Origin: Saliphagus infecundisoli
Lineage (GTDB): Archaea > Halobacteriota > Halobacteria > Halobacteriales > Natrialbaceae
NCBI RefSeq assembly: GCF_020177375.1
Contig: NZ_JAIWHV010000004.1
Coordinates: 62,001-126,000 of the forward strand
Length of the DNA: 64,000 nt
Reading direction: 5' to 3'
In this document: in pieces, positions 1-64,000 of the stretch
Layout of the letters: each line of letters starts with the position of its first letter
Position numbering within the stretch: the first letter of the stretch is position 1
The notes under the pieces: generated by a model
What the model was told of the DNA's origin: nothing
The model's input: only the letters and a program-made list of their open reading frames with translations
The model's database searches: none
Program-made: the position numbers and the translations under genes

Positions 1-732
1 CGCACCCAGCTTGCTCTCGCGGGTCTCGCGTTCGTTCCGGGTCTGCTCGCGCTCGTCCATGTCCCAGTAGGGGACGTCCGTGAGCAGGAGGTCTACCTCC
101 CGGTCGACCTCCGCGACGAGCTCGAGGCAGTCGCCGTGACGTAGCTCCTGGTCGGCCAGCGGCGGCTCCCCGCGGGCGCGACGGTCGGCGTTCTCGCGCT
201 CTAGAACTTCCCCGTAGAGCTCGATCCAGCGCTCGACGCGCTCGAACCCGATCGCCTCCCGGAGGCCGCTTCCCTCGTGTTCACAGAGGCTCGCGCCCAG
301 CAAGGTGCCCCCGACGCCGGCGAAGGGATCGAGGACGAGGTCGTCGGCTTTCGAGAACCGGCCGATCAGCTCCGCACAGAGGCGGGGCGGTTTCTGGCCG
401 CCGTGTTCGCTCCGCAGGTCGTGCTGGAGGTCCGGAGGATACCCTTCCGCGAGTACGGACTTCGTCGCGTACTTCCACTCCCGGCCGGTGAGGTCGTTGA
501 CGGCGTTGCGCTCGTCGTAGATCCCGCGGCCCTCGACGTATCGCTGGTGGTCGGCCAGGTCGTCGGTATCGACGAGTTCGCCGTCTTCGACGGGCAGGGA
601 CCGAGCGCGGGCCCGGTCTGTGTCGAAGCCGCCCTCGCTGTCGGTGACCAGGCGGCTCTGGCGGTAGCTCTCGCCGTCGTCGTCGTCACCTCCCCCCTCG
701 ATGCCGCCATCGTCGATACCCTCCTCGCTCAT
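1..732 (-). CDS. DNA methyltransferase, N4/N6 type (partial, cut by left edge)
   Basis: The gene starts at the ATG at 732-730 and runs off the window with 244 codons visible. After an acidic, Gly/Asp-rich N-terminus comes a region ending in LDPFAGVGGTLLGA (about residues 142-155), which is the S-adenosylmethionine-binding motif I, and later LLLTDVPYWDMD, a variant of the catalytic (D/N)PPY motif IV. Motif I before motif IV is the order of amino-methyltransferases that modify exocyclic amines of adenine or cytosine. Such archaeal proteins are annotated as DNA methylases; an RNA target of the related Trm-G10 type cannot be excluded because the C-terminus is missing. No restriction enzyme is visible next to it. 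Family call is firm, substrate is open. Confidence 0.75.
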   Translation of the reverse strand, partial: MSEEGIDDGGIEGGGDDDDGESYRQSRLVTDSEGGFDTDRARARSLPVEDGELVDTDDLADHQRYVEGRGIYDERNAVNDLTGREWKYATKSVLAEGYPPDLQHDLRSEHGGQKPPRLCAELIGRFSKADDLVLDPFAGVGGTLLGASLCEHEGSGLREAIGFERVERWIELYGEVLERENADRRARGEPPLADQELRHGDCLELVAEVDREVDLLLTDVPYWDMDEREQTRNERETRESKLGA

Positions 733-1284
733 GGTCGGTCTCTCGCTCCCGACGACAAAAGTGGTGCTACTAAGCGCCAGGAGTCAACTGGGGCGGTAGC
801 GCGGAGTCCCCGTCTTCAAGGTGCGACCGACGGGAGCGAGTAGGGCGGGGAGGAGCGCGTTCGTATAGCTGGGCACATACACCGAAAACGCAAGACTTAG
901 GCCGCCATAATCCGTGTTACCACATAGCCACCGACGGGCTACAGACAGCCCCGCAAGGGGTGCCCGGCCACGTTTCGGTGCGGCCAAGGACGGGTTATCT
1001 CGGCGGTGGCGGGCACCGGTCACCGTGCCCAGCGGACCGGACTGAGTGGTCACTGCAACACCTGAATATCCAGAAGGAACGTGGCGATCTAGTTCTCAGC
1101 GACGCTCGGAGGCTTGTTTAATCGGGAAATCCACTCGTGGTGAGAAGCGCTTTGAGCCGGAGCCTGTGATGCGTATTCATCCATTGCGCTAATCACTCCG
1201 TCCGGTCCGTGAAGGACGGACCGACGACGGTGAACGTGATGCCACGAGCCTCTCCGTTCCCCGCTTTGGGGATAGAACCCGAGG
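733..1284. other. Non-coding stretch with decayed mobile DNA
   Basis: There is no convincing gene here. The open frames are short, biased and show no recognisable domain. The only structure I can support is the IS-end-like hairpin at 808-850; between it and the second hairpin (1375-1417) the sequence looks like decayed insertion DNA. A structured RNA was considered for 900-1050 and not supported. Confidence 0.4.
780..850 (+). mobile_element. Remnant of an IS200/IS605 right end (TnpB C-terminus and hairpin)
   Basis: A 43-base hairpin at 808-850 has a nine-pair stem (CCCCGTCTT with AGGGCGGGG, G-U pairs allowed). The frame through it reads SPRLQGATDGSE and stops at the TAG inside GAGTAGGG. As I recall, haloarchaeal TnpB proteins commonly end in a SPTLKER...SE tail whose stop codon lies in exactly this GAGTAGGG(C/T)GGGG context, and in TnpB systems the guide (omega) RNA is read from this end. 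Only the tail survives; no upstream TnpB domain is visible. The match rests on remembered family sequence, not on a search. Confidence 0.5.
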
Positions 1285-2178
1285 TCACGTCCAATTACAT
1301 TGCCGCTGCCGGCCGACCGCACCGGCACACAAGGGCGAAGGACGCCACAAAGCCTCCAACGTCCGCCATGCAAGCCCCACCCTCAGCGAGCGTCCGAAGG
1401 ACGCGAGTAGGGTGGGGTCGGTGACTCCAAGTTTAATGTCTTCCTTTCCTTTCTCCGATTCATCTTCTTCAACTCCTTCATCCTCCTCAAATGGCGTTGC
1501 ATAAAACGTCGCGGAATGAACTCCTAGGAGAAATATGGATTTAGAACGGTTGTCTGGGACCTCTCCCCGTAACGACATCATGTTTTTTGATTCCATGACT
1601 ACCGGGCTGCCACTTGTGCCAGGATGCATACGCGCATCAGTCACGAAGAAGGGTCTATCTTCGAAGGGGTGCCCATATGGACTGGAAATTAACGCGTTCC
1701 GTCGGACAGGGAACCAAGTGGATCTATCCACAAAGTCAGCAGGGTATCCGATAACAGAAACACGTTGGTCGGGTTGTACATTCTCGTGAATGAAATGGTC
1801 AAAAGTATAGGCTAAACTTCCTGAATTTGGACTTTGGTCTTCATCCTCCAGCGCGTCCAAACTGCTGAGTTGAGGATGAAGAGGAATCGCTGCAAGATCT
1901 ATCTCAGTAGGAATTTCAGGATATTCATACCATTTTGGTTTTCCATCTTTCATTAGACGAATAGTGCTGCGGTGAGCTTGACCTGGGTTTGTGGCATCTC
2001 TAAACCATACGTACGCCTCCGTAGGATTTTCATCACCAGAATCTGGATACACAACATGACGATTTGTTATGATGAAGGTCTGTCCATTATGATTCAGGAA
2101 AAAACCAGTCCCGCCACCCTCTACCCCACGATACCTGATTGGTGTGACAGTACCAAATACAGGATCAATACCCCTCAT
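1285..2178 (-). CDS. Trypsin-like serine protease, 3' end replaced by IS remnant
   Basis: The protein has the chymotrypsin-fold triad: His in TNRHVV (about residue 41), Asp in TEIDLAA (about 94) and Ser in HPGTSGSPVV (about 191). There is no signal peptide or membrane segment, so it should be intracellular. The ATG at 2178 is preceded by GGTGAT and a TATA-like TATATTCTAATAC; a TTG nine bases upstream is the alternative start. Codon use is clearly AT-richer than the flanking chromosome, which suggests transfer. From about residue 254 the frame runs into the hairpin at 1375-1417, so the terminal 45 or so residues are probably not original. Such proteases sometimes accompany defence modules, but no partner gene is visible here. 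Confidence 0.75.
   Translation of the reverse strand: MRGIDPVFGTVTPIRYRGVEGGGTGFFLNHNGQTFIITNRHVVYPDSGDENPTEAYVWFRDATNPGQAHRSTIRLMKDGKPKWYEYPEIPTEIDLAAIPLHPQLSSLDALEDEDQSPNSGSLAYTFDHFIHENVQPDQRVSVIGYPADFVDRSTWFPVRRNALISSPYGHPFEDRPFFVTDARMHPGTSGSPVVMESKNMMSLRGEVPDNRSKSIFLLGVHSATFYATPFEEDEGVEEDESEKGKEDIKLGVTDPTLLASFGRSLRVGLAWRTLEALWRPSPLCAGAVGRQRQCNWT
1340..1417 (+). mobile_element. Second IS200/IS605 right-end remnant (omega-RNA-like hairpin)
   Basis: The hairpin at 1375-1417 has the same length (43 bases) and plan as the one at 808-850: a nine-pair stem (CCCCACCCT with AGGGTGGGG), a 25-base interior starting CA and ending GCGAGT, and here an inner stem GCGTCC/GGACGC closed by GAA. The plus frame through it reads ASPTLSERPKDAS, close to the haloarchaeal TnpB tail SPTLKER, but the usual TAG stop is out of frame, so the gene end is damaged. 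It sits on the 3' end of the serine protease gene and supplies that protein's last codons. Confidence 0.5.
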
Positions 2179-2313
2179 AATCACCAAAAAGATTTGTATT
2201 AGAATATACCTTCCCTAACCTCATAGTCATGTCAGGCCTAAACTGGAGTGAGCGATCTTGACCTGGATGTAACGCGATGCTCATACGCAGCATCCGTAGG
2301 AGCTGGTGTGCCG

Positions 2314-2649
2314 CTATACTAGAGCACGGGTCAGCATTATCCCCATCATCGGCGAGAATCCGTTGCTCTCATCGGGGCCAAGCGAGTCGAGCAGCGGACG
2401 GGCCTCCTCGAATTGGTCCCCTTTCTCGATCGTCCGATCTTCTTGATCCCACTCGATCAGTCCGTGATCGGCTAATTTGGGAAGGTGGATGTGATACAGT
2501 TCGATCTGGTGGTCCTCCCACTTCTCGGCGTCCATAATCGTCTCTGCGCCGAGTGCATCCAGCTCGATCGGCTCGGCGTGGTCAGCAACGGTCCGAAGGA
2601 CGCGCCGCCGGAGAGGGTTCGATAAGACCCTCGGAATCTTATCGGGCAT
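2314..2649 (-). CDS. DUF7344-type winged-helix protein
   Basis: This 111-residue acidic protein has the haloarchaeal DUF7344 layout: an N-terminal helix with RVLSNPLRRRVLRTV, then an acidic stretch, then the hallmark ELYHIHLPKLADHGLIEWD (about residues 50-68). The fold is a winged helix and members are presumed DNA-binding regulators; most are orphans of unknown target. No membrane segment is present, unlike the paralogue at 30642-31238. The start is the ATG at 2649. It is isolated, with non-coding repeats on its 5' side. Confidence 0.7.
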   Translation of the reverse strand: MPDKIPRVLSNPLRRRVLRTVADHAEPIELDALGAETIMDAEKWEDHQIELYHIHLPKLADHGLIEWDQEDRTIEKGDQFEEARPLLDSLGPDESNGFSPMMGIMLTRALV

Positions 2650-3020
2650 GATTTATCACTATGGACTCAGCAAGATATTAGCTCTGCTTTCACAGGCCTA
2701 TGCAGTTCTCGGCAGAACGCTCTTGTTCTGTAACGCCAGATACCGCTCATTCGTCACATCCGTCAGAGAATCACCGCCCCATGGTGGGGGATCGGGGCGG
2801 TGGGTCCGAGTTGGTGGGGGTACAGTATGCCGGCCACCCAATAGGCCGACACGCATACTTTGACACCAATGGTAATAACATTATCGCCGGACGTCGTCGA
2901 ACGAGAAGCGAGTGGTTTGAGACTCAATGTAACGCGCTATTCGTCACAAACGGTTTGCATAATTCTTGAGCCGCCGGCTTATCTCAGTGAAAGGACTATA
3001 GTAGAGCCAGGAACGTACTG
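2650..3020. other. Intergenic, with hairpin repeat
   Basis: I see no gene in these 371 bases. They hold the first copy of a repeated element (2731-2802), a shortened relative at about 2930-2947 (TGTAACGCGCTATTCGTCAC), and an ACCAATGGTAATAA stretch at about 2867 that recurs in near-identical form at about 3494. Confidence 0.45.
2731..2802. repeat. Hairpin repeat, copy 1
   Basis: This 72-base element starts TAACGCCAGATACCGCTCA and ends in an inverted repeat CACCGCCCC (2772-2780) / GGGGCGGTG (2794-2802). A second copy lies at 3200-3261. Copy 1 carries about ten extra bases (ATTCGTCACATC region) in the middle. The loop GGTGGGGGATC is nearly the same in both. It may be a miniature mobile element or a duplicated terminator. 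Confidence 0.6.
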
Positions 3021-3191
3021 ATGTCCATGGCCGTGATCTTTGGCTGTCCTGACTGTGGACGCGGTTACTCTCGGAGCCAACAGCTGGTCTCGACAGACAA
3101 GTACGGGAGTACTCTATACCAATGCCCGAACTGCTACAACCCAGTGGCTCGGACGCGACAGGGAGACAACGACGTTCTCGTTTCAGCCTGA
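3021..3191 (+). CDS. Small zinc-ribbon protein (56 aa)
   Basis: A short frame encodes a 56-residue protein with CPDC (about residues 9-12) and CPNC (about 35-38), two CxxC knuckles 22 residues apart, the normal spacing for a zinc ribbon. The first is followed by GRGYSRSQQ. Regular codon use, a clean ATG (a second ATG two codons on is possible) and the paired cysteines favour a real gene. Many haloarchaeal micro-proteins of this type exist and mostly lack known function. The stop codon touches the second copy of the hairpin repeat, which may act as its terminator. Confidence 0.65.
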   Translation: MSMAVIFGCPDCGRGYSRSQQLVSTDKYGSTLYQCPNCYNPVARTRQGDNDVLVSA

Positions 3192-3199
3192 CCTGGATC

Positions 3200-3263
3200 T
3201 AACCCCAGATACCGCTCACCTGTCTGAAAATCACCGCCCAGGGTGGGGGATCGGGGCGGTGAT
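3200..3263. repeat. Hairpin repeat, copy 2
   Basis: Second copy of the element at 2731-2802, with the stem ATCACCGCCC (3230-3239) / GGGCGGTGAT (3254-3263). The eight bases just before it (ACCTGGAT) also precede a TAACGCG stretch at about 2262, hinting at a third, shorter relative. It lies directly behind the zinc-ribbon gene. Confidence 0.6.
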
Positions 3264-3816
3264 CTCGTGTAGTCGGCCCAAACATGGTGATGGTTCCCCG
3301 GACCGACAACCAAAGATCGTTGCTATACACAAAAAGGCACATCGAACCCGGCACTACCGCCCGGATAGATTGGACGCAGTCGAGTTCAAGGGGAGAAGAC
3401 GCCGCCCCCGAGTGGCTTATTCTGGGGGCGGCTGTGCGACGCGAGTGTGCAACAGTGGCGCCGACCCACGGCGAGGTCGACACCTAAACTATCGTTACCA
3501 ACGGTAATAAAGCTACGTCAGACAACTGTTGGACGAAGCTCGTAGGTTCTGGTCATGTGAGTCGCGGAAAGGGGGAAGAGTGAATGCCGCTCCCTGGATC
3601 AGAAACAGGGATGGCGGCAGGGTCATACCAGATCAGTGGTGGGAACGGTGGTGGTGTGTCGACCAACGGTGGGGTCGACAAATGAAAGACAGTCACTGAT
3701 TGTAATAAAAGCAGAGCGAGGAGTTGCCGGGAGGCCTTTTAGGGGCTAATCCCGGCCGACGTTCTGACAGATAGCGGCTGCAACCGCTGTCTTCAATCCG
3801 ACCGACGACTACAGCC
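3264..3816. other. Intergenic, no gene seen
   Basis: No frame here looks coding. There is a perfect eight-base inverted repeat TGTCGACC (3657-3664) / GGTCGACA (3673-3680) and two GGTAATAA-type stretches (about 3503 and 3699). An AGCGG/CCGCT inverted repeat sits at about 3773-3788, ahead of the next gene. Confidence 0.4.
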
Positions 3817-4509
3817 ATGAGTATCTTCGATACCCTCCGACCGGGCGCACAGATCGACGATCAACTCGAGACGCTTCGCAAGGATACGGATACGCTTCGC
3901 GAGGACGTCGACGGCCTCCAGGCCGCCCTCGATCGCGGTCCCGTCGAGCCTTCCGGGCCCACGGTCAACCTCTCGCAGGAGGAGTGTGACGACCTGGGCC
4001 AGTGGATTATCGACCACCCGAACACCCATCCGATCCTCGAGTCCGGGGGCGAGTACCCGATCAAGACCGAACCCCGGCTGACGGACCCCGACCAAGAGCA
4101 TCACGAGCTCGTCGTCCAGGGCAACGGTGCGGAGATCGTCGTCGCCGACGAGAGTGTCGGGTCGTTCGGCTGGTTCGGGCGTACGGCCGGCGGTGCCTTC
4201 TCGACGCTTTCGCTCCAGGACCTCATCCTCGTCGTCGATCCCGACCAGGGCTACGACGCGGGCTGGGGGCGCTTCTGGATCGACGAGCGCGTCGAGAACA
4301 CGAACCTCTCGATCGCGGGGGCCCGCCGCCGACCGGGCCCTGAGCGGCGTCACACCTCTTCTTTGGATCGAGTCCGATATCAAGGCGAATATCCAAGCAC
4401 AGGACTAAACGATCTGGGGCAGTGTATTCCGTTCCATGAGTCAGCCAGAGTACGACCGACGGACGTTCTTCGCGTGCGAGTTCTGCGACCTCGTGTACGC
4501 AGGGCTTGA
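3817..4509 (+). pseudogene. Truncated beta-helix/pectate-lyase-like gene
   Basis: The first 168 residues look genuine. A short coiled coil (LETLRKDTDTLREDVDGL, about residues 17-34) is followed by the opening of a right-handed beta-helix domain: a segment on finding a prescribed place and value, then HHELVVQGNGAEIVVADES and LSLQDLILVVDPDQG. It resembles the start of the surface beta-helix protein at 40017-41468 but has no Tat signal. At 4323 the frame enters a direct repeat whose second copy is at 4651-4671, and from there the frame is arginine-rich and overlaps another gene, so residues 169-230 are unlikely to be real. The remaining helix coils are missing. A pseudogene, or a gene cut by insertion. 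Confidence 0.6.
4323..4343. repeat. Direct repeat flanking 4344-4650, left copy
   Basis: 21 bases with core GACCGGGCCCT; 19 of 21 match the right copy at 4651-4671. The pair brackets the 49-residue zinc protein and marks the point where the beta-helix reading frame is lost. Confidence 0.6.
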
Positions 4510-4585
4510 GAAACCGGATGAATGTCGCGTCTGTGATGGGGAGATGTTCATCGAGGTCATCCCCGAAGACGATCCCCATCCATAG
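4436..4585 (+). CDS. Rubredoxin-like zinc protein (49 aa)
   Basis: This short frame encodes 49 residues with two CxxC knuckles, ACEFCDLVY (about residues 14-17) and CRVCDGEM (about 30-33), the pattern of a rubredoxin or zinc-ribbon fold. The C-terminus is acidic (EVIPEDDPHP). The ATG at 4436 is the only reasonable start. The gene lies between two copies of a 21-base direct repeat (4323-4343, 4651-4671) that interrupt a beta-helix gene, so it may have arrived with the insertion. Function unknown; metal binding is inferred from the cysteines. Confidence 0.6.
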   Translation: MSQPEYDRRTFFACEFCDLVYAGLEKPDECRVCDGEMFIEVIPEDDPHP

Positions 4586-4650
4586 AATCCAGTGACGGGG
4601 CTGGATCAGCATCCAATCCCGATCGCGTTCTCGACCGTAGGAAACGGAGT

Positions 4651-4671
4651 CCGCCGCTGACCGGGCCCTCA
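4651..4671. repeat. Direct repeat flanking 4344-4650, right copy
   Basis: Right copy of the 21-base repeat at 4323-4343, two mismatches. The sequence after it differs from that after the left copy, so this is not a simple tandem duplication. Confidence 0.6.
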
Positions 4672-4710
4672 ACGCCTGCGTTCTCCATCAGCACCTGAAC
4701 CGGCGCGAAA

Positions 4711-5040
4711 TCAGGAATGCTCGTAGATGGCTAGCTCGTCCCCATCGATTTCGAGCTGATAGGACTCGACGGCGAACGAAATAGTGAGGTTCTCGGTGCG
4801 GGCCATGATGTTCTCGAGCGCTGTTGGATCGATATAATCGTATAACGGGCCGCCAAGTTCGGTCGGCAACTCGGACGGGGACGTGTGCTCTACCTCGGCA
4901 AGCGAGTCAACAATCCCTGGGATAGGGTCGGATCGGGACAAGTGGGCTCGGTAAAGCTGTGTCCTGGTGTCCTTCACAGTCTGCCTATAGTTCCCAAACC
5001 TCAAGTATCTTTCACTCCATAAGTTATAAAATATTACCAA
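4711..5040 (-). CDS. HalOD1 output-domain protein
   Basis: 109 residues matching the HalOD1 output domain: GIVDSLAEVEHTSPSELP, then PLYDYIDPTALENIM (about residues 65-80), then a terminal strand pair ending VESYQLEIDGDELAIYEHS. In haloarchaea this domain occurs alone or as the output of response regulators; its mechanism is not known. The first 30 or so residues are less typical, so the true start could be further in. It is divergent from the DUF7344 gene at 5154, and the shared 110-base gap is AT-rich and should hold both promoters. Confidence 0.65.
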   Translation of the reverse strand: MVIFYNLWSERYLRFGNYRQTVKDTRTQLYRAHLSRSDPIPGIVDSLAEVEHTSPSELPTELGGPLYDYIDPTALENIMARTENLTISFAVESYQLEIDGDELAIYEHS

Positions 5041-5153
5041 TAACTGTCAGATTTGTACTACCCATTCCGATTTTCTGGTGTCGACAGTGGACAAGACGGG
5101 TCGGGATTTATCACGTTTTAACACAAATATAGACTTACCAGGTGGGTGTTAAC

Positions 5154-5552
5154 ATGGTGAACAGAAGATATGACAATGCAGTTCGCGTGATTGAAACCTG
5201 GGACCGTATTTATGAGGCGTTATCGGCCGACCCCCGTCGCCAACTGCTCCACTCGTTAATGGACGTTGACCCCGGTGAATCGGTCCCGCTTCCCGAAAGT
5301 GCTGCTAATCCAAGCGCACCTCCAGACGCTGAGCACCTTCGGATGGAGCTCAAGCACGTCCATCTCCCCAAATTAGCTGATCGGGAGTTTGCCGTCTGGG
5401 ACGAGGGTCCACTTCGGGCGTCGCGCGGCCCCAGGTTCGAAGAGGTCGAAGCGGTGTTTGATGCGCTATTTTCATCCACGAACGACTTTCCAGACAGTAT
5501 CGTGGTTGGGTGTCACCACCTCGAAGAAGAGCGGGAGTTGGACGACGAGTAG
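5154..5552 (+). CDS. DUF7344-like winged-helix protein
   Basis: 132 residues with the family signature IYEALSADPRRQLLHSLMD near the N-terminus and LKHVHLPKLADREFAVWDE in the middle, followed by a short C-terminal region. The ATG at 5154 is preceded by GGTGGG, a plausible ribosome-binding site; an in-frame GTG at 5142 is the alternative. The protein is soluble and acidic. It is the second DUF7344 member in this island (see 2314-2649) and faces the HalOD1 gene divergently. A presumed transcription regulator without known target. Confidence 0.7.
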   Translation: MVNRRYDNAVRVIETWDRIYEALSADPRRQLLHSLMDVDPGESVPLPESAANPSAPPDAEHLRMELKHVHLPKLADREFAVWDEGPLRASRGPRFEEVEAVFDALFSSTNDFPDSIVVGCHHLEEERELDDE

Positions 5553-5585
5553 CATGGGCCTGAGCGGGCTCCCTTTTTCCTCTCG

Positions 5586-5632
5586 CCTTGTGCAACATCG
5601 TCGTCGTCTCGAAAGGCGCGTGTTGCACAAGG
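5586..5632. mobile_element. IS-like inverted repeat
   Basis: A perfect 12-base inverted repeat, CCTTGTGCAACA (5586-5597) and TGTTGCACAAGG (5621-5632), is separated by 23 bases. The plus frame leaving the right arm reads RVLHKVSAALSLADLGKERPESMPIHAVLRF and stops at 5718, which resembles the start of a transposase. On the minus strand of the following 95 bases a frame ends PAVKHAIDAIADPQNES. Both look like remains of neighbouring genes broken by an insertion. I cannot name the IS family. Confidence 0.4.
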
Positions 5633-5817
5633 TTTCAGCAGCGCTGTCGCTCGCTGATTTGGGGAAGGAGAGGCCCGAATCCATGCCTATTCACGCTGTT
5701 CTACGGTTTCGGGACTAGGATTCATTTTGTGGGTCGGCGATGGCGTCGATCGCGTGCTTGACTGCGGGTGTTGGTGCCCGCGACCAATCAGGCCCTGAGA
5801 GTTGTCGCAGATTTTAT

Positions 5818-7446
5818 TTACTGTAGAGATTCGCACGGGATGCCATCACCATCTGCATCAAGCCCATGCGGGTCGCCATCCTCGCGCTCGAGAACGTATT
5901 TCGCCTGTTCGTACGTGTCGAAGTCGCCACAGTTGTAATCACCATCATCTGGCAGCGGGGGTAGTTCCACCTCCCCACTACCACCATTGCCGGATTCGGG
6001 TGTTTCCGTCGGCGTTGGCGTCGGTGTCGGCGTTGGTGTTGCAGTCGGCGTTGCTTCAGCTTCGAAGTCCCAGAGCCCGACGCCGTTCTGACGTGCGTTC
6101 TCCTCGGCGTTGTCAAAATCACTCCGAAGACTGAACGTCGAATCATACACACGGGCATAGCCGCCCTCGAGCAGTGCGAGGTTGAAGTTCGTCTCGCCAG
6201 TGTAGATGTACGCGAGCAGGCGTCCGAAACTCCCTCGGCGATCACTGTCGCCGTCAGTGACAACCCGCACCTCCTGTCCTTCGAGCTCGTTGGTCGCATA
6301 CTGGCTTGCTTCTTGGCCCCAGTTATAGAGGTGATCGCGGGATCCCTGCGTATCCGGGAACCCCTCGTACTCTCCAGGGCTGACGTCACTGAGTGTCGTC
6401 TCGGGTGTGTCGACGCCGATCAGTCGAACCGTATCCGTTTCACCGTCAGCGAACTGGACCTCGACGGTGTCGCCATCGATCACCCGGGTGACGGTGGCTT
6501 CTCGGGCTTCCCCGCCCGACACCTCCGCCGGGACTGCGACGGATGGTTCGGATGGTGTTGCCGTTTCGGTCTCCGTTTCAGTGGGAGTCTCCGTTTCCGT
6601 CTCCTCTTCAGTTTGTGTCTCCGTTTCAGTCGCCGTGGATTCTTCCGTTGCAGTCTCGGTTTCGTCTTCCTCAGTTTCAGACTCGGTTTCGGGATCAGTA
6701 TCGTCCCCAGACTCGGTTCCGTCGTCTGCTCCCGCCTGGGATTCAGATTCGGTCGCAGTCTCCTCCTCTTCGATTTGAGGGAGTCGAAGCGTGAGCTCAT
6801 CGTCGCTATCAATACTGATGCTCGCGTCTTCGGATTCGTAGCCGTCGGCACTCACCTCGATATCGTGTGTCCCTTCCTCAACAGAGAACGTCACCTGCCC
6901 ATCTGCATCGGTTGGGAGGTCCTCAACCGTGCGGAAGATAATTGCGTCGTCGTGTGTAAGTTCGACGTCTGCATCCTGTATTGGCTCGTCTGACTGATTG
7001 AGGACGGTCACAGTCAAATTATAGGATCCGTCGTCGGAGTCACTCTCTCCACCGTTAGCCGCGGATTCCCCGTTACTGTTGTTGCCTGTTTCGTTGTCGG
7101 CTGCTGTGTCGTTGCCAGCATCCTCGAGCTCGCCGCTGGCTTGGGTCGGCTCCGATTCGTTGCCCGTGTCATCCGTACTGCCACCAGCCCCGAGCATTAC
7201 TCCCCAGATGACAAGCCCGATTACACCAGCCACAGCACCTGTTTTGAGCCCTCCTCCCTGCTCGATGCCAGGGATCGCCGCGAGCCGATCAGCAGACCCT
7301 CGGTAGTTCGTCCCGACGACCGCTCCCACGACAATCGGGAGGAGAGCGATAACAAACATCGCCGCGAAGAGATACGCCACCACCAGAATCCCGTTCCGCG
7401 CTGTTGCCCCCGGTTTCATCCCCGGCACCTTCTCTGCGAAAGACAT
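5818..7446 (-). CDS. Membrane-anchored thermonuclease with PEGA-like and excalibur domains
   Basis: 542 residues in a clear domain string. Two membrane segments come first (about 15-45 and 75-95). An acidic linker and a PEGA/carboxypeptidase-regulatory-like beta domain (about 145-225: [24 protein letters not shown]) follow, then a long Thr/Glu stalk (about 230-300). The staphylococcal-nuclease domain spans about 315-465 ([34 protein letters not shown]), with the active-site Arg/Glu/Arg region present. A Pro/Thr-rich spacer leads to a C-terminal excalibur calcium-binding motif ([10 protein letters not shown]). It should cut extracellular DNA at the cell surface, for nutrient use or against incoming DNA. 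The start at 7446 is chosen over 45 bases upstream because it lies just before the conserved hydrophobic region. Confidence 0.85.
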
Positions 7447-7562
7447 AACCTGGTAGTACACTTTCCTGTATATTACTGTTCCGGAAAACATGAATATCCT
7501 ATGCGTTGGAAGAATATTTTGACACGATCTGCTCAGATGATGCCTGCCGGAACTCTCACCAC

Positions 7563-7595
7563 TCTTTATATATGCCGTTCATCCTATTGCGACGT
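7563..7595 (+). promoter_or_regulatory. Leaderless promoter of the orc1 fragment
   Basis: TTTATATA at 7565-7572 lies about 27 bases upstream of the ATG at 7596, the spacing of a haloarchaeal TATA box with transcription starting at or next to the start codon. It supports 7596 over longer upstream starts. Confidence 0.6.
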
Positions 7596-8360
7596 ATGAT
7601 AACCGGTCCCATCGTCTTCGACGAGGATCATCTTCCCCGGCAACTTCGCCACCGGGATGCCGAGGCCGATCATCTCTCCCGGACGCTTCAACCCGCCGTC
7701 GACGGTGCCCGCACCGAGGACGTCCTTCTCACGGGTCCCTCTGGTGTCGGGAAGACCGTGCTCTCGCGGGTCGCCGTCGTCGCCGACGGGTCCGTTGGCC
7801 GTCGGGACGGCATCGTCCTCCTCGCGGGGCTTCTCGCGTACCTCGGCTGGTTGGTCGCCGCCGGCCGGACGCCGGCGGAACTCCCGGAGCTCCCCGCAGG
7901 CGGTGACGCCGGGACCGACCCGCTCGATCTCGCCCGGCTGATCGCCGGGATCGCCCTCGTCGTCGCCGGCGGGCACCTCCTGGTCGGGACCGCCGTCGGC
8001 CTCGCGCGTGCGGCCGGGCTCTCGGAGTGGGCCATCGGCGTCACCGTCGTCGCTGCGGGCACGTCGGTCCCCGAACTCGCGACCTCGGTCGTCGCCGCCC
8101 GTCGGGGCGAGGTCGCGATCGCCGCGGGCAACGTCGTCGGCTCGAACGTCTTCAACCTCCCCGGGGTCCTGGGGGTCGCTGCCGCGATCCATCCCCTCTC
8201 CGTGGCGGCCGACCTCCGTCCCGGGCTGGCAGCACTCGTCGTCCTGACCGCCGTCGCGACCGCCCTGCTCGCGACCGGGCGGCGGCTCACCCGTCCCGAG
8301 GGCGGGGCGCTCGTCCTCGTCGCCGTCGCCTACTGGCTCTTCGACGCTCTCTACGGGTAA
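7596..8360 (+). CDS. Chimera: Orc1/Cdc6 N-terminus fused to Na+/Ca2+ antiporter C-terminal half
   Basis: Residues 1-58 match an archaeal Orc1/Cdc6 initiator: VFDEDHLPRQLRHRDAEADHLS, then the Walker A loop GPSGVGKT (47-54). The AAA+ sequence stops there. Residues from about 59 (ADGSVGRRDGIVLLAG) to 254 match the second half of a CaCA-family cation antiporter, with membrane helices and one alpha repeat, GTSVPELATS (about 155-164) and GNVVGSNVFN (178-187). The reading frame stays open across the junction near base 7768. Walker B, sensor and winged-helix parts of Orc1 and the first antiporter repeat are absent, so neither original activity is expected. This may be a deletion product still expressed from the orc1 promoter; an assembly join is the other explanation. 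Confidence 0.7.
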   Translation: MITGPIVFDEDHLPRQLRHRDAEADHLSRTLQPAVDGARTEDVLLTGPSGVGKTVLSRVAVVADGSVGRRDGIVLLAGLLAYLGWLVAAGRTPAELPELPAGGDAGTDPLDLARLIAGIALVVAGGHLLVGTAVGLARAAGLSEWAIGVTVVAAGTSVPELATSVVAARRGEVAIAAGNVVGSNVFNLPGVLGVAAAIHPLSVAADLRPGLAALVVLTAVATALLATGRRLTRPEGGALVLVAVAYWLFDALYG

Positions 8361-8397
8361 GCGCCACCGGGTGACGCCGTCGTTACCGGGAGGTCTT

Positions 8398-9423
8398 ATG
8401 GCTCAAGCCCCGAGGGAAGCTATGAACATGCTCGTCGATGGCGAGTGGCGGACCGACGCCCACGAGACGACCGACGACGACGGCTCGTTCCAGCGCGGGG
8501 AGACCACCTTCCGCGACAAGATCCGGGACGAGCCCGACGCACGATTCCAGGCCGAGGCTGGGCGCTACCACCTCTACGTCTCCTACGCCTGCCCGTGGGC
8601 CCACCGGACCCTGATCGCCCGCCGGCTGCTCGGTCTCGAGGACGCGATCTCGGTCTCCGTCGTCGATCCCTTCCGGGCCGACGACGGCTGGCAGTTTTCC
8701 CCCGAGAAGGAGGGCTGTACCGAGGACCCGATCCACGGCGCCGACTACCTTCGGGAACTCTACGTCCGGGCCGACCCCGACGCGACCTGCCGGGTGACGG
8801 TACCCGTGCTGTGGGACCGGAAGGAGGACACCATCGTCAACAACGAATCCGAGGAGGTGCTCCGGATGCTCGACACCGAGTTCGGCGACGTCGCCGAGCA
8901 GGACGTCGATCTCTACCCCGAGGGCAACCGCGAGGACGTAGACGAGATCATCGAGGCGATCTACGACCCGATCAACAACGGCGTCTACCGCGCGGGCTTT
9001 GCAACCGAACAGGAACCGTACGACGAGGCGATCGACGACCTCTTTTCGGCCCTGGATCGCTGGGATTCGGTCCTCGAGAATCAGCGTTACCTCGCGGGCG
9101 ACCGCCTCACCGAGGCGGACGTCTGCATGTTCACGACCCTGGTGCGGTTCGACCAGGTGTATCACACGCACTTCATGTGTAACGTCAACCAGATTCGGGA
9201 CTACGACACCCTCTGGCCGTACCTCCGGGATCTGTACCAGACCCCGGGTATCGCCGAAACCGTGAACATGGACCACATCAAGGAACACTACTACACGACC
9301 CACCCCGACATCACTCCCAACCGGATCGTCGCGCGGGGTCCGGACCTCGAGTTCGAGGCGCCCCACGGCCGCGACGAACTCGCGGGCGGGCCGCCGTCGG
9401 CGCTGGCTCCGGCGGACGACTGA
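8398..9423 (+). CDS. Glutathione S-transferase family, glutathionyl-hydroquinone reductase type
   Basis: 341 residues. SYACPWAHRTL (about residues 61-71) is the catalytic Cys motif of Xi-class GSTs, the glutathionyl-hydroquinone reductases. The C-terminal helical domain carries YLAGDRLTEADVCMFTTLVRFDQVY, and the FRDKIRDEP and DPIHGADYLRELY segments are typical of the class. These enzymes reduce glutathionyl-quinones; haloarchaea use gamma-glutamylcysteine in place of glutathione, so the natural thiol probably differs. GGGAGGT four bases before the ATG at 8398 fixes the start, although MNML 24 bases on would also fit. Confidence 0.85.
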   Translation: MAQAPREAMNMLVDGEWRTDAHETTDDDGSFQRGETTFRDKIRDEPDARFQAEAGRYHLYVSYACPWAHRTLIARRLLGLEDAISVSVVDPFRADDGWQFSPEKEGCTEDPIHGADYLRELYVRADPDATCRVTVPVLWDRKEDTIVNNESEEVLRMLDTEFGDVAEQDVDLYPEGNREDVDEIIEAIYDPINNGVYRAGFATEQEPYDEAIDDLFSALDRWDSVLENQRYLAGDRLTEADVCMFTTLVRFDQVYHTHFMCNVNQIRDYDTLWPYLRDLYQTPGIAETVNMDHIKEHYYTTHPDITPNRIVARGPDLEFEAPHGRDELAGGPPSALAPADD

Positions 9424-9444
9424 ACTCCCTTTCCCGACTGCGTC

Positions 9445-10212
9445 TCAGCCGTCGAGTACCGCCGCCGCGTCGTCCTCGGGGTGGTAGCCGAGTTCGAGGG
9501 TCGTCTCCGTCAGCGAGAGGAATCGCCCCTCGTTGGCCGAGACGGCGTGGGCGGTGACGGGGTTCGACTCGAGGGTCGCGGTCGCCGCGGCGTTGATCGC
9601 GGCCCGGCAGTCGGCGGGACTGAGCCACATCGCGCGGGCGTAGCGTCCGCCGGGATCGTCGCTCTCCTCGACTCTGTCGGCCAACTCCTCGGGAGTGAGC
9701 AGCCAGCCGATCCGCAGGGAGACGACCTCGAGGCCGTGGTGGGCGGCGTAGTAGCTGCCCATCGCCTCCCCCGCGACCTTCGTGACGCCGTAGTAGGTGT
9801 CGGGAGCGGTCGGGTCGTCGGGCCGGACCGCTTTCGGGCGCTGCTCGGTGGACTCCGACCGGTCGGGCGAGGCGACGTTTTCCATGTTGACCGCGTGGTT
9901 CGAGGAGGCGAAGACGACCCGGTCGAGACCGTTCTCGCGGGCGGCCTCGAAGGCGTTGTAAACTCCCTCGACGTTCGGGCCCGCGAGCTCGTCCCACTCA
10001 GCGTCGGGCGAGGGGTTGGCCGCGAGATGGACGAGGACGTCGGCGTCCGAGAGCGCATCGGCGAACGCCTCCCGGTCTTCGATCTCCAACAGGGCGCTCT
10101 CCAGGTCGTCGGTCTCGCTGTGGGTGAAGAGGGCGAGGTCGTGGTCGGGAAACGCCTCGATCGCCTCCCGGCCGACGGAGCCGGCCGCGCCAGTGATCGC
10201 GATTCGGGTCAC
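9445..10212 (-). CDS. NAD-dependent epimerase/dehydratase family oxidoreductase
   Basis: 255 residues, extended short-chain dehydrogenase. The N-terminal nucleotide-binding loop is ITGAAGSVG, and the catalytic pair is in TYYGVTKVAGE (Tyr-x-x-x-Lys). Overall it resembles uronate dehydrogenases and the haloarchaeal NAD-dependent glucose-6-phosphate dehydrogenase Azf; sequence alone does not separate these. It acts in the cytoplasm on a sugar or sugar acid. It stands alone, convergent with the GST-like gene. Confidence 0.75.
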   Translation of the reverse strand: MTRIAITGAAGSVGREAIEAFPDHDLALFTHSETDDLESALLEIEDREAFADALSDADVLVHLAANPSPDAEWDELAGPNVEGVYNAFEAARENGLDRVVFASSNHAVNMENVASPDRSESTEQRPKAVRPDDPTAPDTYYGVTKVAGEAMGSYYAAHHGLEVVSLRIGWLLTPEELADRVEESDDPGGRYARAMWLSPADCRAAINAAATATLESNPVTAHAVSANEGRFLSLTETTLELGYHPEDDAAAVLDG

Positions 10213-10266
10213 GGCCGAACTGGGACGGCCGCGCGGAAAGGAATCGTGCGCGCGAGCGACGGCTCG

Positions 10267-11526
10267 CTACTCGGGGTTCGGTCGCGGGAGAGAACGGTGG
10301 CTCCGCGGGGGAACGAGGTAGTTCGCCCGCCGCTGAACGTCGACGTACTGGAGGATGCCGTTGTTGTTCCGGATGCCCGTCGCCGAGTCGAGGTCGGTCC
10401 CGTTCATCGCCGCGCGGGTGTCGACGAAGTCGGCGATCGACCGCTGGAGCGAGAGGAAGTGGGTCGCGGCCTCCCCGCCGTCGCTCGAGGAGAAGTCCCG
10501 CCGGAGAAGGAGTGGTTCGTCGCCCTCGCGGACCCGGTGGACCTTCTGGGCGTGGCCGACGACGCCCTCGCTGGCGGACTCCTCGGCCGACGGACAGTCC
10601 TCGATCCCCGTCGAGTCCCCCAGGTTCTGGCCGGCGCCCTCGACGCGGCCCTCCTCGGCGTGGGCCGGACAGAACATCTTGCTCACCCGCTGGTCGCGGC
10701 TATCCTGGAGGTACCACTGCCTGAGATTGAGGTCGATCTTCGAGAGGTGCTCGGTCGTCCCGCCGGCGAACGGTCCGTCCTCGATCGTCACCCGATCCTC
10801 GCTCGCCTGGTTGTGCGTGAAGCCGGACTTGAACCCCATCCACAGCGGCGCGTCGTCGTCGATCGGCTCCTGGTTGGCGATTTCGGCGATCTCGTCCTGG
10901 TGGTCGGCGGGGAGGCCCTCGCCGTTGAACCCCGACCGGCGCCCGACGACCTCGAGGACCCCCGAGAGGTCCTCCTCGACTGCGATGCCGTTCAGGTCGT
11001 CGAGTTCGCCCGTCAGGGCCTCCTCGACTCCCATCAGGGCGTGGCCGTGGTTGCTCGCGAGGTGGAGGAGGGCGTCGCTGTCGTCGAGCGCGGGGTCCTC
11101 GAAGGGGGCCAGCCGCTCGGGGGCGGGGAGGTCGACCGACTCGGGGAGCGCGTCGTCGAACCGCCCGAAGTACGACGGGGAGTAACCGAGCGTGAAGCCG
11201 ATCCCGCCCTCGCCGCGCTCGTAGGCCCGTTCGACCGTTCGGAGGGCGCTCTCGACGACCTCGCGGTCGCCCTCTATGTCGTCGCCGACGTACTCGAGGT
11301 CCAGCAGGACGTTGTGTTCGAGGCCGACGTCGTTGCCGTGTTCGTCGGTCGGGAGGTACTCGTTCCAGGCATGCTGGCGCTCGGGGAGGGCGTCGGGGTC
11401 GGTCGAGGCCTGGGGGAGGTCCTCGCTGGCGCGGTCGAGACACGCCGCGAGCGCGCTCGCGCCGCCGATGGCGACGGCGCTTCGCACGAACGCACGCCGG
11501 GAGATCCCGGGGGACCGTGCGGGCAT
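10267..11526 (-). CDS. Tat lipoprotein related to DyP-type peroxidases (DUF7405)
   Basis: 419 residues. The start at 11526 gives MPARSPGISRRAFVRSAV, a twin-arginine signal, ending in ALAAC, so the mature protein is probably a lipoprotein on the outer face. The body has DyP-like features: GIGFTLGYSPSYFGRF, LLHLASNHGHALMG, and a C-terminal block with LLLRRDFSSSDGG followed by THFLSLQRSIADFV. The usual GxxDG distal motif is not obvious (GRRSGFNGEGL stands in its place), so heme-peroxidase activity is uncertain. I recall this haloarchaeal group as DUF7405. It is divergent from the SRPBCC gene. Confidence 0.7.
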   Translation of the reverse strand: MPARSPGISRRAFVRSAVAIGGASALAACLDRASEDLPQASTDPDALPERQHAWNEYLPTDEHGNDVGLEHNVLLDLEYVGDDIEGDREVVESALRTVERAYERGEGGIGFTLGYSPSYFGRFDDALPESVDLPAPERLAPFEDPALDDSDALLHLASNHGHALMGVEEALTGELDDLNGIAVEEDLSGVLEVVGRRSGFNGEGLPADHQDEIAEIANQEPIDDDAPLWMGFKSGFTHNQASEDRVTIEDGPFAGGTTEHLSKIDLNLRQWYLQDSRDQRVSKMFCPAHAEEGRVEGAGQNLGDSTGIEDCPSAEESASEGVVGHAQKVHRVREGDEPLLLRRDFSSSDGGEAATHFLSLQRSIADFVDTRAAMNGTDLDSATGIRNNNGILQYVDVQRRANYLVPPRSHRSLPRPNPE

Positions 11527-11611
11527 GGACGGTGGTCGGGCCCGAGCGCTAAAGGGGGTTGTGGTCGGGGCGACCGGCAGGGCGAAGGGGCCAGGGGTGG
11601 GAGAGATACAC

Positions 11612-12067
11612 ATGAAACGGATCGAGCGCTTCCGGGAGATCGCAGCCCCGCCAGAAACCGTCTGGGAGATGCTCCTCGAGTTCGAGGCCTACCCGGAGTG
11701 GAACCCGTTCGTCACCGAGATCGAGGGTCGGCCGGTCGAGGGCGAGGAGCTCCGGGTGCGGATCGAGCCGCCGGACTCGCGGTCGATGACGTTCTCCCCG
11801 ACGGTGGTCGCGGTCGATCCCGGCGAGCGCTTCGCGTGGCGGGGCCGGCTTCTCGTCCCCTTCGTGTTCGACGGTTTTCACGAATTTCACATCGAGCCGA
11901 TCGAGGGCGGAGACGGCGAGGCCGACCGGACGCGCTTTCTCCAGCGCGAGACGTTTCGCGGGGTACTGGTCCCCTTCGTCCTCGACAAGGACAGCGTCGG
12001 CGCCGGCTTCGAGGCGATGAATCGTGCGCTCGCCGAGCGCGCCGAGGCCCGCGCCGCCACCGTCTGA
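11612..12067 (+). CDS. SRPBCC (START-like) domain protein
   Basis: 151 residues forming a single SRPBCC hydrophobic-cavity domain. IAAPPETVWEMLLEFEAYPEWNPFV at the N-terminus is the classic polyketide-cyclase/dehydrase signature, followed by a TFSPTVVAVDPGERFAWRG strand pair and a C-terminal helix after a TxRGVLVPF segment. Members bind small lipophilic ligands; the ligand here is unknown. GGGTGGGAGAG upstream of the ATG at 11612 supports the start. Confidence 0.8.
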   Translation: MKRIERFREIAAPPETVWEMLLEFEAYPEWNPFVTEIEGRPVEGEELRVRIEPPDSRSMTFSPTVVAVDPGERFAWRGRLLVPFVFDGFHEFHIEPIEGGDGEADRTRFLQRETFRGVLVPFVLDKDSVGAGFEAMNRALAERAEARAATV

Positions 12068-12091
12068 AGGGGCTCCCGTCCGACGCCCGGG

Positions 12092-12743
12092 CTACCGGGA
12101 GAGAAGCGACGGGATCGCCTCGAGCGAGTCGATCTCGTGGGTCGGTGCCGGGAGAGGGCATACCCCTCGCGGTGGGGCCGGCGGACGAACGCCGAGTCGA
12201 TTCCGCAGGCCGCCGCGGCCTCGATATCCACCCGGCTGTCGCCGACGTACAGCGGGTTCTCCGCCCCCAGGTCCCCGATCGCCCGCTCGACGTAGTGGGG
12301 CCGGGCTTCTTTCGCTCGATCCCCTCGATGGTCGACTCGCGGCCGTACCAGGGCGAAAACTCCTCGAGGCCGAAGTGATCGACGATCGTCCCGATCGTCT
12401 CGTGTTGGTTGTTGCTCACGATCGCGCGGGGGACCGACAGCCCCTCCAGGGCGGCAACGTCGTCGTAGAGGGTCTTCCGACCGGCCCGGATCGCCTCGGC
12501 CTGGACGTCGATCGCGGCCCGCTCGCGGGCCGCCCAGAGGGCGGTCGGATCGACGCCGCGGGCGTCGGCGACTCCCTCCAGGCCCTCGACCTTCGGTGCG
12601 AGCAGGGTCTCGACGTCCTCGGCGGTCGCGTCCGCGACACCGACCTCCGCGAAGGCGTCCTCAATCGCCCGCCGGATCGCCCCGTGGTCGGTCGGCGTCG
12701 TCAGTACGCCGTCGTTGTCGAAGACGACTGCGTCGTATCGCAT
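12092..12743 (-). pseudogene. HAD-family hydrolase with two apparent frameshifts
   Basis: The protein begins MRYDAVVFDNDGVL, the DxDG nucleophile motif of HAD phosphatases, and continues with IVSNNQHETIG (motif II). After RKKPGP near base 12300 the homology moves to another frame (HYVERAIGDLGAENPLYVGDSRVDIEAAAACG, with the GDS motif), and near base 12151 to a third (THEIDSLEAIPSLLSR, stop at 12094-12092). Each shift is repaired by adding one C in a short C run on the coding strand. Repaired, it is a full-length HAD of about 217 residues, likely a phosphoglycolate-phosphatase-like enzyme. Two homopolymer slips in one gene suggest read errors as much as true decay. Confidence 0.7.
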
Positions 12744-12821
12744 CGGAGTTCGGATACTCGCCCCACGGAGTTGACCGTTTCGACCCGGGGTTCAAATGCG
12801 ATGAGGGGGCCAGCGTTCCCG

Positions 12822-13127
12822 ATGGGCCACAGGGCACTGGTCGCCGTCGCGCGCGGGGACGACCGGTACGACCTCCGGGAGAGCCGGTGGGGCGGCGAGG
12901 ACCTCGCGCTTCCCGATCCCGGGACGACCGATTCCCTCGCGGCGGACGTTCCCGGCGAGCGGGTCCTCCCCGACCACGCGGATCCCTGGCGCTACGAGGC
13001 GCTGTTCGTCGTCCGCTCGGCAGTCACGGGCTATCGCGTCCGTCTGCTCGGCTGGTGCGTTCGGCCCCCGATTCGGGGCGCGGTCGTCGCCGTAGACCCT
13101 GCGGCCGACTGCGAGTTCCGGACCTGA
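12822..13127 (+). CDS. DUF6735 family protein
   Basis: 101 residues. MGHRALVAVARGDDRYDLRESRWGG at the N-terminus is the typical opening of this haloarchaeal family, which has no assigned role. The ATG at 12822 is chosen for that match; an in-frame ATG 21 bases earlier is possible. The C-terminus has a short beta-rich stretch (GYRVRLLGWCVRPP). Divergent from the HAD gene; the 78-base gap should contain both promoters. Confidence 0.65.
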   Translation: MGHRALVAVARGDDRYDLRESRWGGEDLALPDPGTTDSLAADVPGERVLPDHADPWRYEALFVVRSAVTGYRVRLLGWCVRPPIRGAVVAVDPAADCEFRT

Positions 13128-13370
13128 TTCCGGGCGACGAAATCGGTCCTCGGCGATTGTGTCGATGCAGGTTTGCTCGACGAACGCGTGGCCCAGTCGT
13201 ACCTCGAAGGACGGCTCCGTGTGGCGTACCCCGCTAGGGGCTATACGTTCGGGTAGGGTCGTTCAACCGTTACGGTGTATGTCCATCGTGGTCCGATGGG
13301 TCGGGATCCGCAGTTCCGGTTGGATTCGCAAACCCCAATTATTATGAAATGACGGCTGTAACACGATTGT

Positions 13371-13574
13371 ATGTTGAATGGTTTTCGGGACTACTTTACG
13401 TACGACCCGAGTAGCCGGGCAGCGGCAATCAGTTTGATGGGGTCGTCGTTCGTACTGTTTCTCTTCCTCACCAGTCCCGATTTCGAAAACCAATACTATC
13501 TCTTCGGGGTGGTCACGATGGTCTTCGCGATCCTCTCGTCCGTAGTTATCCTGGCTTTTGACCAAAGGTCGTAG
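13371..13574 (+). CDS. Small two-helix membrane protein
   Basis: 67 residues with two membrane helices, ISLMGSSFVLFLFLT (about 20-34) and YLFGVVTMVFAILSSVVILAF (about 43-63), joined by a short polar loop. An AATTATTATGAAATG stretch about 30 bases upstream of the ATG could be the TATA box. No family recognised. Isolated gene. Confidence 0.55.
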   Translation: MLNGFRDYFTYDPSSRAAAISLMGSSFVLFLFLTSPDFENQYYLFGVVTMVFAILSSVVILAFDQRS

Positions 13575-13773
13575 TTGTGAGAGCCATGTCGCGTACATGC
13601 CGTGTAGTTACAGGCGCCCGATTCGTCCACCGAGGGGCGCCGATACAGTCTCGGTCGCTTCCGGCGAGACTCGCTTGCCGGGCGTCGCCACAGATACGAC
13701 CGGCCGTCTGTCCCGACCGGAGACGACGCGTCAGAAGATACACTTAATGTGATCGGTCACTCACATCCGAGTA

Positions 13774-14928
13774 ATGCGACGACAGACGCATGCAGACGGT
13801 GGGTCCGACGGGGGGAACGTGGATTCGATCGACCGGCGAACGGTGCTCGCCACGGGCGGGACGGTCATCGCGGGCGGGATGCTCGCGGGCTGTCTCGGCG
13901 GCGACGGCGGCAACGGCAACGGAAACGACAGCGGGAACGGCAACGGAAACGGGAACGGCGGCGGTGGCGCCGACGAGATGGCGATCATCTCGAGTCCCGC
14001 TGGGTTCGACGACAACGCGTTCAACGACAACGCCCTTGACGGACTCGAGCAGGCCGCCGACGAGTTCGACTTCGCGGTCAACACGATCGAGGAGACCGAG
14101 GAGGCCCAGTACGAGTCAGTCCAGGCCGACGCCGCCGACCAGGGCTACGACCTCATCGTCTGTGTGAGCGACAACCACACGGACGCGCTGACGACGAACG
14201 CCGAGGACTACCCCGATCAGAACTGGATGCTGATCAATAACGTCGTCGACACCGGGAACGTCTCGGGATGGATCGAGATGAACAACGAGATGTCGTTTCT
14301 CGCGGGGGTCGTCGCCGGCGTGATGACCGGCGAGGAGTTCGAGACCGACGCGGCCGCGACCGATCCCGAGAGCGCGACCGTCGGTTTCGTCGGCGGCGAG
14401 GAAAACGACCTGATCCAGGCGTTCGAGCAGTCCTACGTCGAGGGCGCCGAGTGGGTCAACGAGGACGTCGAGGTGCTGACCGGCTACGGCGGCAGCTTCA
14501 ACGACCCGAGCGGCGTCGAGGACGTCGCTTCCTCCCAGATCGACGACGGGGCCGATATCGTCTGGCACGCCGCTTCGGCGGCGGGCGCGGGCGCGTTCTC
14601 GGCCGCCCAGAACAACGGCCGGTTCGGGATCGGCGTCGACGTCGACCAGTCGGTGACCGAAGAGCAGTACGCCGACATCATCATCGGGTCGGCGGTCAAG
14701 GCCTTAGACGAGGCGACCTATCAGGTCGCCCAGTCGGTCGTCGAGGGGACGTTCGACGAGATGGTCGGCGAGCAGAACCTGAGCCTCGAAAACGAGGGGA
14801 TCGACTTCGTCATCGGCCAGGAGTTCGAGGACGAACTCCCCGACCGGGTCCAAGAGGAGATCGACAACGCCAAACAGGGCTTTGCCGACGGCGAGATCGA
14901 GCTGAGCTGTGGCCCGACGAGTTGCTGA
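13774..14928 (+). CDS. BMP-family ABC substrate-binding lipoprotein
   Basis: 384 residues. A twin-arginine motif (DRRTVLATGG, residues 20-29) and lipobox LAGC (37-40) mark a Tat-exported lipoprotein, followed by a Gly/Asn linker. The mature part is a BMP/PnrA-type periplasmic-binding fold: SPAGFDDNAFNDNALDGLEQA, YDLIVCVSDNHTDAL, GFVGGEENDLIQAFEQSYVEGA, and GADIVWHAASAAGAGAF. BMP proteins bind nucleosides. It heads an operon with the ATPase and two permeases that follow, so it captures the substrate for that importer. Confidence 0.9.
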   Translation: MRRQTHADGGSDGGNVDSIDRRTVLATGGTVIAGGMLAGCLGGDGGNGNGNDSGNGNGNGNGGGGADEMAIISSPAGFDDNAFNDNALDGLEQAADEFDFAVNTIEETEEAQYESVQADAADQGYDLIVCVSDNHTDALTTNAEDYPDQNWMLINNVVDTGNVSGWIEMNNEMSFLAGVVAGVMTGEEFETDAAATDPESATVGFVGGEENDLIQAFEQSYVEGAEWVNEDVEVLTGYGGSFNDPSGVEDVASSQIDDGADIVWHAASAAGAGAFSAAQNNGRFGIGVDVDQSVTEEQYADIIIGSAVKALDEATYQVAQSVVEGTFDEMVGEQNLSLENEGIDFVIGQEFEDELPDRVQEEIDNAKQGFADGEIELSCGPTSC

Positions 14929-14932
14929 GCGA

Positions 14933-16513
14933 ATGGGCGAACGCGACACCGCGGCGGTCAGACTCGAGGGGATCACCAAGCGGTTCGGCGACGTGGTCGC
15001 GAACGACGACGTAGACTTCCGGCTCGAGGCCGGATCGATCCACGCGCTGCTGGGCGAGAACGGGTCGGGGAAGACGACGCTGATGAGCGTCCTCTACGGG
15101 CTCTACGACGAGGACGACGGCGAGATCTACGTCGACGGCGAGCGCCGGACGTTCGACTCGCCGCGGGCGGCGATGGACGCCGGCGTCGGGATGATCCACC
15201 AGCACTTCCAGCTCGTCGAGCCGATGACGGTCCTCCAGAACGTCATCCTGGGCCACGAGCCGACCGAGGGGGGGCTGGTCGACGACGAGAGCGCGAGACG
15301 CAAGATCCGGGAGATCTGCGGGCGCTACGGCTTCGAGCTCCCGCTCGATACCCCGATCGAGGATCTCGATCTGGGCGCCCAACAGCGCGTCGAAATCGTC
15401 AAGAGCCTCTATCGCGGCGCCGAGATCCTGATCTTAGACGAGCCGACGGCCGTGCTCACCCCCCAGGAGGTCGACGCCCTGATCGACGTCATGCGGGACC
15501 TCCGGGCGGACGGCCGGTCGCTGATCTTCATCACGCACAAGTTAGACGAGGCCCTCGACGTCGCCGACCGGATAACGGTCCTGCGGGACGGCGAGGCGAT
15601 CGGGACCGTCCCAGCGGCGGGGACGACCGAGGGAGAGCTGGCGCGCATGATGGTCGGCCGGGACGTCCTCTTCGACCGGCTCGACCGGGAGACGTCCCCC
15701 GGCGAGACGGTCCTCGGCGTCGAGGACCTCTCCGTTCGGGGAGATCGGGGTCGCGAGCAGGTCGCGGGCGTCGATCTGACCGTCCGCGAGAGCGAGATCC
15801 TGGGGATCGCGGGCGTCCAGGGCAACGGCCAGCGCGAACTCGCCGAGGCGATCGTCGGGCTCCGGAGCGTCGAGTCGGGGACGATCGGGCTCGACGGCGA
15901 GGAGATCACCGGCGAGAGCCGCCGCCAGCGGATCGAACGCGGGATCGCCTACATCCCCGAGAACCGCCAGACTGAGGGGCTCGTCCAGGACTACGACCTC
16001 GTCCGGAACGCGTTGCTGGGCAACCAGACGGTCGAGCCCTACGCCAGCCGCGGCGTCATCGACTGGCGGGCCGTCGAGGGCCACGCCGAGTCGGTCGTCG
16101 AGGAGTTCGACGTCCAGCCGGCCGCGACGGACGCCGAGGCGGCCTCGCTGTCGGGGGGGAACCAACAGAAGTTCATCGTCGGCCGGGAGATCGGCCACGA
16201 CCCCGAGTTGATGGTCGCCTCCCACCCGACCAGAGGGGTCGACATCGGCTCGATCGAGTTCATCCACAACCGGCTGATCGAGCTCCGGGACGCCGGGCTC
16301 GCGGTGCTCGTCGTCTCCTCGAAACTCGAGGAGATCCGGAAGCTCGCGGACCGGATCGCGGTGATGTACGAAGGCGAGTTCATCGGCGTCGTCGACCCCG
16401 ACGAGGTCACCGACGAGGACCTCGGGCTGTTGATGGCCGGCCGGACACTCGAGGGGGCGGACGACCGGCCCCACGAAAGTGAGCTCGAAGACGAGGGGGG
16501 TGTCGTCGAGTGA
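14933..16513 (+). CDS. Nucleoside ABC importer ATPase (tandem domains)
   Basis: 526 residues with two ABC domains, as in the sugar/nucleoside CUT2-like ATPases. Domain 1 has Walker A GENGSGKT (41-48), signature LGAQQRVEI and Walker B ILILDEPTAVLTPQE. Domain 2 has a degenerate P-loop (GVQGNGQREL), an intact LSGGNQQKF signature and a weak Walker B (LMVASHPTRGVD), the usual asymmetry of this group. The ATG at 14933 lies four bases after the stop of the binding protein; an in-frame GTG at 14909 is less likely. The last bases overlap the permease start. Confidence 0.9.
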   Translation: MGERDTAAVRLEGITKRFGDVVANDDVDFRLEAGSIHALLGENGSGKTTLMSVLYGLYDEDDGEIYVDGERRTFDSPRAAMDAGVGMIHQHFQLVEPMTVLQNVILGHEPTEGGLVDDESARRKIREICGRYGFELPLDTPIEDLDLGAQQRVEIVKSLYRGAEILILDEPTAVLTPQEVDALIDVMRDLRADGRSLIFITHKLDEALDVADRITVLRDGEAIGTVPAAGTTEGELARMMVGRDVLFDRLDRETSPGETVLGVEDLSVRGDRGREQVAGVDLTVRESEILGIAGVQGNGQRELAEAIVGLRSVESGTIGLDGEEITGESRRQRIERGIAYIPENRQTEGLVQDYDLVRNALLGNQTVEPYASRGVIDWRAVEGHAESVVEEFDVQPAATDAEAASLSGGNQQKFIVGREIGHDPELMVASHPTRGVDIGSIEFIHNRLIELRDAGLAVLVVSSKLEEIRKLADRIAVMYEGEFIGVVDPDEVTDEDLGLLMAGRTLEGADDRPHESELEDEGGVVE

Positions 16514-17640
16514 GCGACGCGCGCTCGGGGCTCCGGCCGGCGATCGATCGGCTCGCGGATCGGGCCCTCGAGGCGACGATGGTCGAGCGGATCGCCATCG
16601 CCCTTGTCTCGACGCTGCTCGCGCTCTGTATCGGGCTGGTCATCGTCGCCGCGGCGGGCTACGACCCGGTGCGCTTCGCGAACCAGCTCCTCGTCGGCTC
16701 GTTCGGCGGCGAGCGGGCGATCTCGCGGACGCTCCGGTACTCGACGCTGTTCGTCCTCACGGGGGTCGCGGTCGCGGTCGCCTTCCGTGCCGGCGTCTTC
16801 AACATCGGCGTCCAGGGCCAGTTCGTCGTCGGCGGGTTCGCGACCGTCGTCTCGATCGTCGGGCTCGCGCCGTACCTGCCGGCGGGGACGGCCGCCGGCT
16901 GGCTGTTGATCGTCGTCGGCACGCTCGCCGGGGTCGTCGCGGGCGGGCTGTACGCCGCGCTTCCGGGGGCACTGAAGGCCTACCGGGGAGCCAACGAGAT
17001 CATCACCACGATCATGCTGAACTTCATCGCGACGGGGTTCGTCGGCTGGCTCGTCGCCGGACGCTTCAGCGACCCCGAGGTGACGGCGATGCGGACCCGG
17101 CGGCTTCCCGACAACGTCGAGCTTCCGTCGGTGATCTTTTCGGACCCGAACCTCTCGATCGTCGGCCTGGTCGCCACGCTCGCGGTCGTCGCGGCCGTCG
17201 CACTTCTCATGAGCCGGACGAGTTTCGGCTACGACATGGTGACGAGCGGCCACCAGGGGGCCGCCGCGACCTACTCGGGCGTCGACGCCAAACGGATGAT
17301 CGTCTCGACGATGACCGTCTCGGGGATGGTCGCCGGGCTCGCGGGCGCGGTGTTCGCGATCATGATCCAGGGCTACTACACCGACCCGACCGGGGTCGGC
17401 AACTACGGCTTCGACGCGATCGCCGTCAGCCTGCTCGCGGCGAACAACCCCCTTGGAGTCGTCCCCGCGGGCCTGCTTTTCGGCGGGCTCGAGTCGGGGG
17501 GGTCAAACATCCAGATCAACAGCGACGTCCCCGTCCAGTTGATCGACGGCGTCGTCGGGCTCGTCGTCCTCTTCGTCGCGGCCCCGGAGCTGTTCCGGAT
17601 GGCCGCCGCCCGGACCGGCCTCGGGGGTGACCGGCGATGA
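16510..17640 (+). CDS. Nucleoside ABC importer permease 1
   Basis: 376 residues, polytopic, of the BPD_transp_2 family (NupP/YufP-like). The GTG start at 16510 overlaps the ATPase stop. Conserved core pieces are AGVFNIGVQGQFVVGGF and YRGANEIITTIMLNFIA, the EAA-like loop that contacts the ATPase. It pairs with the next gene to form the channel of the BMP importer. Confidence 0.9.
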   Translation: MSDARSGLRPAIDRLADRALEATMVERIAIALVSTLLALCIGLVIVAAAGYDPVRFANQLLVGSFGGERAISRTLRYSTLFVLTGVAVAVAFRAGVFNIGVQGQFVVGGFATVVSIVGLAPYLPAGTAAGWLLIVVGTLAGVVAGGLYAALPGALKAYRGANEIITTIMLNFIATGFVGWLVAGRFSDPEVTAMRTRRLPDNVELPSVIFSDPNLSIVGLVATLAVVAAVALLMSRTSFGYDMVTSGHQGAAATYSGVDAKRMIVSTMTVSGMVAGLAGAVFAIMIQGYYTDPTGVGNYGFDAIAVSLLAANNPLGVVPAGLLFGGLESGGSNIQINSDVPVQLIDGVVGLVVLFVAAPELFRMAAARTGLGGDRR

Positions 17641-18689
17641 GCGTCGCCGACCGACGCCTCCGCCTCGGCGGACTGGTCGCGGTCGCCGCCGTCGTCGTGA
17701 TCGGTCTCGGGGCGGTGGCGAGCACACAGTTCGATATCGCCCTCGAGCGGCTCATCACGGTCGGGTTCGTCAACCGGTCGCTGGAGATGGCGACCCCGAT
17801 CGCGCTGGCGGCGATCGGGGGGCTGTACGCCGAGAAGAGCGGCGTCTTCAACATCGGGCTCGAGGGGTTCATGATCGTCGGAGCGATCGCCGCAGCGGGG
17901 CTGCTCTACGGGCTCGGCGGGACCTCGCCGACTCAGGCCCACGTCTGGCTCGCGATCGCCGGCTCGATGGCGATCACCGCCTGTCTGACCGTGGCCTTCG
18001 CGGCCCTGTTGATCCGGTACAAGGCCGACCAGATCGTCGCCGGTCTCGCGGTGTGGTTCATCGGCCTCGGCTTCGCCCCCTTCGTGGCGGCGATGATCTG
18101 GGACAGCAGAAGCAGTCCAGGGCTCGCGAGCGTCGACGACGTCGCGGTCCCTGGCCTCAGAGAGCTTCCAGTGGTCGGCTCGATCGTCTTCGACCAGTCG
18201 CCGCTCGTCCTGTTGACCGTCGTCGTCGTCGCCGTCGCCTGGGTCGTCCTCTATCGGACCCGCTACGGCTACTGGATCCAGGCGGCCGGCGAGAACCCCG
18301 AGGCCCTCGACACCGCGGGGATCGACGTCGACCGCGTACGGTACGCGACGGTGATCTTCTCGGGGGCGATGGCGGGACTGGGCGGCGCCGTCCTGCTCGC
18401 TCACGCCGGCAACTTCGTCGGCACCGGCGACACGATGACCGACGGCCGCGGGTGGATCGCCATCGTCGCCTACCTCTTTGGCAACTACAACCCGGTCGGG
18501 GCCGCCGCCGCCGCGTTGCTCTTTGGCGCCCTCGACATGCTGAACGTCCAGTTCCAGACCGTCGGCATCGAGGTCTCCTCGCGGCTGGTCAACCTCCTGC
18601 CGTACGTCGCCGTCCTCGTCGTCCTCTCGGCGTGGGGGAAGACCCGGATGCCCTCCTCGGTCGGCGAACCGTACGAGAGCGAGGACTAG
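17637..18689 (+). CDS. Nucleoside ABC importer permease 2
   Basis: 350 residues, same family as the preceding permease (NupQ/YufQ-like), with ALAAIGGLYAEKSGVFNIGLEG at the N-terminus and GRGWIAIVAYLFGNYNP near the C-terminus. The ATGA overlap with the upstream gene indicates translational coupling. It completes the four-gene operon 13774-18689. Confidence 0.9.
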   Translation: MSVADRRLRLGGLVAVAAVVVIGLGAVASTQFDIALERLITVGFVNRSLEMATPIALAAIGGLYAEKSGVFNIGLEGFMIVGAIAAAGLLYGLGGTSPTQAHVWLAIAGSMAITACLTVAFAALLIRYKADQIVAGLAVWFIGLGFAPFVAAMIWDSRSSPGLASVDDVAVPGLRELPVVGSIVFDQSPLVLLTVVVVAVAWVVLYRTRYGYWIQAAGENPEALDTAGIDVDRVRYATVIFSGAMAGLGGAVLLAHAGNFVGTGDTMTDGRGWIAIVAYLFGNYNPVGAAAAALLFGALDMLNVQFQTVGIEVSSRLVNLLPYVAVLVVLSAWGKTRMPSSVGEPYESED

Positions 18690-18972
18690 GGGTACGACAC
18701 GCCGATTTCGGCGAGATCCCATCTCGCTCGTGATTTCGTCGGTGAACGAGCGGACTATACGATCCCTCTCCGTCAGCAAGCCGTGTACTGTCCTCGAGTA
18801 GGGATCTGTCGCGGACTCGTGTGTTTTGGAGCTCCGGGGAGTATCCTCTATAGATCAGTTCTCGACGCTCCACACCGGATGATTTCAATGGAGACCGATC
18901 TGATTCTCGCGTTACATCGCGCCTGCAAATCAACCACCCGTATTCATACACCTATCGGCGTACGAGTCACGT

Positions 18973-19491
18973 ATGAGTACATACTTGACCTTGGTCTCGT
19001 CGCTTCTCGCAGTTGTAGTTCTATTGTTATTAAGTGCGTTCTTTTCCAGCAGTGAGTCAGCAATCTTTTCGCTCCAGGATGAATGGATGCAGAGCGCTAC
19101 CGAAGACGGGACAAGCGAAAGCCGAACACTCCAACAACTCCGTGCGAACCCGCATCGGCTCCTCGTCACGCTGCTGGTCGGAAACAACCTCGTCAACATC
19201 GCCCTTACTAGCATCATCACACTTCTCGTCGCCCGGGTCGTTCCCCCTGGGTTCACCGTCGTGATAGCAACACTCAGCGTGAGCGTTCTCATCCTCGTCT
19301 TCGGAGAAATCGTACCGAAATCCTACGGTCTCGGCCATGCAGAGTCGTGGAGTCTACGTGTCGCCCGCCCGATCTCGTACATCGAACGCGCATTGGGTCC
19401 ACTCGTTGCGATGTTCGATATCGTCACTCGGTGGTTGACGGCACGCATCGGGGGCGATCAACACATCGAGAACCCATATCTCGATGACTGA
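18973..19491 (+). CDS. CNNM/DUF21-domain membrane protein without CBS domains
   Basis: 172 residues with four hydrophobic segments. FFSSSESAIFSLQ, NPHRLLVTLLVGNNLVNIALTS and GEIVPKSYGLGHAE are the hallmarks of the DUF21/CNNM membrane domain found in CorC-type magnesium or cobalt transport proteins. Typical members carry a CBS pair and a CorC domain after it; this protein ends right after the membrane part, so it is either a natural membrane-only form or truncated. The gap 18690-18972 before it holds no gene I can support. Confidence 0.75.
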   Translation: MSTYLTLVSSLLAVVVLLLLSAFFSSSESAIFSLQDEWMQSATEDGTSESRTLQQLRANPHRLLVTLLVGNNLVNIALTSIITLLVARVVPPGFTVVIATLSVSVLILVFGEIVPKSYGLGHAESWSLRVARPISYIERALGPLVAMFDIVTRWLTARIGGDQHIENPYLDD

Positions 19492-19620
19492 TCAGCCGTA
19501 CTTTCCGCAGGTTCTCGCCCTCCTATACTAACCGATATATTTCTAGCTCTAACGCAGATGTATCCAGCTTGGAAAATTCAGAGGGTGCGCGTGCCGTGCC
19601 GAATCCACAGCGCTAATCGA

Positions 19621-19929
19621 TCACTCGATTTCTAGCTGGTCGCTCCCACTCTCTTCTTTACTATCGTTCTCGTCCCATTCGAGTTCGAACTCGAGACTCA
19701 CTTCACCGGGGCCGTCCGTTGGTCCCTCACGTTCGGCTTTGACCTCGAACGTCGGGCGAGCTGGAGGCTCCATCGTTACGGAATCGGCTCCCGAATTCAG
19801 CGTGATATCGCCCCCATCTTCTAATTTCTCGGCTACACGGTGAAGGTACGATGCGATCTCCTCTCGACTCTGATCGCTTTCCGATTTGAACAGCACTTCT
19901 TCGGGCATATCGAGATATACACCGCCCAT
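19621..19929 (-). CDS. Amphi-Trp domain protein
   Basis: 102 residues. MPEEVLFKSESDQSREEIASYLHRVAEKLEDGGDITL followed by a beta strand with aromatic/hydrophobic alternation and FEVKAERE...SLEFELEWD is the amphi-Trp domain, a small conserved archaeal and bacterial fold of unknown role. The start at 19929 (MGGVYLDMPEE) is the nearest ATG; the internal MPEE Met is possible. C-terminus very acidic. Confidence 0.75.
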   Translation of the reverse strand: MGGVYLDMPEEVLFKSESDQSREEIASYLHRVAEKLEDGGDITLNSGADSVTMEPPARPTFEVKAEREGPTDGPGEVSLEFELEWDENDSKEESGSDQLEIE

Positions 19930-20125
19930 GTTGATAACTACACTCCTCTGTTGAGATCTCTTTGTTGCATCCCCTGTATGTCGCACCAGCGTAGCAGTTC
20001 GCTCACCACCATCCAGTGATCTCTCGTTAGTACCGCTCCGCAGGCGCGGACCGCTCACGAGCGCGTTCGGCGACCGCCGTCGCCCGTCGGGAAAACCTCT
20101 TGTGATCGCTCGACGATCCTTGGGT

Positions 20126-20764
20126 ATGGACGTCCTCCTGCTCGGCGCCAGCGGACGGATCGGACGGCGAATCGCGGCCGAACTGCTCGACCGGGGACAC
20201 GCGGTCACGGGCGTCTCCCGGAGCGGGACCGTCGAGGGGATCGACCACGCCCAGTTCACTGCGATCGCGGGCGACGCGACCGACCCCGACCAGATCGCCC
20301 GCCTCGCCGCCGGCCACGACGCCGTCGGGTCGGCGCTGGGGCCGGGCGAGGACGACTCGCCCGCCGTGCTCGAGGAGACGATGCGAGCCACTATCGAAGG
20401 CCTGCGGCGCGCGTCGGTCGATCGGCTTGTCTGGACGGGCGGCGCGGGCGGCCTCGAGGTCGCGCCCGGCACGAAACTCGTCGAGACCGAGGGGTTCCCC
20501 GACGACTGGGAGGACCTCGCGCGGGCCGCGATCGACGCCTACGAGGTCCTCCGGGAGGCCGACGACCTCGAGTGGACCTACCTCGCCCCCGCGGCGATGA
20601 TCGAGCCCGGCGAGCGCACCGGAGAGTACCGGACTGCCGACGGCGAGCTGGTCGCCGACGACGACGGCGAGAGCCATATCTCGATGGAGGACTTCGCCGT
20701 CGCCTTCGCCGACGAACTCGAGAACGCCGACGCCCTCTACACCTATCTCGGGGTCGGCTACTAG
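20126..20764 (+). CDS. NAD(P)H-binding SDR-like protein
   Basis: 212 residues. The Rossmann loop GASGRIGRRIA at the N-terminus and LVWTGGAGGLEVAPG later are typical of the atypical SDRs related to NmrA and flavin-reductase-like proteins. The ATG at 20126 gives MDVLLLGASG. No Tyr-x-x-x-Lys pair is obvious, so it may bind NAD(P) as a sensor or reductase. It ends one base before the convergent protease gene. Confidence 0.7.
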   Translation: MDVLLLGASGRIGRRIAAELLDRGHAVTGVSRSGTVEGIDHAQFTAIAGDATDPDQIARLAAGHDAVGSALGPGEDDSPAVLEETMRATIEGLRRASVDRLVWTGGAGGLEVAPGTKLVETEGFPDDWEDLARAAIDAYEVLREADDLEWTYLAPAAMIEPGERTGEYRTADGELVADDDGESHISMEDFAVAFADELENADALYTYLGVGY

Positions 20765-20765
20765 C

Positions 20766-21392
20766 TCACCAGAGCCCGAACGTCAGCAGGAAGCCGACGA
20801 CCAGCAGGAGGCTCGGGACGAAGACGACGAGGAAGATCGGGGTGCTCCACTCCCTGACGGAGGCGCCGTCGAGGGGGCCGAAGGGAATCATGTTGAACGC
20901 GGCCAGAAAGAGGTTGATGAGCACGCCCAGGTGGCCGATCGTCCCGAGGAAGCCGGGCGCGAAGAGGAGGGGGGCGAAGAGGGCGGCGAGGGCGTGGTTG
21001 GTCAGCGGCCCCGCGAGCGCGATCAGGCCGTTCTCCCGGACCGTGATCCGGCCGCGGTGGTAGACTGCGCCGGGTGCGGCAAACAGGAAGCCGACGAGCG
21101 CCGAGAGGACGGCGAGGGCGAGCATCTGGTAGTCCGCCCGGAACTCCGCGATCTGGCCGAACCGGATCGCGACGACCTTGTGGGCGAGTTCGTGCAGCAG
21201 GAAGCCGACGCCGACCGTCGGCAGCGAAAGCGCGATCATCGCGGCGAACGCCCCGGGCTCGAAGGCGCCCACGGTGGGGGGCTGGAGCAGGAGCGCGAAG
21301 GCGACGCTCAGCGTGAGCCAGGCGAGCCCGAGGTCGAACAGCTCCCGGTTCGAAAAGGAGAGGCCCGCGGGCCGTCGGTGGCTCTGGCTCAT
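20766..21392 (-). CDS. Site-2-type membrane metalloprotease (M50)
   Basis: 208 residues, mostly hydrophobic. HELAH (67-71, the HExxH zinc motif) lies in a membrane segment, and NLFLAAFNMIPFGPLDG (about 160-176) supplies the NxxPxxPLDG motif with the third metal ligand. This is the minimal M50 protease core with no PDZ or CBS domain. The ATG overlaps the TraB stop (ATGA), so it is the second gene of a coupled pair with 21389-23143. Substrate unknown. Confidence 0.85.
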   Translation of the reverse strand: MSQSHRRPAGLSFSNRELFDLGLAWLTLSVAFALLLQPPTVGAFEPGAFAAMIALSLPTVGVGFLLHELAHKVVAIRFGQIAEFRADYQMLALAVLSALVGFLFAAPGAVYHRGRITVRENGLIALAGPLTNHALAALFAPLLFAPGFLGTIGHLGVLINLFLAAFNMIPFGPLDGASVREWSTPIFLVVFVPSLLLVVGFLLTFGLW

Positions 21393-23143
21393 CCGCCGAT
21401 CGCCCCGCCGATCAACTCGGCGCTGTTTCTGGCGCCCTCGACGAGTTCGCCCATGAGCGCGTCGATCCCGCCGAACTCCGGACCCGCGAGCCAGGGGAGG
21501 ACGACGACCACGAACAGCAGGGACGCGATCATGCTCCCGATGTTCGTCAGCGCGACGATCACGATCAGCCGGAAGAGGGGGACCTCGAGCATCTCCGCGA
21601 ACGCCTCCTCCAGGGCGAGTTCGGTGTCGTCCATGATCTCGTTCAACCGGCCGATGTCGCCGACGTTGATCGGCCGGTAGCGGAGTTCGACGTAGCCGGC
21701 GAACCAGCCCGGCGCCAGTAACGGATTGATGCTCGTGAGCCAGGCGACGGCGCCCCCGACGGTCGCGCTCGCCCACCGGGCACCCGCGAGCCGCGCGAGG
21801 GTAAAGGCGAAGATCCCGTTGAACAGGAACCACGCGGCGAACAGCTGCAGGAGGAAGGTGTCGCGCACCCCGGCCATGATCAGGAGGCCGAAGAAGGCGA
21901 CGAAACCGACCGCCATCAGGTAGCCGAACACCTTCAGGACCGAGAAGCGCCGGCCCGAGGCCGTTCCCGTGATCGACTCGAGGGGAGGAAGCCCCTCGGG
22001 GTTCGCGAGGTGGGCTTCTATCCCCGCCTTGTGGCCCACGCCGACGACGGCGACGACGTCGACGCCCTGCTGGCGAAGCGCGTGGAGCTTGTGGGCGATG
22101 TAGGCGTCGCGCTCGTCGATCAGGGCCTGGGCACCCCGCGGGCTGAACTGGCGGAACTCCTCCATCATCGCGGCGACGACGTCGCCGTCGGTCATCTCCT
22201 CGATAGCGATCTCGTCTAGCTCCTCGACGTCGCTCGCCGAGTCCGCGAGGACGACCCCGAGGACGGCCCCCGCGAGGCCGCCGAGCCCGACGCCCGCGAG
22301 GACGCCGACGAGCCCGCGGACCGCGAGCGCGCCGGCGCTCTCTAAGGCCGCGGCCGAGAGCGGACCGACGAAGGTCCCGGTGGCGACGACGGCGAGACAG
22401 GCCGCGATCCCGACGGCGACGCCGCTTGCCGCCTGGACGAGCAGCCCCCGCCCGAGGGGTGGGACGACGAGCAGGCCCAGGAAGACGCCCCCGAGGACGC
22501 CGACGCCGACGGCGCCGGCATACTGGAGGACGCCGGGATCGGTGACCCCCAGGGCCAGCGCGTCCCCGAGGCCGACCATCGGCGCGAGGACGGTCGCGGC
22601 GACGAGCCCGGCGACGAGGCCGAACCCGGCGCCGAGCGCCGGAGCGACCGTCCGGGGGTCGGTCGCACCCATTGCGAGCCCGCCGACCATCCGCACTTTC
22701 TCGGCCATCGAGAGACGGGTCCAGAACCGTTGCATCGTCACCTGGATGTCCCGATCGACGAGCGCGACCCCGGCGCCGGTTCGGCCGGCGGCCTCGATCG
22801 CTGCGCGCATGTCCGCGCCGGGCTCGATGTCGAAGCGTTCGCCCAGCCTGGACTGGACGTAGGAGAGCATCCAGTAGGCCAGAAACTGGAAGACCGTGTT
22901 TCCCGAGAGGAGGTCTCTCGCCTCGATGTCCTCGGGTGCGCCACCCTGGAGCTGGCGATAGCGGCCCTCGTCGAGTTCGACGGCGACGACGTCCGGCCGT
23001 TCCCGATCGACGGTCTCGTGGACGTCCTCGACGCTCGCGTGGGAGACGTGGGCGGTCCCGAGGACGGTGACCTCGCCCTGTTCGGCCTCCGGCGGCGCGG
23101 TGTCGGGGGCTTCGGGCACGGTCGGATCGCCGCCGTCGGTCAT
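21389..23143 (-). CDS. TraB/PrgY-family membrane protein
   Basis: 584 residues. The N-terminal TraB domain starts with VTVLGTAHVSHASVEDV (about 26-42), followed by RPDVVAVELDEGRYRQL. Then come several Gly/Ala-rich membrane helices, a soluble stretch ending VVAVVGVGHKAGIEAHL, and further helices to the C-terminus. TraB-domain proteins include the enterococcal pheromone-shutdown protein PrgY and are proposed to be metalloprotease-like (Tiki fold). The ATG at 23143 is preferred over a TTG upstream. It forms an overlapping pair with the M50 protease. Confidence 0.85.
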   Translation of the reverse strand: MTDGGDPTVPEAPDTAPPEAEQGEVTVLGTAHVSHASVEDVHETVDRERPDVVAVELDEGRYRQLQGGAPEDIEARDLLSGNTVFQFLAYWMLSYVQSRLGERFDIEPGADMRAAIEAAGRTGAGVALVDRDIQVTMQRFWTRLSMAEKVRMVGGLAMGATDPRTVAPALGAGFGLVAGLVAATVLAPMVGLGDALALGVTDPGVLQYAGAVGVGVLGGVFLGLLVVPPLGRGLLVQAASGVAVGIAACLAVVATGTFVGPLSAAALESAGALAVRGLVGVLAGVGLGGLAGAVLGVVLADSASDVEELDEIAIEEMTDGDVVAAMMEEFRQFSPRGAQALIDERDAYIAHKLHALRQQGVDVVAVVGVGHKAGIEAHLANPEGLPPLESITGTASGRRFSVLKVFGYLMAVGFVAFFGLLIMAGVRDTFLLQLFAAWFLFNGIFAFTLARLAGARWASATVGGAVAWLTSINPLLAPGWFAGYVELRYRPINVGDIGRLNEIMDDTELALEEAFAEMLEVPLFRLIVIVALTNIGSMIASLLFVVVVLPWLAGPEFGGIDALMGELVEGARNSAELIGGAIGG

Positions 23144-23234
23144 TGGTGCGAACAAGTCGGCGATGGCTTTTACCAGTGTCGAAGCGGGTCACGGACTGGA
23201 AAGACCCTTCTTCTCGCTCCGACAAACGCAGTCG

Positions 23235-23678
23235 ATGGTTGCCCTCTCGGACACCTACATCGAGAACCGCGAAATGGTCCTTCCTGATCACGCGAACACG
23301 ATCGGCACGGTCAGCGGCGGGCCCCTCATGGCATGGATGGACGAGGTCGCCTCGCTGTCGGCGATGCGCTTCGCCGGCGAGACCTGCGTCACCGTCGGCG
23401 TCTCCCGGATGGAGTTCGAGCGGCCGATCCCGGTCGGCCGGACCGCCTTTCTCACCGCCTACGTCTACGCGGCCGGCGAGACGAGCGTTCGGGTCCGGGT
23501 GCGGGCCGACAGCGAGGAGCTACAAACGGGCGAGCGGGAGCCGACGACCGAGGCCTACTTCACGTTCGTCGCCATCGACGACGACCGCGAGCCGGCCCCC
23601 GTCCCCGAACTCACCGCGTCCACCGAACGTGAACGCCGCCTGCGCGAGGAGGCCATCGCGGGCGAGAACGACGACTAA
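23235..23678 (+). CDS. Acyl-CoA thioesterase, hotdog fold
   Basis: 147 residues. MVLPDHANTIGTVSGGPLMAWMDEVA is the catalytic helix region of YciA/BFIT-type hotdog thioesterases (conserved Asn/Gly and Asp), followed by VTVGVSRMEFERPIPVG. It should hydrolyse acyl-CoA in the cytoplasm. The start at 23235 follows the family; its stop overlaps that of the convergent S66 peptidase gene. Confidence 0.85.
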   Translation: MVALSDTYIENREMVLPDHANTIGTVSGGPLMAWMDEVASLSAMRFAGETCVTVGVSRMEFERPIPVGRTAFLTAYVYAAGETSVRVRVRADSEELQTGEREPTTEAYFTFVAIDDDREPAPVPELTASTERERRLREEAIAGENDD

Positions 23679-24733
23679 CCGCCGGGGAACGCGACCCGTT
23701 CCTGTTCGGGGTCGATCTCAACCCGACCGCCGATCGGGATCGGGACGGTCGGCCAGGCGTGGCCGAATTCGAGGCCGGTGACCACGGGCGCATCGGGATT
23801 GTACTCCTCGAACACCTCGATCACGGCCTCCCGCTGGCGCCTGCGATACTCTTCCCGAGCCTCGGGGGGGTTCGACTCGAGGTGGGTGCGCGCGGGTGGG
23901 CGCCCCACGAGGACGCCCGCAAAGCGCGCGAGGAGACCGCGCTCGCCGAGCGCCCGCAGGACGCCCGCGACCCACGCCGGATCGGGAAGCTCCTCGGAGG
24001 TCTCAATGGCGAGCACCGCACCGTCGAGGCGCTCCTCGTCGGGGAGGTCGAGCCCCGAGAGCAGGCGCTGGTCGATGATTTCGAGGCAGCCACCCCAGAC
24101 GCGCCCGGAGACCGCGCGGTCGCCGCCGGCCCACGTCCACCCCGGGCTCGACTCGGTGTCTCGGGGCTCCGCGAGGGAGTCGGGATCGGTCCAGTCGCCG
24201 GGCTCGTCGGTGAACCGCTCGGCGGGCTCGACCTCGCCCAGCGAGTCGGCAAAGAGCGCGCGCTCGACGTACTCGCGGGTATGGTCGAACAGTTCGCGGT
24301 CCATCGCGAGTTCGACCATCACCGCCGGGCCGTAGAAGGAGACGATCCCAAGGTTCCACAGCGCCAGTTCGAGGTGGGTGTTGTCGCTGTAGCCGTAGAA
24401 CCGCGTCGGGTTCTCCCGCAGGACCTTCCGATCGAGATGGTCGAGGATCCGGACCTGATCGTTGCCGCCGATGACGGCGATCACGCCGCGGATCTCGGGG
24501 TCGGCGAACGCCTCCTCGATATCGCGGGCGCGCTCCGCGGGGTGGTCGTAGAGATAATCCGCGCTCTTCTCAGCCGTCGGGAACTCGACCGGCTCGAGGT
24601 CGAAAACCTCTCGCAGTCGCTCTATGCCGAGGTCGTAGACGTGTGGCGCGTCCTCCCTCGGGTTCGACGCGGGCGCGACGATCGCGATCCGGTCGCCCCG
24701 TTCGAGGGGTGGCGGGGTGACGAACTCGTCCAT
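23675..24733 (-). CDS. S66 peptidase (LD-carboxypeptidase / MccF family)
   Basis: 352 residues. IAIVAPAS near the N-terminus, RGVIAVIGGNDQVRIL, and FYGYSDNTHL with the Ser nucleophile (about 116) are S66 motifs; the Glu and His of the triad fit AVLAIETSEE and FGHAWPT. In bacteria S66 enzymes recycle murein peptides or, as MccF, inactivate microcin C. Haloarchaea have no murein, so a detoxifying or peptide-recycling role of MccF type is more likely. The start is the ATG giving MDEFVTPPPLERGD. Confidence 0.85.
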   Translation of the reverse strand: MDEFVTPPPLERGDRIAIVAPASNPREDAPHVYDLGIERLREVFDLEPVEFPTAEKSADYLYDHPAERARDIEEAFADPEIRGVIAVIGGNDQVRILDHLDRKVLRENPTRFYGYSDNTHLELALWNLGIVSFYGPAVMVELAMDRELFDHTREYVERALFADSLGEVEPAERFTDEPGDWTDPDSLAEPRDTESSPGWTWAGGDRAVSGRVWGGCLEIIDQRLLSGLDLPDEERLDGAVLAIETSEELPDPAWVAGVLRALGERGLLARFAGVLVGRPPARTHLESNPPEAREEYRRRQREAVIEVFEEYNPDAPVVTGLEFGHAWPTVPIPIGGRVEIDPEQERVAFPGG

Positions 24734-24788
24734 GTGGGTGAAGTCTTCGAGCGCACCCAAGTAGGTTCTCCCGCCCCGGGAACGCCTC

Positions 24789-25571
24789 TCACTCCTCGAG
24801 GACCCGCTCGATCTCCCCCAGACTCTCGAGGACGTAGTCCGGCTCGACGTCGCTTTCGGCGAGGTCGTCCCGGTCGGTGATCCCCGTCAGGACGAGCGCC
24901 GTTTGCATCCCCGCCGCCTCGCCCAGCGCGACGTCGGTGTCGAGGCGGTCGCCGACGACGACCGTCTCGGCGGGGTCAGTGCCGAGGGTCTCGAGGGCGG
25001 CCTCGGCGGCGACCGCGGAGGGCTTTCCCAGGACCGCGTCGGGTTCCCGGCCCGCGACGGCCGCTATCGCGGCGAGGATCGCGCCCGAGCCGGGAACCGG
25101 GCCCCCGGAGCCGGGGATCGTGGTGTCGGGATCGGTACCGTAGAACGGCAGGTCCCGTTCGAGCGCCGGAATCGCCCCCGCCAGGGTGTCGTACGAGAGG
25201 TCCCGGTCGATCGAGCCGACCACGATCCCCGCCCGCTCGGGGTCGTCGGTCACCCGGAGGCCCGCTTCCTCGAGCAGCCTCTCCAACCGATCCTCGCCGA
25301 CGAGGTAGACCGCCGTTCCCGGGTGGTGTTCGGCGAGATGGGCCGCGGTCACCGTCCCCGAGGTGAGTACGTCGGCGGGGTCGATCTCGAGGCCGTGGGC
25401 CGCGAGCCGTTCGACGTAGTGGTCCCCGGCACGCGTCGGGTTGTTCGAGAACAACAGCCGGGAGAGGCCGCGTTCCTCGATCGCTCGAAGCCCCTCGACC
25501 GCGCCGGGGATCAGTTCCTCGGATCGGACGATCGTGCCGTCGACGTCGACGATGGCCGCCCGTGTCGTCAT
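24789..25571 (-). CDS. HAD-IIA hydrolase (NagD-like)
   Basis: 260 residues. AIVDVDGTIVRSEELIPGA is the DxDGT nucleophile motif with the HAD-IIA spacing, then LLFSNNPTR (motif II), a class-IIA cap, GKPSAVAAE with the motif III Lys, and VVVGDRLDTDVALG (motif IV). Substrates of the family are sugar or nucleotide monophosphates. No operon partner; 56 bases from the S66 gene on the same strand. Confidence 0.85.
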   Translation of the reverse strand: MTTRAAIVDVDGTIVRSEELIPGAVEGLRAIEERGLSRLLFSNNPTRAGDHYVERLAAHGLEIDPADVLTSGTVTAAHLAEHHPGTAVYLVGEDRLERLLEEAGLRVTDDPERAGIVVGSIDRDLSYDTLAGAIPALERDLPFYGTDPDTTIPGSGGPVPGSGAILAAIAAVAGREPDAVLGKPSAVAAEAALETLGTDPAETVVVGDRLDTDVALGEAAGMQTALVLTGITDRDDLAESDVEPDYVLESLGEIERVLEE

Positions 25572-25652
25572 CGCTGGACGGTGGGTCGCCGGCGGGTTGA
25601 GTGTTCGGGTCCGCTGGGCAATCCTTATCGGTGAACCCCTCGAACTCCGCCC

Positions 25653-26132
25653 ATGGCACTCTCCGTCGAGACGCCCGACCCTCCCGAGCTGTCGGTCGTC
25701 GATCCCAACGAGTACGAGGACGCGACCATCGGCGGCGAGGGAAGCGGCGTCGACGCCACCGACGCCGACTACCACAGGGAGGACCTCCAGGCCTTTCTCG
25801 AGGAGGGCGCCTGGGAGGAGGCCTTCTCGGAGTGGGCCGACGATGCCGACCTGGAGAAACGGGAGTACGAGATCGCCCGCGACCTGGGGATGTTCGGCGA
25901 GTTCGACTTCTTCTGGGACGACTTCGCCGACCGCGTGGGCTATCACGCGCCGGGGATTCCCGAGGACTGGCGCGAGCGCGAGTACCATCCCGACATCGAC
26001 TCCTGGGGGACGGTGTCGGCGATCAACGCCGAACTCACGGAGTTCGGCCAGATCGTTTCCGTGGTACTCAAAGAGGAGTACGTCGACTGGGAGGCCGACT
26101 ACGAACCTCCCGAGGACCTTCCCGACTTCTGA
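25653..26132 (+). CDS. Conserved acidic haloarchaeal protein, unknown
   Basis: 159 residues, extremely acidic, with many Trp/Tyr/Phe (EYHPDIDSWGTVSAINAEL, EYVDWEADYEPPEDLPDF). No signal, membrane segment or known motif. Its length and compact codon pattern argue for a real gene. It overlaps nothing and converges on the rubrerythrin-like gene, ending one base before it. Confidence 0.6.
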   Translation: MALSVETPDPPELSVVDPNEYEDATIGGEGSGVDATDADYHREDLQAFLEEGAWEEAFSEWADDADLEKREYEIARDLGMFGEFDFFWDDFADRVGYHAPGIPEDWREREYHPDIDSWGTVSAINAELTEFGQIVSVVLKEEYVDWEADYEPPEDLPDF

Positions 26133-26276
26133 TTACTCGCGGGGAACGCCGATATTTCGGACCCGGCCGCCGCAGTCGGGACAGGCGGCGGGGGTACGCT
26201 CGGCGGTCGCCCGGCTCCCGCAGTCCCGGCACTCGTAGTAGCTCCGATCGGACGTGTATGGGTCTTGGTGTACCAT
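26133..26276 (-). CDS. Rubrerythrin-like zinc-ribbon protein (47 aa)
   Basis: A 47-residue protein: MVHQDPYTSDRSYYECRDCG, with CRDC and CPDC knuckles separated by 17 residues, ending GGRVRNIGVPRE. This is the standard haloarchaeal rubrerythrin-like domain micro-protein; as I know the family, members end in RNIxVPRE. It should bind iron or zinc through four cysteines. The role is unknown, possibly redox. Confidence 0.85.
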   Translation of the reverse strand: MVHQDPYTSDRSYYECRDCGSRATAERTPAACPDCGGRVRNIGVPRE

Positions 26277-26472
26277 ACCACGATCCGGGGATCGAACGGG
26301 AATAGGCGTTTTCCTTAACGATCTTAAAACGATGCCGCAGAACTAGTGGAGTATTATCACTCGCTCCGGCGTGGTGCGTGATGATCGGCGGTTCGACGCC
26401 AGTCGGTTGGTCTCTGTGCGGGTACGGCAGGCATCGCTCGCGGTCGACGCGGACGACCCCCGTTCCCGGCTG

Positions 26473-27555
26473 CTACTGCTCCCGGAAGTAGGGGATGATG
26501 GTCTCCTCGTAGTGGTCCATCGTCTCCTCGAAGTCGCCGACGGGGATGAGGACGAGGTGATCGACCCCTGCCTCCGCGAACCGCTCGACGTCGGCGATCG
26601 CCTCCTCGGGCGTCCCCGAGACCGTCACCCGGTCTACGGCCTCGTCGGGGATCCGCTCGGCGGCCGCGAGCAGGCGCTCCTCCTGTTCCTCTTCGAAGGC
26701 CATCTCGTACATGATCGGCGTCTCCTCGGCGACCTCCTCGTAGCCCATCTTCGCGAGCAGCGGCGGGCGCAGGGCGAGGCTCGTCCGGTTTCGCTCGACG
26801 GCGGCCTCGCGGGCGGCGTCGCCGTCCGCGGAGACGGTCGTCGGGACCATCACCGCCCGGTCGATCTCTGTGGGGTCGCGCCCGCGCTCCTCAGCGGAGT
26901 CGAGCACCCGCTGGAGATCCGCCTCGTACTGTTCGGGCGCGTGGATCCAGGGGAACCAGCCGTCGGCGACCGCGCCGGCGAAGCCGCGCATCGAGTCGCC
27001 GTAGCCGCCGACCCAGATTGGCGGCCCCGACTCCCGGGTCGGCTTCAGTCCCATGTGGGCGTCGGCCAGTTCGAAGAACTCCCCGTCGTAGGAGAGGGGC
27101 TCCTCGGCGGTCGAGTCCCAGAGCTCCTCGACGATCTCGACGGTCTCGACGAACCGGCCGAAGGGGTCCGACCAGTCGACGTCCTCGATCGGCGCGAACG
27201 TAAAGGCCTCGCCGGCGCCGATTCCCAGCCCCGCGCGCCCGCCGCTCATCCGGTCTATCGTGGCGGTGGCGTGGGCGATCTCGGTGGGATGGCGGCGCAC
27301 GGAGTCGGCGACGCCGGGCAGCAGCCGGACGCTGTCGGTGCGCTGGGCGATCGCGCCCAGAACCGTAAACGCCTCCCAGGGCGGATCGACCAGGAACTCC
27401 TCGGAGCCCGTCGGGTGAAAGAGGTGATCGGGAACGGTGACGGCGTCGAACCCCGCCTCCTCGGCCCGGACGGCGTCGGCGATCGAGCCCTCGACGTCGT
27501 CGTAACGGACGACTTGGCAGCCGAAGGCGATCGAGTCGTGACTGGATCGGCTCAT
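26473..27555 (-). CDS. LLM-class F420/flavin-dependent oxidoreductase
   Basis: 360 residues with the bacterial-luciferase TIM barrel: AVTVPDHLFHPTGSEEF near the N-terminus, LGIGAGEAFTFAPIEDVDW, and PIWVGGYGDSMRGFAGAVADGW. It is most like methylene-tetrahydromethanopterin reductases and other F420-dependent enzymes. Haloarchaea make F420, so that cofactor is likely; the substrate is not known. Start at 27555. The 196-base gap before 26473 shows nothing. Confidence 0.8.
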   Translation of the reverse strand: MSRSSHDSIAFGCQVVRYDDVEGSIADAVRAEEAGFDAVTVPDHLFHPTGSEEFLVDPPWEAFTVLGAIAQRTDSVRLLPGVADSVRRHPTEIAHATATIDRMSGGRAGLGIGAGEAFTFAPIEDVDWSDPFGRFVETVEIVEELWDSTAEEPLSYDGEFFELADAHMGLKPTRESGPPIWVGGYGDSMRGFAGAVADGWFPWIHAPEQYEADLQRVLDSAEERGRDPTEIDRAVMVPTTVSADGDAAREAAVERNRTSLALRPPLLAKMGYEEVAEETPIMYEMAFEEEQEERLLAAAERIPDEAVDRVTVSGTPEEAIADVERFAEAGVDHLVLIPVGDFEETMDHYEETIIPYFREQ

Positions 27556-27734
27556 GGCGGGTGGTCTCGGGGCCGGCGACTAAACGTTTCCCTCCGAACC
27601 CGCCGCCGGTGGCCCGAATCGTCGAGACGACCACCACGGCCCACGCGTCGAGTCGACGGGGTTCGAGGGCCATCGCCTCGAGGTTCCGACGGCGATGACA
27701 ACGCCTTTTGAGACGGGCCCGGTGGTAGGAGTCG

Positions 27735-29075
27735 ATGACCGCCGACGCCGACGACCGGGTCTACTACGTGATCAGCGACCTCCACATCGGCGGCGACGAG
27801 CAGCTCGAGGAGGTGGAGTTCATAGACGAGTTGCTCTCCTTTCTGGAACGCCTCGAGACGAGCGACGAGGAGGCCGAGTTGATAATCAACGGCGACGCCT
27901 TCGGGCTCTGGGAGTTCACGACCGTCGAGGGAGTCGAGAAGTTCGATCTGCTCGAGGAGACCTACCCCGAACTGTTCTCCCAGTTCCGTGCGACCGGCGA
28001 GTCGGTGCCGATCACGCTGGTGCCGGGCAACCACGACCACGAGCTCGCGGCCTACGACGAGTACGTCGAGCGCTTCGCCGAGTACAACGTCGACGTCGTC
28101 CGCGAGCAGTCGATCGACCGCCGGGTCGGCGACCAGACCGTCCACTTCGAACACGGCCACCGCCAGGACCCGAACAACCGGATCGAGGACTGGGGCAACC
28201 CCTCCGCGACGCCGCTTGGCTACTACTACAACACCCTCGTGACGAGCCGGGCGGGCCAGCTCTCGGATCGCGGGCGGTACAACTGGATGAAGGACGTCCA
28301 AGCCGTGACGCCGACCGAGCGGATGCCGATCTGGCTGCTCTCGAAGTACTTCTACCGGGAGATGAACCCCCTCATCCGGTACTCGCTGGTCCCCTTCCTC
28401 CTCCTGTTCAACGTCAGCGCGCTCATGGCGGTGCTGGCGGGACTGGACCTCCTCGGGATCTGGTCTGCACCCGTCGAGGGCGCGACCGCCTTCCTCGGGC
28501 AGTTCGGCCGCGCCGGGACCGCGGCCTGGTTCTTCCTTGCGGTCAACGCGACCCTCGCCGGCCTCATCCTGCTCGTCGGGATCCCGCTGTACTTCATCCG
28601 GCGGGACGTCCGCAAGACGATCGACCGCTTCGGCGTCTTCGAGACCGACCTCACCGTCGATCCCGAACGGCCCTACGAGGCGGCCGCCCGCGAGACCTTC
28701 GCCGACGGGGAGACGACGATCTTCTGTTACGGCCACACCCACCGCCCGGGGACCCGGGAGGTCGCCGGCGGGCTACTGGTCAACACCGGCACCTGGCTCA
28801 AACGGCTCCACCGCCGGGACGGCGTCATCGGGATCCTCCCCCCGGTCTTCTACCCCTCCTACCAGCTCGCCGCCGTCCGGATCGAGCCCGTCGAGGAGGG
28901 GGTTGCCGTCGAGTACGAGCGGATCACAAAACCCAGTCCCGCCAGCGAGGAACTCACCCGGACGGAGCGCTTCTTCACTGTCGGCCGGGAGCCCGAACCC
29001 GACCTCCCCGACCGCCACGTCGTCCAATCTGGCCGGGAAATCCCTCGAGAACGCCTTCCCGAACAGTCCACGTGA
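27735..29075 (+). CDS. Calcineurin-like metallophosphoesterase with inserted membrane hairpin
   Basis: 446 residues. Metal-binding motifs in order: DLHIG (15-19), NGDAFG (52-57), GNHDHE (98-103) and GHTHRPG (about 333-339). Between the third and fourth lie two strong membrane helices (about 213-243 and 263-288), so the catalytic fold is split by a membrane anchor. It probably works at the inner membrane face on a phospholipid or nucleotide phosphodiester; the UDP-diacylglucosamine hydrolase LpxH is a distant analogue. The start codon follows GGTAGGAGTCG. Confidence 0.85.
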   Translation: MTADADDRVYYVISDLHIGGDEQLEEVEFIDELLSFLERLETSDEEAELIINGDAFGLWEFTTVEGVEKFDLLEETYPELFSQFRATGESVPITLVPGNHDHELAAYDEYVERFAEYNVDVVREQSIDRRVGDQTVHFEHGHRQDPNNRIEDWGNPSATPLGYYYNTLVTSRAGQLSDRGRYNWMKDVQAVTPTERMPIWLLSKYFYREMNPLIRYSLVPFLLLFNVSALMAVLAGLDLLGIWSAPVEGATAFLGQFGRAGTAAWFFLAVNATLAGLILLVGIPLYFIRRDVRKTIDRFGVFETDLTVDPERPYEAAARETFADGETTIFCYGHTHRPGTREVAGGLLVNTGTWLKRLHRRDGVIGILPPVFYPSYQLAAVRIEPVEEGVAVEYERITKPSPASEELTRTERFFTVGREPEPDLPDRHVVQSGREIPRERLPEQST

Positions 29076-29141
29076 GCGAACCCGGTCGAGGGACCCGTCC
29101 TCGGGAGAAAGGCTATCTTTCCGGCCGTCGTATCCCCGTCC

Positions 29142-29318
29142 ATGTACCGCGCGATCCTCCCCGAGGGACAGGTCGTCTGCGAGCGCTACGAGCGCGACGA
29201 GAACGGCGTCGAGCTGTACGACGACGACGACCGGTTCGTCGCGTTCGTCCCCTACGCGAGCCTCCACGCGCTCCTGGACGAGGAGACCTACGAGAGCGAC
29301 GAGCGCTCGATCATGTAG
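29142..29318 (+). CDS. Small acidic protein (58 aa)
   Basis: 58 residues: MYRAILPEGQVVCERYERDE then ELYDDDDRFVAFVPYASLHALLDEE. It reads as a compact alpha/beta mini-protein with haloarchaeal codon bias. No family recognised, but similar short proteins appear next to TFB-type genes in my memory of haloarchaeal genomes. Its 3' end overlaps the convergent TFB gene by eight bases. Confidence 0.6.
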   Translation: MYRAILPEGQVVCERYERDENGVELYDDDDRFVAFVPYASLHALLDEETYESDERSIM

Positions 29319-30267
29319 CCGGCGGCGCGGCGTCGATCGCCTCGAGCTGTTCCCGGTAGCGGTTCCTGACGGTGACGACGGTCGTGTTCGCGGTTTTGGC
29401 GACCGCACGCTGAGGGATCGTCTCCTCACAGAGCAGCCCCGCGGCGTAGATCGCCGCGGCGGCGTACCCCGTCGGCGACTTCCCCGAGTGGAGTCCGAGC
29501 GCGGTCGTCTCCTCGATGATCTCGACGGCTCGGGTTTCGACCTCGGTGCTCACCTCGAGTTCCGAGCAAAAGCGCGGGACGAACTGGCGGGGGTTCGTCG
29601 GCTCCAGATTGATGTCGAGTTCGTCGGCGATATAGCGGTAGGTGCGTCCGATCTCGCGCTGGTCGACCCGCGCGACGGCCGTTACCTCCTCCAAGCTTCG
29701 GGGAATGCCCTCCTCGCGGCAGGCCGTATACAGCGCCGAGGTCGCGACGCCCTCGATCGACCGGCCGCGGATGAGATCCCGGTCTAAGGCCCGCCGGTAG
29801 ATGACGCTCGCGGTCTCCTTGACCGAGCGCGGGAGGCCCAAGGCGCTGCTCATCCGGTCGATCTCGCTCAGGGCGTACTTCAGGTTTCGCTCGCCGGCGT
29901 TCTTCGTCCGGATGCGCTCCTGCCAGACCCGCAGGCGGTGGAGCTGTCCCTGCTTTTCGGCGGACATCGAGTGACCGTTGGCGTCGCGATTGCGCCAGTC
30001 GATCGTGGTGGTCAGCCCCCGGTCGTGCATCGCCTCGGTCAGGGGCGCGCCGACGCGGGCGCGATCCTCGTGTTCTCTGGCGGTGAACGCCCGCCACTCG
30101 GGGCCGTAGTCGATCGGTTCGTCGTCGACGACGAGCCCGCAGTCCGCACAGACCCGTTCGCCGCGGTCCGGATCGCTGACGACGGTGTCGGTCTCACAGT
30201 CCGGACACCGGCCGGTAGTCGTCTCGGCCCGTTCGTCGTCGACGTGGGTGGTGATGGACCGCGTCAT
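29311..30267 (-). CDS. tfb: Transcription initiation factor IIB
   Basis: 318 residues. The N-terminal zinc ribbon has Cys 21, 24, 40 and 43 (CPDC ... CADC). The B-finger/linker WRAFTAREHEDRARVGAPLT follows, then two cyclin repeats (SEIDRMSSALGLPRSVKETASVIY and the second ending VAKTANTTVVTVRNRY, the helix-turn-helix that contacts BRE). It bridges TBP and RNA polymerase at promoters. Haloarchaea carry several TFB paralogues, and sequence alone does not say which this is. Confidence 0.95.
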   Translation of the reverse strand: MTRSITTHVDDERAETTTGRCPDCETDTVVSDPDRGERVCADCGLVVDDEPIDYGPEWRAFTAREHEDRARVGAPLTEAMHDRGLTTTIDWRNRDANGHSMSAEKQGQLHRLRVWQERIRTKNAGERNLKYALSEIDRMSSALGLPRSVKETASVIYRRALDRDLIRGRSIEGVATSALYTACREEGIPRSLEEVTAVARVDQREIGRTYRYIADELDINLEPTNPRQFVPRFCSELEVSTEVETRAVEIIEETTALGLHSGKSPTGYAAAAIYAAGLLCEETIPQRAVAKTANTTVVTVRNRYREQLEAIDAAPPAT

Positions 30268-30641
30268 CGATGGTGGAGAGGCCGTCTCCCCCCGTAAGCG
30301 GGCGACATAGTTTCGCGGGAAAGGGATCCTTTCTGCGGGCCGACATCGGGCCGTTCGAGCGCCGTAATCTCCGAGCGCGGAACCCGGATCTGGCTCCCGA
30401 CGGGCAGCGACGTAAGCTCGGCTTTCGCAGGGAGGGGCCCCGACGCTGCCGGCTCGTCGCCGTCGGTCCGTGTGGGTTTGCAACCCCTGCAAAACGTACC
30501 CGCGTTTATCACCGAAAGCGTTGGCGTAGGAGGTGGTGAATCCGCTGTGATGCCAACCTCTATCCAACTCGACCAACGATGGAATACTCCTTGCCGATCG
30601 ACTCCCGTCGCGTTCCGGGGTGGATCCGAGGGGGGAACCTG

Positions 30642-31238
30642 ATGTCCTCGGTCGACACCTCGATTCCCGACGAGATCCGGTCGGTGACCGAGGAGGGAGA
30701 CACCGACCGACTCTCCAAGGACGTGATCTTCGAACTGCTGAAGAACCGACGGCGGCGGCAGGTACTCGCCTATCTCCTCGAGAACGAGGCGACGGTCACG
30801 CTCGGCGAGCTCGCCGAACGGATCGCCGCCTGGGAGAACGACACCGAGGTCGCCGCCCTGAGCTCCGACCAGCGAAAGCGGGTCTACGTCGCGCTCTACC
30901 AGACCCACCTCCCGAAGATGGACGACGCGGGGATCGTCGATTACGACCAGGACCGCGGGCTGATCACCCTCGCCGACAACGCCGACCTCCTTGTGATGTA
31001 CCTCGACACCGAGAACCACTACCGGGACCGGTGGGACCGGTGGTACGCCTCGCTTTCGGTCGTCGGCGCCGTCCTCGTCGCGGGGGTCGTCGTCGGCGTT
31101 GGGCCGCTCGCGCTCGCCCCGGTCGCGGCCGTCTCCGGGCTGGTCGTCGCCGCGTTCCTGTTCGTCTCGGCGGCCCACTGCGTGGTCAACCGGCGTCGGC
31201 GCCGGACCGTAGACGACAAGCTCTCTCGAGTCGAGTGA
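30642..31238 (+). CDS. DUF7344 protein with C-terminal membrane helices
   Basis: 198 residues. The winged-helix region has ELLKNRRRRQVLAYLLENEATVTLGELAERIAAWEN and VALYQTHLPKMDDAGIVDYD, the DUF7344 signature. Two membrane helices follow (about 142-162 and 164-182). It is a likely membrane-tethered DNA-binding regulator. The ATG at 30642 is preceded by GGGGGGAACC; an upstream in-frame ATG at 30579 is possible. Divergent from the TFB gene. Confidence 0.75.
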   Translation: MSSVDTSIPDEIRSVTEEGDTDRLSKDVIFELLKNRRRRQVLAYLLENEATVTLGELAERIAAWENDTEVAALSSDQRKRVYVALYQTHLPKMDDAGIVDYDQDRGLITLADNADLLVMYLDTENHYRDRWDRWYASLSVVGAVLVAGVVVGVGPLALAPVAAVSGLVVAAFLFVSAAHCVVNRRRRRTVDDKLSRVE

Positions 31239-31620
31239 GCCGCGGGAAGGACTTTTATCGATCGGCTCCGTAGCTATCACTGGCTCCCGACGCCCGTACC
31301 TCGTCCGGAACGGTTCGCGTGCCAGCAACCCGTTCCTGGCCGGGAGCCATACCAACCCGCGAGCGACGGCGCCGTCCTCCGCGGTACGGTTCACCGCGGT
31401 AATCGACTCTTACCGACACGGGTCCGATCTCGTCCGGTGCGTGCCAGCGCGTCCGACCGATGGGAAGCGACGGTTATACTTATGGGTCCGTTGGCGCCGG
31501 GAGGATGCGAAAACGGTCGCATAAACCCCGATAAAGGGTCGTTGACCCGGATTCAGTGTCACGAAACCCTGATAGTCCACCCGCCGACCTCGGCCGGATC
31601 GGGAGTGAGCGCCCGCGGAA
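31239..31620. other. Intergenic with a GGGTC-GTT-GACCC hairpin
   Basis: No gene. A hairpin GGGTC/GACCC with loop GTT (31536-31548) lies about 70 bases behind the dehydrogenase gene. A covarying counterpart lies behind the second beta-helix gene (34915-34927). A TTATACTTAT stretch at about 31473 could be a TATA box without an evident gene. Confidence 0.4.
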
Positions 31621-32745
31621 TCAGCTCGGCTCCGTCCGCTCCCCAGTCACCTCGTCGGCTCCGGGGGAGTTCGTGACGATCCGCCCGTCGGGCGCGGCGC
31701 TCTCCCGGATCGCCTCGAGGGCTCTGATCGTCCATTTGGATTGCTCCAGGGGGATCGGGACCTCGCCGTCGCCCGTGACCGCGCGGGCGAACCGATCGAA
31801 CAGCGCGAAGTGGGAGGTCGCTCTGGCGGCGGCCTCCCAGCCGCCGGCGCGTTCGGCCGCAACCAGCCGCGCGTTCGAGACCGAACTCGAGAGCTGGGCC
31901 ATCGAGACGTCGAGGCCGCGCTTCGAGCGGGCGAGCGTCGACCGGGTGTAGTCCTCTTCGACCGTCGAGACCGACTGGTTCAACTCGTCGACGACGACCG
32001 CCCGCTCGGTGCCCGAGACGACGTGGAGCCGGAGCGGGAGTCCCCCCGAGAGCATGGTAACGCTACAGAGCGCGCCCGCCTCGGAGACGTACTGGATCCG
32101 CGCCCGGTCGTAGCTGAAGCCGCCGTCGTACTCCCGGGAGAGCGCAGTCCGGGCGTCGATCGACGACTCGTCCTCGGGATAGCCCCCGAGCCCGAGGGCG
32201 GCATAGATCGGATGGGGGAGTCCCTCCTCGAACTCGCCGCCGGGGAGCTCGAACACCCACGAGCCGCGGTTTTCCGTGTCCGGCGGCGTGAGCCCGCCGT
32301 AGATCACGTCGACGCCCCGAATCCGGCCCAGCTCGCCGTCGTCGATCCGCTCTCGAAGCCGCCGGAGCGCGGGATCGAACAGGTGGTTGTGGACCACCGT
32401 CGCCGGGACCCCCGCGGACTCGGCCTGGCGCTGGAGCTCCTCTATCTCCCCCGAGTCGAGCGTCGCGGGCTTCTCGATCAGGACCGCGACCCCCGCCTTG
32501 ATCGCCCGCGAGGCGATCTCGAAGTGGGTCTGGACGGGGGTGCAGACGTGGATCGCGTCGACGTCCGCGAGGACGACCGACAGGTCGGTCTCCGCGTCGG
32601 TGTCGAACTCGCTCCCCATCGCCTCCGCGCGCTCGCGGTCGAGGTCACAGACCGCGACGAGGCCGGTTCGCGGGTTCTCGCTTACGCCCGCCAGATGGGT
32701 TCGGGCGATCGTTCCGGCGCCGACGACTGCGGTTCGGACGACCAT
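31621..32745 (-). CDS. Gfo/Idh/MocA-family dehydrogenase
   Basis: 374 residues. The Rossmann loop AVVGAGTIARTHLAG opens the protein, AIHVCTPVQTH and AVLIEKPATLDSGE (EKP motif) follow, and the C-terminal half is the usual beta-sheet domain (VDVIYGGLTPPDTENRGSW, PGGEFEEGLPHPIYAAL). Members oxidise or epimerise sugars and nucleotide sugars with NAD(P). Placement beside exported beta-helix proteins and a membrane GT-like protein suggests a role in surface-polysaccharide synthesis. Confidence 0.85.
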   Translation of the reverse strand: MVVRTAVVGAGTIARTHLAGVSENPRTGLVAVCDLDRERAEAMGSEFDTDAETDLSVVLADVDAIHVCTPVQTHFEIASRAIKAGVAVLIEKPATLDSGEIEELQRQAESAGVPATVVHNHLFDPALRRLRERIDDGELGRIRGVDVIYGGLTPPDTENRGSWVFELPGGEFEEGLPHPIYAALGLGGYPEDESSIDARTALSREYDGGFSYDRARIQYVSEAGALCSVTMLSGGLPLRLHVVSGTERAVVVDELNQSVSTVEEDYTRSTLARSKRGLDVSMAQLSSSVSNARLVAAERAGGWEAAARATSHFALFDRFARAVTGDGEVPIPLEQSKWTIRALEAIRESAAPDGRIVTNSPGADEVTGERTEPS

Positions 32746-32893
32746 GGGTCGGCCACCCCGAACGTCCGTTTAGTTGTGATCCTCTTACCCCATAGAACGG
32801 TCGGTCGTGAAAAAACGGTAGGCGGTGCGTTCGACCGGCCGGCATCGGTGACATGGCGTGGGTCGCCGAACGGGCGGCCCGGGGCCGGGCCGG

Positions 32894-34756
32894 CTACTGG
32901 TCTCTGGCGTTGTACTCGATCGAGACGTCGGCGTCGCCGCGGACGCGACAGGCAGTGAGGTCGCCCTCGAACCAGTAGGCGTCGAGCCAGTTGGCGACGA
33001 TGCCGCGTACGGCCCCGCCGTCGACGCTGTCCTCGTCGTCGATGGAGGCGCCGCGGTGGTCGGAGCGCTCGACCGTCCCGTCCACCCGGAAGGAGTACGC
33101 GGAGGGGGCGTCGGCGTCGGTGCCGTCGACGACGAGCGCGTGGGGAAGCAGGTCCCCGCCGGGGTCCTCGACTTCCTCGCCGTCGACCGAGACCGTGGCC
33201 TCGCCGTCGACGAAGGTGACGTCGGTGAGCGCGCCCGAGAACCGGAAACCGAGGCTCTCGTCGGTCACCGAGCCCTGAATGGTCGACCCCGAGACGATGG
33301 TCACGTCCTCCTTCTCCCCTTCCTGCTCGACCGTGCCGTCGATCGTCGCCTCGAAGCTCGCGGGCGTCCCCTGGCCCTCGATCTCCAGAGTCTTCGGGAG
33401 CTCCGTGCCGAAGTCGGCGGGATCGACCTCCTCGCCGTCGATCGAGACGGTCGCCGGCCCGTCGGCCGTGAGCTGTTCGATCTCTCCTTCGAAACGGAAG
33501 GCGTCGCGCCAGTTCGCGACGACGCCCTGGACGGCCCCGTCCTCGACGGCGTCCTCGTCGTCGATCGTCGCTCCCTCGTAGTTGGCCGCCTCGACCTCGC
33601 CGCTGGCGGCGAACTCGTATCGGGTGACACTCTCCTCGCTTCCCTCGAAAAGGATCACGTGCTCGAGGCCGCCGGCTGCGTCCGCCGATTCCCCGTTCTC
33701 GGCCTCCGTGGACTCGGCGTCCTCGCTCCCGGAGCCCTCGCTCCCGGAGCTGTCGGCCGGGTCGCCCTCGTCGCTCTCGACCGTCGAGGCGACCTCCGTG
33801 GTCTCCGTCGTGGCGCCCGCAAAGACCTCCTCGGGGCTGGTCGGCGTCCCCTCGGGGACGGAGGGATCGGGGTCGGTTCCGTTGTTCGACTCCTGAAGGT
33901 TTACCGTCCCGCGTTCCTGGAGGCCGCCGCTGTAGTTCGTCCCCTCCATGGAGACGGACGTCGTCTTGCCGTCACGACCGATGTCGAGCGCGTAGGGGTA
34001 GGGGCCGGCAACGAAGTCACAGTCGACGACCTCGACCGCGTCGCCGTGGGCCTCGGTCGGCCAGACCCACAGCGGCCGGCCGTTCCGGCCGGACTCGGTG
34101 TTGACGGCGGTGCAGTTCTCGACGGTGCCCCGGGCGATCCGGAAGCCCGAGACCCACGAGTCCTTCGCGTAGGAGTCCTTGTAGTGGATCGTCCCACGTC
34201 CGCCGTTGGAGTTCGAGCCCGGCGCCGAGCCGTAGAAGGCGTTGTCGTGGGCGCCCTCGACGTAGACGTTCTCGACGTGGAGGTGGCCGTTGTGTGCGGG
34301 ATCGACCCAGAGACCGAACTTGGGGTGGCGCTGACCGCCGACGCTCCCGTCGACGCCGTCGCCCAGATAGACGTTCTCGATCCGGGAGGTGCCGTTGCCG
34401 GTGTCGGCGACGCCCAGCGCGCGGTCCCGGTGGGAGAACTCGCCCTTCCAGGCGACGTTGCGGATCGTCCAGTCACTGCTCGTCGCCGCGATCGTCGCCG
34501 CCGATCCGGGCGCGGTCTGGTCGAAGAGGACGTTCTCGAACGTCTCGCCGTCCTCGAGCCGGATGACCCGACGCTCGCCCTGGTCCAAGGTGATCGTCTC
34601 GTAGTCGGCCGCGGCCGCCGTCGTCGCCAGCGCGCTCCCGGCGAGGCCGGCCGTCGCGGCGCCGGTGAGCTTCAGGTACGAGCGTCGTCCGAGGACGCCC
34701 TCGGGGGTGGTTCCATCGCTATCGCTCTCTTCCTCGTCCGCAGGTTCGCGTGCCAT
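32894..34756 (-). CDS. Tat-exported right-handed beta-helix protein with tandem C-terminal repeats
   Basis: 620 residues. A Tat signal (LGRRSYLKLTGAATAG, RR at 24-25) is followed by a beta-helix of about 260 residues: ETFENVLFDQTA, DWTIRNVAWKGEF, SRIENVYLGDGVDG, LHVENVYVEGAHDNAFYGS. After an acidic Ser/Glu linker (about 313-370) come three repeats of about 80 residues. Each has an FEGxxxxxxxxG(D/P)A(T/D)VSIDGEEVDP-like core, and repeats 1 and 3 share GAxIDDEDxVxxGAVxGxVANWxDA. The fold is that of pectate-lyase-like proteins that bind or cut polysaccharide; no catalytic set is evident. It is a close paralogue of 34970-35893 and shares its promoter element. Confidence 0.85.
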   Translation of the reverse strand: MAREPADEEESDSDGTTPEGVLGRRSYLKLTGAATAGLAGSALATTAAAADYETITLDQGERRVIRLEDGETFENVLFDQTAPGSAATIAATSSDWTIRNVAWKGEFSHRDRALGVADTGNGTSRIENVYLGDGVDGSVGGQRHPKFGLWVDPAHNGHLHVENVYVEGAHDNAFYGSAPGSNSNGGRGTIHYKDSYAKDSWVSGFRIARGTVENCTAVNTESGRNGRPLWVWPTEAHGDAVEVVDCDFVAGPYPYALDIGRDGKTTSVSMEGTNYSGGLQERGTVNLQESNNGTDPDPSVPEGTPTSPEEVFAGATTETTEVASTVESDEGDPADSSGSEGSGSEDAESTEAENGESADAAGGLEHVILFEGSEESVTRYEFAASGEVEAANYEGATIDDEDAVEDGAVQGVVANWRDAFRFEGEIEQLTADGPATVSIDGEEVDPADFGTELPKTLEIEGQGTPASFEATIDGTVEQEGEKEDVTIVSGSTIQGSVTDESLGFRFSGALTDVTFVDGEATVSVDGEEVEDPGGDLLPHALVVDGTDADAPSAYSFRVDGTVERSDHRGASIDDEDSVDGGAVRGIVANWLDAYWFEGDLTACRVRGDADVSIEYNARDQ

Positions 34757-34790
34757 TGCGTCCGGGTAACGCCACGTTACCCGCATAAAT
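34757..34790 (-). promoter_or_regulatory. Palindromic operator between TATA box and start (beta-helix 1)
   Basis: On the minus strand ATTTATG (34790-34784) is the TATA box. It is followed at once by a perfect palindrome at 34763-34783, arms CGGGTAAC and GTTACCCG with a five-base centre, and then the ATG at 34756. TATA-to-ATG distance is 27 bases, so the palindrome covers the transcription start of a leaderless message, where a bound repressor would block it. The same arrangement precedes the gene at 34970-35893. Confidence 0.65.
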
Positions 34791-34869
34791 CTTTCCTTAG
34801 TCCGACGATTAAAATTTATAGACAGTAACTAATATCTGATCGACTTCACACAGGATCTTATACGTTCCA

Positions 34870-34969
34870 TCACGAACGTTTATACGATCGAGCGGGCCGA
34901 TTTCGTTCCGAAAGCGGTCGTTGACCGGACTTCGAGCCGGAGCGCCGCGAGAAAAAGGGAATTACTGCT
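34870..34969. terminator. Hairpin behind beta-helix 2
   Basis: A hairpin CGGTC-GTT-GACCG (34915-34927) follows the stop of 34970-35893 by about 45 bases. It matches the GGGTC-GTT-GACCC hairpin behind the dehydrogenase gene, with the outer pair swapped from G-C to C-G, which keeps pairing. It may be a 3' processing or termination element; no U tract is present. Confidence 0.35.
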
Positions 34970-35893
34970 CTAGTCGTCGCCGACGGCCTCGCCGGGGCTG
35001 GTGGGGACGGCGTCGGGAACGACCGCCTCGGCGCCGGTCTCGACGCCGGAGCCGAGGTCGACGCTTCCCTCCCCGTTGATCCCGCCGTGGTAGCCCTCGT
35101 CGTAGGCGGTGTCGGTGACCGAGACCGACGAGGCGCTGCCGTTCGCGCCCGCGCGGATCGCGTAGTGGTTGTCGCCGGTCTCGAGCTGGCAGTTCTTGAC
35201 CTCGCAGGGACCCGGCGCCCAGACCCAGACACCGCGGCCGTCATACCCCTCGTCGTCGAGGCGGACGCTCGAGTTCGTCACCGTACTTCCCGCCGAGCCG
35301 ATCCGGTAGTGGGCGACCCGGCAGTTTGCCGCGAAACAGCGGTCGATGTGGACCGTCCCGCCGCCTTTCCCGCCGGGCGCGGAGGCGTAGATCGCGTTGT
35401 CCGGGAACCGCTGGACGTTGACCCCCTGGATGTCGAGCTTGCCGGAGTGATCGGGCGCGACCCAGATCGCGGTTTCGGCCGTGTCTCCGCCGGCGTTGGT
35501 GCTCCCGTCGCCCAGATAGACGTTCTCGAGCCGGGAGCTGCCGCCGCCGGTGTCGGCGATCCCGAAGACGGCGCCGGGCGCGCCGACATCGAGTTCGCCC
35601 TCGACCGCGACGTTGCGGATCGTCCAGTCGGTGCCCATCGCGCTTACCGTGACGCGTGCGCCCTCGGCGGTGCAGTCGATCACCCGGTTCTCGAAGGTCT
35701 CGCCGTCGCCGACCTTGATAGTCCGGTCCTCGCCGGGGTCGATGACGATCCGTTCGGCGTCCGCGCCGTCGGCGGCCGCGGCCGTCCCGACGGCGCCGGT
35801 GGTCGCCGCCGCGACCGCGGCCAGCGAACGCACGTACGAACGCCGCGTTAATCCGTCGTTTCGGCTCTCGGTAATCGTCTGCTTTCGTGGCAT
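34970..35893 (-). CDS. Tat-exported right-handed beta-helix protein
   Basis: 307 residues. A Tat signal (LTRRSYVRSLAAVAAATTGAV, RR 17-18) precedes a beta-helix that parallels the first 310 residues of 32894-34756: GETFENRVIDCTA, DWTIRNVAVEGEL, GIADTGGGSSRLENVYLGDG, PDNAIYASAPGGKGGGTVHIDRC. It ends in the same TSPGEAVGDD-type acidic tail but lacks the tandem repeats. Likely binds or modifies a surface polysaccharide. The start ATG at 35893 lies 26 bases from the TATA box through a copy of the shared palindrome. Confidence 0.85.
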   Translation of the reverse strand: MPRKQTITESRNDGLTRRSYVRSLAAVAAATTGAVGTAAAADGADAERIVIDPGEDRTIKVGDGETFENRVIDCTAEGARVTVSAMGTDWTIRNVAVEGELDVGAPGAVFGIADTGGGSSRLENVYLGDGSTNAGGDTAETAIWVAPDHSGKLDIQGVNVQRFPDNAIYASAPGGKGGGTVHIDRCFAANCRVAHYRIGSAGSTVTNSSVRLDDEGYDGRGVWVWAPGPCEVKNCQLETGDNHYAIRAGANGSASSVSVTDTAYDEGYHGGINGEGSVDLGSGVETGAEAVVPDAVPTSPGEAVGDD

Positions 35894-35898
35894 GCATC

Positions 35899-35926
35899 CG
35901 GGAAACACCGGGTTACCCGCATAAAT
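35899..35926 (-). promoter_or_regulatory. Palindromic operator between TATA box and start (beta-helix 2)
   Basis: ATTTATG (35926-35920 on the minus strand) is followed by a 21-base palindrome (35899-35919) with arms CGGGTAAC and GTTTCCCG, one mismatch from perfect and the same five-base spacing as the copy at 34763-34783. The flanks also match (AAGGAAA before the TATA box). Beyond these promoter bases the two upstream regions differ, so the element seems to be kept by selection. Confidence 0.65.
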
Positions 35927-36171
35927 TTTTCCTTATTACGGACTCTAAGTTTTACTGACTTTGGTTCGTTAGGAACTGTGGGCCGGGTATCGTTTCTCCG
36001 GACGCGACCGAAGGAAAGACCGACAGCGATCCCGGAGAGTCGTCCGACGAAGAACGGAACGAGCCGATTACCGGCGTCAATCGGCAATTATCGCGGGTCG
36101 AGAGCGGGCGCGACGGGCCAACGGCCGTGTGAACGGGGAGTACACGAGGCTCGGGTCACGACGAAGCGGGG

Positions 36172-37959
36172 TCAGCGATCCTCGACCGCGTACAGCGTGA
36201 CCTCCCCGTTCGAGAGGAGTTCGTTCGCCGCGGGGTCGGTCGCGAGCTCCGCCAGCCCCTCCTCGCTGTGGTGGAGTTCGTCGTAGACCTCGTGTTCGCG
36301 GACGCGGTCGTACTCCGTGACGACGAGGTAGTAGCGGTCGGGCGGGTAGGCCTCGCCGTAGGCGCCGGCCTCGAACGGGTCGGGTTCGACGGTGCCCGCG
36401 ATCGTCGCCCGGTAGCGCCGGTCCTGGTCGCGCTCGACGCCGTACAGCCCCTGGCCGTAGCGGGTGACGCCGAAGCCGTAGCCCGCGTAGGCGATCTCCT
36501 CGCTTCCGTGTTCGAACGCCGAGTCGTAGCCGCTCACCTGTGCGTCCGTGACGTGTTGGGTCGGCGTGTAGATGAACGGGCTCGCGAACAGCGTCGCCAG
36601 AGCGAGGACGAGACAGGCGCCCAGCGCGGCCGCGGCGACGGCGGTCGCGCCCGGCGTGGTGACCAGCCCGGAGAGCCAGCCGACGCCGCGTGCGAGCGCG
36701 ACGCCCGCCAGCACCGTGATCACGACGAAGATGAAGCCGACCTGGCGAAACGCCATCGTCGGCGTCCCCACGAAGTAGACCAGGAAGATCGCCCCCAGGG
36801 GGACGAGGGCGGCCCCGAAGTAGGTGACGAACGCCCGGCTCTCGCTATCGACCCGGGTCCGGCCGAGCCAGGTCAGGAGAACGAACAGACCCACGACGCC
36901 GCCGATCAGGGCGCTCACGAGGAACAGCTTGACGAACAGCTCGCCCAGGCTCCCGCCGACCTCCGAAAGCGAGGAGCCCCGCTGGCCGACCTCCGAGCCC
37001 GCCCCGACGCCGGCGGTCGCAAGCCCGTAGAACAGCCCCGAGAGGGCGTCCCGGAATCGCTCGTTCGAGAGCGACCAGGCGACGAACAGCCCGCCCAGTG
37101 CGAGCGTGTGGGCGTAGGCGGTTCTATGTCCCGCGATCGCGGGGTTTCCCGAGCGCCGGCGGGAGACGAACTGGACGAGACAGATCGCCGCGAGAACGAC
37201 GACGACGTTGACCATCTGCTGGGGGTGGACTAGGAGGAGCGCGACGCTCGAGGCCAGAAGCAACAGGCCGAACGGCGAGATCCCGAACGGGAGGGCCTCG
37301 AGGTCGGCTCGGCGGCGGCTGTAGGCGACGAACGCGAAGAAGACGGCGGGCACGAGAAAGAGGGCGTTCGAGTTGGTGTGGATGCCCATGTGGGTCGCGA
37401 CGTTGTTGATCGGGAGGACGAGCCAGGCGGCGATCGCGGCGAACCCGACCGCCGCCCCGTCGCCAGTCATGTCCCGGACGACAAGGGGAACGAAGACGAC
37501 GAACGGGACGAAGAGGGCGACGACGACGAGCAAGAGCGCGCGCTCTACGGGGATTCCGCCGGCGAGGTGCAGCGCCGAGGCGATGCCGTGAACGCCGGGA
37601 TAGAACAGCTCGTGGGGGTACATCGCGCCCTCGAGGAAGTCCCGCGTCCAGCCGAGGTGGGTGAGCGCGTCGCCCATCCCCGAAAAGTGGTAGTTCCTGA
37701 CGGCGGGAAGGGCGACGATCGCGGTCACCGAGAGCCCTCCCAGCCCGATCCCGGCGGCCTGGTCGAGCCCGCGCGCGAGGAGGGCGATGGCGACCGCGAC
37801 GGCCATCGCGACCCCCAGTCCAAGCCAGGTCGCCGTCGGCGTCCCGGCGTAGATCGAGGCCTCGTACCCCGTCGGCGGGGACCCCCTCGCGACGAGGAAC
37901 GCCGCCGCGACGGCGAAAAAGCCGATCCCCAGGACGCAGTTGACGACCGACCGTCTCAT
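36172..37959 (-). CDS. Polytopic membrane protein, GT-C glycosyltransferase-like
   Basis: 595 residues with about 12 membrane helices and a C-terminal soluble region (about 485-595). The first outside loop holds NYHFSGMGDALTHLGWTRDFLEGAMYPHELFYPGVHGIASAL; an acidic residue in this loop is where GT-C enzymes hold the catalytic Asp. The C-terminal part (PPDRYYLVVTEYDR, HHSEEGLAEL) is like that of archaeal membrane proteins in surface-glycan clusters. I cannot name the donor or acceptor. Context with beta-helix and sugar-dehydrogenase genes supports a role in surface-polysaccharide assembly. Confidence 0.65.
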   Translation of the reverse strand: MRRSVVNCVLGIGFFAVAAAFLVARGSPPTGYEASIYAGTPTATWLGLGVAMAVAVAIALLARGLDQAAGIGLGGLSVTAIVALPAVRNYHFSGMGDALTHLGWTRDFLEGAMYPHELFYPGVHGIASALHLAGGIPVERALLLVVVALFVPFVVFVPLVVRDMTGDGAAVGFAAIAAWLVLPINNVATHMGIHTNSNALFLVPAVFFAFVAYSRRRADLEALPFGISPFGLLLLASSVALLLVHPQQMVNVVVVLAAICLVQFVSRRRSGNPAIAGHRTAYAHTLALGGLFVAWSLSNERFRDALSGLFYGLATAGVGAGSEVGQRGSSLSEVGGSLGELFVKLFLVSALIGGVVGLFVLLTWLGRTRVDSESRAFVTYFGAALVPLGAIFLVYFVGTPTMAFRQVGFIFVVITVLAGVALARGVGWLSGLVTTPGATAVAAAALGACLVLALATLFASPFIYTPTQHVTDAQVSGYDSAFEHGSEEIAYAGYGFGVTRYGQGLYGVERDQDRRYRATIAGTVEPDPFEAGAYGEAYPPDRYYLVVTEYDRVREHEVYDELHHSEEGLAELATDPAANELLSNGEVTLYAVEDR

Positions 37960-38238
37960 CCGATCTCCCTCCGCGGGCGAATGCCGTCCATCGAACGTTC
38001 GGACCCCAACACTGCGGTTTGTTATCCGGAACCTACCCCCCGGTTCCGACTCCGGGTCGCTCCATCACGCAACTCCACGGGGTTCTCCGTCCTCCGGCCG
38101 ACCGAACTCCCCTCGAGAACCGGAGCGGGTAGCGGACCCGTACCGCCGGTCGGGAATCGGTTTCGATTCCCCTACCCGATGGCCCCCGGGTGAACGGTCG
38201 GCCGTGCTTTTGTGGCAGGCGCTGGCGACCTCTCACCG
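37960..38238. other. Intergenic between divergent genes
   Basis: No gene. The stretch separates the GT-like gene (minus) from the PP-loop gene (plus) and should carry both promoters. A GGTTTGTTATCCGGAACC region at about 38016-38033 has partial symmetry, but I could not assign a function. Confidence 0.35.
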
Positions 38239-39612
38239 ATGCCCCCATCCGCCCCGCAGATGTCCGGTCAGCGGACCGAGCCAGCCCCGGAGACGCCCCC
38301 GCCCGACCCCGCGGTCCGGATCGGCCGGATCGCGGCCGAGGGGACGACCCTCGAGTGCTCGGTGACCCCCTCCGCTTCGCTCCGGCGGTTTTTCACCGGC
38401 GAGCCGTTCCGCGCCGAGTACGACGTCCCCATCGAATCGGTCCCCGACGCGATCCTCGCGATCCCCGTCCTCGCCCAGGTCTGTCCGGTGGCGTGGGCCG
38501 CGGGCGCCGACGTCTACGTCGCGACGGTCGACCGGACGTTCGCGACGGCGCTGGGCGAGGTCGAGGCCACCCTTGCCTCGCTCTACCCCTTCATCGAGGG
38601 CGGCGACCTCTACGCCAGGGCGTTCGCCGAACCGACTCTCGAGGTCGGGAGGGGATCGACGGACACTGGCCTCCTTTTTACCGGCGGCGTCGACTCGACC
38701 TGTTCGTACGTCCGCCACCGCGAGGAAGAGCCGACCCTGATCAGCATCCGGGGTTGGACGGTGACGACGGATTCCAGCGACGACGAGACCTGGGACCGCC
38801 TGCGTTCGCGGGTGTCGGCCTTCGCCGACGAGCGGGGCCTCGAGACCGCCTTCGTCGAGTCGAACGCGCTCTCGATGCTCGACCATCCGATGTTGCTCGC
38901 ACACTTCAAACGCTACGTCGACGGCGGCTGGTACAGCTCCGTCGGCCACGGCCTCGGCCTGCTCGGGCTCTGTGCCCCGCTGGCGGCCGCCCGCGAGCTC
39001 TCCGAGCTCTACGTCGCGGCCACCCACTGGGAGGGAGTCGACCTCGAGTGGGGCTCCCGGCCCGACATCGACGACCGGGTCCGGTGGACCGGCACCCGCT
39101 CGCACCACGACGCCTACGAACTCACCCGTCAGGAGCGCATCGACCGCATCGCCGACTACGTCCGGACCGAAGCCCCGGAGCTCCCGCTCCAGACCTGCAA
39201 CGTCCGGATCGAGGACAACTGCGGCCGCTGCGAGAAGTGTTACCGAACTGCCGTCGGCCTCCGGCTGTCGGGACTCGACCCGACCGACCACGGCTACCCG
39301 CGGGAGGCCCTCGACTACGACGCGATCCAGCGCGGTCTCGAGAACGGCGACTGGATCCTGGGCGAGGACGAACGCTACATGTGGGCCGACATCCGCGATC
39401 GGGTCCACGAGACCGATCCGCAGTCGCCCGCGGAACGGGCCTTCTTCGAGTGGCTCCTCGAGGCGGACCTCGACGGCCTCGTCGACGAGTCGGGATCCCC
39501 GCTCTCCCACCGCGCGCTCCGTGCGGGCGCGCGAAACACCCCGACGGGCGTCTACACCCGGATCTACCCCGTCTGGGACGCCGCGAAGGGGGTTTACCGG
39601 CGGTTCGCGTAG
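38239..39612 (+). CDS. PP-loop ATP-pyrophosphatase superfamily protein
   Basis: 457 residues. LLFTGGVDSTCSYV (about 147-160) is the SGGxDS-type PP-loop that binds ATP and forms an acyl- or amidino-adenylate. Downstream DNCGRCEKCYRT (about 325-336) is a CxxC pair typical of PP-loop enzymes that handle sulfur or bind zinc (QueC-like). The N-terminal 130 residues match no fold I know. Related proteins often sit in glycan clusters, where they may modify or aminate a sugar, but the reaction is not established. ATG at 38239 chosen; GTG at 38212 and ATG at 38260 are alternatives. Confidence 0.7.
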   Translation: MPPSAPQMSGQRTEPAPETPPPDPAVRIGRIAAEGTTLECSVTPSASLRRFFTGEPFRAEYDVPIESVPDAILAIPVLAQVCPVAWAAGADVYVATVDRTFATALGEVEATLASLYPFIEGGDLYARAFAEPTLEVGRGSTDTGLLFTGGVDSTCSYVRHREEEPTLISIRGWTVTTDSSDDETWDRLRSRVSAFADERGLETAFVESNALSMLDHPMLLAHFKRYVDGGWYSSVGHGLGLLGLCAPLAAARELSELYVAATHWEGVDLEWGSRPDIDDRVRWTGTRSHHDAYELTRQERIDRIADYVRTEAPELPLQTCNVRIEDNCGRCEKCYRTAVGLRLSGLDPTDHGYPREALDYDAIQRGLENGDWILGEDERYMWADIRDRVHETDPQSPAERAFFEWLLEADLDGLVDESGSPLSHRALRAGARNTPTGVYTRIYPVWDAAKGVYRRFA

Positions 39613-40016
39613 GTCGCGTTCCGGGCTCTCGGAGCACTCGAGGACCCCGCCGCGGTGCTGGCACGCGAGGGCGAGACGTCGGTCCGGTCGGGAGCGTCGG
39701 CGGCTACGGCGCGGATCTTAGGGCCCGTCTAACGCGACCGGTACGGCCCCGTTCCCGAACTCGCCTGGTCCGTTTCTGCCGGGCGAACGCGACGCGGGAC
39801 TCGATCTCGATCGGCTTTCGTCACCGGATACGAGGGTCGGTGGCGGGTGACGGTCCCCCGGGTAGTGACGTTCTTCCTTAGGCGGATCGGGGGCTCCGGA
39901 AACATCGTATTACCGTTAGTCATTCGCGTATGTCTCCCCTCCCGAGTAGTGTTGATTTCCTCACGTTCCAGGGCCTGATTAGCAATATACGGCCGGACCG
40001 GTGTCGGAGTCGCGTT
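39613..40016. other. Intergenic, ending in a leaderless promoter
   Basis: No gene seen in these 400 bases. CAATATAC at about 39992 lies 25 bases ahead of the ATG at 40017 and fits a TATA box. A stretch CCGGGTAGTGACGTTCTTCCTTAG at 39856 resembles, loosely, the AAGGAAA/CGGGTAAC element of the two beta-helix promoters but is not palindromic. Confidence 0.4.
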
Positions 40017-41468
40017 ATGCGATCCACACCTGACCCTTCGGAGAGCAGCACCGACGACCCCGAGAGCGGATCCGACCGGTCTACGAGTACCGGACCGGAA
40101 CGAACCCCCGTCTCGCGGCGAACCTTCCTCGGACGTGCGGCCATCGGCGGCCTCGCGGCGGCCGGACTCCCCGCGGTGGTGTCGAGGACCGCGGCGGCGG
40201 TTCCTCGAGCCGACGAGTACGGAACGGTCATCGACATGGTCGAGGAGGGAGCCGACGATACGGGCACCGAGTCGATCACGCCCGTCCTCGAGTCGGTCCG
40301 GGGCGACGACACGCTGCTTTACTTCCCGCCCGGGCGCTACTACATGGACAGCCAGTTCCGGTATACCGGGTTCGAGAACGTCGGCGTCGTCGGCGAGGAC
40401 GCAACGCTCGTCCCGGCGACCTACTACGAGTTCGACGGTCCCCAGTACCGGCTCTTCCGGCTCGGCACCTCAAGTACCCCGGGCCGTCGGATCAGGTTCG
40501 AGGGGTTCGAGGTCGACCAGACCGCCCCCGAGACGGGGATCCGGGTCGTCGAGGCCTACGCCGTCGACCGCCTCGACATCGCCGACGTCCGCGTCCGTGG
40601 CGTCCACGACAGCGGCACGTTCGGGCCGTTCCTGGCGAACGTACTCGGTTCCGACGGGACCGGCCTCGTCGAGAACGTCCGCGCTCCCGACGGCGGCGCC
40701 TGGATCGACGAGACGCCACACACCGAACCCGGCGGGCTACGCGAGACCCGCGGACCGGACGGAATGCTCGCGAACCAGACGGAAGGAACTCTCCGATTCA
40801 AGGATTGCGTGATCGGCGGCTTCCCGAACCACGGGCTGTACGCGTCCACCAGCCCGGGTCGGATCGTCGTCGAGGGCGGCCACTACAGCAACAGCAACCC
40901 GGTCTCGCTCCGGATCGGCGGGACCGACAGCGAAGTCCGGTCCGTGACCGTCGAGGTCGACGAGACCCGTCCCCAGGACGTCTCCCAGCGGGGGATCCAG
41001 GTCGGCAACGGGAACGTCACGATCCGGGACGCGACGGTTCGTATCACCTCCCCGATGCCCAACAGCCACGCGATCGCGGTCCTCAACAGCTCTACGGGCA
41101 CGCGGATCGAGGGAACGCGCGTCGAGATCAGCGGCGACCGGCCCAACAGCGGGATCGTCATCTCGCCGGATGCCGGCCGGACGACGATCGCCGACACCGA
41201 GATCCTCCACGACGTTCCCCGAGGATATCCGCTGTGGGCTCGCGGCTCCGGGGGCGCCCCGCTCACCTGCTCGCACGTCCGGGTCACCGAGGAGACCGTC
41301 ATCGACGGCTCGAACGACGGCGTCTACTGCGTCGAGGACGGCGAATCGATCCCGTCCGATCCCCCGGAGTCGGATTCGAGCGAGGAGGAACCGACCGAAC
41401 CGTATTCGAGCGACGAGAGCGGGCAGCCCAGTGACACGGACGACGATGTCTGTCCGACCGACCTCTGA
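40017..41468 (+). CDS. Tat-exported beta-helix protein with acidic tail
   Basis: 483 residues. An Asp/Ser/Thr-rich N-terminus precedes the Tat motif SRRTFLGRAAIGGL (33-46). The opening GADDTGTESITPVLESVRGDDTLLYFPPGRYYMD is the pectate-lyase-superfamily N-terminal turn (compare the truncated gene at 3817). Helix coils follow (GLYASTSPGRIVVEGGHYSN, IQVGNGNVTIRDATVRITS, TRIEGTRVEISGDRPNSGI), ending in an acidic Glu/Ser tail. It is a third surface beta-helix protein of this locus but belongs to a different subgroup from the other two, and its promoter lacks the shared palindrome. Confidence 0.85.
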   Translation: MRSTPDPSESSTDDPESGSDRSTSTGPERTPVSRRTFLGRAAIGGLAAAGLPAVVSRTAAAVPRADEYGTVIDMVEEGADDTGTESITPVLESVRGDDTLLYFPPGRYYMDSQFRYTGFENVGVVGEDATLVPATYYEFDGPQYRLFRLGTSSTPGRRIRFEGFEVDQTAPETGIRVVEAYAVDRLDIADVRVRGVHDSGTFGPFLANVLGSDGTGLVENVRAPDGGAWIDETPHTEPGGLRETRGPDGMLANQTEGTLRFKDCVIGGFPNHGLYASTSPGRIVVEGGHYSNSNPVSLRIGGTDSEVRSVTVEVDETRPQDVSQRGIQVGNGNVTIRDATVRITSPMPNSHAIAVLNSSTGTRIEGTRVEISGDRPNSGIVISPDAGRTTIADTEILHDVPRGYPLWARGSGGAPLTCSHVRVTEETVIDGSNDGVYCVEDGESIPSDPPESDSSEEEPTEPYSSDESGQPSDTDDDVCPTDL

Positions 41469-41572
41469 GCACGTCCGGTCCGACCCGCACTCGCTTCGAT
41501 ACCCCTCGCCGACCATCTTCGAGGCACTCGTCCCGTCGGTATCCTTTTCCGGAAACCCGGAAAGATCCGACC

Positions 41573-42121
41573 ATGGTCTGGGCGTTTCACACCGACGAAC
41601 CCGAGTTCTGTCCGCAGTGTGGCGACTCCCTCGAGACGCAATCGACCGAGGACGGGCCACGACCCCACTGTGCGAACTGTCGGACGACGGCCTATCACAA
41701 CTCGGGGGTGATGGCCCGAACGGCCGTCGTCGACACCGACCGGGTCCTCCTCATCGAGCGCGGCGCCGCGGGGGACGTCGGCGCATGGGCGACTCCCGGC
41801 GGCTACATCGACGCCGGCGAACCCCCGCGCGAGGCCGCCGTCCGCGAACTCGAGGAGGAAACCGGGCTCGAAGCCGCCCCCGAAGCGTTGACGCCGGTGA
41901 ACGTCGGCTTCCTCGAGTTCGACGGCGGCGAGAGCGACGTCGCGGTCAACTACGCGGTTCTCCGCTCGGAGACCGCCGGAACCGTCGAGGCGGGAAGCGA
42001 CGCGGCAGACGCCCGCTGGTGGACGCGCGACGCGCTCCGGGCCGATCTTCCCGCGGAGAAGAACAACCTCCGTGCGATCGGGATGGAGACCCTTCTCGAT
42101 CTGCTGGACGACCGGTCGTGA
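41573..42121 (+). CDS. NUDIX hydrolase with N-terminal zinc ribbon
   Basis: 182 residues. Zinc-ribbon cysteines at 13, 16, 33 and 36 (CPQC, CANC), then the complete Nudix box from GGYIDAGEPPREAAVRELEE to TGL (about 77-100). This layout is like NADH pyrophosphatase and other archaeal Zn-NUDIX proteins that clean up nucleotide derivatives. Start ATG at 41573. Confidence 0.9.
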   Translation: MVWAFHTDEPEFCPQCGDSLETQSTEDGPRPHCANCRTTAYHNSGVMARTAVVDTDRVLLIERGAAGDVGAWATPGGYIDAGEPPREAAVRELEEETGLEAAPEALTPVNVGFLEFDGGESDVAVNYAVLRSETAGTVEAGSDAADARWWTRDALRADLPAEKNNLRAIGMETLLDLLDDRS

Positions 42122-42196
42122 CCGTCGCTCGTCCCCCAGGTGTTCGAGCGGTCCCGATAGCTTCGAGAAGGGGAAGACGAGAGCGGATTCGACGAG

Positions 42197-43456
42197 TTAC
42201 TCGTACCGAAGCGCCTCGATCGGGTCCGTTCGAGCGGCCCGCCACGCCGGATACAACCCGGACCCGATCCCGACGACGATCCCGACGGCGACGGCGAGAA
42301 CGACGTACTCGAGGGGATAGACGACGGGGAGATCGATGTACTGGGCCCCGAGATAGCCGACGACGAGTCCGAGAACCGTCCCCAGAACGGCCCCGATGAG
42401 GCCCAGGACGACCGCCTCGAGCAGGAACAAGCCAAGGACGTCCCGTTTCTGTGCCCCGACGGCCTTCATGATGCCGATCTCGCGGGTTCGTTCTGTCACC
42501 GAGACGAGCATGATGTTCGCGATGCCGATCGAGGCGACGACCAGCGAGATGGCGGCGATCCCGACGATGAAGCTCTGGAAGATCTCGAGGACGTCCTGGA
42601 GCTGCTGGAGCAGTTCCGTGCTCGTCTCCAGGGAAACCGCGAGATCCTCGCCCAGGAACTCGCCGGCGTCGGAGTCGTCGCTTTCGAAGTAGGCTTCGGC
42701 CGCGGATCGAGCGTCGTCGACGGCGCCGTCGTCGGCGGAGGGTGCTTCGATCACGATCGCGGCGAACCGAAGCCCGCCGTCACCGGTGTCCTGGCCCTCC
42801 GTTCCGACCTGTTCGGCGTAGAAGGGGTCCGTGGGAACGTACACCCGCGGCGAGTTCTCGAACCCCTCGAAGGGGCTCAGTCCCTCGGAGCTGTCGGTGA
42901 TGCCGACCACCTCGACGTCGGTTTGGCCTCCCCCGAGGAGCGTTATCGTGAGTTCGTCGCCGACGCTGACGTTCTCCTCGAACTGGCCCGCGGCGGCCGG
43001 GTTGAGCACCGCCTCGCGCGCCCCCGTCTCGAACTGGCGTCCGTCGGCGAGCGTGCTCTCGCGAACGTACGACGGCCCGGTCGCGATGACGCCGTCGCCC
43101 TGGGGGAGCCGCTGGTCGCCGGACGCGATCGAGCGGGTCCCCACCGGGGCGTAGCCGTAGGCGGCGTCGACCTCCTCGAGGTCGGCGACGGCCGCCAGAT
43201 CGCTATCGCTGAAGATCGGCTGGGCGCCGGCTCCCGGTCCGCCCTCGACGTCGGGGTCCGCGGCCCAGCCGTAGAGGCTGCGCTGGTCGTCCGGGCTGAT
43301 GTCCCCGATGATCCCCGCCTGGAGGCTCGCCCCGAGCGTGACGAATGTGATCACTGCTGCGATGCCGATGACGATGCCCACGATGGTCAGGGCCGAGCGG
43401 AGCTTGTGTCCGGTGATCGCACGCCAGGACAGCCGCAGGCTCTCGCGGACCATCAT
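42197..43456 (-). CDS. MacB/FtsX-type ABC transporter permease
   Basis: 419 residues. An N-terminal helix (SALTIVGIVIGIAAVITFVTLG), a large extracytoplasmic domain, and three C-terminal helices starting IAAISLVVASIGIANIMLVSVTERTREIGIMKAVGA, the FtsX-domain signature. It overlaps the ATPase gene by ATGA. MacB-type pairs act as mechanotransmitters for lipoprotein or peptide export. The substrate is unknown. Confidence 0.9.
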   Translation of the reverse strand: MMVRESLRLSWRAITGHKLRSALTIVGIVIGIAAVITFVTLGASLQAGIIGDISPDDQRSLYGWAADPDVEGGPGAGAQPIFSDSDLAAVADLEEVDAAYGYAPVGTRSIASGDQRLPQGDGVIATGPSYVRESTLADGRQFETGAREAVLNPAAAGQFEENVSVGDELTITLLGGGQTDVEVVGITDSSEGLSPFEGFENSPRVYVPTDPFYAEQVGTEGQDTGDGGLRFAAIVIEAPSADDGAVDDARSAAEAYFESDDSDAGEFLGEDLAVSLETSTELLQQLQDVLEIFQSFIVGIAAISLVVASIGIANIMLVSVTERTREIGIMKAVGAQKRDVLGLFLLEAVVLGLIGAVLGTVLGLVVGYLGAQYIDLPVVYPLEYVVLAVAVGIVVGIGSGLYPAWRAARTDPIEALRYE

Positions 43457-44196
43457 GGCGCCGCCCCCGAACTTCGATCCCGGTCCCCGTCGGTCGAATC
43501 GGATGCGTCGAGCCGTTCGATGCGCTCGATGGCGCCGTCGAGGAGGTGGACGATCCGGTCGGCTCGTTCCGCGACGTGGCGCTCGTGGGTGACCACGACG
43601 AGGGTCGTGCCGGCCTCGTGGAACTCGGAGAAGAGATCGAGTACCTCGGCTTCGGTCTCGGTATCGAGGTTGCCCGACGGTTCGTCGGCGAGCACGATGG
43701 CGGGGTCGTTCACCAGCGCTCGAGCCAGCGCGACCCGCTGGCGTTGCCCGCCCGAGAGCTCGTTCGGGAAGTGTTCCGTCCGGTCTGCGAGCCCGACCCG
43801 CTCGAGCAGGGTTCGCGCCCGGTCCGTGCGTTCTCCCCGTGGTACGTCCTGAAACAGCTGGGGCAGGCGAACGTTCTCCAGGGCGGTCAGCCGGGGCATG
43901 AGGTTGAACGTCTGGAAGACGAACCCGATCTCGCTCCCCCGGAGACGGGTGCGTTCCCGGTCCGAGAGCCCGCCGGCGTCCCGTCCGTCGATGCTCACCC
44001 GTCCCGACGTCGGGGTGTCGAGACAGCCGACGAGGTTCATCAGCGTCGACTTCCCGGTGCCGCTGGGCCCCATGATGGCGGTGTACGAACCACGGGGAAT
44101 CTCGAGGCTGACCCCGTCCAGGGCGTAGACCGGTTCGCCCCGGTAGTAGGTCTTGGAGACGTCGGTCAGGGAAACCGCCGACTGCGTTCCCGGCAT
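43453..44196 (-). CDS. MacB/LolD-type ABC transporter ATPase
   Basis: 247 residues. Walker A GPSGTGKS (43-50), Q-loop FVFQTFNLMPRLTALENV, signature LSGGQRQRVALARAL, Walker B IVLADEPSGNLD, H-loop VVVTHERHVAE. The sequence is of the LolD/MacB group. Translationally coupled to the permease that follows. The start MPGTQSAVSL at 44196 is favoured; upstream in-frame codons are Arg-rich. Confidence 0.95.
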   Translation of the reverse strand: MPGTQSAVSLTDVSKTYYRGEPVYALDGVSLEIPRGSYTAIMGPSGTGKSTLMNLVGCLDTPTSGRVSIDGRDAGGLSDRERTRLRGSEIGFVFQTFNLMPRLTALENVRLPQLFQDVPRGERTDRARTLLERVGLADRTEHFPNELSGGQRQRVALARALVNDPAIVLADEPSGNLDTETEAEVLDLFSEFHEAGTTLVVVTHERHVAERADRIVHLLDGAIERIERLDASDSTDGDRDRSSGAAP

Positions 44197-44391
44197 GGCG
44201 TTCCTACCACACCACGGACGAAAAGCCTTCGTTGCGGGCTTTCGGGACCGATGAGACCCACCCCATCGGAGCGAGCGTGGTGTGGTGAGGGCGGTTAGCC
44301 CGCGGGACCGGTCTCTCGGTAGCCCGTGGATCGGGAGCCCGCGGGAATCAGCTATCGGTTGCTTCTTTGCCCGGAGCCGATATCGACAGGC

Positions 44392-44838
44392 ATGAGGGTT
44401 CCCCATCCCCGCCGCCCCCCGAGCTTTCGACTCGCCGACACGGCCCAGCAGGTCGTTGGCGGGTTCCTGCTCGCCGGGCCGTTCGTCGTCACCGAGGAGG
44501 TCTGGGTGCTCGCGGCGAGCATGAGTTCGTTGCAGGGGGCCGCGACGGTCGGTATCGTGTTCGCCATCGGCTACGCCACGCTGTACACCGCTGATTCGCG
44601 CCGTGACCCGACCGTCGAACGGGAGGTCAGCGGCGTGCCGCTCAGGTTCGTCTCGCTCATGGGCGTCTCCTTTGGCTCGGTGATCATCCTCGCGCTGCTG
44701 TTCGACGCCCCCTGGACGTTCCTCGATCCGGCGGAGACCGGCGAGAGCGTACTGGCGACGTCGGCCAAGGCGGTGAGCGTGGGCTCCGTCTTCAGCGTCG
44801 TCGGCGCGGCGACCGCCGACAGCGTCTTCTCGAAGTGA
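44392..44838 (+). CDS. DUF2391 (TIGR02587) membrane protein
   Basis: 148 residues, four membrane helices. VVGGFLLAGPFVVTEEVWVLAASMS and GVPLRFVSLMGVSFGSVIILALLF fit the DUF2391 family of small integral membrane proteins, whose role is not known. The C-terminal helix VGSVFSVVGAATADSV is conserved. ATG at 44392. Confidence 0.7.
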   Translation: MRVPHPRRPPSFRLADTAQQVVGGFLLAGPFVVTEEVWVLAASMSSLQGAATVGIVFAIGYATLYTADSRRDPTVEREVSGVPLRFVSLMGVSFGSVIILALLFDAPWTFLDPAETGESVLATSAKAVSVGSVFSVVGAATADSVFSK

Positions 44839-44883
44839 ACTCCGACGGGGTAGCTATATCCGCCCCGCGGACCTACGTCGGGT

Positions 44884-45498
44884 ATGGCAGACGAACCCGT
44901 CACGAGCGATGCGCCCGACAGCCCGTTCCGGACGACCGGCACCGACCACGTCACCATCTGGGGATCGAACGCCGAGGACACGATCGCGTTCTATCGGGAC
45001 CTCCTGGGGATGCCCCTGGTGCTCCGCCAGCCCAACCTGGACGACCCCTCCCAGACCCACCTCTTCTTCGACACCGGCGACGGCCGGATCATCACCTTCT
45101 TCGTGAGCGACGATCGGCCGTCGAACCAGGGGCCCCAGCGCGGCGGCGTCGGCGCGGTCCACCACCTCGCCTTCTCGTTTGCCCCCGAGGACTTTCGCAC
45201 GGTAATGGAGGCCTTAGAGGAGGCCGGCCACGGCTACAACGTCTTCGACCGCGGGATCTTCCAGTCGCTGTACACCCAGGACAACAACGGCCTCGTGATC
45301 GAACTCTCGACCGACAAGTTCGCCATCCCCGACGACCGCCGCGGGGAGGTGCTCGCGACCACCCAGCGCATCCGCGAGGACGCCGGCGCCGACTACGCGA
45401 AGGACGAGCACCTGGAAGCCGCCCTCGAGGAGCTCGGGATCGAGGCCGAACCCGCGGACCTTCCCGACGCCGCAAGCGGGGTCGGCGGCGTCGACTGA
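44884..45498 (+). CDS. VOC-family (glyoxalase/dioxygenase fold) protein
   Basis: 204 residues. Paired beta-alpha-beta-beta-beta units: TDHVTIWGSNAEDTIAFYRDLLGMPLVLRQPN at the N-terminus and GAVHHLAFSFAPEDFRTVMEAL then NNGLVIELSTDKF. The His of TDHV, the His of VHHL and the Glu of VIEL are the metal ligands of VOC metalloenzymes. It could be a ring-cleaving dioxygenase or glyoxalase-like isomerase. The C-terminal 50 residues are an acidic extension. Confidence 0.8.
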   Translation: MADEPVTSDAPDSPFRTTGTDHVTIWGSNAEDTIAFYRDLLGMPLVLRQPNLDDPSQTHLFFDTGDGRIITFFVSDDRPSNQGPQRGGVGAVHHLAFSFAPEDFRTVMEALEEAGHGYNVFDRGIFQSLYTQDNNGLVIELSTDKFAIPDDRRGEVLATTQRIREDAGADYAKDEHLEAALEELGIEAEPADLPDAASGVGGVD

Positions 45499-45516
45499 TA
45501 CTGCTGGCTGTAACTA

Positions 45517-45558
45517 CGTGAAGGTTCTCGGCATCCCGTATCGCCCAGAACCTTCACG
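45517..45558. promoter_or_regulatory. 12-base inverted repeat upstream of Bat-like gene
   Basis: CGTGAAGGTTCT (45517-45528) and AGAACCTTCACG (45547-45558) form a perfect 12-base inverted repeat with an 18-base centre. It lies between the VOC stop and a TATA-like CGTATAGT (about 45560). It could be a terminator for the VOC gene or an operator for the regulator gene at 45634. Confidence 0.5.
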
Positions 45559-45633
45559 AACGTATAGTCGGTAGTGTGGGACGCGCCCGGCACTTGCCGG
45601 CAGGATGAAGTTCCCCCGTCTCCACTCGCCCGT

Positions 45634-46299
45634 ATGAGCGGAACGATCGTCGAGGTGGGGCTCGCACTCGAGGACCTCTCTCTCGAACACACGTTGACGG
45701 CGATCGAGGGGCTCGAGTGCGAGGTCGAACGGCTGGTCGCCGACGACGAGGCCCGCGTGATGCCGTTTCTCTGGGTCGAGGCGCCGGATCTGGAGGGGCT
45801 CGACGAGGTCTTCGAGGAGGACGATACCGTAGACGAGGTCTCCCTCGTCACCGACCTCGGCACCGAGCGCCTCTACCGGATGGAGTGGGTCGCCCGGATC
45901 GACGCCCTCGTCCGGATTCTGGTCGAGGAGAACGGGACCGTCCTCTCGGCACGCGCCGACGCCGAGGGGTGGAGCCTCAGGCTGCTCTTTCCGACGCGGG
46001 AGGCCGTCTCGCGGACCCACAGCTACTGCCGGGAGAAGGAGATCGGACTCGAGATTCGGACGATCTACAGCCTCGACGACGGCCGCCAGGGCCGGTTCGA
46101 CCTCACCGACGGCCAGCAGGACGTGCTGGTGGCGGCCTACGAGCGGGGGTACTACGAGATCCCGCGGGACGCCGATCTCGAGGACCTCGCCGCCGAGTTC
46201 GACATCTCCCACCAGGCGCTGTCCGAACGCCTCCGGCGGGCCCACCGGAGCCTCGTCGAGAACACCGTCATCATCGGCGAGGAGGCCCACGGGCCCTGA
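45634..46299 (+). CDS. Bat-like HTH transcriptional regulator
   Basis: 221 residues. The C-terminal third, FDLTDGQQDVLVAAYERGYYEIPRD then LEDLAAEFDISHQALSERLRRAHRSLV (about 155-210), is the HTH_10 (bacterio-opsin activator) domain. The N-terminal part is an acidic sensor-like domain without GAF or PAS motifs. Haloarchaea use many such regulators for redox, light or metabolic control. ATG at 45634. It precedes the Mn-catalase gene, but the two are separated by 180 bases and a promoter. Confidence 0.85.
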   Translation: MSGTIVEVGLALEDLSLEHTLTAIEGLECEVERLVADDEARVMPFLWVEAPDLEGLDEVFEEDDTVDEVSLVTDLGTERLYRMEWVARIDALVRILVEENGTVLSARADAEGWSLRLLFPTREAVSRTHSYCREKEIGLEIRTIYSLDDGRQGRFDLTDGQQDVLVAAYERGYYEIPRDADLEDLAAEFDISHQALSERLRRAHRSLVENTVIIGEEAHGP

Positions 46300-46407
46300 A
46301 CCGTCGCCGGAGGTGTTTCACCGACGGCACCCGTTCCGCGTTCCTCACTCCTTGGAACCGTGAGACGGTGGGTAGAACCCCCTTATCGGCGTTTTCGAGG
46401 GGGGTCG

Positions 46408-46480
46408 AATATAGGCTCTTCGCTGGCAAGCACGGTGGCTACTCGTGTCACTCCGGTGAATAGGAGTGGAGAGACCAACG
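46408..46480 (+). promoter_or_regulatory. Mn-catalase promoter and leader
   Basis: GAATATAG (about 46408-46415) is a TATA box. The message would start near 46437 with a leader of about 45 bases and a GGAGTGGAGAG ribosome-binding site eight bases before the ATG. Unlike most genes in this window it is therefore not leaderless. Confidence 0.5.
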
Positions 46481-47293
46481 ATGTTCCATCACAGCGACGA
46501 ACTGCAGTACGACGTCACCGTCGAGGAACCGGACCCCGAGTTCGCGAAGCTGCTCCAGCAGGCCATCGGCGGCGCCGAAGGCGAGATGCGCGTCGCCCTC
46601 CAGTACATGTTCCAGGCGTTCGCCGTCCCCGCGGACAAAGGGGAGTACCGGACGATGTTGATGGAGACCGCGGCCGAGGAGCTGGGCCACATCGAGATGC
46701 TCGCGACCGCCGTCTCGAAGAACCTCCAGGGTGCCCCCGAGGCGGACCGCGAGCGCGCACGCGAGGACCCCGTCATCGCGGCGATGATGGACAGCGGCCA
46801 GCCCAGACAGGCCCTCTCGGCGGGACTCCACGCGATGCCCGTCGACAGCAACGGCGTCCCCTTCGACGGCAACTGCGTCGTCGCGAGCGGGAACCTGGCG
46901 GCCGACATGCAGGCGAACGTGATGGCCGAATCCACCGGACGGCTGCTCGCCTCGCGGCTCTGGGAGATGACCGACGACCCCGGGATGAAGGACATGCTTT
47001 CCTACCTGATCGCCCGCGACACCATGCACCAGAACCAGTGGCGGGTCGTCCTCGAGGAGGCCTTCGAGGACCACATGCCGATCCCCGGAAGCTTCCCCCA
47101 GGAGGAGGAAAACCAGGAGTTCAACTACGCGTTCATGTCCACCCACCGCGACGACCGCGAGGACCCCGAGATGCCCTGGACCCAGGGCGAGTCCCCCGAC
47201 GGTAAGGGCGAGTTCTCCTTTACCGACCAGCCCGGCGGCGGTACGGCCGACCTCGAGGCGGTCATCGAGGAGATGCACAACGAGGTGAACTAG
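46481..47293 (+). CDS. Manganese catalase
   Basis: 270 residues. IGGAEGEMRVALQYMFQAF and METAAEELGHIEMLATAV give the Glu and His ligands of the dimanganese site, repeated in ADMQANVMAESTGRLLASRLWE and RDTMHQNQW. It breaks down hydrogen peroxide in the cytoplasm without heme. The C-terminus is acidic with a Pro/Gly-rich tail. The ATG at 46481 follows GGAGTGGAGAG; the in-frame codons upstream are not conserved. Confidence 0.9.
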   Translation: MFHHSDELQYDVTVEEPDPEFAKLLQQAIGGAEGEMRVALQYMFQAFAVPADKGEYRTMLMETAAEELGHIEMLATAVSKNLQGAPEADRERAREDPVIAAMMDSGQPRQALSAGLHAMPVDSNGVPFDGNCVVASGNLAADMQANVMAESTGRLLASRLWEMTDDPGMKDMLSYLIARDTMHQNQWRVVLEEAFEDHMPIPGSFPQEEENQEFNYAFMSTHRDDREDPEMPWTQGESPDGKGEFSFTDQPGGGTADLEAVIEEMHNEVN

Positions 47294-47330
47294 ACTCGTC
47301 CACTCGTCGCGGACGTGCTCGCGGCGAGAG

Positions 47331-47556
47331 GAGACCGCGCGGATCTTGAACTACGTCCGACAACCGTTCGCTTTGCTCGCGGAACCTCGGTCCCTCAAAT
47401 CCGCGCTCGACACGTACTTGCCGTTCGCGGAGTTGCTTGCGGCGAGTACGTGGGACCGCGCGGATATTGAACCACGGTCGCAGCAGACTGGTCCCTGATT
47501 CAAATCCGCGGGTCGTGACTGATTCGCTCCTCACGTTCGTTCGTCGCAGAATCAGT
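47331..47556. repeat. Array of tRNA-Pro 3'-end-derived repeats
   Basis: The tRNA-Pro acceptor/T-arm sequence GGACCGCGCGGAT(C/A)TTGAAC recurs at 47333-47351 and 47452-47473 in the orientation of the real gene (47556-47579), spaced 105-120 bases. Each copy is followed about 40 bases on by the reverse complement of the T-arm (TCAAATCCGCG at 47395-47405 and TTCAAATCCGCG at 47499-47510). The spacers are themselves inverted repeats with different arms (CACGTACT/AGTACGTG; ACTGATTC/GAATCAGT). It looks like a record of repeated insertion and excision at the tRNA. Confidence 0.65.
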
Positions 47557-47628
47557 GGGACCGCGCGGATTTGAACCGCGGTCACGGGCACCCAAGGCCC
47601 GAAGTATACCAGACTAACCCACGGTCCC
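47556..47628 (-). tRNA. tRNA-Pro (UGG)
   Basis: Read on the minus strand, a 73-base cloverleaf starts GGGACCG and ends CGGTCCC plus discriminator A. The D-arm contains GGGTTAGTCTGGTATAC, the anticodon stem is CGGGC/GCCCG with loop CTTGGGT, giving anticodon UGG, and the T-arm is GGTTCAAATCC. There is no intron and no encoded CCA. It is the anchor for the repeat array at 47331-47556. Confidence 0.93.
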
Positions 47629-47717
47629 GTACACGGGGTTCGCGCGTCGGTAGGTAAAGCGTTTCGCTCCGGCCGGGAAACCCGAACGCATTTGCCCGCC
47701 TCGTCGCTATCTCGGAT

Positions 47718-47975
47718 ATGGTTACCGGCCTCGAGATCGGCCTGTTGGTGCTCGTTCTCGCCTTCTTTCTCGGTGCGGCAACGATCATCCGGGCGGTCAA
47801 ACCGTTCATCGTCAACGCGGTCGTCGGACTCCTGACGATCCTCGTCGCCCAGGCCGTGTTCGGCGTCTCGGTCGCGGTGACGCCGGTCGCGCTCGTCGTC
47901 GTCGCCCTCGGCGGGTTCCCCGGCGCCGTCCTCGTACTCCTGCTCTCGGCGTTCGGGGTCGCGTTCGTTCCCTGA
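47718..47975 (+). CDS. BofA-family membrane protein
   Basis: 85 residues with two to three membrane helices (GLEIGLLVLVLAFFLGAATIIRAVKPFIVNAVVGLLTILVAQAVFG). The pattern matches the small pro-sigmaK-processing-inhibitor BofA family widespread in archaea, whose role there is unknown. In Bacillus BofA restrains an M50 protease; this window carries an M50 enzyme at 20766-21392, but the two are unlinked. Confidence 0.7.
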   Translation: MVTGLEIGLLVLVLAFFLGAATIIRAVKPFIVNAVVGLLTILVAQAVFGVSVAVTPVALVVVALGGFPGAVLVLLLSAFGVAFVP

Positions 47976-47981
47976 GCCGAC

Positions 47982-50036
47982 CTACTCGTACTCCTCGCGG
48001 AGTTCGATGTCGGCGACGAGGTCGTAGGGGTGGGATCCCTTCCGGATGCCGTCGAGCAGGACGAAGCTCTCCGAGGGCGAGAGGAAGTGTTCGGTCACGA
48101 CCCGGCCCAACGGCGTCGGCTCGAGCCCCTCGATGAACCCGTATTCGATGAGCTTTCCGAGGGCGTGTTTGGTCGGCACGGAGCCGAGCATCCGGTCGTT
48201 GAGCCGTTTCGTGGCCTTCCCCCCGACCGTGACGTTCGCCAGGGTCTCCTCGATGGCGGCGGCCTCGTCGTAGTGGGTCATCACCGACTCCATCTCCCCC
48301 TTGAGGAGTTTGAAGGCGACCTCGTCCTCGGTCATCTCCATCGAGTTGTGATACGAGCAGTCGGGTTCGACGAGGACGTACACCTTGCCCTCGTCGTGAT
48401 AGTCCGGGCGACCGGCTCGCCCGAGCATCTGGTGGAACTCCTGGACCGAGAGCCACTCGATGCCCATCGCCAGCGAGTCGAAGACCACCTGCGAGGCCGG
48501 GAAGTCGACTCCCGCCGCCAGCGCCGCGGTCGTGACGACCGCCGCGAGTTCCTGGTCGCCGAACTTCCGCTCGACGGTCTTGCGGCGCTTGTAGTCCAGC
48601 CCGGCGTGGTACGGCGCCGCGTCATACTCGAGCTTCCGGCTGATCTCGTGACAGCGCCGCCGCGAGTTGGTAAAGATAATCGTCTGTCCGCGATACCCCT
48701 TCGAGGACTCGGTGTCGAACTCGCGTCTGACGAGTTTGTTCTCGACGCGCACCTTCTCCTGGCCGTCGGCGAAGGTGACGTGGCGCTCGATGGGGACCGG
48801 GCGTTCCTCGAACTCGATGAGGGTGGCCTCCAGAGCTCCAGCGAGTTGCTTCGGGTTGCCGACGGTCGCCGAGAGGGAGATCCACTGGGCACCGCCGTAG
48901 CCCTCGGCGCGCGCCGCCCGCTGCTCGCAGTAGTACTTCAGCCGCGAGATGAGTCCGTCGAGGCGATGGCCCCGTTCGTCCTCCTTTAGGGTGTGGACCT
49001 CGTCGATGACGACGGTCCCGACGTCGCCCAGGTCCTTGCCCGTCCGCAGGGCGTGGTCGATCCCCTCGTAGGTGCCCACGATGACGTCTGCGCCGGGGTC
49101 GAACCGGTTGCCGTCGTCGTTGATCCGGGAGGCGCCGACCCGGAGGGTGACGTCCACGAGGTGGCCGTACTCGTCCTCGAAGTCCTCGTAGGTCTGGTTG
49201 GCCAGCGCGACCAGGGGCACGAGAAAGAGCAGCTTTCCGTCGCCCCGCAGGACGCGGTCGATCCCCGCGAGTTCCCCGACGAGGGTCTTCCCGGTCGCGG
49301 TTGCGCTCACGACCAGCTGGTCTTCTCCCTCGAACAGGCCGTTCTCGACCGCGAGGCTCTGGACCGGAAGCAGGGTATCGAACCGCCCCTCCAGAAGCTT
49401 CTGGAGTTCGGGCTCGAGATCGAGCGACTCGACGCCGACGGGATCGACGTCCTCGGTCGTCGCACTGATGGTATCGAACTTCGTGAGATCGGGGTCGAGG
49501 TCGCCCTGGAGGAGGTTGACGATCCGCTCTAGGTCCTGGACCTCGTCCATCAGCTCCTCCAGTCGATCCTTCGCCGCACTCGTCACGTTGCCCGCATACG
49601 AGAGCTCTCGCTCCAACTCCCGTCTCGCACAGTCCCGACAGATCCAGTCGTCGTCGTCCCTGATCGCCGTCTCGGTCGTCACCGGCGAATACTTTCCCTC
49701 GCTCGCACAGTACCGACAGGTCCGGACGGCCGTCGCCTCGAGCTGGTAGCCCGTAAACATCTCCTGGAGGTCCGTCCGCGCCTCGGGCGGGGTCTGCTCG
49801 GAGATCCGGATCCGGTCGGCTCGTCGGGCGATCTCGACGAACTCGTCGGGCTGGCGGGGCTCCTCGCTCGAGCCGTCCTTGAGCCGGAACTTCGTCGGGC
49901 GCGGACCCGCGGAGGTCTCCGAGAGCCCGAGCTTCGCCCGGAACAGCCGCTTTCCGTCACGGATGGCGACGACGAGGTAGTCGCCACCGATCCAGTGACA
50001 GAACAGGGTCTCGACGCGCTGGACCTGCTTCGACAC
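47982..50036 (-). CDS. Ski2/Hel308-like DEAD-box helicase with N-terminal zinc domain (DUF5814)
   Basis: 684 residues. The N-terminal 170 residues hold a zinc site (CRYC ... CRDC, about 110-145) and the coiled region typical of DUF5814. The helicase core follows: Walker A SATATGKT, DEVH box (VVIDEVHTL), LSATVGN, TIIFTNSRRRCHEISRKL and QMLGRAGRPDYH. A winged-helix/ratchet-like C-terminus (MTHYDEAAAIEETLANVTVGGKATKRL) follows. It is a superfamily-2 nucleic-acid helicase, probably in repair or RNA handling; Hel308 itself lacks this N-terminal zinc domain. Confidence 0.85.
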   Translation of the reverse strand: MSKQVQRVETLFCHWIGGDYLVVAIRDGKRLFRAKLGLSETSAGPRPTKFRLKDGSSEEPRQPDEFVEIARRADRIRISEQTPPEARTDLQEMFTGYQLEATAVRTCRYCASEGKYSPVTTETAIRDDDDWICRDCARRELERELSYAGNVTSAAKDRLEELMDEVQDLERIVNLLQGDLDPDLTKFDTISATTEDVDPVGVESLDLEPELQKLLEGRFDTLLPVQSLAVENGLFEGEDQLVVSATATGKTLVGELAGIDRVLRGDGKLLFLVPLVALANQTYEDFEDEYGHLVDVTLRVGASRINDDGNRFDPGADVIVGTYEGIDHALRTGKDLGDVGTVVIDEVHTLKEDERGHRLDGLISRLKYYCEQRAARAEGYGGAQWISLSATVGNPKQLAGALEATLIEFEERPVPIERHVTFADGQEKVRVENKLVRREFDTESSKGYRGQTIIFTNSRRRCHEISRKLEYDAAPYHAGLDYKRRKTVERKFGDQELAAVVTTAALAAGVDFPASQVVFDSLAMGIEWLSVQEFHQMLGRAGRPDYHDEGKVYVLVEPDCSYHNSMEMTEDEVAFKLLKGEMESVMTHYDEAAAIEETLANVTVGGKATKRLNDRMLGSVPTKHALGKLIEYGFIEGLEPTPLGRVVTEHFLSPSESFVLLDGIRKGSHPYDLVADIELREEYE

Positions 50037-50154
50037 GCCCGTTCCTATGATCCGGCGGTATTTCAGCGGTTCGGACTCTCCACGTCCCGTTCCAACGGAT
50101 CACACGCGAGACGGGCAGCCGCGACGTCTCGGCCGCCGGTCGATCCCGGCCGAC

Positions 50155-50526
50155 TCACTCGACCAGCTCGATCTCGTCGTTACCGTTTGGCACCGCACAG
50201 AGGAACGCGCCCTGCTCGTCGCCCTCGTTTCGGTACCAGTGGACGGCCCCGGCGGGGATCAGGAGCGAGTCGCCCGCGCTCACCTCGTGTTCGTCGCCCT
50301 CGATCCCGACGACGTACTCGCCGTCGAGGACGTACTGTTCGTGTTCGACCTCGTTCGTGTGTTTCGGGACCTCGGCGCCCGCCTCGAGCGTGAAGCGCCG
50401 GAGCGCGAACGTCGGTGCGCCGTCCGTTTCGTCCACGAGCACGCCCTTCCGGAGCCCGGCGGCGGCATCGACGCCCTCGTACTCGACCTCGCTCTCTCGG
50501 CGGACGACCGGCTCGCGATCGGTCAT
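50155..50526 (-). CDS. Cupin-domain protein
   Basis: 123 residues forming one cupin barrel. Motif 1 HTNEVEHEQYVLDGEYVVGI and motif 2 PAGAVHWYRNEG carry the His/Glu metal ligands. Small cupins of this sort are metal-binding enzymes or sensors; the substrate is unknown. ATG at 50526. Confidence 0.85.
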   Translation of the reverse strand: MTDREPVVRRESEVEYEGVDAAAGLRKGVLVDETDGAPTFALRRFTLEAGAEVPKHTNEVEHEQYVLDGEYVVGIEGDEHEVSAGDSLLIPAGAVHWYRNEGDEQGAFLCAVPNGNDEIELVE

Positions 50527-50571
50527 ATCACCCCTCGGGGGGCGATCAACGAAACCCTTCGGGATCGTCGG

Positions 50572-50793
50572 TCACTCGACGTCGAACCCGTCCTCGAGGC
50601 GGTGGACGAGGATCGAGATGAAGTAGACCGCCATGAACAGCCCGAAGCCGGCGACGAAGCCGACGATCTCGGTTCCGCGGAGGCTCTCGGGGTTGGTGAC
50701 GGCAAAGGTTCCGAGTCCGAGGACGAACAGCGCCGTGATGAAGCCGCCGACGGCGACGTAGAAGGCGGTGTCGGACTCGAGGTAGCCCCGCAT
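50572..50793 (-). CDS. Small two-helix membrane protein (73 aa)
   Basis: 73 residues: MRGYLESDTAFYVAVGGFITALFVLGLGTFAV, then GTEIVGFVAGFGLFMAVYFISILVHRLEDGFDVE. Two membrane helices, acidic C-terminus. The frame continues upstream but in Arg/Ser-rich code unlike a protein. Conserved-looking, function unknown. Confidence 0.6.
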   Translation of the reverse strand: MRGYLESDTAFYVAVGGFITALFVLGLGTFAVTNPESLRGTEIVGFVAGFGLFMAVYFISILVHRLEDGFDVE

Positions 50794-50842
50794 GGAGGGG
50801 GGTTCGGACGGGGAACGCAAAACGGTATCGACGCTCGGTCCG

Positions 50843-51133
50843 CTACGACCCGCGATTCTCCCTGGAGGAGCCCCAGGCCCAGACGCCGAGGGCGGCGGCG
50901 GCCGCCGCGAGGACGCCGAAGGCGATCCACTGGCCGGTTTCGCTGTCGGCGATCGGCGCGAGCACGTCGACCAGTCCGGTCGCCTGCATGAGTCCGAGGG
51001 TGAAGACCACCACCAGGAGAATCGAGAACACTCCGATCCGGATCGAGTTCTGGACCATCCAGGCGCTCTCCTCGGCGGCCTGCTCCCGGCTCTCGGTCGT
51101 CGTCTCCGTCGGATCATCACGGGAATCGGACAT
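50843..51133 (-). CDS. Small two-helix membrane protein (96 aa)
   Basis: 96 residues. An acidic Thr/Glu N-terminus (MSDSRDDPTETTTESREQAAEE) precedes two membrane helices, IRIGVFSILLVVVFTLGLMQ and TGQWIAFGVLAAAAAALGVWAWG, with a basic end. It lies 50 bases upstream of the previous small membrane gene on the same strand and may be co-transcribed with it. Function unknown. Confidence 0.65.
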   Translation of the reverse strand: MSDSRDDPTETTTESREQAAEESAWMVQNSIRIGVFSILLVVVFTLGLMQATGLVDVLAPIADSETGQWIAFGVLAAAAAALGVWAWGSSRENRGS

Positions 51134-51225
51134 GTGTCCGCCTACGGACGAGCCGGGGGAAACGGTGTCTCTTGCACACACAAGGTCGCTTACGCCCACC
51201 GGTTCGGTCGTCGGACACTGTCTAC

Positions 51226-52254
51226 CTACTCGGCAAGCGCGAGCCGCTCGCCCCGCTCGACGCTCCGGCGGGCGGTCTCGACGATCCGCTGGGCCTCCCG
51301 GCAGAAGGCGGGGTCGGCCGGCCCCTGTGGCTCCGAATCGGTTTCGAGGCAGTGGACGAGATAGGTCGCGAGGGTCTCGTATCGCGCCTCGAGGGGCGCG
51401 GGCTCGACGGCATACCCCTCCGGGCGCTCCTCGGTGGTGACCCGGATCGGAACCCCGCGCTCGCGCGTACTGATCGTGCCCTCGCTGCCGACGAGCTCGT
51501 AGCCCTTCGCCGGCTGGGGCTGGATCTCCCAGGGGTTCGTGAGCAGCCGCCAGGTCGTCTGGAGCGTCGAGAGTCCCTCCTCGTACCGGCAGCTCGTCGA
51601 GCTCTGGACGTCGACCGCGAGGTCCTCGGGGACGTAGGCGTCGGCATAGACCGCTTCCGGCAGTTCGCCGCCCCGGAACCACGTCGAGAACGTCGCGCCG
51701 TAGCCGAGGTAGTCCGCCATCGACCCCCCGCCGGCGTCGGGATCGTAGAACCAGCTTCCCTCGGGTGGGGCGCCGGCGTTCCCGCCGTAGTACTGGACCT
51801 CGATGATCTCGCCGATCGTCCCCTCCTCGACGAGCCGTTTGACCTCGTGTTTCACCGGGTCCCAGGCGACGGGCCAGTTGACCACGAAGAGGTCGTCGGC
51901 CATCGCCTCGAGCATTCGGTCTGCATCCTCCAGACTGTGCGCGAGGGGCTTCTCGATCGCGACCCCGACGTCGTAAGCGGCGACCCGTTCGACGAACTCG
52001 GCGTGTAAGGAGTTTCGTGGACAGCCGACCACGACGTCGGGCGCGCTCGCCTCGAGACAGCGATCGAGGTCGTCGTAGACCCGATCGTCGGGGAGGTCGA
52101 GGTCGGAAACCGCCCGCTCGAAAGATCCCGTCGAGGTTTCCGGTTCCTCGTCGCAGAGAGCGACGACCTCGCAGTCGGGGTGGTCGGCGAGCCACTCGAG
52201 ATTCGTGTTCATGTGCATCTGGTCGAAGTTCGCGCCGACGAATCGCCAGGTCAT
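51226..52254 (-). CDS. Gfo/Idh/MocA-family dehydrogenase
   Basis: 342 residues. The nucleotide-binding part reads MTWRFVGANFDQMHMNTNLEWLADHPDCEVVALCDEEP, with FVGANF in place of the usual GxGxxG loop, and VGVAIEKPLAHSLEDADR carries the EKP motif. The C-terminal substrate domain contains YYGGNAGAPPEGSWFYDPDAGGGSMADYLGYGATFSTWF. It probably acts on a sugar or inositol derivative. The unusual loop is noteworthy but occurs in some family branches. Divergent from the aldo/keto reductase gene. Confidence 0.8.
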   Translation of the reverse strand: MTWRFVGANFDQMHMNTNLEWLADHPDCEVVALCDEEPETSTGSFERAVSDLDLPDDRVYDDLDRCLEASAPDVVVGCPRNSLHAEFVERVAAYDVGVAIEKPLAHSLEDADRMLEAMADDLFVVNWPVAWDPVKHEVKRLVEEGTIGEIIEVQYYGGNAGAPPEGSWFYDPDAGGGSMADYLGYGATFSTWFRGGELPEAVYADAYVPEDLAVDVQSSTSCRYEEGLSTLQTTWRLLTNPWEIQPQPAKGYELVGSEGTISTRERGVPIRVTTEERPEGYAVEPAPLEARYETLATYLVHCLETDSEPQGPADPAFCREAQRIVETARRSVERGERLALAE

Positions 52255-52368
52255 GGGCGGAGCCTGGCGCCGGCGGGCCATCAACGTTCGGCTCGACGGC
52301 TCCCGCCGGACGCGGACGGCCCTGCCGCCTGGCCAACCGTTTTCCCCGCGCCGGGGTTACGGCAGGTG

Positions 52369-53208
52369 ATGACAGATCGGACCTTCGATATCGGCGACCG
52401 TACCGTCGACCGCCTGGGATTCGGCGCGATGCGACTCACCGGCGAAGACATCATCGGCGCGCCCGACGACGAGGACGCGGCCCGCGAGGTCGTCGAGCAC
52501 GCCGTCGAGGCCGGCGTCGACCTGATCGACACGGCCGACTCCTACGGCCCCGGCGTCAGCGAGCGTCTGATCGGCGAGGCCATCGGCGACGACGAGGACG
52601 TCCTCGTCGCCACCAAGGCCGGATTGCTCCGAAATCGTGAGGGCGACTGGCTCCCCCACGGCGACCCCGACTACATCCGCAACCAGGTGCTGTGCTCGCT
52701 TGACCGGCTCCGGACCGACACGATCGACCTCTACCAGTTCCACCGACCCGACCCCGACACCGACTTCGAGGAGTCGGTGACCACCTTTGGGGAACTCAAA
52801 GACGAGGGGCTCGTAAGCGAGGTGGGGCTCTCGAACGTCAGCGTCGAACAGTTGGAGACCGCCCGCGACCACGTCGAGGTCGCGACCGTCCAGAACCGGT
52901 ACAACGTCGGCGACCGCGAGGAATCCGACGTTCTGGAGGCTTGCGAGGAGTACGGCATCGGCTTCATCCCGTGGGCGCCGATCAACGGCGACGACATCGA
53001 CGGAGTCGATGCCGTAGAGAAGGTCGCCGACGACCACGACGCGACGACCCGCCAGATCGCGCTCGCCTGGCTCCTCGAGCGCTCGGACGTGATCCTCCCG
53101 ATCCCGGGGACCTCGAGCGTCGACCACCTCGAATCGAACCTCGAAGCCACCGAGATCTCGCTGTCGGACGAGGAGGTCGAGCGGCTCACGGACGCGGGCT
53201 CGAACTGA
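52369..53208 (+). CDS. Aldo/keto reductase
   Basis: 279 residues. RLGFGAMRLTGED, VDLIDTADSYGPGVSERLIGEAIG (catalytic Asp and Tyr), VLVATKAGLLR (Lys), and TIDLYQFHRPDPD (His) are the AKR active-site set. The C-terminus RQIALAWLLERSDVILPIPGTSSVDHLESNL binds NADPH. Cytoplasmic reduction of aldehydes or sugars. GGCAGGTG before the ATG at 52369. Confidence 0.9.
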   Translation: MTDRTFDIGDRTVDRLGFGAMRLTGEDIIGAPDDEDAAREVVEHAVEAGVDLIDTADSYGPGVSERLIGEAIGDDEDVLVATKAGLLRNREGDWLPHGDPDYIRNQVLCSLDRLRTDTIDLYQFHRPDPDTDFEESVTTFGELKDEGLVSEVGLSNVSVEQLETARDHVEVATVQNRYNVGDREESDVLEACEEYGIGFIPWAPINGDDIDGVDAVEKVADDHDATTRQIALAWLLERSDVILPIPGTSSVDHLESNLEATEISLSDEEVERLTDAGSN

Positions 53209-53226
53209 GACGCCGGTTCGAGACGG

Positions 53227-54510
53227 CTACCACCGGGTCAGCGCCTGCGCGCCGTGAAAGTGGATCAGGACGAGGAGGAACGTCCCGACGCCGGCCAGCG
53301 CGAACGCGCCGCCGACGTAGAACACCGAGGCCATGCTGACCTCGACCATGAGCCAGCCGCCGAGCAGCGGAGCGATCACGCTCCCCGGGCGCCAGACGAG
53401 TTCGCGGATGCCGAAGCTCGAGGCGACGCCGCCCTCCGAGGTCCCCTCGTCAGCGAACAGCGCCATGCTTGCGGGCTCGCGGAAGCTGTCGGCGACTCCC
53501 AGTAACCCGGAGAGCGTGACCAGCGGGAGGAAGGCAGCGGAGAGATCGCCGAACAGTGGGTAGGAGGCGGGGAGGCCGAGTTCGGCGCCGACCGCTGGTG
53601 CAAAGGGTACGGCGAGGGCGACCAAGCCGTAGGCGCCCCCGCCAGCGAAGACGAACAGCGCGCGGCCGTAGCCGTCGGAGAGCCGTCCCGTGAACGGCTG
53701 GCACAGCATGTTCGTGAACTTCTCCGCGGTGACCGTCAGTGCGACCGCGAGCCCGCTAGTGGTGTAGCCGAGCCCACCCTGGGCGGCGGTCACGCCGGCG
53801 AAGATCGGGACCCAGTTGCGAACAAGCGTAACCGAGAAGGCGTACTGAAAGCGGAAGGTCGAGAGCGTGAGAATCCTCCGGTTCAAGGCGAGTCCCGTGA
53901 ACGGAAAGCCCTCGATCCGGGTCTCGTCTTCCTCCAGGTATCCCAGGCAGGCCAGCCAGGCGACGACGACGATCGCGACGATGATCCCGAATATCGGCCC
54001 GAAGCCGAAGGCGCCGTACATCCCTCCTGCGCCCAGACTGCCGAAGATCGATGCCGAGAAGCTCGCGGCGTTGGCCTTCCCGATGTAGTTCGCGCGGGTG
54101 CCCCTCTCGGCGATCTGACCCACGAGCGAGAGCGTCATCAGTCCCGCGCCGGTGACGGCGACCCCCTGGAGGGCACGGATCAGGATCAGCGAGGCACTCG
54201 AGTCCACGAGCGGGAAGAGGCCGTAGACGACCGCGCCGAGGCCGACGACGGCGAGCAGGACGGTCCGCTTGTCGAAGCGGTCGCCGGCCCACGCCAGCGG
54301 GACCACGGCGACCGTCTGGGCGATGGTGAACCCGGTCGTGTACATCCCGATGATCAGCCCCGCGCTGATCGAGACTCCGAGCACCGTGGTCCCCGAGGGG
54401 TCGAGTTCGTTGATGTAGTACGGCAATAGCGTGACGAGGGCGATGAAGCCGAAGCCCTCGGCGAAGCGGGTGAGATACAGCGCCCAGAACTGGGCCCGGT
54501 CGTCGTTCAC
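53227..54510 (-). CDS. Major facilitator superfamily transporter
   Basis: 427 residues, 12 membrane helices. WAGDRFDKRTVLLAVVGL is the loop 2-3 MFS signature, and FTGRLSDGYGRALFVFAG the loop 8-9 counterpart. The GTG at 54510 (VNDDRAQFWALYLTRFAEG) is the likely start, because upstream codons are Arg/Pro-rich. The substrate is unknown; the overall look is of drug or metabolite efflux carriers. Confidence 0.85.
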   Translation of the reverse strand: MNDDRAQFWALYLTRFAEGFGFIALVTLLPYYINELDPSGTTVLGVSISAGLIIGMYTTGFTIAQTVAVVPLAWAGDRFDKRTVLLAVVGLGAVVYGLFPLVDSSASLILIRALQGVAVTGAGLMTLSLVGQIAERGTRANYIGKANAASFSASIFGSLGAGGMYGAFGFGPIFGIIVAIVVVAWLACLGYLEEDETRIEGFPFTGLALNRRILTLSTFRFQYAFSVTLVRNWVPIFAGVTAAQGGLGYTTSGLAVALTVTAEKFTNMLCQPFTGRLSDGYGRALFVFAGGGAYGLVALAVPFAPAVGAELGLPASYPLFGDLSAAFLPLVTLSGLLGVADSFREPASMALFADEGTSEGGVASSFGIRELVWRPGSVIAPLLGGWLMVEVSMASVFYVGGAFALAGVGTFLLVLIHFHGAQALTRW

Positions 54511-54726
54511 GCGGAGTCCTGTCGCGGTCGGTTCAAAGAGGCTTTCGAATCGACCTGCGGGGGACCTCGTCGTACTGCCGGCGTTCGAGCAATCCCGTCG
54601 GTACAACGGATCATCGGGGAACCCGACTCCGAGAGCACCGCGATCGGGTGAGCCTTCTCGGATCTCGGCCGTTGCTTCGAGGAGTCGGAATCGAACGTAT
54701 AAGCGAACAGCGCCCGAACGCGGGGT

Positions 54727-55365
54727 ATGCGAATCGCCGTCTTCGGTTCGACCGGCCGTACGGGACGCCCGTTCTGCGAGCAGGCGATCGAGCGCGGACA
54801 CGAGGTCGTCGCCCACGCCCGTTCCCCCGGGAAGCTTCGCTTCGAGCACGATCGGTTGACCGTCGTCGAAGGGGACGCCTACACCGGCGAGGGCGTCGCC
54901 GAGGCAGTGCGGGGCGCGGACGCGGTCGCGAGCGTCCTCGGCCAAGGGGAGGGCTCGCCCGACGACCTGCTCGCGGTCGCCGGCGACCACATCGTCGAGG
55001 CGATGGCCGAGGAGGGCGTCACCCGCCTGGTGACCCTCGTCGGGGCCGGCGTCCGCGAGGAGGGAGAATCGATCTCACTGGGCGGACGGGTGATGGGCGT
55101 GCTGTTGAAGCTCCTCGCCCGCAACGCCCTCGAGGACGCCGCCGAACACGCCCGCCGGGTCCGAGCGACGGATCTCGAGTGGACGATCCTTCGGGTGCCC
55201 CGACTCGGCGAGGGCGACCCCGACGGCGACTACCGGATCGGCGACCCGAAACTCGGCTTCGAGGCGGTAGACCGAGCCGACGTCGCCAGGTGTCTGCTTG
55301 ACCGGCTCGAGGCGGACGATTACGTCCGTGAGATGCCGAAAGTCGCCCCGGCACGAGGCGAGTAG
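54727..55365 (+). CDS. NAD(P)-binding SDR-like protein
   Basis: 212 residues. RIAVFGSTGRTGRPFCEQAIERGHEV is the Rossmann loop of NmrA/SDR-a5-type proteins, and TRLVTLVGAGVREEGE and DLEWTILRVPRLGEG follow. It resembles, at family level, the protein at 20126-20764. Cofactor-binding reductase or sensor. ATG at 54727 follows an AT-rich TCGAACGTATAAGCG promoter. Confidence 0.8.
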   Translation: MRIAVFGSTGRTGRPFCEQAIERGHEVVAHARSPGKLRFEHDRLTVVEGDAYTGEGVAEAVRGADAVASVLGQGEGSPDDLLAVAGDHIVEAMAEEGVTRLVTLVGAGVREEGESISLGGRVMGVLLKLLARNALEDAAEHARRVRATDLEWTILRVPRLGEGDPDGDYRIGDPKLGFEAVDRADVARCLLDRLEADDYVREMPKVAPARGE

Positions 55366-55416
55366 TTCGTCGGGGACGGCGAAACCGAGTCGTCTCTCCC
55401 GGTTCCGGCGAGTCGA

Positions 55417-55965
55417 TCAGTCGCCGGCTTCTGCCCCCCGGCGGACCTTCTCGGCGAACTTCTCTCTGACCTTCTCCACTTTCGGCTGGGCGTGCATCGA
55501 GCAGTAGGCGTCGGTGGGGTTCTTATCGAAGTAGTCCTGATGTTTCTCTTCGGCGCGATAGAACGTCTCGAGGTGCTCAACGTCGGTGACGACTTCATCG
55601 TCGTAGCCGCCCTCTTCTTCGAGGGCTTCGACGTACGAGTTGGCGAGCTCGAGCTGGCGGTCGTCATGGGCGAGGATTATCGAGCGGTACTGGCTGCCGA
55701 CGTCGGGGCCCTGGCGGTTCAGCTGGGTCGGATCGTGAACGGTGAAAAAGACCTCGAGTAGCTCCTCGTAGCTGATCGCGTCGGGATCGTACTCGATCTG
55801 GATGACCTCGGCGTGACCCGTGTTGCCGGCACAGACCTCGCGGTAGGTGGGGTCGTCGGTGTGGCCGCCGGCGTACCCCGACGTGACGCTCTCGACGCCC
55901 TCGATCTCCTCGAACGCCGCCTCGGTACACCAGAAACAGCCGCCGCCGAACGTCGCTCGTTCCAT
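55417..55965 (-). CDS. msrA: Peptide methionine sulfoxide reductase A
   Basis: 182 residues. FGGGCFWCTEAAFEEIEGV (6-24) contains the catalytic Cys10 within GCFW. GYAGGHTDDPTYREVCAGNTGHAEVIQIEYDP and DPTQLNRQGPDVGSQYRSII are the invariant MsrA blocks. It reduces S-methionine sulfoxide in oxidised proteins with thioredoxin as donor. Start ATG at 55965. Confidence 0.97.
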   Translation of the reverse strand: MERATFGGGCFWCTEAAFEEIEGVESVTSGYAGGHTDDPTYREVCAGNTGHAEVIQIEYDPDAISYEELLEVFFTVHDPTQLNRQGPDVGSQYRSIILAHDDRQLELANSYVEALEEEGGYDDEVVTDVEHLETFYRAEEKHQDYFDKNPTDAYCSMHAQPKVEKVREKFAEKVRRGAEAGD

Positions 55966-56009
55966 GGCATCCGATACGGTCCGTTCGCGGAAAGACCTAT
56001 CGCCCCCGC

Positions 56010-56669
56010 CTACCGGTCGCCGGTCGCCTCCGCCTCGAGCCGTTCTAGGAAGTCCTCGACGAACGCCCGGCGCTGCTCGGCTACATCCCGGCCGCGGTCG
56101 GTGTACATCCGCTCGGGGAGCGCGAGGATCTTCTTCCGAAGGTGGTTCGTCCCCGTCTCGCCTGCCGGGGAGTCGTCGGCCTCGACGGGGCGGTCGGGGT
56201 CGTGGATCGGCGTTCCCGTCTCGCCGCCGTAGGCGAAGACGCGGGCGATCCCGATCGCGCCGAGGGCATCGAGGTTGTCGGCGTCCGAGAGCAGCCGCGC
56301 TTCCACGGTCTCGGGTTCGACGTCGTTCGAGTAGCGGTGAGCGCGGATCGCGTGGGCGACGGCCTCGGTGCGCTCCGCGTCGAATCCCTCGCGCTCGCCG
56401 AGAACGTCCCGTGCTTCGCTCGCGCCCCATGCTGCGTGATCCTCGATCTCTCCCGCCTCCTCCCGGCCCCGTCCGATGTCGTGGAGGAGAACAGCGGCGT
56501 GGAGGACCCGCTCGTCGATCTTCCGGCCGTCGGCCTCCTGCCCCGCCGCGAGCCGATCCGCGAGGGCCTCGACGCGCTCGACGTGGTGCCAGTCGTGGGC
56601 CGGTCCGGGGTCGTACTCCGCGAAGTAACTCCGCGCGGTCTCGCGGAGTCCGTCGGCCTCGGAGCTCAT
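56010..56669 (-). CDS. HD-domain phosphohydrolase
   Basis: 219 residues. HDWHHVERVEALA and VLLHDIGRG (H...HD) are the HD metal motifs, with AHAIRAHRYSND and LLSDADNLDALGAIGIARVFAYG completing the site. The family includes nucleotide phosphohydrolases of the YedJ type. 44 bases downstream of the MsrA start region on the same strand, though a promoter may lie between. Confidence 0.85.
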   Translation of the reverse strand: MSSEADGLRETARSYFAEYDPGPAHDWHHVERVEALADRLAAGQEADGRKIDERVLHAAVLLHDIGRGREEAGEIEDHAAWGASEARDVLGEREGFDAERTEAVAHAIRAHRYSNDVEPETVEARLLSDADNLDALGAIGIARVFAYGGETGTPIHDPDRPVEADDSPAGETGTNHLRKKILALPERMYTDRGRDVAEQRRAFVEDFLERLEAEATGDR

Positions 56670-56717
56670 ATTGCGGGATCGACCGTCGGGCCGATAACCG
56701 TTGTGAACCCTGTCGTG

Positions 56718-57380
56718 CTACTGCTCAACCGTCCACGAGAGGAGTACGCCGCCATCGAGGCGCTCGACGTCCTCGAGTGACAGCGACGGGAACTCGGTGA
56801 GAAAACCCTCGCCGTCCGCGAGCGTCGGCGCGTCGCGGCCGCCGATCAGCTGGGGGCCGACGAAGGTCCGGAGCTCGTCCACCAGACCCGATTCCGCGAG
56901 CGAGAAGATCAACTCGCCGCCGCCCTCGACCATCACGTCCTCGATGCCCGCCTCAGCTAAGGCCGCGAACGCCCGCAGGAGATCGACCCGCTCCTCTCCT
57001 GCGGTGACGAACTCGACGCTCTCGGGATAGGCGGCCCGCCGTTCGGCGCCCGCGGCCTCGGTGGTCAGGAGGTACGTCGACGCGGCGTCGTCGACGATCC
57101 GGGCGTCGGTCGGCGTCCGGAGCTGCGAGTCGGCGACCACGCGGGCGGGCTGGGCGGGTTTGCCGGCCGCGATCCGTTCCTCGAGGAGATCCGCGTCCTT
57201 CACCGTGAGGTGGGGATCGTCGGCGAGCACGGTGCCGACGCCGACGACGACGGCGTCGCTTCCCGCCCGGAGGCGATCGACGCGCGCGAAGTCCTCGGGG
57301 CCGCTGATCGCCACCTGCTCGCGCCGGACCGTCGAGAGCTTCCCGTCGGCGCTCATCGCGGCGTTGACGACGACGTGCAT
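56718..57380 (-). CDS. arfC: 2,5-diamino-6-(ribosylamino)pyrimidinone 5'-phosphate reductase
   Basis: 220 residues of the RibD-C (dihydrofolate-reductase-like) domain. VNAAMSADGKLST, AVVVGVGTVLADDPHLTVKD, and MVEGGGELIFSLAESGLVDEL are hallmark segments. In archaea this enzyme reduces the ribosyl side chain in riboflavin and F420 precursor synthesis before deamination. There is no deaminase domain attached, as usual for archaea. The start is the ATG at 57380. Confidence 0.93.
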   Translation of the reverse strand: MHVVVNAAMSADGKLSTVRREQVAISGPEDFARVDRLRAGSDAVVVGVGTVLADDPHLTVKDADLLEERIAAGKPAQPARVVADSQLRTPTDARIVDDAASTYLLTTEAAGAERRAAYPESVEFVTAGEERVDLLRAFAALAEAGIEDVMVEGGGELIFSLAESGLVDELRTFVGPQLIGGRDAPTLADGEGFLTEFPSLSLEDVERLDGGVLLSWTVEQ

Positions 57381-57482
57381 GACGGGCGTCCGTCGGCGGG
57401 CACAAAGAAGCCACCGCGTCATCCCCGACCCGACACCCCCCGCTGCCGGTACGCTTATAATGATAGAAATATGATCTTTCGT

Positions 57483-57944
57483 ATGGCATATTCCCGGCAC
57501 CCGTTCGCCCGGGACGCACTCGTCGCGACCGTGATTCTGGCCGCCCTCTACGGCCTCGGCGCCGCCAGCCAGGCCGCGCCGCTTCAGCTCCCCGCCTACC
57601 TCGTGGTCGTCGGGTTCGACGTCCTCGAGGTGGGCTTCGGCGCCGCGCCCGTCTACCGGATCTCGTTCGCCCTTTACCTGGTCGGGCTGGGGGTGGTCGC
57701 CGCGGCGGCCGCCGCCGGGATCCGTCGGCTGGCTCGAGGGCGGGAGGTCTCGAGCCTGCGACTCGGTGCGGCGGGTGCCCTCGCCGTCGTGGGAACCCTC
57801 TCGCTTGCGGTCGCCGCGAGCGTGTTTCTCGGGACCACACAGCGAGAACCCGTCGCCATCGCCGGGACGGCCGGAGCCGTCATGCTGGCGCTGGCCGGCT
57901 GGCTCGGCGGGCTGTTCGCCGTTCCAGACCGCCGGAGCCGGTAG
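57483..57944 (+). CDS. Four-helix membrane protein, unknown
   Basis: 153 residues with four hydrophobic helices (ALVATVILAALYGLG, RISFALYLVGLGVVAAAAAAG, LAVVGTLSLAVAASVFLG, GAVMLALAGWLGGLFAV). CTTATAATGATAG about 27-30 bases before the ATG at 57483 is the TATA box of a leaderless message, which supports this start over the in-frame ATG at 57471. Function unknown. Divergent from the arfC gene. Confidence 0.65.
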   Translation: MAYSRHPFARDALVATVILAALYGLGAASQAAPLQLPAYLVVVGFDVLEVGFGAAPVYRISFALYLVGLGVVAAAAAAGIRRLARGREVSSLRLGAAGALAVVGTLSLAVAASVFLGTTQREPVAIAGTAGAVMLALAGWLGGLFAVPDRRSR

Positions 57945-57963
57945 CGCGGGCGGCTATCGCCCG

Positions 57964-58170
57964 CTATCTGCGCCGCGGGTCGTCGCTCGTCCCGAGCAGG
58001 ATTCGATACACGAGATAGCCGAGCAAACAGGCAAAGGCGAAGACCGCGACGGTCTCGGCGAACCAGACCGCCGCGTACAGCGCCCGGGTCAGGACCCGGA
58101 TGACGACGATCCCGCCGAAGACGGCGGCGACGGCTGCGAGTCCGCCAAGCGCCGCGCCGACCCGTTCCAT
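57964..58170 (-). CDS. Small membrane protein (68 aa)
   Basis: 68 residues, two membrane helices (GLAAVAAVFGGIVVIRVL and ETVAVFAFACLLGYLVYRILLG) and a basic tail (DDPRRR). No family recognised. It is divergent from the rpa1 gene, convergent with the four-helix protein. Confidence 0.55.
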   Translation of the reverse strand: MERVGAALGGLAAVAAVFGGIVVIRVLTRALYAAVWFAETVAVFAFACLLGYLVYRILLGTSDDPRRR

Positions 58171-58254
58171 GACTTCCCCTCGTGCCGGCGGTCCTTGAAG
58201 ATAGCGCAGCTCTCGGCCCCTCTCGGCGCCGACTTCACTTTCGCCCTCCTGCGG

Positions 58255-58289
58255 GAACGCTTTTTAACTCCCCGCTCGAAGGGCAAGTG
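58255..58289 (+). promoter_or_regulatory. Leaderless rpa1 promoter
   Basis: CTTTTTAAC (about 58259-58267) lies 27 bases before the ATG at 58290, consistent with a TATA box and a transcript starting at the start codon. It would drive the whole rpa1-rpap1-rpe operon. Confidence 0.55.
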
Positions 58290-59561
58290 ATGGATCTCGA
58301 ATCCCATGCCGAGGATCTTGCCTCCGACCTCGGTGTCGACAACGAGGAGGTCTTAGAGGACCTGCGGAATCTCGTGGAGTACAGCGTGCCGATCGACGAG
58401 GCCAAGGGGAGCCTCCGCCGGAAGTACGGCGACGGCTCTGCCGGCGGTGGCGGTCCTACGGCCACCGACGTCGGCTCGATCACGACCGACGTCAGCGCGG
58501 TGACGGTCACCGGCCGGGTACTCACGGCGGGCGAGCGCTCGATCCGCTATCAGGGCTCCGATCACGTCATCGTCGAGGGGAGACTGGCCGACGGGACCGG
58601 CGTCATCGACTACACCGCCTGGGAGGACTTCGGGCTCTCTCCCGGCGACACGATCACCGCCGGCAACGCCGGCGTCCGCGAGTGGAACGGCCAACCCGAA
58701 CTCAATCTGGGCGAGAGCACCTCGGTCGCCTTCGAGGACGACCCCCTCGAAGTGCCCTACGAGGTCGGCGGCGAGGCCGACCTCGCGGACCTCGCGACGG
58801 GCGACCGGGCGGTGACCGTCGAGGTGAGCGTCGTCGAGTGCGAACGGCGGACGATCGACGGCCGCGACGGCGAGACCGAGATACTCAGCGGAGTGTTCGG
58901 CGACGAGAGCGGCCGCCTTCCCTTCACGAACTGGGACCCAGACCCTGCGATCGAGGAGGGGAGTTCGGTCAGGATCGAGAACGCCTACGTTCGGGAGTTC
59001 CGCGGCGTGCCCGAGGTCAACGTCTCGGAGTACTCGACGGTCACTCTCATGGATCGGGAGGTCGACGTCGGCAGCGACGCGCCGACGATGTCGGTCCGGG
59101 AGGCAGTCGACTCCGGCGGCGTCTACGACGTCGCCCTGGTCGGCAATCTCCTGGCGGTTCGGGACGGCTCCGGGCTCATCCAGCGCTGTCCGGAGTGTAA
59201 CCGGGTCGTCCAGCGCGGGCAGTGCCGGAGCCACGGCGACGTCGAGGGCGTAGACGACCTCCGGACGAAGGCGATCGTCGACGACGGCACCGGGACCGTC
59301 ACCGCGATCCTGGGCCACGACCTCACCGCCGAAATCTATGGCGGCGACATCGAGGACGCCCGCGAGGAGGCCCGGGAGGCGATGGACCAGGAGGTCGTCG
59401 CCGACCGGATCGCAGAGCGGATCGTTGGCCGCGAGTACCGCGTTCGGGGCCACCTCTCGGTCGACGAGTACGGCGCCAACCTGGACGTCAGCGAGTTTTC
59501 GGGAAGCGACGACGACCCCGAGGCGCGTGCGACGGCCTACCTGGAGGGGATCGAAGCATGA
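58290..59561 (+). CDS. rpa1: Replication protein A, OB-fold ssDNA-binding subunit
   Basis: 423 residues. The N-terminal helical part (LASDLGVDNEEVLEDLRNLVEYSVPIDEAKGSL) is followed by two clear OB folds (VTGRVLTAGERSIRYQGSDHVIVEGRLADGTG; VEVSVVECERRTIDG with FGDESGRLPFTNWDP). A third OB fold contains a zinc site with Cys at about 298 and 301 (RCPECNRVVQRGQCRSHG). It coats single-stranded DNA in replication and repair. The gene order rpa, RPA-associated protein, phosphoesterase matches the rpa1-rpap1-rpe operon described in Haloferax volcanii. Its stop overlaps the next start (ATGA). Confidence 0.93.
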   Translation: MDLESHAEDLASDLGVDNEEVLEDLRNLVEYSVPIDEAKGSLRRKYGDGSAGGGGPTATDVGSITTDVSAVTVTGRVLTAGERSIRYQGSDHVIVEGRLADGTGVIDYTAWEDFGLSPGDTITAGNAGVREWNGQPELNLGESTSVAFEDDPLEVPYEVGGEADLADLATGDRAVTVEVSVVECERRTIDGRDGETEILSGVFGDESGRLPFTNWDPDPAIEEGSSVRIENAYVREFRGVPEVNVSEYSTVTLMDREVDVGSDAPTMSVREAVDSGGVYDVALVGNLLAVRDGSGLIQRCPECNRVVQRGQCRSHGDVEGVDDLRTKAIVDDGTGTVTAILGHDLTAEIYGGDIEDAREEAREAMDQEVVADRIAERIVGREYRVRGHLSVDEYGANLDVSEFSGSDDDPEARATAYLEGIEA

Positions 59562-61273
59562 GCGGCGAGGACGAGCCCGTCGGCCGCGAGGTCGCCTACC
59601 GGATCTTCGCGGCAGAGTACGACGACGCCACCCTCTCGCATACCGAAAGCGACGACGACCGGGCGCCCAACTACGTGATCACGCCGACGGGCGCACGGAT
59701 CAACCGGCTGTTCGTCGTCGGCACCCTGACTGAAGTCAGTCGAGTGAACGAGGAGATGGTCCGCGCCCGCGTCGTCGACCCGACGGGCGCGTTCGTCGTC
59801 TACGCCGGCCAGTACCAGCCCGAGGCCCTGGCCTTCCTCGAGAGCGCCGACCCCCCCGAGTTCGTCGCCGTCACCGGGAAGGCCCGCACGTTCGAGCCGG
59901 ACGACGGCGACCGGATCTACACCTCGGTCCGCCCGGAGTCGATCGCCGTCGTCGACGCCGACACCCGCGACCGGTGGGTGGTGACGACCGCCGAGCGGAC
60001 CGACGACCGGATCGGAACCATCGCTGCGGCTGCGACCGAGGAGGCCCGCGACGACGAGCTCGCGACCCTGCTCGCCGATCGGGGCATCGAGAGGGGCCTC
60101 GCTAGCGGGACCGCCCTCGCGCTCGCCCACTACGGGACGACCCCAGACTACCTGGGGGCACTCTCGGAACTGGCGACCGACGCAGTCCGGGTGATCGCCG
60201 GCGACTTGGAGGAGGTCCCGCCGTTCGATATCGCACCAAGCGGCGAGGGAGAGACTGATATCGCGTACGCGGATCTCGCCCGGGAGTTCGACGGGGAGCC
60301 GGCCGCAGTCGCCGACTCTGACCTGGCCTCTTCGGAACCGACGACCGCGGGCGAGCCGACGGAGACGGACGAGTCCGGGGAGCCGGATGCGACCGACGCG
60401 GAAGCGCCCACGGAGACGAGTGCGGCCGAAACGGATACCGAAAACGTCGAACCCGAAGGCGGAGACGAGGAGACCGCGATGGAGAACACGGAGTCCGCGC
60501 CGGAAACCGCAACCACGGAGCCCGAGGACCGCGAGGAGGCCGAACCGGCGGACGATCCCGAGCCGGCCGCCGGTGAGAAACCGGACCCCGTCTCCGAGGA
60601 ATCCGCGGCCGCCGACTCGAGTTCCGAGCCGGCCGACAAGGAGCCGGAACCGAAGGCCGAGAGCGGAGCCGGTACCGAAGCCGACAGTGAGGCCGGCGAA
60701 AACGGAACAGAAGCGGCCGCCGACCTCGAGGAGAACGTCGAGGGAGAGGCCGGGATGTACGAGATGGACGACGAGGAGCGCGAAGAGATCGAAGACGAGT
60801 TCGGCGCCGAGTTCACGACCGGATCCGACGTCGAAGAGCCCGGAGAGGCCGCCATCGAGGCCCCCGAGCCGGAGGAGCGCGAGGAAGGGACAGAGCCGGG
60901 CGCTGGGGCGGCGACCGAGGAGGAGTCCCTAGGGGACTTCGACTCCGGGAGCGAGGGGTTCTCGGACGCGACGGACACCAGCAGATCGGATGCTGGCGGC
61001 GAGCCGACGTCGGCCGACGCCGGGCCCGAGGACGCCACCGAAACCGACGACGAGGCCGGCGGGGAGGACGAGGGGGACGTCGATCTCGAGGCGTACGCCG
61101 TCGAGACGATGCAGGAGTTAGACGACGGCGACGGTGCCGACCGCGAGACGGTGGTCGAGCGGGTCGCGAGCGAGACGGGTACCGACGAGGAGGCGGTCGA
61201 GTCCGCGATCGACGAGGCGCTGATGAGCGGCCAGTGTTACGAGCCCGAGGACGGGACGCTGAAGGCCATTTGA
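59558..61273 (+). CDS. rpap1: RPA-associated protein (COG3390) with long acidic linker
   Basis: 571 residues. The N-terminal part (about 1-120) is an OB-like domain: APNYVITPTGARINRLFVVGTLTEVSRVNEEMVRARVVDPTG. After a helical middle region comes a very long stretch of Glu/Asp/Ser/Thr/Ala (about 235-500) with no evident fold. The C-terminal 65 residues, DLEAYAVETMQELDDGDGADRETVVERVASETGTDEEAVESAIDEALMSGQCYEP, form a winged helix. RPAP proteins act with RPA in Haloferax. The linker probably holds the two folded ends apart and may contact partners by charge. Confidence 0.9.
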   Translation: MSGEDEPVGREVAYRIFAAEYDDATLSHTESDDDRAPNYVITPTGARINRLFVVGTLTEVSRVNEEMVRARVVDPTGAFVVYAGQYQPEALAFLESADPPEFVAVTGKARTFEPDDGDRIYTSVRPESIAVVDADTRDRWVVTTAERTDDRIGTIAAAATEEARDDELATLLADRGIERGLASGTALALAHYGTTPDYLGALSELATDAVRVIAGDLEEVPPFDIAPSGEGETDIAYADLAREFDGEPAAVADSDLASSEPTTAGEPTETDESGEPDATDAEAPTETSAAETDTENVEPEGGDEETAMENTESAPETATTEPEDREEAEPADDPEPAAGEKPDPVSEESAAADSSSEPADKEPEPKAESGAGTEADSEAGENGTEAAADLEENVEGEAGMYEMDDEEREEIEDEFGAEFTTGSDVEEPGEAAIEAPEPEEREEGTEPGAGAATEEESLGDFDSGSEGFSDATDTSRSDAGGEPTSADAGPEDATETDDEAGGEDEGDVDLEAYAVETMQELDDGDGADRETVVERVASETGTDEEAVESAIDEALMSGQCYEPEDGTLKAI

Positions 61274-61277
61274 GCCG

Positions 61278-62057
61278 ATGGTCGACGACGGCCGAGTCGA
61301 GCCGATCCCGGGGGAACCGGCGGCGGTCGCCGACCTCGGGGGCGAGCGCGCGCTCGTGATCGCGGACTACCACGCCGGGATCGAGGCGGGGCTCCGGGCC
61401 GAGCGGGGGATCGAGGTGCCGAGTCGAGCCGGCGAGCGCCGCGACCGGCTCCTCTCGCTGGTCTCCCGAACCTATCCCGACCGGCTCGTCGTCCTCGGGG
61501 ACCTGATGCACTCGATCGGCGGGCCGGGAGGTGCCGAACGCGGCGAGCTCGAGGTGCTGTTCGAGTCCCTGCCAGCGGCCCTCGACGTCCTTCTGGTAAA
61601 AGGCAATCACGACGGCGAGATCGAGGGCTGGCTCGAGGGCGTAGACGTCCGACCGGGCGAGGGATTCCGCCTCGGCGGCGTCGGCGTCTGTCACGGTCAC
61701 ACCTGGCCGGCGCCCGCGGCGCTCTCCGGCGAGGTTCTCTGTCTGGGCCACGAGCATCCCTGCGTCCGTCTGGAGGACAGCGTCGGCGGGAGCCGGGTCG
61801 AGCGCGTCTGGCTCCGGGGCCGACTCGAGCCCGCGGGGTTCGAAGAGCGGGCGGGCTACGAGGCGGTCGGCTGGCTCGGCGGGGACGAAGAGCCCCCCGA
61901 GATGGTCGTCTTCCCGGCGTTCAACGATCTTGCTGGGGGAACCTGGACGAACCTCCCGGACCAGTCGTTTCTCTCGCCCTTTCTGCCCAACGGGCTGGCG
62001 GGAGGCGAGGCCTACCTCCTCGACGGCACCCGGCTGGGCGACTACCGGTCGGTGTAG
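61278..62057 (+). CDS. rpe: RPA-operon calcineurin-like phosphoesterase
   Basis: 259 residues. Metal motifs ADYHAG (in place of DxHxG), VVLGDLMHS, VKGNHDGEIE and CHGHTWP ... LGHEHPCVRL are present. It follows rpap1 by four bases and corresponds to the RPA-associated phosphoesterase of the known haloarchaeal operon. A nuclease or phosphatase role at single-stranded DNA is likely; the reaction is not established. Confidence 0.9.
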   Translation: MVDDGRVEPIPGEPAAVADLGGERALVIADYHAGIEAGLRAERGIEVPSRAGERRDRLLSLVSRTYPDRLVVLGDLMHSIGGPGGAERGELEVLFESLPAALDVLLVKGNHDGEIEGWLEGVDVRPGEGFRLGGVGVCHGHTWPAPAALSGEVLCLGHEHPCVRLEDSVGGSRVERVWLRGRLEPAGFEERAGYEAVGWLGGDEEPPEMVVFPAFNDLAGGTWTNLPDQSFLSPFLPNGLAGGEAYLLDGTRLGDYRSV

Positions 62058-62107
62058 TAGCAGATGCAAGCGGGGGGTCCTTGCACCGGGACGGCCATCG
62101 CCCACTC

Positions 62108-62419
62108 ATGCCGATGGAGACCTACCGACTCGAGGTTCGGGAGACCGAGACCGCGGAGGGAATCGACGTCGACCTCTACGGCGAGGACGACCTGGTCGAG
62201 GCCTCGACCAGGGTCGCCTACGAGGAGTTCGGGCTCGAGCCGGCCGACGACCGCGAGACGCCTACCGCCGAGTTCCGGGAGTTCCGGGCCGACGCGATGC
62301 GGACGGACGTCCAGTTCGCGCGCGACCCAGCCGGGTTCGATTTTCGAGTCGTCGGCGACGGCGACGGCATAGAGACCGTCCGGATCGAGGACGAGGCGTG
62401 GGACCTCGACGACTCCTGA
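62108..62419 (+). CDS. Small acidic haloarchaeal protein (103 aa)
   Basis: 103 residues: METYRLEVRETETAEGIDVDLYGEDDLVEASTRVAYEEFGL, then a helical part and IETVRIEDEAWDLDDS. No family or motif recognised; beta-rich at both ends. The ATG at 62108 is used, with an in-frame ATG six bases on as alternative. It sits between rpe and the helicase gene on the same strand. Confidence 0.6.
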   Translation: MPMETYRLEVRETETAEGIDVDLYGEDDLVEASTRVAYEEFGLEPADDRETPTAEFREFRADAMRTDVQFARDPAGFDFRVVGDGDGIETVRIEDEAWDLDDS

Positions 62420-62509
62420 TGCCGGTTGAGCCGACTCGACCGTGACGGGCGATCACGAGCCACGTCGACGAACAACGACCTTTTGGCCGCTGCGCCCCTG
62501 GTTCCGCCG

Positions 62510-64000
62510 ATGATGCGCGGGGACCAGGCGGCGTTCGCTCGCCTCGGGGAAGCGGTGCGCGAGGCGCTCTCCGAGCGGGGCTTCTCGACGCCGACGGCCC
62601 CCCAGCGCCTGGCGATCCCGCCGCTTGCGGCGGGCGAGCACACGCTCGTGATCGCGCCCACCGGGAGCGGGAAGACCGAGACCGCGATGCTGCCCGTCTT
62701 TGACGACCTCTCGGAGGATCCTCCGGAGGGGTTCGGCGCGCTCTACGTCACCCCGCTGCGGGCGCTCAACCGGGACATGCGGGATCGCCTCGAGTGGTGG
62801 GGCGAGTACCTCGATCTGGAGGTCGACGTCCGCCACGGCGACACCACCCAGTATCGGCGGGGCAAACAGGCCGAGGACCCCCCGGACGTGCTCGTGACGA
62901 CCCCCGAGACGCTCCAGGCGATGCTTACAGGGGAACGGCTCCGGGAGGGCCTCGAGAGCGTCTCCCACGTCGTCGTCGACGAGGTCCACGAGCTCGCGGC
63001 CTCCAAACGGGGCGCACAGCTTTCCGTGGGACTCGAGCGCCTCCGTGAGCTCTCGGGGGGGTTCCAGCGGATCGGGCTCTCGGCGACCGTCGGCGACCCC
63101 AGCGAAGTAGCAAATTTTCTCACGGGCGGGCGGCCCTGCGAGGTCCGGGAGATCGACGTCGGCAGCGACGTCTCGGTGACCGTCCGCGAACCCGAGATCA
63201 CCGACGAGGACGAGGCGCTGTCGGGACAGTTGATGACCGAACCCGACACGGCGAGTCACGTCCGGTACATCCGCGATCTGGTGGCCGAAAAGGAATCTAC
63301 TCTGATCTTCGTCAACACCCGCCAGACAGCCGAAGCCCTCGGCTCGCGCTTTCGAGAACTCGATCTCCCGATCGGCGTCCACCACGGCTCGCTCTCGAAG
63401 GAGGCCCGGATCGACGTCGAGGATCGGTTCAAGGAAGGCGAGATCGACGCCCTGCTCTGTACCTCCTCGATGGAACTGGGGATCGACGTCGGCCGGATCG
63501 ACCACGTGATCCAGTACAAGAGTCCCCGTCAGGTCGCCCGGCTGCTCCAGCGGATCGGCCGGGCGGGCCACAGGAGCGACGAGGTCTCGGAGGGGACGAT
63601 CGTCACCACTCGTCCCGACGACACCCTCGAGGCACTGGCCATCGCCCGCCGGGCTCGCGCGGGCGAGGTCGAACCCGCGGCGATCCACGAGGGGAGTCTG
63701 GACGTCGTCGCGAATCAAGTACCTGGACTCGTCCAGAGCCGTGGCTCGACGCCGCTCGAGACGGCCTACGAGATCGTTACTCGAGCGTACCCCTACCGGG
63801 AGCTCTCCGAGGAGGGATTTCGTGAGATCTGTTCGGAACTCCATCGCAATCAGGTAGTCTGGTTCGACGAGGGCGAGGATCGCCTGGAGACGACCGGCGG
63901 GACCTGGCAGTATGTGTATGGAAACCTCTCGATGATCCCCGACGAGGAGACCTACGAGGTCCACGACATCGCGGGGGGAAGCCAGATCGGGACCCTGGAC
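62510..64000 (+). CDS. lhr: Lhr-like ATP-dependent helicase (partial, cut by right edge)
   Basis: 497 codons visible, open at the edge. Walker A APTGSGKTE (about 49-57), DEVH box (VVVDEVHELAASKR), GLSATVGDPSE, TLIFVNTRQTAEALGSRF, SMELGIDVGRIDHVIQY and LLQRIGRAGHR are the superfamily-2 Lhr set. The winged-helix region begins at about 420 (VVANQVPGLVQSRGSTPLETAYEIV). Archaeal Lhr proteins translocate on single-stranded DNA and unwind forks and RNA-DNA hybrids, in keeping with the neighbouring rpa operon. ATG at 62510, with a second ATG in the next codon. Confidence 0.93.
   Translation, partial: MMRGDQAAFARLGEAVREALSERGFSTPTAPQRLAIPPLAAGEHTLVIAPTGSGKTETAMLPVFDDLSEDPPEGFGALYVTPLRALNRDMRDRLEWWGEYLDLEVDVRHGDTTQYRRGKQAEDPPDVLVTTPETLQAMLTGERLREGLESVSHVVVDEVHELAASKRGAQLSVGLERLRELSGGFQRIGLSATVGDPSEVANFLTGGRPCEVREIDVGSDVSVTVREPEITDEDEALSGQLMTEPDTASHVRYIRDLVAEKESTLIFVNTRQTAEALGSRFRELDLPIGVHHGSLSKEARIDVEDRFKEGEIDALLCTSSMELGIDVGRIDHVIQYKSPRQVARLLQRIGRAGHRSDEVSEGTIVTTRPDDTLEALAIARRARAGEVEPAAIHEGSLDVVANQVPGLVQSRGSTPLETAYEIVTRAYPYRELSEEGFREICSELHRNQVVWFDEGEDRLETTGGTWQYVYGNLSMIPDEETYEVHDIAGGSQIGTLD

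Follow-up and report, generated by a model that had tools for sequence, protein, structure and literature searches.

How did an open reading frame (ORF) come to begin as a replication initiator and to end as an ion transporter? In the window, the 64,000-nucleotide stretch of Saliphagus infecundisoli DNA analyzed here, the plus-strand ORF at 7596 to 8360 is a single uninterrupted frame whose translation yields 254 amino acids, with residues 1 to 58 of a virus-type Orc1/Cdc6 protein joined in frame to about 195 C-terminal residues of a Na+/Ca2+ antiporter. A first-pass annotation, made from the sequence alone, had proposed such a fusion with a join near base 7768, and both the translation and the profile matches described below confirm it. 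The same annotation took both partners to be halves, which does not hold for Orc1, as only 58 of its about 352 residues are retained. We consider it very probable that this ORF, a chimera, is what remains at the right-hand edge of a ~7 kb genomic island, and that it is a recent relic.

Judged by sequence similarity, the head of the fusion is of the Orc1/Cdc6 initiator type carried by haloviruses and plasmids. Fusion residues 7 to 59 match positions 7 to 59 of TIGR02928 (Orc1/Cdc6) at 39 bits, with the curated whole-protein cut-offs of this profile and of the antiporter profile TIGR00367 both missed, as expected for partial proteins. The head also matches positions 1 to 60 of phrog_7998, and it shares 57% identity across 58 residues with the Orc1 annotated in the haloviruses Harhisp1 and ChaoS9 (PMC6471424) and 59% across 61 residues with a virus contig (L087); the 110 plasmid records that match it all do so at less than 60% identity. 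The likeness to halovirus Orc1-type replication proteins (ChaoS9 orc1, Harhisp1 rep and BJ1, 54–57% identity) covers the start position and the first 58 to 59 residues, the start codon of the fusion lying at the same position as the annotated orc1 starts of ChaoS9 and Harhisp1. It extends upstream of the latter two genes, with a CCGGAA box and, after it, a TATA-like box found 5′ of orc1 in the window and in all four virus sequences compared (ChaoS9, Harhisp1, L087 and L088). The initiator promoter, the start, and the Walker A loop that had been read from the letters are all borne out by these comparisons, the last as GPSGVGKT at residues 47 to 54, and the promoter probably still yields a leaderless transcript. 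Whereas halovirus Orc1 proteins comprise about 350 residues, the fusion keeps nothing past Walker A: the TIGR02928 match stops at position 59 of 366, and Walker B, the sensors, and the C-terminal winged helix are absent. Lacking all of this, the Orc1 head is too short for an ATPase.

The remainder of the protein corresponds to the C-terminal portion of a calcium/sodium antiporter. Fusion residues 60 to 242 match positions 118 to 308 of TIGR00367 (E = 1.8e-29), PF01699 covers residues 113 to 249 (E = 9.1e-27), and the alignment with the solved NCX_Mj begins at residue 117 of that protein. Six membrane helices, TM5 to TM10, are predicted from hydropathy and a low-confidence AlphaFold model, one more than the "last five helices" of the original reading. 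The second alpha repeat of a CaCA antiporter, which that reading had also recognized, is present in the PF01699 region with its motifs GTSVPE and GNVVGSN intact; we take GTSxPE and GNxxGSN to be the motifs of the CaCA second alpha repeat. The fusion thus has the TM5–TM10 portion of CaCA antiporters (TIGR00367; NCX_Mj, MJ0091), but where those proteins have their own first alpha repeat and TM1–TM4, both absent here, it bears a foreign 58-residue head. In NCX structures, the ion site is built from both alpha repeats. Neither a stop nor a frameshift interrupts the antiporter part.

The switch from Orc1 to antiporter occurs between R58 and V61 of the fusion. An AlphaFold model of the whole fusion has a mean pLDDT of 53.6, with values below 50 in the Orc1 head. 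Because orientation and frame will agree by chance in one of six joins, the in-frame meeting of the two parts is unremarkable; on the same strand, the other two frames of the antiporter part run into stops at codons 55 and 43. By eye, TCGCG can be found close to the break in either type of partner, and since the partner copies are one base out of register, we do not claim microhomology at the junction. Table 1 lists the features of the locus.

Table 1. Features at the island boundary and its flanks (window coordinates; a dot denotes no strand).
Feature	Position	Strand	Remark
Divergent methyltransferase-like gene, conserved upstream neighbour	1..732	-	Runs left of the window; name read from motifs
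Island left end: 487-bp repeat element into which a 155-bp repeat element is set (1044-1198)	784..1426	.	
Lower-GC stretch of the island, holding in turn a cut trypsin-like gene, small DUF7344 and HalOD1 genes, a thermonuclease gene and, last, orc1	1427..7595	.	
Promoter of virus-type orc1, with a CCGGAA box and the TATA-like TTTATATA	7535..7595	+	~25-30 bp 5′ of the start codon
Virus-type Orc1/Cdc6 5′ part, residues 1-58, to Walker A (GPSGVGKT)	7596..7769	+	
Junction interval between the coding parts	7767..7778	+	Orc1 similarity to residues 58-59, antiporter from 60-61
CaCA (NCX_Mj-like) Na+/Ca2+ antiporter 3′ part: TM5-TM10, second alpha repeat, stop codon	7773..8360	+	
GST-like gene, conserved 3′ neighbour of intact antiporter genes	8422..9423	+	Name presumed

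We compared the antiporter locus in ten relatives, two of which (L033 and L075) are probably one genome, leaving nine distinct relatives. All nine have a complete antiporter gene, front half included, at this locus and a GST-like gene 66 to 130 bp downstream of it. A divergent methyltransferase-like gene starts at most about 200 bp upstream of the antiporter in seven of the nine, and in the other two (L070 and L075) 2 to 2.7 kb of other DNA separates the pair. The window has kept both neighbours, and where the first 40% of the antiporter gene should be, it has ~7 kb of lower-GC DNA (about 784 to 7769; GC of 0.47–0.64 at 1001 to 7500 versus 0.65–0.73 at 7501 to 13000). Because both core neighbours are kept and a mobile-element-rich segment of ~7 kb replaces the antiporter front, we place the right-hand end of a genomic island at this ORF, the antiporter gene having been destroyed by the island. 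The conservation of neighbours on both sides makes it likely that a mobile-element region of ~7 kb was inserted and DNA lost. The deletion suggested earlier comes close to this, insofar as the antiporter front and the rest of orc1 are gone. In one relative genus, an Orc1 of the chromosomal type adjoins the TrkA-like gene that lies upstream of this locus (L070 15261–16502 and L071 5620–6861), and a similar chromosomal-type Orc1 is found on contig C7 of the window's genome.

The repeat at the left end of the island has a full copy on contig C75 at 99% and copies without the interruption on C22 and C76, and the 155-bp element is found at about ten further places in the genome. Where this element sits in the 487-bp element, there is an overlap of about 3 bp. 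The trypsin-like peptidase gene (phrog_7688, 1285–2187) appears truncated, its 3′ end entering the repeat element. Further in, imperfect direct repeats (2742–2802 and 3202–3261) lie about 460 bp apart, 2981–3185 has an 83% copy on C7, and the overlapping frames at 3817–4672 resemble a broken gene, the frame at 3817–4506 having no family match. In the thermonuclease (5818–7491), the N-terminal part is hydrophobic and is accompanied by a carboxypeptidase-regulatory-like domain and a tail that is Excalibur-like; genes related to it occur on haloarchaeal plasmids. This gene has a 69% match on a Halalkalicoccus plasmid. A search of 125 family genomes revealed no close relative of the island DNA, the best match being to the thermonuclease part (69%, in G002). 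No integrase was detected among the nine island ORFs scanned, no clean flanking duplication was found around 784 to 7770, and no known RNA element was found at 1 to 14000. No tRNA was found near the island, and tRNA-targeted integration was rejected on that ground.

We propose that an element with a virus- or plasmid-type orc1 entered the spot between the methyltransferase-like and calcium antiporter genes. A deletion or rearrangement, in a region also struck by small transposable repeats, would then have taken the rest of orc1 together with the first ~40% of the antiporter gene, and the cut ends of the two genes would have met in frame by chance; we infer this order of events at the boundary. 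Translated, the frame would give a membrane protein of 254 residues with one of the two alpha repeats of the ion site gone and a head too short for an ATPase, presumably devoid of useful function, although as a recent relic the fusion may still be transcribed. Chimeric or truncated ORFs are known from the borders of genomic islands and of integrated elements, and the present locus likewise has a boundary inside a host gene, mobile repeats, and cut edge genes. It differs from the typical island-edge ORF in that the two cut frames are in register, which leaves a single long frame open and a promoter in front of it.

Could the fusion instead be an artefact of assembly? The first-pass annotation had raised the possibility that two contigs were joined, and a join of unrelated contigs at about base 7770 has in its favor that the assembly is a 76-contig draft with an estimated contamination of 4.5% and that the island begins on the left with a repeat present in multiple copies, a setting in which misjoins can occur. 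However, the outer flanks on both sides are the genes that adjoin the antiporter in relatives. In addition, no other own-genome match overlapping 4517 to 7790 was seen among the 40 of 241 first-look candidates that were scored, and the junction lies outside repeats in DNA that is unique in the genome. The antiporter front half, expected as the leftover of a misjoin, was not found elsewhere in the assembly. A random contig join at the fusion junction is unlikely, because the expected core neighbours are present on both flanks and no repeat covers the junction.

The search for the missing halves elsewhere in the genome, which had been suggested as a check on the fusion, recovered neither one in the 76-contig draft, in which missing pieces could sit in gaps. 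The three own-genome matches to the intact antiporter include no orphan front half, and the 15 own-genome Orc1 matches include no orphan back part. Three late-starting Orc1 matches, for which an early partner or Walker A was not evident at first sight, proved to be full-length or unrelated. The matches on C4 and C74 have a Walker A motif upstream, the late match on C22 shares its frame with an early one, and the match on C67 is short, confined to the Walker region, and lies in a frame that we read as ParA-like. A reciprocal exchange, with the antiporter front and the orc1 back joined elsewhere in the genome, was rejected since no such orphan pieces were found in the draft. A very lenient search for a remnant of the antiporter front half to the island's left gave, among the matches listed, nothing above chance level.

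A second alternative is that the ORF encodes a functional half-size antiporter, expressed from the virus promoter and acting, for example, by pairing with itself in a homodimer or by regulating the full-length paralogues. The frame is open, the promoter was carried along, both motifs of the second alpha repeat are intact, and the antiporter part is conserved as in intact relatives: 3 of 57 strongly conserved positions differ, as against 0 to 9 of 57 to 59 in 26 intact relatives (a count made without three more distant paralogues, L013 to L015). From these sequence comparisons the antiporter part may be recent, mildly relaxed, or kept, and the data fit a recent relic and also retention under selection. 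Against a working half-antiporter stand the missing first alpha repeat, a proline at residue 189 that none of the 26 relatives has at this position, and an Orc1 head that stops right after Walker A. Among the matches listed from 125 family genomes, 123 of which gave matches at E ≤ 1e-12, only the window's own ORF spans both parts, its genus being represented by this genome alone. A scan of the GTDB genome collection returned seven loci, each with just one of the two parts, and in a literature search, we recognized neither a single-repeat exchanger nor a comparable archaeal chimera. Loss of the antiporter would have been easily tolerated because the host genome also has two full-length paralogues. 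We regard a functional half-antiporter as quite improbable, and we find no evidence that the chimeric membrane protein envisaged earlier, with its ATP-loop head, is a working one.

That the orc1 part derives by local deletion from the chromosomal Orc1 near the locus in one relative genus (G016 and G080, where the TrkA-like gene upstream of the locus has a full Orc1 next to it, encoded on the strand of the antiporter) is hardly credible, given that this Orc1 shares 36.5% identity with the fusion head versus 57% for haloviruses, that the head carries a virus-type promoter, and that the genes between the chromosomal Orc1 position and the locus are retained in the window.

As an island-edge relic, the fusion is ordinary, and synteny accounts for it; the case shows how an odd-looking fusion forms at the edge of an archaeal genomic island. 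If the protein is produced and retained, it would represent a natural chimera of very recent origin between a virus initiator and a transporter, and would test whether a single alpha repeat can work.

Follow-up and report, generated by a model that had tools for sequence, protein, structure and literature searches.

To our knowledge, experimentally defined haloarchaeal operators are still few. At the sptA promoter of Natrinema sp. J7-2, a semi-palindrome (SPS3, GAAN4TTC) located between the TATA box and the transcription start acts as a negative element, and transcription starts 4 nt before the ORF (PMC6085418). According to that paper, archaeal repression has two known mechanisms, of which polymerase exclusion downstream of TATA is one; it also cites, as a similar case, xacR of Haloferax volcanii, in which a negative semi-palindrome lies over the WW region (PMC6085418). 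In the CsmR regulon of H. volcanii, the semi-palindromic operator TATCA-N4-TGATA adjoins the TATA box, and deletion raises target-gene expression (PMC13286277). Ss-LrpB of Sulfolobus binds three sites cooperatively in its own control region (PMC2995911).

We analyzed a palindrome present at two promoters in a 64-kb stretch of the Saliphagus infecundisoli genome (hereafter, the window). The locus resembles sptA in family (Natrialbaceae), in encoding Tat-secreted proteins, and in having semi-palindromes between TATA and start and further upstream (PMC6085418). Unlike the palindrome here, the sptA element has an unrelated sequence and serves a single gene; neither family-wide conservation nor phased copies are described in the accessible part of the report. 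The xacR element is similarly placed; unlike the present one, it belongs to a sugar-catabolism regulon with a known regulator. The CsmR operator is likewise next to TATA; however, its targets are motility and cell shape (PMC13286277). Identity with the CsmR operator was ruled out, since the core here is GTA-N8-TTAC. The Ss-LrpB system has a comparable array of dyads, some of them >100 bp upstream of the start, but differs in its Lrp fold, its autoregulation, and its sequence (PMC2995911).

Results

Palindromes at two beta-helix promoters

The palindromes precede two minus-strand genes, BH1 and BH2. The features of the genes and their promoters are as follows (window positions).

32894-34756, minus strand: BH1, 620-aa Tat-signal protein, modelled beta-helix at about residues 53-290
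BH1 residues about 364-620 (model): repeat-containing C-terminal region
34970-35893, minus strand: BH2, 307-aa Tat-signal paralogue lacking the C-terminal region
34763-34783, minus strand: core-promoter palindrome of BH1, perfect; position kept in relatives
34765-34781, minus strand: 17-bp conserved core of the BH1 palindrome, GGTAACGTGGCGTTACC
35899-35919, minus strand: core-promoter palindrome of BH2, one mismatch
35901-35917, minus strand: 17-bp core of the BH2 palindrome, GGTAACCCGGTGTTTCC
34784-34789, minus strand: TATA box TTTATG of BH1, nearly invariant in relatives
35920-35925, minus strand: TATA box TTTATG of BH2, nearly invariant in relatives
34790-34796, minus strand: BRE-like GGAAAGA of BH1, kept in relatives
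35926-35932, minus strand: BRE-like GGAAAAA of BH2, kept in relatives

On the minus strand, the BH1 promoter reads TAAGGAAAGATTTATG-CGGGTAACGTGGCGTTACCCG-GACGCA-ATG (ATG at 34756) and the BH2 promoter TAAGGAAAAATTTATG-CGGGTAACCCGGTGTTTCCCG-GATGC-ATG (ATG at 35893). Both have the form AAGGAAA(G/A)ATTTATG-CGGGTAAC-N5-GTT(A/T)CCCG with the ATG 5-6 nt further on, and in both the palindrome is directly downstream of TTTATG. An earlier note on this DNA had described a TATA box followed by a 21-base palindrome with 8-5-8 spacing, the second copy having one mismatch; the coordinates, arms, and spacing are correct. It had also put the ATG 26-27 bases from TATA, and we measured gaps of 27 nt (BH1) and 26 nt (BH2). 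Because of this short distance, the transcripts are predicted to be near-leaderless. The palindrome would thus not span the transcription start, as the note had it, but lie between TATA and the predicted start, ending about at the start.

The BH1 and BH2 proteins showed 45% identity over the shared 300 residues. The coding sequences have indeed diverged, and the two genes are old paralogues, so the description of their promoters as "recently duplicated" does not apply.

A search of the window with up to three mismatches found the palindrome at the two promoters only (0.28 sites expected); two or more matches occurred in 5 of 100 shuffles. The note had proposed a genome scan, and in the 4.53-Mb genome the BH1 and BH2 sites were the only ones with at most one mismatch. 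Likewise, a genome-wide scan allowing up to three mismatches found the composite of BRE, TATA, and half-palindrome at BH1 and BH2 alone. A regulon within this genome could not be drawn from palindrome matches at up to three mismatches, which were mostly background (15 sites vs. 9 for the reversed pattern). Because BH1 and BH2 are paralogues, uniqueness in their own genome is weak evidence, and the element was therefore tested on other genomes.

Conservation of the element in Natrialbaceae

A protein search yielded 17 related loci in Natrialbaceae (named relatives include Natrinema, Natronorubrum, Natronosalvus, Halobiforma, and Natrarchaeobius), with the typical upstream form GAAAG-TTTATG-NN-GGTAGTNTCNNATTACCCG-N4-ATG. 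BH2 orthologues (MAQNPR...), which were found as neighbours rather than by motif, had TTTATG-NN-TGTAAG-N5-GTTACG. The 21-bp CGGGTAAC/GTTACCCG form described earlier holds at both window promoters but not across relatives, in which the conserved core is GTA-N8-TTAC (17 bp when written GGTA-N9-TACC). With at most one mismatch, the 21-bp form was present in only 8 of 125 family genomes, because the outer CG is not conserved.

The pattern TTTANNNNGGTA-N9-TACC had matches in 61 of the 125 family genomes, mostly with the start codon of a Tat-signal relative 4-9 nt further on; the reversed control pattern had few. Nearly all fetched matches with a long ORF within 14 nt preceded Tat-signal proteins starting with MARE, MARD, or similar, whereas a background-like minority had no ORF or another gene after them. 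We then scanned 391 genomes of the class with a relaxed left arm (AARNTTTAT-N4-GTA-N8-TTAC). Of the 101 family genomes, 78 carried the element, with 127 sites in total, and the 290 genomes from ten other families had none; the reversed pattern gave one match. When the arm spacing was made one base longer, no match was obtained in either the 125 or the 391 genomes.

As a check on selection bias, upstream regions were picked by protein homology, mainly from genomes lacking a strict motif match. Among 109 distinct promoters of this kind with a TATA box, TTAC was present at the exact offset in 87, GTA in 57, and both in 51; with the offset shifted by 1-3 bases, both arms were found in only 0-7. 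One dyad axis had 54% complementary pairs and every other axis 15-32%. The ATG-proximal half was kept better than the TATA-proximal half, which is often degenerate. The distance from element to TATA was constant across relatives, whereas that to the ATG varied. Covariation of the arms beyond column make-up was weak; it was positive at some pairs and is confounded by relatedness.

The note had allowed that an element restricted to these two promoters might reflect just shared ancestry. The element is instead kept across most of the family, and that case is answered because it precedes proteins of ~45% identity as well as a second, unrelated catalytic fold. Judged from these comparisons, the palindrome is almost certainly a selected regulatory element, and they support the view that selection maintains an operator-like dyad at one set place in the core promoter. 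The putative operator is family-specific: it is kept in most Natrialbaceae and absent from the sampled relatives.

Distal copies and an upstream AT element in relatives

Further copies of the dyad are present upstream in relatives. These, a conserved AT element upstream of the BRE, and a candidate regulator encoded next door (below) go beyond the earlier note, which had missed all three. The distal pattern was GGTAATA-N3-TATTACC, with a threshold of at least 11 of 14 positions and dinucleotide-block shuffles as null. We observed 138 distal copies vs. 1.25 expected. At least one copy was present in 86 of 114 BH1-class upstream regions, and two in 34. The nearest copy mostly starts at -164 to -169, i.e., 142-145 bp from the proximal dyad, and farther copies cluster about -219/-220, -230, and -243. 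The second copy is 52, 62, or 74 bp further up, more rarely 32, 41, or 95 bp; these pair spacings are close to whole helical turns and occur in several genera (codes g9, g10, g13, g14, g16, g17, and g24). We give no p value for this phasing, because relatedness among the genomes inflates formal tests. A weak third site in two genomes was out of phase (spacings of 38 and 112 bp).

No distal copy was found upstream of BH1 in the window's own genome, and the best candidate upstream of BH2 reached 10 of 14 positions. The AT element of relatives, TGTAAATTTTA, is located ~20-30 bp upstream of TATA, beyond the BRE; its counterparts in the window were placed by eye.

36056-36072, minus strand: possible degenerate distal operator of BH2, GGTAATCGGCTCGTTCC, at -179; 10/14, below the 11/14 threshold
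34810-34819, minus strand: AT element of BH1, ATAAATTTTA, counterpart of the relatives' element
35945-35959, minus strand: AT element of BH2, GTCAGTAAAACTTAG, counterpart of the relatives' element

Proteins encoded downstream of the element

BH1 was modelled as an all-beta protein that weakly matched PL3 pectate lyase, the AlgE4 epimerase, and tailspikes (best E 1.1e-3); HMM/Pfam and PDB sequence searches assigned BH1 to no family. We infer that BH1 is polysaccharide-active. The element precedes both beta-helix proteins and a non-homologous polysaccharide-lyase family: sites unlinked to the cluster led to further Tat proteins, several of which have a polysaccharide-lyase domain instead of the beta-helix. 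The protein at locus L227 matched PF14099 at 40.8 bits, above the gathering cut-off of 29.9. Those at L229 and L233 had PL14-like or PF14099 matches under the cut-off, and that at L228 had no PF14099 match.

BH1 and several lyase-type proteins have a common leader type, and the longer proteins have C-terminal repeats in common (BH1 residues 364-524 vs. L228 residues 434-593, 43% identity, E 7e-35). Thus, the same promoter and leader appear with different catalytic folds, through either domain exchange or convergence. The repeat-containing C-terminal region was seen in beta-helix and lyase proteins alike (L228, L229, L230, and the window's 32894-34756). This sharing suggests a common surface or glycan-binding module.

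A DUF7344 protein as candidate regulator

The conserved neighbours of BH1 and BH2 are as follows.

29323-30267, minus strand: TFB (TFIIB-like factor), conserved neighbour of the DUF7344 gene
30642-31238, plus strand: DUF7344 gene, candidate regulator; predicted winged helix (residues 26-110) and two membrane helices
31621-32745, minus strand: GFO/IDH/MocA-type oxidoreductase
36172-37959, minus strand: DUF6541-like membrane protein

The DUF7344 protein matched PF24035 at 117.8 bits (gathering score 27.8). Its model has a winged helix of three helices and a beta wing, followed by two long helices of hydrophobic sequence. Foldseek matches of the model were weak. The structural neighbours were ArsR/CzrA-like proteins (Z about 9, 12-22% identity) and Halobacterium salinarum RosR (Z 8.4); such values (Z 8-9.5) are common for the winged-helix fold and show no function. 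The profile matches included no ArsR-family Pfam model, and the resemblance to ArsR/CzrA is one of fold only. No mention of DUF7344 was found in the papers searched.

In relatives, the DNA-binding half of the protein is nearly invariant and the membrane part variable. In each of the ten genomes that had no BH1 match, a close DUF7344 match was missing as well, and the two genes were at most 12 kb apart in 99 of the 104 genomes having both on one contig. A beta-helix match without a close DUF7344 match was found in three genomes, two of which (G117 and G123) are incomplete; the third, G095, has the element. Every family genome had at least one DUF7344-type match, and most had several. No copy of the element was found upstream of the DUF7344 gene or the other neighbours in the window; autoregulation of DUF7344 was accordingly rejected as a candidate, no dyad being present upstream of its gene there.

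In our view, the dyad is very probably bound by a dimeric, sequence-specific regulator. Co-occurrence and linkage make the DUF7344 protein the leading candidate for that role, which we rate somewhat below an even chance; the linked TFB could be involved too.

Discussion

The palindrome is probably a conserved operator to which a dimeric regulator binds and which controls a set of secreted proteins. We propose that, from within the core promoter, it governs a family-specific regulon whose Tat-secreted members have polysaccharide-lyase-like or beta-helix folds and would be polysaccharide-active, and that a dimeric winged-helix regulator would bind the dyad. Distal dimers lined up along one face of the DNA in relatives might bind cooperatively and help to load the weaker core site. 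Occupation of the core site, between TATA and a near-leaderless start, would keep RNA polymerase off. Repression of this kind, argued by analogy, seems a slightly better than even bet; it is favoured because the sptA semi-palindrome at the same place is negative and polymerase exclusion is known downstream of TATA (PMC6085418). By a weaker inference, the regulator would be the membrane-anchored DUF7344 protein next door, whose anchor would couple the state of the cell envelope to the output of surface polysaccharide-modifying proteins. A similar architecture, an N-terminal HTH with a membrane anchor, has been described for ArnR/ArnR1 of Sulfolobus acidocaldarius, which act on surface-structure genes (cited in PMC13286277); the targets differ from those here, and the proteins are set side by side by architecture, with no relatedness implied.

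Two explanations would deny the palindrome a role as operator. If the promoters had simply been copied along with their genes, the palindrome could be conserved without function. The window's genome carries it at two paralogous promoters only, and leader and promoter seem to travel together despite differing catalytic domains. However, spacing and dyad persist in over three quarters of the family genomes scanned, although the proteins are ~45% identical and the flanking noncoding DNA has diverged, and distal copies at set positions exceed shuffles ~100-fold; such ancestry is therefore extremely unlikely. The element might instead be basal promoter sequence, in which TTAC would act as a strong WW/initiator motif around position -10 and the dyad would be incidental. 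The much better preservation of TTAC than of GTA fits this explanation, as does the coincidence of its TT with the WW position of haloarchaeal promoters (PMC6085418). On the other hand, two A/T bases suffice for a WW motif, and a single dyad axis stands out. Nearly perfect palindrome copies stand free ~143 bp upstream of the core promoter, and the element is absent from 290 genomes that share the basal machinery. We consider a purely basal role very improbable, if slightly less so than mere copying.

The other two explanations accept a bound operator and concern its effect or its ligand. The array could be bound by an activator, the distal sites being upstream activating sequences and TFB/TBP recruitment being helped by the proximal site or the AT element. 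The upstream, phased position of the distal sites agrees with this, as do the conserved TGTAAATTTTA ~20-30 bp upstream of TATA and the activation by Ss-LrpB from >100 bp upstream (PMC2995911). The best-kept site, however, lies between TATA and start, within the expected RNA polymerase footprint, where the sptA semi-palindrome is negative (PMC6085418), and we regard activation as rather doubtful. With the operator otherwise as proposed, it might be read by a factor other than the linked DUF7344 protein: a DUF7344 paralogue, an ArsR/MarR-like factor encoded at an unlinked site, or one acting together with the linked TFB. DUF7344-type proteins are multiple in most family genomes, G095 has the element without a close match, and similar palindromes are present elsewhere; against these stand the almost perfect co-occurrence of the DUF7344 orthologue with BH1, the tight linkage of the two genes, and the nearly invariant DNA-binding half of the orthologue. 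We judge such a factor to have an even chance.

A broader and more speculative reading, which we think rather unlikely, is that DUF7344 proteins, as membrane-anchored winged-helix factors, are one-component envelope sensors, the orthologue here running a family-wide set of secreted polysaccharide-modifying proteins via helically phased distal operators and a core-promoter operator. As part of that sensor reading, one promoter-plus-leader module would have been joined to unrelated catalytic folds.

The architecture of the putative operator is unusually well defined. From comparative data alone, its spacing is fixed to the single base, and its target class and its range, one family, are delimited. 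The same data provide a concrete candidate role for DUF7344, a domain of unknown function with matches in all family genomes searched. If true, the proposal would connect the cell envelope of Natrialbaceae with their secreted polysaccharide-active proteins in a way that is open to testing.

Other palindrome matches

Three window sites matched the distal palindrome at 12 of 14 positions. One, GGTAATCGACTCTTACC (31398-31414), is in the gap between the DUF7344 and MocA genes; ten block shuffles of the window gave no match at the level of this site. Another, GGAAACATCGTATTACC (39898-39914), precedes a further Tat-signal beta-helix gene (ORF 39930-41468) by ~119 bp, counted from the gene's likely start at 40017; it could mark a third target within the window or reflect chance. 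The remaining one, AGTTATAAAATATTACC, is at 5022-5038.

The palindrome GGTAAT-N5-ATTACC is not confined to BH1 promoters: in a count made by eye, roughly 30 of its 66 sites were upstream of BH1, and two genomes without the cluster still have such sites. A perfect GGTAAT palindrome was seen 500-630 bp upstream of an MscS-like membrane protein gene (L240, L241, L251, L253, L254, L258, and L262, around position 1501); at L240 and L241 it starts within the preceding gene's stop codon and is hairpin-like. The palindromes near the MscS-like gene are probably a different element. Several unlinked GGTAAT palindromes, which follow stop codons or lie at this 500-630 bp distance, were left out of the regulon.

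In G080, one motif match is followed by the gene for a GVVHDHPAS-type protein (L234:839), judged TraB-like by eye, and a relative is encoded near an unlinked palindrome in G008, a genome without the cluster (L236:102). In the window's own genome, a palindrome copy with two mismatches (L003:1501-1521; G000:C11:59167-59187) stops 1-2 nt short of the start codon of a 263-aa ORF, which sits between two DUF7344-type genes.
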